5,988 nt of DNA from an uncultured Eubacterium sp. (GTDB lineage Bacteria > Bacillota_A > Clostridia > Lachnospirales > Lachnospiraceae): assembly GCA_948759685.1 (NCBI GenBank), contig CAQBGY010000212.1:1-5988 (forward strand), given 5' to 3'. Under the pieces are notes generated by a model. That model saw only the letters and a program-made list of their open reading frames with translations. It was not told the DNA's origin and searched no databases. The translations under genes and the position numbers were made by a program. Below, in pieces: positions 1 to 5,988 of the stretch. How positions within the stretch are numbered: the stretch's first letter is position 1; each line of letters starts with the position of its first letter.

Positions 1-1822
1 TTGATAAGTCTACGTTTTCAAGCGTGAATAATGGTTTTCCATTGTCGTCTGTCGTAAAGATGTTTTCATATGCTGATTTAAGTGAATCAAATGTTGGTTT
101 AAGTTGAGTATTGAGCTGGTCTATTGTCTCAGTGAGAGATAATGAAATGGGGTTTTCAAAGTTCGAGGTTGAATCTTGAACTTCTTTAATCTTAGCAATC
201 AGTTCATCCCAAGATAGGAGAGTACCTTCTGGAACTTTTACCTGTTCTGCCGCAATGTGTAGTTCTTCAAGTGTAAGTTCTCCCACTTTGCCGTCAAAAT
301 CGTCTTGCAGTTTTTCTTTGACGTTATTTACAAGTGTATCAATAGAATTGTTTACCTCAATTGGAATAACAATCCCATTACTGTTACAATATGATTGAAT
401 CTCTTGCAATGCAGAATTGATTCTATTTGTATAATTCTGTACAGTCTCATCATCTGCAATAGGTGTATAGAAATCAACCATTGCTTGTTTTGTAGCTTCA
501 TTATTGAACAGTGACACAAAATCACTTTCAAATGATTGTAATGCTGTTTGGTTAAATAACTCATTTTGCTTTATAAATTCATCATCTATAGAAGCATAAA
601 GAGAATTAATTACAGATATTACATTTTCATCATCAATTTTCCAGTAGTCACTATCTGCATAGAGCATATTCTGAAACGCAGTTCTGATATTTGCAACTCT
701 ATCTGTAATTCCCTTTTCCATAACGCTCATTCTGTTGTTGAATACATCATGTACAGCATTATAGTTTTCAGCAGAAATTTCAGATATTTCATAACCAGCC
801 TCTTTTAACACTCTAGCTAAATATACATATTCAGTTGTACCAGCTCTTAATTTTCCTAAATCTTCAAGTGTTGCGTCTGTAACATCAGACAACCATCCAT
901 GAATTTTATCATATCCATAATACTCTTCAAATTCTTCTGCGGTATTTTGACCAGAGGGTGATGTTTTTGCTCCTAAAACTCCTTGATATCCATTGACAAA
1001 ATCATTATAATCCTCAAAGAAACTTTTAATAGAATTTCCCTCTTCGTCACCGTTTGACAAAAATAGTGCAGCTTTTGTACGAATTGCCTCTTTGTAAGAA
1101 TCAGTTAAACTATTAACTTTTCCTTGCAATGTAATAATTGCTTCGCCTTCGGCAGTATATCCAGTGATTAATTCTGGCATTATTTGTCCGACTTGTTGGC
1201 AGATATCTAAGAACTCAGCATATTCTTCTTCAGTACCACCAACCTTTTTGCCATTATCATCTATATTCTTGCTTAATTCATCAAATCTGTCTGATAGTGA
1301 AGATATGGTTTTTAAATTTGTTTGTGTCTCATTAAAGAATGATGATAAACTTTCTTTGAAAGCGTTGGCAGATTCTTTAGCTTCTTTAGCTGTAACAATC
1401 CATTCATCAACTTTTCCGATTAACCAACTAATACCCTGTATAATAGCAGTAAATGCTATCATATTTAAAGCGGTCGAGAATAATTTTACTGCTTTTGAAG
1501 CAATACCAGCACCAATAGATACCTCTTGTAATGCAGAATTTGTTGCTCTTTGTGCATTTGCATATGATTGTGCGGTTCCAGTACCAGCTTTTACCTTTGC
1601 AGAGTACTCAACAGCAGAAGCACTTGCTTTATGCATAATGGCATCAAATTGTTCAGTAGTAACCGTTCCATTTTGACATGCAACCTGATATTCTTTCAAA
1701 CATGCAATATCAATTTCTAACTGTGCAGTTGCTTGTTGCTGTGCAATTTTTCTTGCTTGTAATGCACCTACAATTTTTTGACCAGATAATGTTGTTTCAT
1801 CTGTAATTGTCTTGAATATCAT
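1..1822 (-). CDS. Phage tail tape-measure-like protein, partial (C-terminus off the left edge)
   Basis: An uninterrupted minus-strand frame of 607 codons from ATG 1822 runs off the window edge, with no stop. The product begins MIFKTITDET. It is rich in Ala, Gln, Glu, Ser and Thr, with long predicted helical stretches and one hydrophobic segment at about residues 103-137 (around KLFSTALNMIAFTAIIQGI), followed by many acidic helices. A long helical protein with an internal hydrophobic segment, including the local pattern EEYAEFLDICQQVGQIMPEL, resembles the very large tape-measure proteins of Clostridia siphophages and prophages. Those set tail length and help DNA pass the membrane. Oddities: no ribosome binding site lies before ATG 1822; the frame stays open back only to a TAA at 1852-1850; and its first codons lie inside a promoter element repeated at 4301-4331. 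The N-terminus may therefore have been cut by insertion of the neighbouring cassette. Family call from pattern recognition only. Confidence 0.75.
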   Translation of the reverse strand, partial: MIFKTITDETTLSGQKIVGALQARKIAQQQATAQLEIDIACLKEYQVACQNGTVTTEQFDAIMHKASASAVEYSAKVKAGTGTAQSYANAQRATNSALQEVSIGAGIASKAVKLFSTALNMIAFTAIIQGISWLIGKVDEWIVTAKEAKESANAFKESLSSFFNETQTNLKTISSLSDRFDELSKNIDDNGKKVGGTEEEYAEFLDICQQVGQIMPELITGYTAEGEAIITLQGKVNSLTDSYKEAIRTKAALFLSNGDEEGNSIKSFFEDYNDFVNGYQGVLGAKTSPSGQNTAEEFEEYYGYDKIHGWLSDVTDATLEDLGKLRAGTTEYVYLARVLKEAGYEISEISAENYNAVHDVFNNRMSVMEKGITDRVANIRTAFQNMLYADSDYWKIDDENVISVINSLYASIDDEFIKQNELFNQTALQSFESDFVSLFNNEATKQAMVDFYTPIADDETVQNYTNRINSALQEIQSYCNSNGIVIPIEVNNSIDTLVNNVKEKLQDDFDGKVGELTLEELHIAAEQVKVPEGTLLSWDELIAKIKEVQDSTSNFENPISLSLTETIDQLNTQLKPTFDSLKSAYENIFTTDDNGKPLFTLENVDLS

Positions 1823-1830
1823 ACTATAAA
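1801..1830 (+). promoter_or_regulatory. Promoter-like element before the first hairpin leader
   Basis: This stretch shares 17 consecutive bases (TGAATATCATACTATAA) plus a similar flank (CTGT..A..TGT) with 4301-4330. Possible -10 hexamers are TACTAT (1822-1827) or TATAAA (1825-1830), with a weak -35 CTGTAA at 1801-1806. A start 6-8 bases downstream would fall at about 1834-1838, the first base pairs of hairpin 1, so the transcript would begin with the hairpin array. The element overlaps the 5' end of the leftward tape-measure frame. The conservation is seen directly; the promoter role and start point are inferred. Confidence 0.6.
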
Positions 1831-1833
1831 TGG

Positions 1834-1925
1834 TGTATAATTGTGGAGATTATACATTGTGCAGATTGTGGATATCTGCATTAGCATATTGTGGAGATAT
1901 GCTTTAACGCTATGTGGAGTAGCGT
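1834..1925 (+). repeat. Tandem array of four hairpins with invariant TGTGGA(G/T) loops (leader RNA)
   Basis: Four perfect inverted repeats lie almost back to back, separated by 2-3 bases. Hairpin 1 (1834-1856) has stem TGTATAAT/ATTATACA and loop TGTGGAG. Hairpin 2 (1860-1880) has stem TGCAGAT/ATCTGCA and loop TGTGGAT. Hairpin 3 (1883-1903) has stem AGCATAT/ATATGCT and loop TGTGGAG. Hairpin 4 (1907-1925) has stem ACGCTA/TAGCGT and loop TGTGGAG. Stem sequences differ completely but pairing is perfect, while the loop is fixed; that is the signature of an RNA element read through its loop. The array fills the leader between the promoter-like element and the ribosome binding site of the membrane-protein gene. 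Function unknown; candidates are an RNA-binding regulator (GGA in a loop recalls CsrA sites, but the flanks do not match) or ribosome standby through GGAG. Confidence 0.85.
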
Positions 1926-1958
1926 ATTTATAATATCAAGTCAAAGGGGTAGGGTATT

Positions 1959-2618
1959 ATGTCTAAGAAAATTATTGCTTTATCAACAATGTTGTTATCT
2001 GTATTGTTAGTATTGGTTACTGTTGAAACTGTTACAGGTAGAGGTTTGTTGGAAGGACAGTGTACTTTTTATCAAACAATTTCGCCATTTGGAAAATATT
2101 TTAATCTGTCGCAAAGCGATAAATTACCTATGCAATGGTTGGGAATAATAATGTTCATTATTGGAATTTTGTTATTATTTGTGCCAAATTTTGTGCTGTT
2201 TGAACATTCAAAGAAAAGAAGTATAATACTTGTAATTATCAATATTATAGGTATTATTCTTGGTTTTCTCTTTTTTCAATCGTATTCATATATGTTTATG
2301 CTAATAATATTATGCATTCTATTAGTTTGTAATATTTTTATTCAGTTTTTTAATGGCATCAGAAGTCGAAGCGATATGTCTGTTTTAATATTGACTTCTC
2401 TTATTGGAGTGTTAAATATTTACTATTTGTTTCATCATTTTATGATGTATAAACAATTAGATACTTGGTACTTTAATGATGCATTTGACAGAATGACCAG
2501 AGAAATGATTCACATCTCCAGAATCAATATAGTATGCCTAGCCCTGTGGCTTATTCCTTATGGAATACTGCTGGTGAGAGAAATTAAGGATAATGGCAAT
2601 AAGTCTGTAAAGTCATAG
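1959..2618 (+). CDS. Six-helix integral membrane protein, hypothetical
   Basis: This encodes 219 residues of unrecognised family. Hydrophobic segments are visible at about residues 4-24, 59-81, 88-106, 110-131, 140-161 and 189-207, so a polytopic cytoplasmic-membrane protein with six helices is likely. A hydrophilic loop of about 34 residues (25-58, with one Cys at 35) separates helices 1 and 2, and the C-terminal tail is short and basic. The first segment has a Lys-Lys start and could be an uncleaved signal anchor. Start ATG 1959 is supported by AAGGGG at 1944-1949, nine bases upstream; a second G-rich stretch, TAGGG (1950-1954), lies closer. The gene is a stand-alone unit with its own promoter-like element, hairpin leader and strong terminator. 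A role in superinfection exclusion or phage defence fits the setting, but nothing in the sequence shows it. Confidence 0.82.
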   Translation: MSKKIIALSTMLLSVLLVLVTVETVTGRGLLEGQCTFYQTISPFGKYFNLSQSDKLPMQWLGIIMFIIGILLLFVPNFVLFEHSKKRSIILVIINIIGIILGFLFFQSYSYMFMLIILCILLVCNIFIQFFNGIRSRSDMSVLILTSLIGVLNIYYLFHHFMMYKQLDTWYFNDAFDRMTREMIHISRINIVCLALWLIPYGILLVREIKDNGNKSVKS

Positions 2619-2646
2619 GTTTACTTCCTTTCAAATTTTTTAGAGT

Positions 2647-2712
2647 AAGACTACTGAATATATATCACAATATAGAAATTATAATATCTATTCAGTAGTC
2701 TTTTTTATTATT
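2647..2712 (+). terminator. Rho-independent terminator of the membrane-protein gene
   Basis: A perfect 14-bp inverted repeat (AAGACTACTGAATA at 2647-2660 with TATTCAGTAGTCTT at 2689-2702) encloses an AT-rich 28-base loop. It is followed by a T-rich tract (TTTTTTATTATT from 2701). It begins 29 bases after the stop codon and separates this unit from the DUF262 gene. The large loop is unusual for a terminator and may fold further. Confidence 0.85.
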
Positions 2713-2718
2713 GAAAAT

Positions 2719-2757
2719 ATGTTCTGGGTATCAAAAATATACAACTAATGGTACAAT
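2719..2757 (+). promoter_or_regulatory. Probable promoter of the DUF262 gene, with partial shared upstream element
   Basis: TGGTACAAT at 2749-2757 is an extended -10 (TG, one base, TACAAT). Initiation would be near 2764 and would leave a short leader before AGGAGGA at 2774-2780. Upstream, ATGTTCTG..TATCA (2719-2733) matches 13 of 15 positions with the element at 4308-4322 before the zinc-ribbon gene, differing only as GG for AA. No convincing -35 hexamer is seen for the 2752 hexamer; TTGAAA at 2711-2716 is too far away. No hairpin of the TGTGGA type occurs here. Confidence 0.45.
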
Positions 2758-2789
2758 ATATTTACCAACATTTAGGAGGATATCGTTCT

Positions 2790-4238
2790 ATGGCACGAAA
2801 GAAGAAAATTCTTAGTCCTACATATACAGAGCTAATTGTACCAACATATGAAGCAATAAAGCAATTAGGAAATTCAGCTACTAATGAAGAGATTTATAAT
2901 AAAATTATTGAAAATTTAAATTTGCCTTATGATGTAATTCACGAACCGCATGGAAAAAATTTGGGCAGAGGTGAATTAGAATATCAACTTGCATGGGCAA
3001 GAACTTATTTAAAAAATTATGGTGTTATAAAAAGTATTAAAAGAGGTACATGGGAGATAGAACCATCTTTTGTTGGAGATATCCAATTAAATTATAGAGA
3101 AGTGATTGACTATACAGCGCATAAAAAACAAAAATCAGATAATAATGTAGAAAATAATAGTGAAAATTTTCAAAATGAGGACGTTGATGATCTAACAGAG
3201 GATAACAAATATATTTCTGATGTTGAACAACCTGAAAATGCAAATTTATATATAAAAAGCCTGATTGACTCGTGGGAAACTAAAGATTTAAAAATACCTT
3301 TCTTTCAAAGAAAGTTTGTTTGGACTTTACGTCAGGCAAGTTTGTTTATAGAATCATTATTGTCTAATTTACCAATTCCAGCACTTATGTTTTATAAAGA
3401 TGCTGATGATTTTCAATATATAATAGATGGACAACAACGAACAAAAAGCATTCTTTATTTTACAGGTGCAATAAAACCCGATGAAGTTGATGATGATAAT
3501 AAAAAATTTTTAAATTTTAGATTAATCGGATTAGCAGATGATAGCCCTTACAAAAATAAAACATTTGCTGGACTTGATCCTTCCATAAAAAGAAAATTAT
3601 TAAACCGCACATTGCCAATAACCACAGTAAAGGTAAATGATGATAATGATTTACCTAAAATTTTTGAGATTTTTCGTAGACTTAATACAGGCGGCACTCC
3701 TTTAACTAAGCAAGAAATTAGAAATTGTATTTGTGCAGGTAATTTTAATGAGTTTCTTATTGATTTAAATAAAAACAAAGAATGGCAATCATTTATTACC
3801 AGCGAGAACGATAGAAAAAGGCAACGTGATGTTGAATTAATATTACGATTTTTTGCTTTATATGAAACCTATAAACAATACAAAAGACCAATGGATGAAT
3901 TTTTAACATTATATTTTGAAGCACATAGAAATATTGACGAATCTGAAAGGAATGAGAAAACCACACTTTTTACAACGGTTGTGTCAGCCATATATAATAA
4001 TTTAGGGAGAAGACCGTTCCATATAAAAAATGGTTTGAACTCTGGAGTATGTGATTCGGTTATGGTAGCTTTTGCAAATAATATTAACAATATTCCGTTG
4101 AATATAAAGGATCGATTCTTTGCTTTGACGCATAACGATGAATTTTATAAATATTGCGGCAAAAATATTAACGACAATGAATCTGTACAATGTAGGATAC
4201 AGATTGCAACAGAGTATCTTTTTGGTGACGCAGAATGA
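2790..4238 (+). CDS. Mrr_N-DUF262 (GmrSD/DGQQR-type) restriction-like protein
   Basis: The product is 482 residues. Residues ~8-88 fit the Mrr N-terminal winged-helix domain (Mrr_N): helix starting IVPTYEAIKQLG, the ATNEEIYNKI segment, then GRGELEYQLAWARTYLKNYG and a basic RGTWEI strand. An acidic, Asn-rich linker (~110-150) follows. Residues ~150-480 are DUF262, with IPFFQRKFVW at 169-178, the signature DGQQRT at 213-218 and FRRLNTGG at 295-302. In GmrSD-type type IV restriction and in SspE or BrxU proteins, DUF262 is the nucleotide-dependent part and DUF1524 the HNH nuclease. No HNH motif is seen here, so the protein has DUF262 alone plus a probable DNA-reading winged helix. Start 2790 is chosen over an in-frame ATG at 2748 because AGGAGGA (2774-2780) sits nine bases before it and the upstream ATG precedes the likely -10. 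A stand-alone gene with its own terminator. Phage-defence role inferred from the family. Confidence 0.9.
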   Translation: MARKKKILSPTYTELIVPTYEAIKQLGNSATNEEIYNKIIENLNLPYDVIHEPHGKNLGRGELEYQLAWARTYLKNYGVIKSIKRGTWEIEPSFVGDIQLNYREVIDYTAHKKQKSDNNVENNSENFQNEDVDDLTEDNKYISDVEQPENANLYIKSLIDSWETKDLKIPFFQRKFVWTLRQASLFIESLLSNLPIPALMFYKDADDFQYIIDGQQRTKSILYFTGAIKPDEVDDDNKKFLNFRLIGLADDSPYKNKTFAGLDPSIKRKLLNRTLPITTVKVNDDNDLPKIFEIFRRLNTGGTPLTKQEIRNCICAGNFNEFLIDLNKNKEWQSFITSENDRKRQRDVELILRFFALYETYKQYKRPMDEFLTLYFEAHRNIDESERNEKTTLFTTVVSAIYNNLGRRPFHIKNGLNSGVCDSVMVAFANNINNIPLNIKDRFFALTHNDEFYKYCGKNINDNESVQCRIQIATEYLFGDAE

Positions 4239-4244
4239 TATCTT

Positions 4245-4274
4245 AAAGACTCATCAAATCAGGTGAGTCTTTTT
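4245..4274 (+). terminator. Rho-independent terminator of the DUF262 gene
   Basis: A perfect 9-bp stem, AAAGACTCA (4245-4253) with TGAGTCTTT (4264-4272), continues into a T run to 4274. It begins six bases after the stop codon, so the DUF262 gene is closed off from the next gene. Confidence 0.85.
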
Positions 4275-4300
4275 AATATCCAAAACAGTTATCAATTTTA

Positions 4301-4331
4301 CTGTCAAATGTTCTGAATATCATACTATAAT
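4301..4331 (+). promoter_or_regulatory. Promoter-like element before the second hairpin leader
   Basis: CTGTCA (4301-4306) is a fair -35. TACTAT (4323-4328) or a perfect TATAAT (4326-4331) is the -10, giving spacers of 16 or 19 bases. TGAATATCATACTATAA (4314-4330) is identical to the element before the membrane-protein gene. The expected start at about 4335-4338 again coincides with the first base pairs of the first hairpin. Confidence 0.65.
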
Positions 4332-4335
4332 TTGT

Positions 4336-4406
4336 GTGTATTGTGGATATACACTTTTCGTACTTTGTGGAGAAGTACTTGATTTATACTTTGTGGAGAA
4401 GTATAA
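4336..4406 (+). repeat. Tandem array of three hairpins with invariant TGTGGA(G/T) loops (leader RNA)
   Basis: Three perfect inverted repeats are separated by 5 bases each. Hairpin A (4336-4354) has stem GTGTAT/ATACAC and loop TGTGGAT. Hairpin B (4360-4378) has stem GTACTT/AAGTAC and loop TGTGGAG. Hairpin C (4384-4406) has stem TTATACTT/AAGTATAA and loop TGTGGAG. The loop rule is the same as in the array at 1834-1925, with different stems, and the position is also the same: directly after the shared promoter element and before the ribosome binding site (AGGAG 4421-4425). B and C share five arm bases (TACTT), suggesting duplication. The function is unknown. Confidence 0.85.
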
Positions 4407-4434
4407 TAAAAAATAAAAATAGGAGTATCAAATC

Positions 4435-4773
4435 ATGATATATGAGAGAATATGTTATATGTGTCCTAAATGTAATCAAGGGTGTTTCTTCAATAAAGCA
4501 GAAGAGTATTCAACAATCTGTCCTATATGTAATGTTGAAATGAGGGATATGGGAAGTGAGTTTGTAGACTCCGAAATGGAAAAAATGAAAACTGAAAAAT
4601 TTCAGAGGGCGTTACAAAATCCCACTCCTTTGGTTAATTGCCCATATTGTAATTCGGCAAATGTTACTAAGATTTCAACAGTTTCCAAAGTAGTAGATAC
4701 AGCGGTTTGGGGTATCTTTGGTACTAAGAGACTTAAACAATGGCATTGTAATAAGTGTGGTTCTGATTTTTAA
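4435..4773 (+). CDS. Double zinc-ribbon protein, phage-associated type
   Basis: The product is 112 residues with two four-cysteine clusters. The first is Cys10-x2-Cys13 with Cys29-x2-Cys32 (CPKC/CPIC), an N-terminal zinc ribbon; extra Cys7 and Cys17 lie nearby. The second is Cys69-x2-Cys72 (CPYC) with Cys105-x2-Cys108, ending KQWHCNKCGSDF. Between the second pair lies STVSKVVDTAVWGIFGTKRL, a short hydrophobic and basic stretch. This C-terminal ribbon looks like one common in phage and mobile-element proteins of Firmicutes, usually annotated hypothetical. It probably binds zinc structurally and may contact nucleic acid or protein; no enzyme motif is seen. Start ATG 4435 has AGGAG at 4421-4425, nine bases away. 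Its leader carries the three-hairpin array, and it ends before a two-way terminator. Whether this small protein itself recognises the TGTGGA loops is an attractive but untested idea. Confidence 0.85.
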   Translation: MIYERICYMCPKCNQGCFFNKAEEYSTICPICNVEMRDMGSEFVDSEMEKMKTEKFQRALQNPTPLVNCPYCNSANVTKISTVSKVVDTAVWGIFGTKRLKQWHCNKCGSDF

Positions 4774-4820
4774 TTATCACGTCCTTTCAATAATTTGGAA
4801 TAGAAGAAGAGTAAAATATA

Positions 4821-4847
4821 AAAAGACACTGTTTAAGGTGTCTTTTA
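4821..4847. terminator. Bidirectional rho-independent terminator between convergent genes
   Basis: AAAAGACAC (4821-4829) pairs perfectly with GTGTCTTTT (4838-4846), around a loop of about 6-8 bases. It has T-rich flanks on the plus strand (TTTTATTTT) and A-rich sequence upstream that reads as T-rich on the minus strand. It can serve both the zinc-ribbon gene and the leftward toxin-like gene; the restored stop codon of the latter (4847-4845) overlaps the stem. Confidence 0.8.
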
Positions 4848-5707
4848 TTTTAAATATAATGGGTGGCTATTATCATCGGGATCTTTTTCAAAGTCTCCAT
4901 TAAATTTATATTGTCCTTGGTGAACAGCGTTTTTATTGTAGACCTCAAATCCACCATCTCAAAATCCGTTGATAAATAAACATCTTTTGATTGATTAACA
5001 AAAACTTGTCTTTTAGGAGAACGTCCTTTTTTATCTTTTTTTGCTTTTTTCTTATTTAAAGCGGTAAGTTGAGCATCATAAATATAATGATTCCTGATTG
5101 CAACTTCCAATCCAATTTTTGTGAAATCAGAAATCTTATCACCAGAATATGATGGTTGTAAAATTTCTGAACGCCATTTATTATATCCATTACATAATTT
5201 TTCAGCAGGAAATTTATTATCAAAACTTGATTTCGGTATATGTACTAAATCATTATTGACAATCCAATCAGCTATATTTGACTTAACTTCTTCATCATAA
5301 TTTCCAATAAAATATATGCAATCATCTAAATTCCTAAATACTAATTCTCTATTTTTTATGCTGTATACTAAAGGAATAATGAGAATGTCATCAGGGTAAG
5401 TATCTATAATATATTTTATTTTACCAATAAATAATTGATTAAAAGACATATTTTCTAAAAAAACATCAGATGCAGTAGTTATATTATTTAAGTCACATTT
5501 TTCTGCCTTTTCTGTTTCGAGAATTTTTCTATTTATGTTTTGACTCATAAAGGATAGATTATATGAAATATTCTTTTTATAAAATGGCTCGAAGAAAATA
5601 ATTTTTGCATCAAAATAATCTTTAATTGCTTGAATCAATTTATTAAAATATTCATTTTGTGCTAAAGTATTTCTATAAAAATTATCATCAAGTAATATCT
5701 TATACAC
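4845..5707 (-). pseudogene. Colicin E3-like ribonuclease toxin with unknown N-terminal domain, frameshifted near 4958
   Basis: As read, the frame gives 285 residues from GTG 5707 and stops at 4850. GTG 5707 is preferred because AGAAGG (5721-5716) lies eight bases upstream; another GTG at 5716 has no room for a site. Below, numbering is from 5716. Residues 1-215 are an unrecognised soluble domain without signal peptide. Residues 222-236 are a very basic linker (KKKAKKDKKGRSPKR). After D251-F-E253 the open frame turns into unlikely sequence, while the other frame gives GGFEVYNKNAVHQGQYKF and ends ...SHPLYLK with stop at 4847-4845. Restoring one C between 4958 and 4957 yields D-F-E-H-G-G-F-E. 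That matches the spacing of the colicin E3 catalytic residues Asp510, His513 and Glu517, and HQG aligns with HLG of E3. Colicin E3 cuts 16S rRNA in the decoding centre. Absence of a secretion signal suggests an intracellular toxin, perhaps for abortive infection. The lesion may be real or an assembly error. Confidence 0.7.
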
Positions 5708-5970
5708 TATTTTCACCTTCTAATGCTTTTTTCTTCTGCAAATTCCTATACCCAGCATCAATTATTTTTTCAGTTTCGCTTGCAAATTGATAAAAGAAAT
5801 TTTCGTTTTCACATAAAGCTCCATTTATATCATCAATCGTAATTGGCTGTTTATGAGATATATTGTATTCATCCTTGTCAATAAAAAATATTTGCACTTT
5901 TTCCTTAAAAATTTTTTCTTCCATACATCTTCTTACTAATCTATTAATAAAGTGATCGCTATGAGTTTCG
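5700..5970 (-). CDS. Upstream partner of the toxin gene, hypothetical, 5'-partial at contig end
   Basis: The minus-strand frame is open from the last genuine base (5970) to the stop at 5702-5700. An ATG at 5924 would give 74 residues (MEEKIFKEKVQIFF...), but its only ribosome site is a weak AAGAAG four bases away. The codons before it also read like protein (ETHSDHFINRLVRRC), so the gene probably starts beyond the contig. The visible part is charged, with EKVQIFFIDKDEY near the start and a C-terminal helix ending KIIDAGYRNLQKKKALEGENSV. I do not recognise the family. It overlaps the toxin-like gene by eight bases (from GTG 5707), and its own 3' end carries the toxin's ribosome site, so the two are likely translationally coupled. 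An antitoxin, immunity or sensor role is possible but unsupported by motifs. Confidence 0.65.
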
Positions 5971-5988
5971 AGATCGGAAGAGCGTCGT
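5971..5988. other. Illumina TruSeq adapter remnant at the contig end (artefact)
   Basis: The last 18 bases, AGATCGGAAGAGCGTCGT, are identical to the start of the Illumina TruSeq universal adapter in reverse complement. This is untrimmed library sequence, not genome. It marks the true end of biological sequence at about 5970 and warns that this end of the contig may rest on few reads. Confidence 0.97.

Follow-up and report, generated by a model that had tools for sequence, protein, structure and literature searches.

Hairpin array as the probable 3′-terminal domain of a cargo-carrying group I intron in Lachnospiraceae phage tape-measure genes

Results and Discussion

The four tandem hairpins at positions 1834 to 1925 of the window, the whole 5,988-nucleotide stretch of DNA analyzed here, probably form the 3′-terminal domain of a cargo-carrying group I intron that lies on the minus strand, in the tail tape-measure gene of a Lachnospiraceae phage. 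Sequence comparisons reveal a split gene, an exact junction between its halves, a guide that pairs with both exons, and, for one of the three intron types, the core of a group I intron; we infer from these that splicing occurs and that the window's own intron type is catalytic. In transcript order, exon 1 (ending KNxG) would be followed by a structured 5′ domain with the guide, passenger genes, the array with its CUCCACA loops just before the 3′ splice site, AUAGUAUG, and exon 2 (IFKT...). Splicing would join the G to the I and remove everything between. The features of the window are as follows.

2 to 1819, minus strand: exon 2 of the tail tape-measure gene (IFKTITDETT...), running off the contig; identified by PHROG 4211 and by alignment to L187
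1819 to 1822, minus strand: predicted 3′ splice site, ...ATAGTATG + ATATTC..., placed by KNxG/IFK homologs and by the P10 of relatives, which starts from ATATTC
1834 to 1856, minus strand: hairpin 1, 8 bp; plus-strand loop TGTGGAG (1842 to 1848), sense loop CUCCACA
1860 to 1880, minus strand: hairpin 2, 7 bp; plus-strand loop TGTGGAT, sense loop AUCCACA
1883 to 1903, minus strand: hairpin 3, 7 bp; plus-strand loop TGTGGAG
1907 to 1925, minus strand: hairpin 4, 6 bp; plus-strand loop TGTGGAG
1959 to 2618, plus strand: cargo gene 1, antisense to the intron; 219 aa, a membrane protein by sequence, with no Pfam family over the cut-off
2748 to 4238, plus strand: cargo gene 2, defence-like, with Mrr_N and GmrSD_N (DUF262) domains (Pfam 9.7e-27 and 4.1e-11; PADLOC NsnA 7.9e-62)
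4273 to 4320, minus strand: orphan exon-2-like fragment IFRTFDSKIDNCFGY (ending in a stop), beside the second array
4336 to 4406, minus strand: second hairpin array, three hairpins with stems of 6, 6, and 8 bp
4435 to 4773, plus strand: cargo gene 3, a small zinc-ribbon-like protein whose Pfam matches fall below the cut-off
5971 to 5988: AGATCGGAAGAGCGTCGT, which we take to be a residual Illumina adapter at the contig end

Hairpin arrays with variable stems and a nearly constant loop

A sequence-only reading of this DNA had described the four hairpins as a leader element of no named RNA family, placed exactly between a promoter and a ribosome site. The hairpins are as claimed, each with a 7-base loop on a perfect stem (8, 7, 7, and 6 bp), and no Rfam family matches the array; searched against Rfam, the window gives just five sub-threshold matches (E up to 5) and zero at the arrays. 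The placement fared less well, because, judged by eye, the usual place of a −10-like box is downstream of the array. All seven TGTGGA words of the window fall inside its two arrays, where 2.4 would be expected in the window by chance and 2 of 200 shuffles reach seven. In the close homolog L340, which has the same exon, the third pair of hairpin 3 is compensated (AGCATAT/ATATGCT in the window, GGCACAT/ATGTGCT in L340), the loop of hairpin 1 is changed to TGTAGAG, and hairpin 2 has a C.A mismatch.

Scans for the shared block together with TGTGGA returned 31 stretches from viral contigs and 32 from genome contigs, several of them chance matches or duplicates, and 16 of the 32 are labelled Lachnospiraceae. 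Across all loci collected we count 50 distinct arrays, with near-identical relatives counted apart. Twenty-four of these lead to an exon frame that is 300 codons long or more (three of them in G001, which has several such frames), 16 lie beside short dead exon fragments, five are inverted, and five are cut or unclear. Among the matches listed, the exon-2 block is upstream in 42 of 42 arrays, including clusters found with an array-only pattern, most arrays having been found through that block. The block is rare in the family, occurring with one mismatch allowed in 17 of 299 genomes, most of them without an array, and an exon-2 profile matches six of 150 family genomes. DNA searches of plasmids (181 bases) and of annotated phages (3021 bases) gave no matches. 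The exon-2 frames of at least 100 aa that our filter scored as lacking an array number three, two of which have array remnants.

The stems covary strongly, and the loop hardly changes. Among 118 distinct TGTGGA units (counting chance loci, and all no farther than 170 bases from the conserved block), 68 have at least five contiguous Watson-Crick pairs; shuffled 3′ arms give 1.3 such units on average and 8 at most. Sixty different 6-base stems occur among the 71 units with a stem of at least 4 bp, and the loops are mostly 20 to 26 bases apart (mode 23). A scan that leaves the loop free finds 95 hairpins of at least 5 bp in 42 arrays: 82 with TGTGGA, five with one-letter variants, and eight unrelated. 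With the last set aside, 82 of 87 hairpins have the TGTGGA loop, a constancy that is overstated because each array was picked by at least one TGTGGA hairpin. The stem compensation seen by the earlier reading thus mostly stands, at 68 units against a shuffled mean of 1.3; the invariance that it ascribed to the loop does not, since some copies drift, most strongly in L181.

The folding strand and the leader alternative

Which strand folds can be read from isolated stem mismatches. Over 107 de-duplicated units, pairs 1 to 5 show 13 A.C, three G.T, and five other mismatches on the TGTGGA strand (p = 0.02), and a broader count gives 15 A.C to two G.T. Because an A.C on the TGTGGA strand is a G.U on the opposite one, the mismatches point, as moderate evidence, to folding of the minus strand. 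Selection on RNA structure, as first proposed, agrees with a folded strand and a constrained loop, but a 5′ leader of a plus-strand gene is not supported, given the upstream exon-2 block and the apparent minus-strand fold.

CsrB/RsmZ-type RNAs and TwoAYGGAY also present hairpins with GGA loops on variable stems. A quite unlikely alternative is that the array is the leader of the plus-strand cargo genes and offers multivalent binding to an RNA-binding protein, for example CsrA, reading GGA in the loops. CsrA scores over its cut-off in 19 of the 21 genomes chosen for arrays and in 52 of 100 family genomes (Fisher p = 0.001, shared genome removed), an excess that may stem from lineage and genome size. 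Arrays also remain by cargo genes where exon 2 is dead, and a TTGTTT-N17-TATAAT promoter precedes the array, by eye, in L164, L174, and L198. Against this reading stand the strand asymmetry, which favors the minus strand and so probably the strand opposite to that of the known RNAs, the usual position of the −10-like box, the loop variants TGTAGAG and TGTGAAG, which break the GGA that a CsrA target would keep in the loops of its transcribed strand, and the missing Rfam match. A Lambda boxB-like loop on the plus strand was a further candidate. Lambda boxB is a GNR(N)A pentaloop, and this pattern fit the loop variants; we dropped it after the strand test.

A tape-measure gene split at an exact junction

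The conserved block TTTTGAATATCATACTAT, when reversed, is the start of the long minus-strand frame. In the phage contigs G320 to G324 and G328 this frame forms the second half of a tape-measure gene, and an insertion separates it from an upstream half that ends in a motif like GLGAGLFAGxKNxG. On the PHROG 4211 tape-measure profile, the window half covers positions 954 to 1376 and the upstream half of the window's closest relative, L364, covers 525 to 946. Lachnospiraceae bacterium A4 carries an array (L180) and a 5′ domain (L369) identical to those of the window's closest relative. Aligned to the intronless homolog L187, the window half begins at residue 713 and the L364 upstream half extends up to 713; its last matched I is read-through into the intron, so that the halves meet at residues 712/713. 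Intronless homologs read ...KNxG|IFK..., the exact join of both halves. Of 250 homologs found, 120 were listed: 10 read G/IF without interruption, 49 end within 60 aa past the site, two continue otherwise, and 59 are without the motif searched. The protein P0133 has KDIG joined to IFKTFDSGIDKISSKWG, which by eye is the exon-2 type of G324.

Among the tape-measure homologs P0142-P0238, several stop together at other positions and have tails that resemble one another (such as ATVEFNSDVYDSYV), a hint of additional introns. Separately, the upstream half of the G321 tape-measure gene contains a sub-threshold RF00028 match (L366:12942-13256; 36.5 bits, cut-off 50) in a different insertion, and a RAGATH-18 RNA lies over its cut-off at L366:6432-6506 (70.2 bits).

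It is very unlikely that the gene is simply split, with the array as a translational leader of a downstream half that begins MIFKT. Among 749 homologs found, 120 were listed, and 106 of these are called from MIF. However, that ATG has no Shine-Dalgarno sequence ahead of it by eye, P0060 and P0086 carry L and T in place of the M, intronless homologs lack it, and the pairing of a guide with both exons would be left unexplained. Under the group I intron reading, the ATG at the predicted 3′ splice site would belong to the intron, its G being the predicted terminal G.

Group I features of the insertion

Structured RNA follows exon 1 in 15 loci and was sorted by eye into three types, A, B, and C. 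Judged by its relatives, the window's own intron would be type A, the window itself being without the 5′ half. In nine of the 15 introns, of types A and C, six to seven exon-1 bases pair with a guide to form a P1 (G.U allowed), with a U.G at the 5′ splice site. The pairing always falls at the GCC that follows the P10 strand, and the partner changes with the exon and between types, as in GUCGGU/GCCGAC and ACAGGU/GCCUGU. This shared place counts for more than the length of the P1, because the search took the best of 90 positions. The six type B introns show no P1 of 6 to 7 bp, the best being 4 to 5 bp anywhere and 3 bp at the expected place by eye. The P10 strand of the guide matches the start of the functional exon 2 at 9 to 14 of 14 bases in 11 introns (shuffle p from <0.001 to 0.05), a pairing that would explain why TTTTGAATAT is conserved while the proteins differ. 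The terminal G is present, at a base that the search patterns had fixed.

A group I core was recognized in type B, where P3, P7, and P8 were read by eye and then counted. In six sequences, one of them cut before the second strand of P7, 99% of cells are paired, and the covariation score was reached in 0 of 500 shuffles. Four pairs are changed on both sides (7 of 500 shuffles), and further pair types do not exceed the shuffles (425 of 500). When helices were scanned freely in five of these sequences, P3 ranked third and P7 fourth. The core search in type A recognized no P3 or P7, with P1, P10, and covarying helices present. In the ten of 15 five-prime domains searched, neither the RF00028 group I model nor the Rfam group II models match in the insertion.

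Cargo genes and intron size

The passenger genes are antisense to the intron where they adjoin an array, and by eye the cargo of other insertions comprises zinc-ribbon, membrane, and lipoprotein-like genes. Proteins similar to cargo gene 3 adjoin other arrays (by eye), and a gene encoding MARKKKILSPTYTELIVPTY... (Mrr_N/DUF262-type), very similar to that at 2748-4238, is also cargo in the G323 and G328 insertions. A role in superinfection is possible for the membrane or lipoprotein cargo. The cargo had prompted the idea of polymorphic tape-measure and immunity cassettes; the intron explains the split better.

By coordinates, the insertions measure ~1.0 kb (G321), 10.4 kb (G322), and up to ~38 kb (G001); the G001 insertion also holds several arrays and genes resembling transposases. 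Two short natural introns, L184 and L164, come to ~1.3 kb and ~1.0 kb by coordinates. The longest insertions are only putatively functional introns; mitochondrial introns of up to 5 kb have been called large (PMC2987802). By inspection, the number of hairpins does not follow intron length.

At window positions 4275-4323, and in modules of L142, L173, and L178, an orphan exon-2 fragment is followed by approximately the reverse complement of its own start (TGTTTTGRATA, by eye), which makes a palindrome at the module edge. Cargo modules recur with an array and an exon-2 start fragment, inverted copies included, as would be expected if the hairpins were single-stranded recombination sites acquiring cargo cassettes. 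We rate such a DNA-level element as the least probable reading: the 1 kb G321 insertion contains no frame of at least 80 aa and hence no recombinase of its own, and both the strand asymmetry and the exon pairing speak against it.

Comparison with known introns

The insertion shares with group I introns (RF00028) a P1 with U.G, a P10, a predicted terminal G, and precise insertion in a phage gene, together with, in type B, the P3/P7 pseudoknot and P8. It differs in the lack of an Rfam match, in passenger genes that reach tens of kb in the longest cases, and in the row of fixed-loop hairpins ahead of the 3′ splice site. Group I introns also have long-range contacts, such as P14, in which peripheral hairpins pair over distance. 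P13 is another (PMC7948464); unlike these contacts, one loop is repeated here one to five times on free stems, and its partner is only proposed. IStrons join a group I intron to other mobile DNA in bacteria (PMC4227781), whereas the cargo here consists of phage accessory genes and the G321 insertion is without a transposase-sized frame. We found no description of this intron in the literature searched, which consisted mostly of abstracts.

A possible role for the fixed loop

From its position after the cargo and ahead of the 3′ splice site, the array probably serves to fold this end of the intron and carry it to the ribozyme. Stems that vary freely around a constant loop call for a partner that recognizes the loop. 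Our best guess, a lead rather than proof, is that the loops are constant because they would anchor the 3′ splice site to the 5′ domain, perhaps through base pairing with its GUGGA loops; a protein could be the reader instead of RNA. GUGGA occurs in hairpin loops of the 5′ domains in six of 11 groups, the commonest of 20 words of the same composition, where the next two words reach four of 11, raw presence is 10 of 11 compared with nine, and the groups share ancestry. One of the six is the loop of a terminator-like hairpin. In L167, L168, and L378 a long hairpin keeps the loop GUGGAG on a differing stem, and L364 is alike by eye, with a mismatch.

We also considered kissing between the array on the right and one on the left that faces it. 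Although their loops are complementary, the left one is a cargo module in inverted orientation, and none was seen in G320, G321, G323, or G324. The 16 orphan arrays beside dead exon fragments keep six perfect pairs in 25 of 42 hairpins (51 of 71 in the functional class), which is odd if arrays serve splicing only. More speculatively, and doubtful as a whole, the intron may be a cargo island for phage defence genes in which a multivalent kissing-loop array delivers the distant 3′ splice site, with several arrays as a choice of 3′ splice sites for different tape-measure halves.

Implications

If the group I intron reading is true, such introns can house islands of accessory genes, from several to tens of kb long, within an essential phage gene, and these islands would be harmless to the phage as long as splicing works. 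It would also explain why many tape-measure genes of such phages appear as two separate frames, and the array would represent an RNA device for finding a remote splice site.
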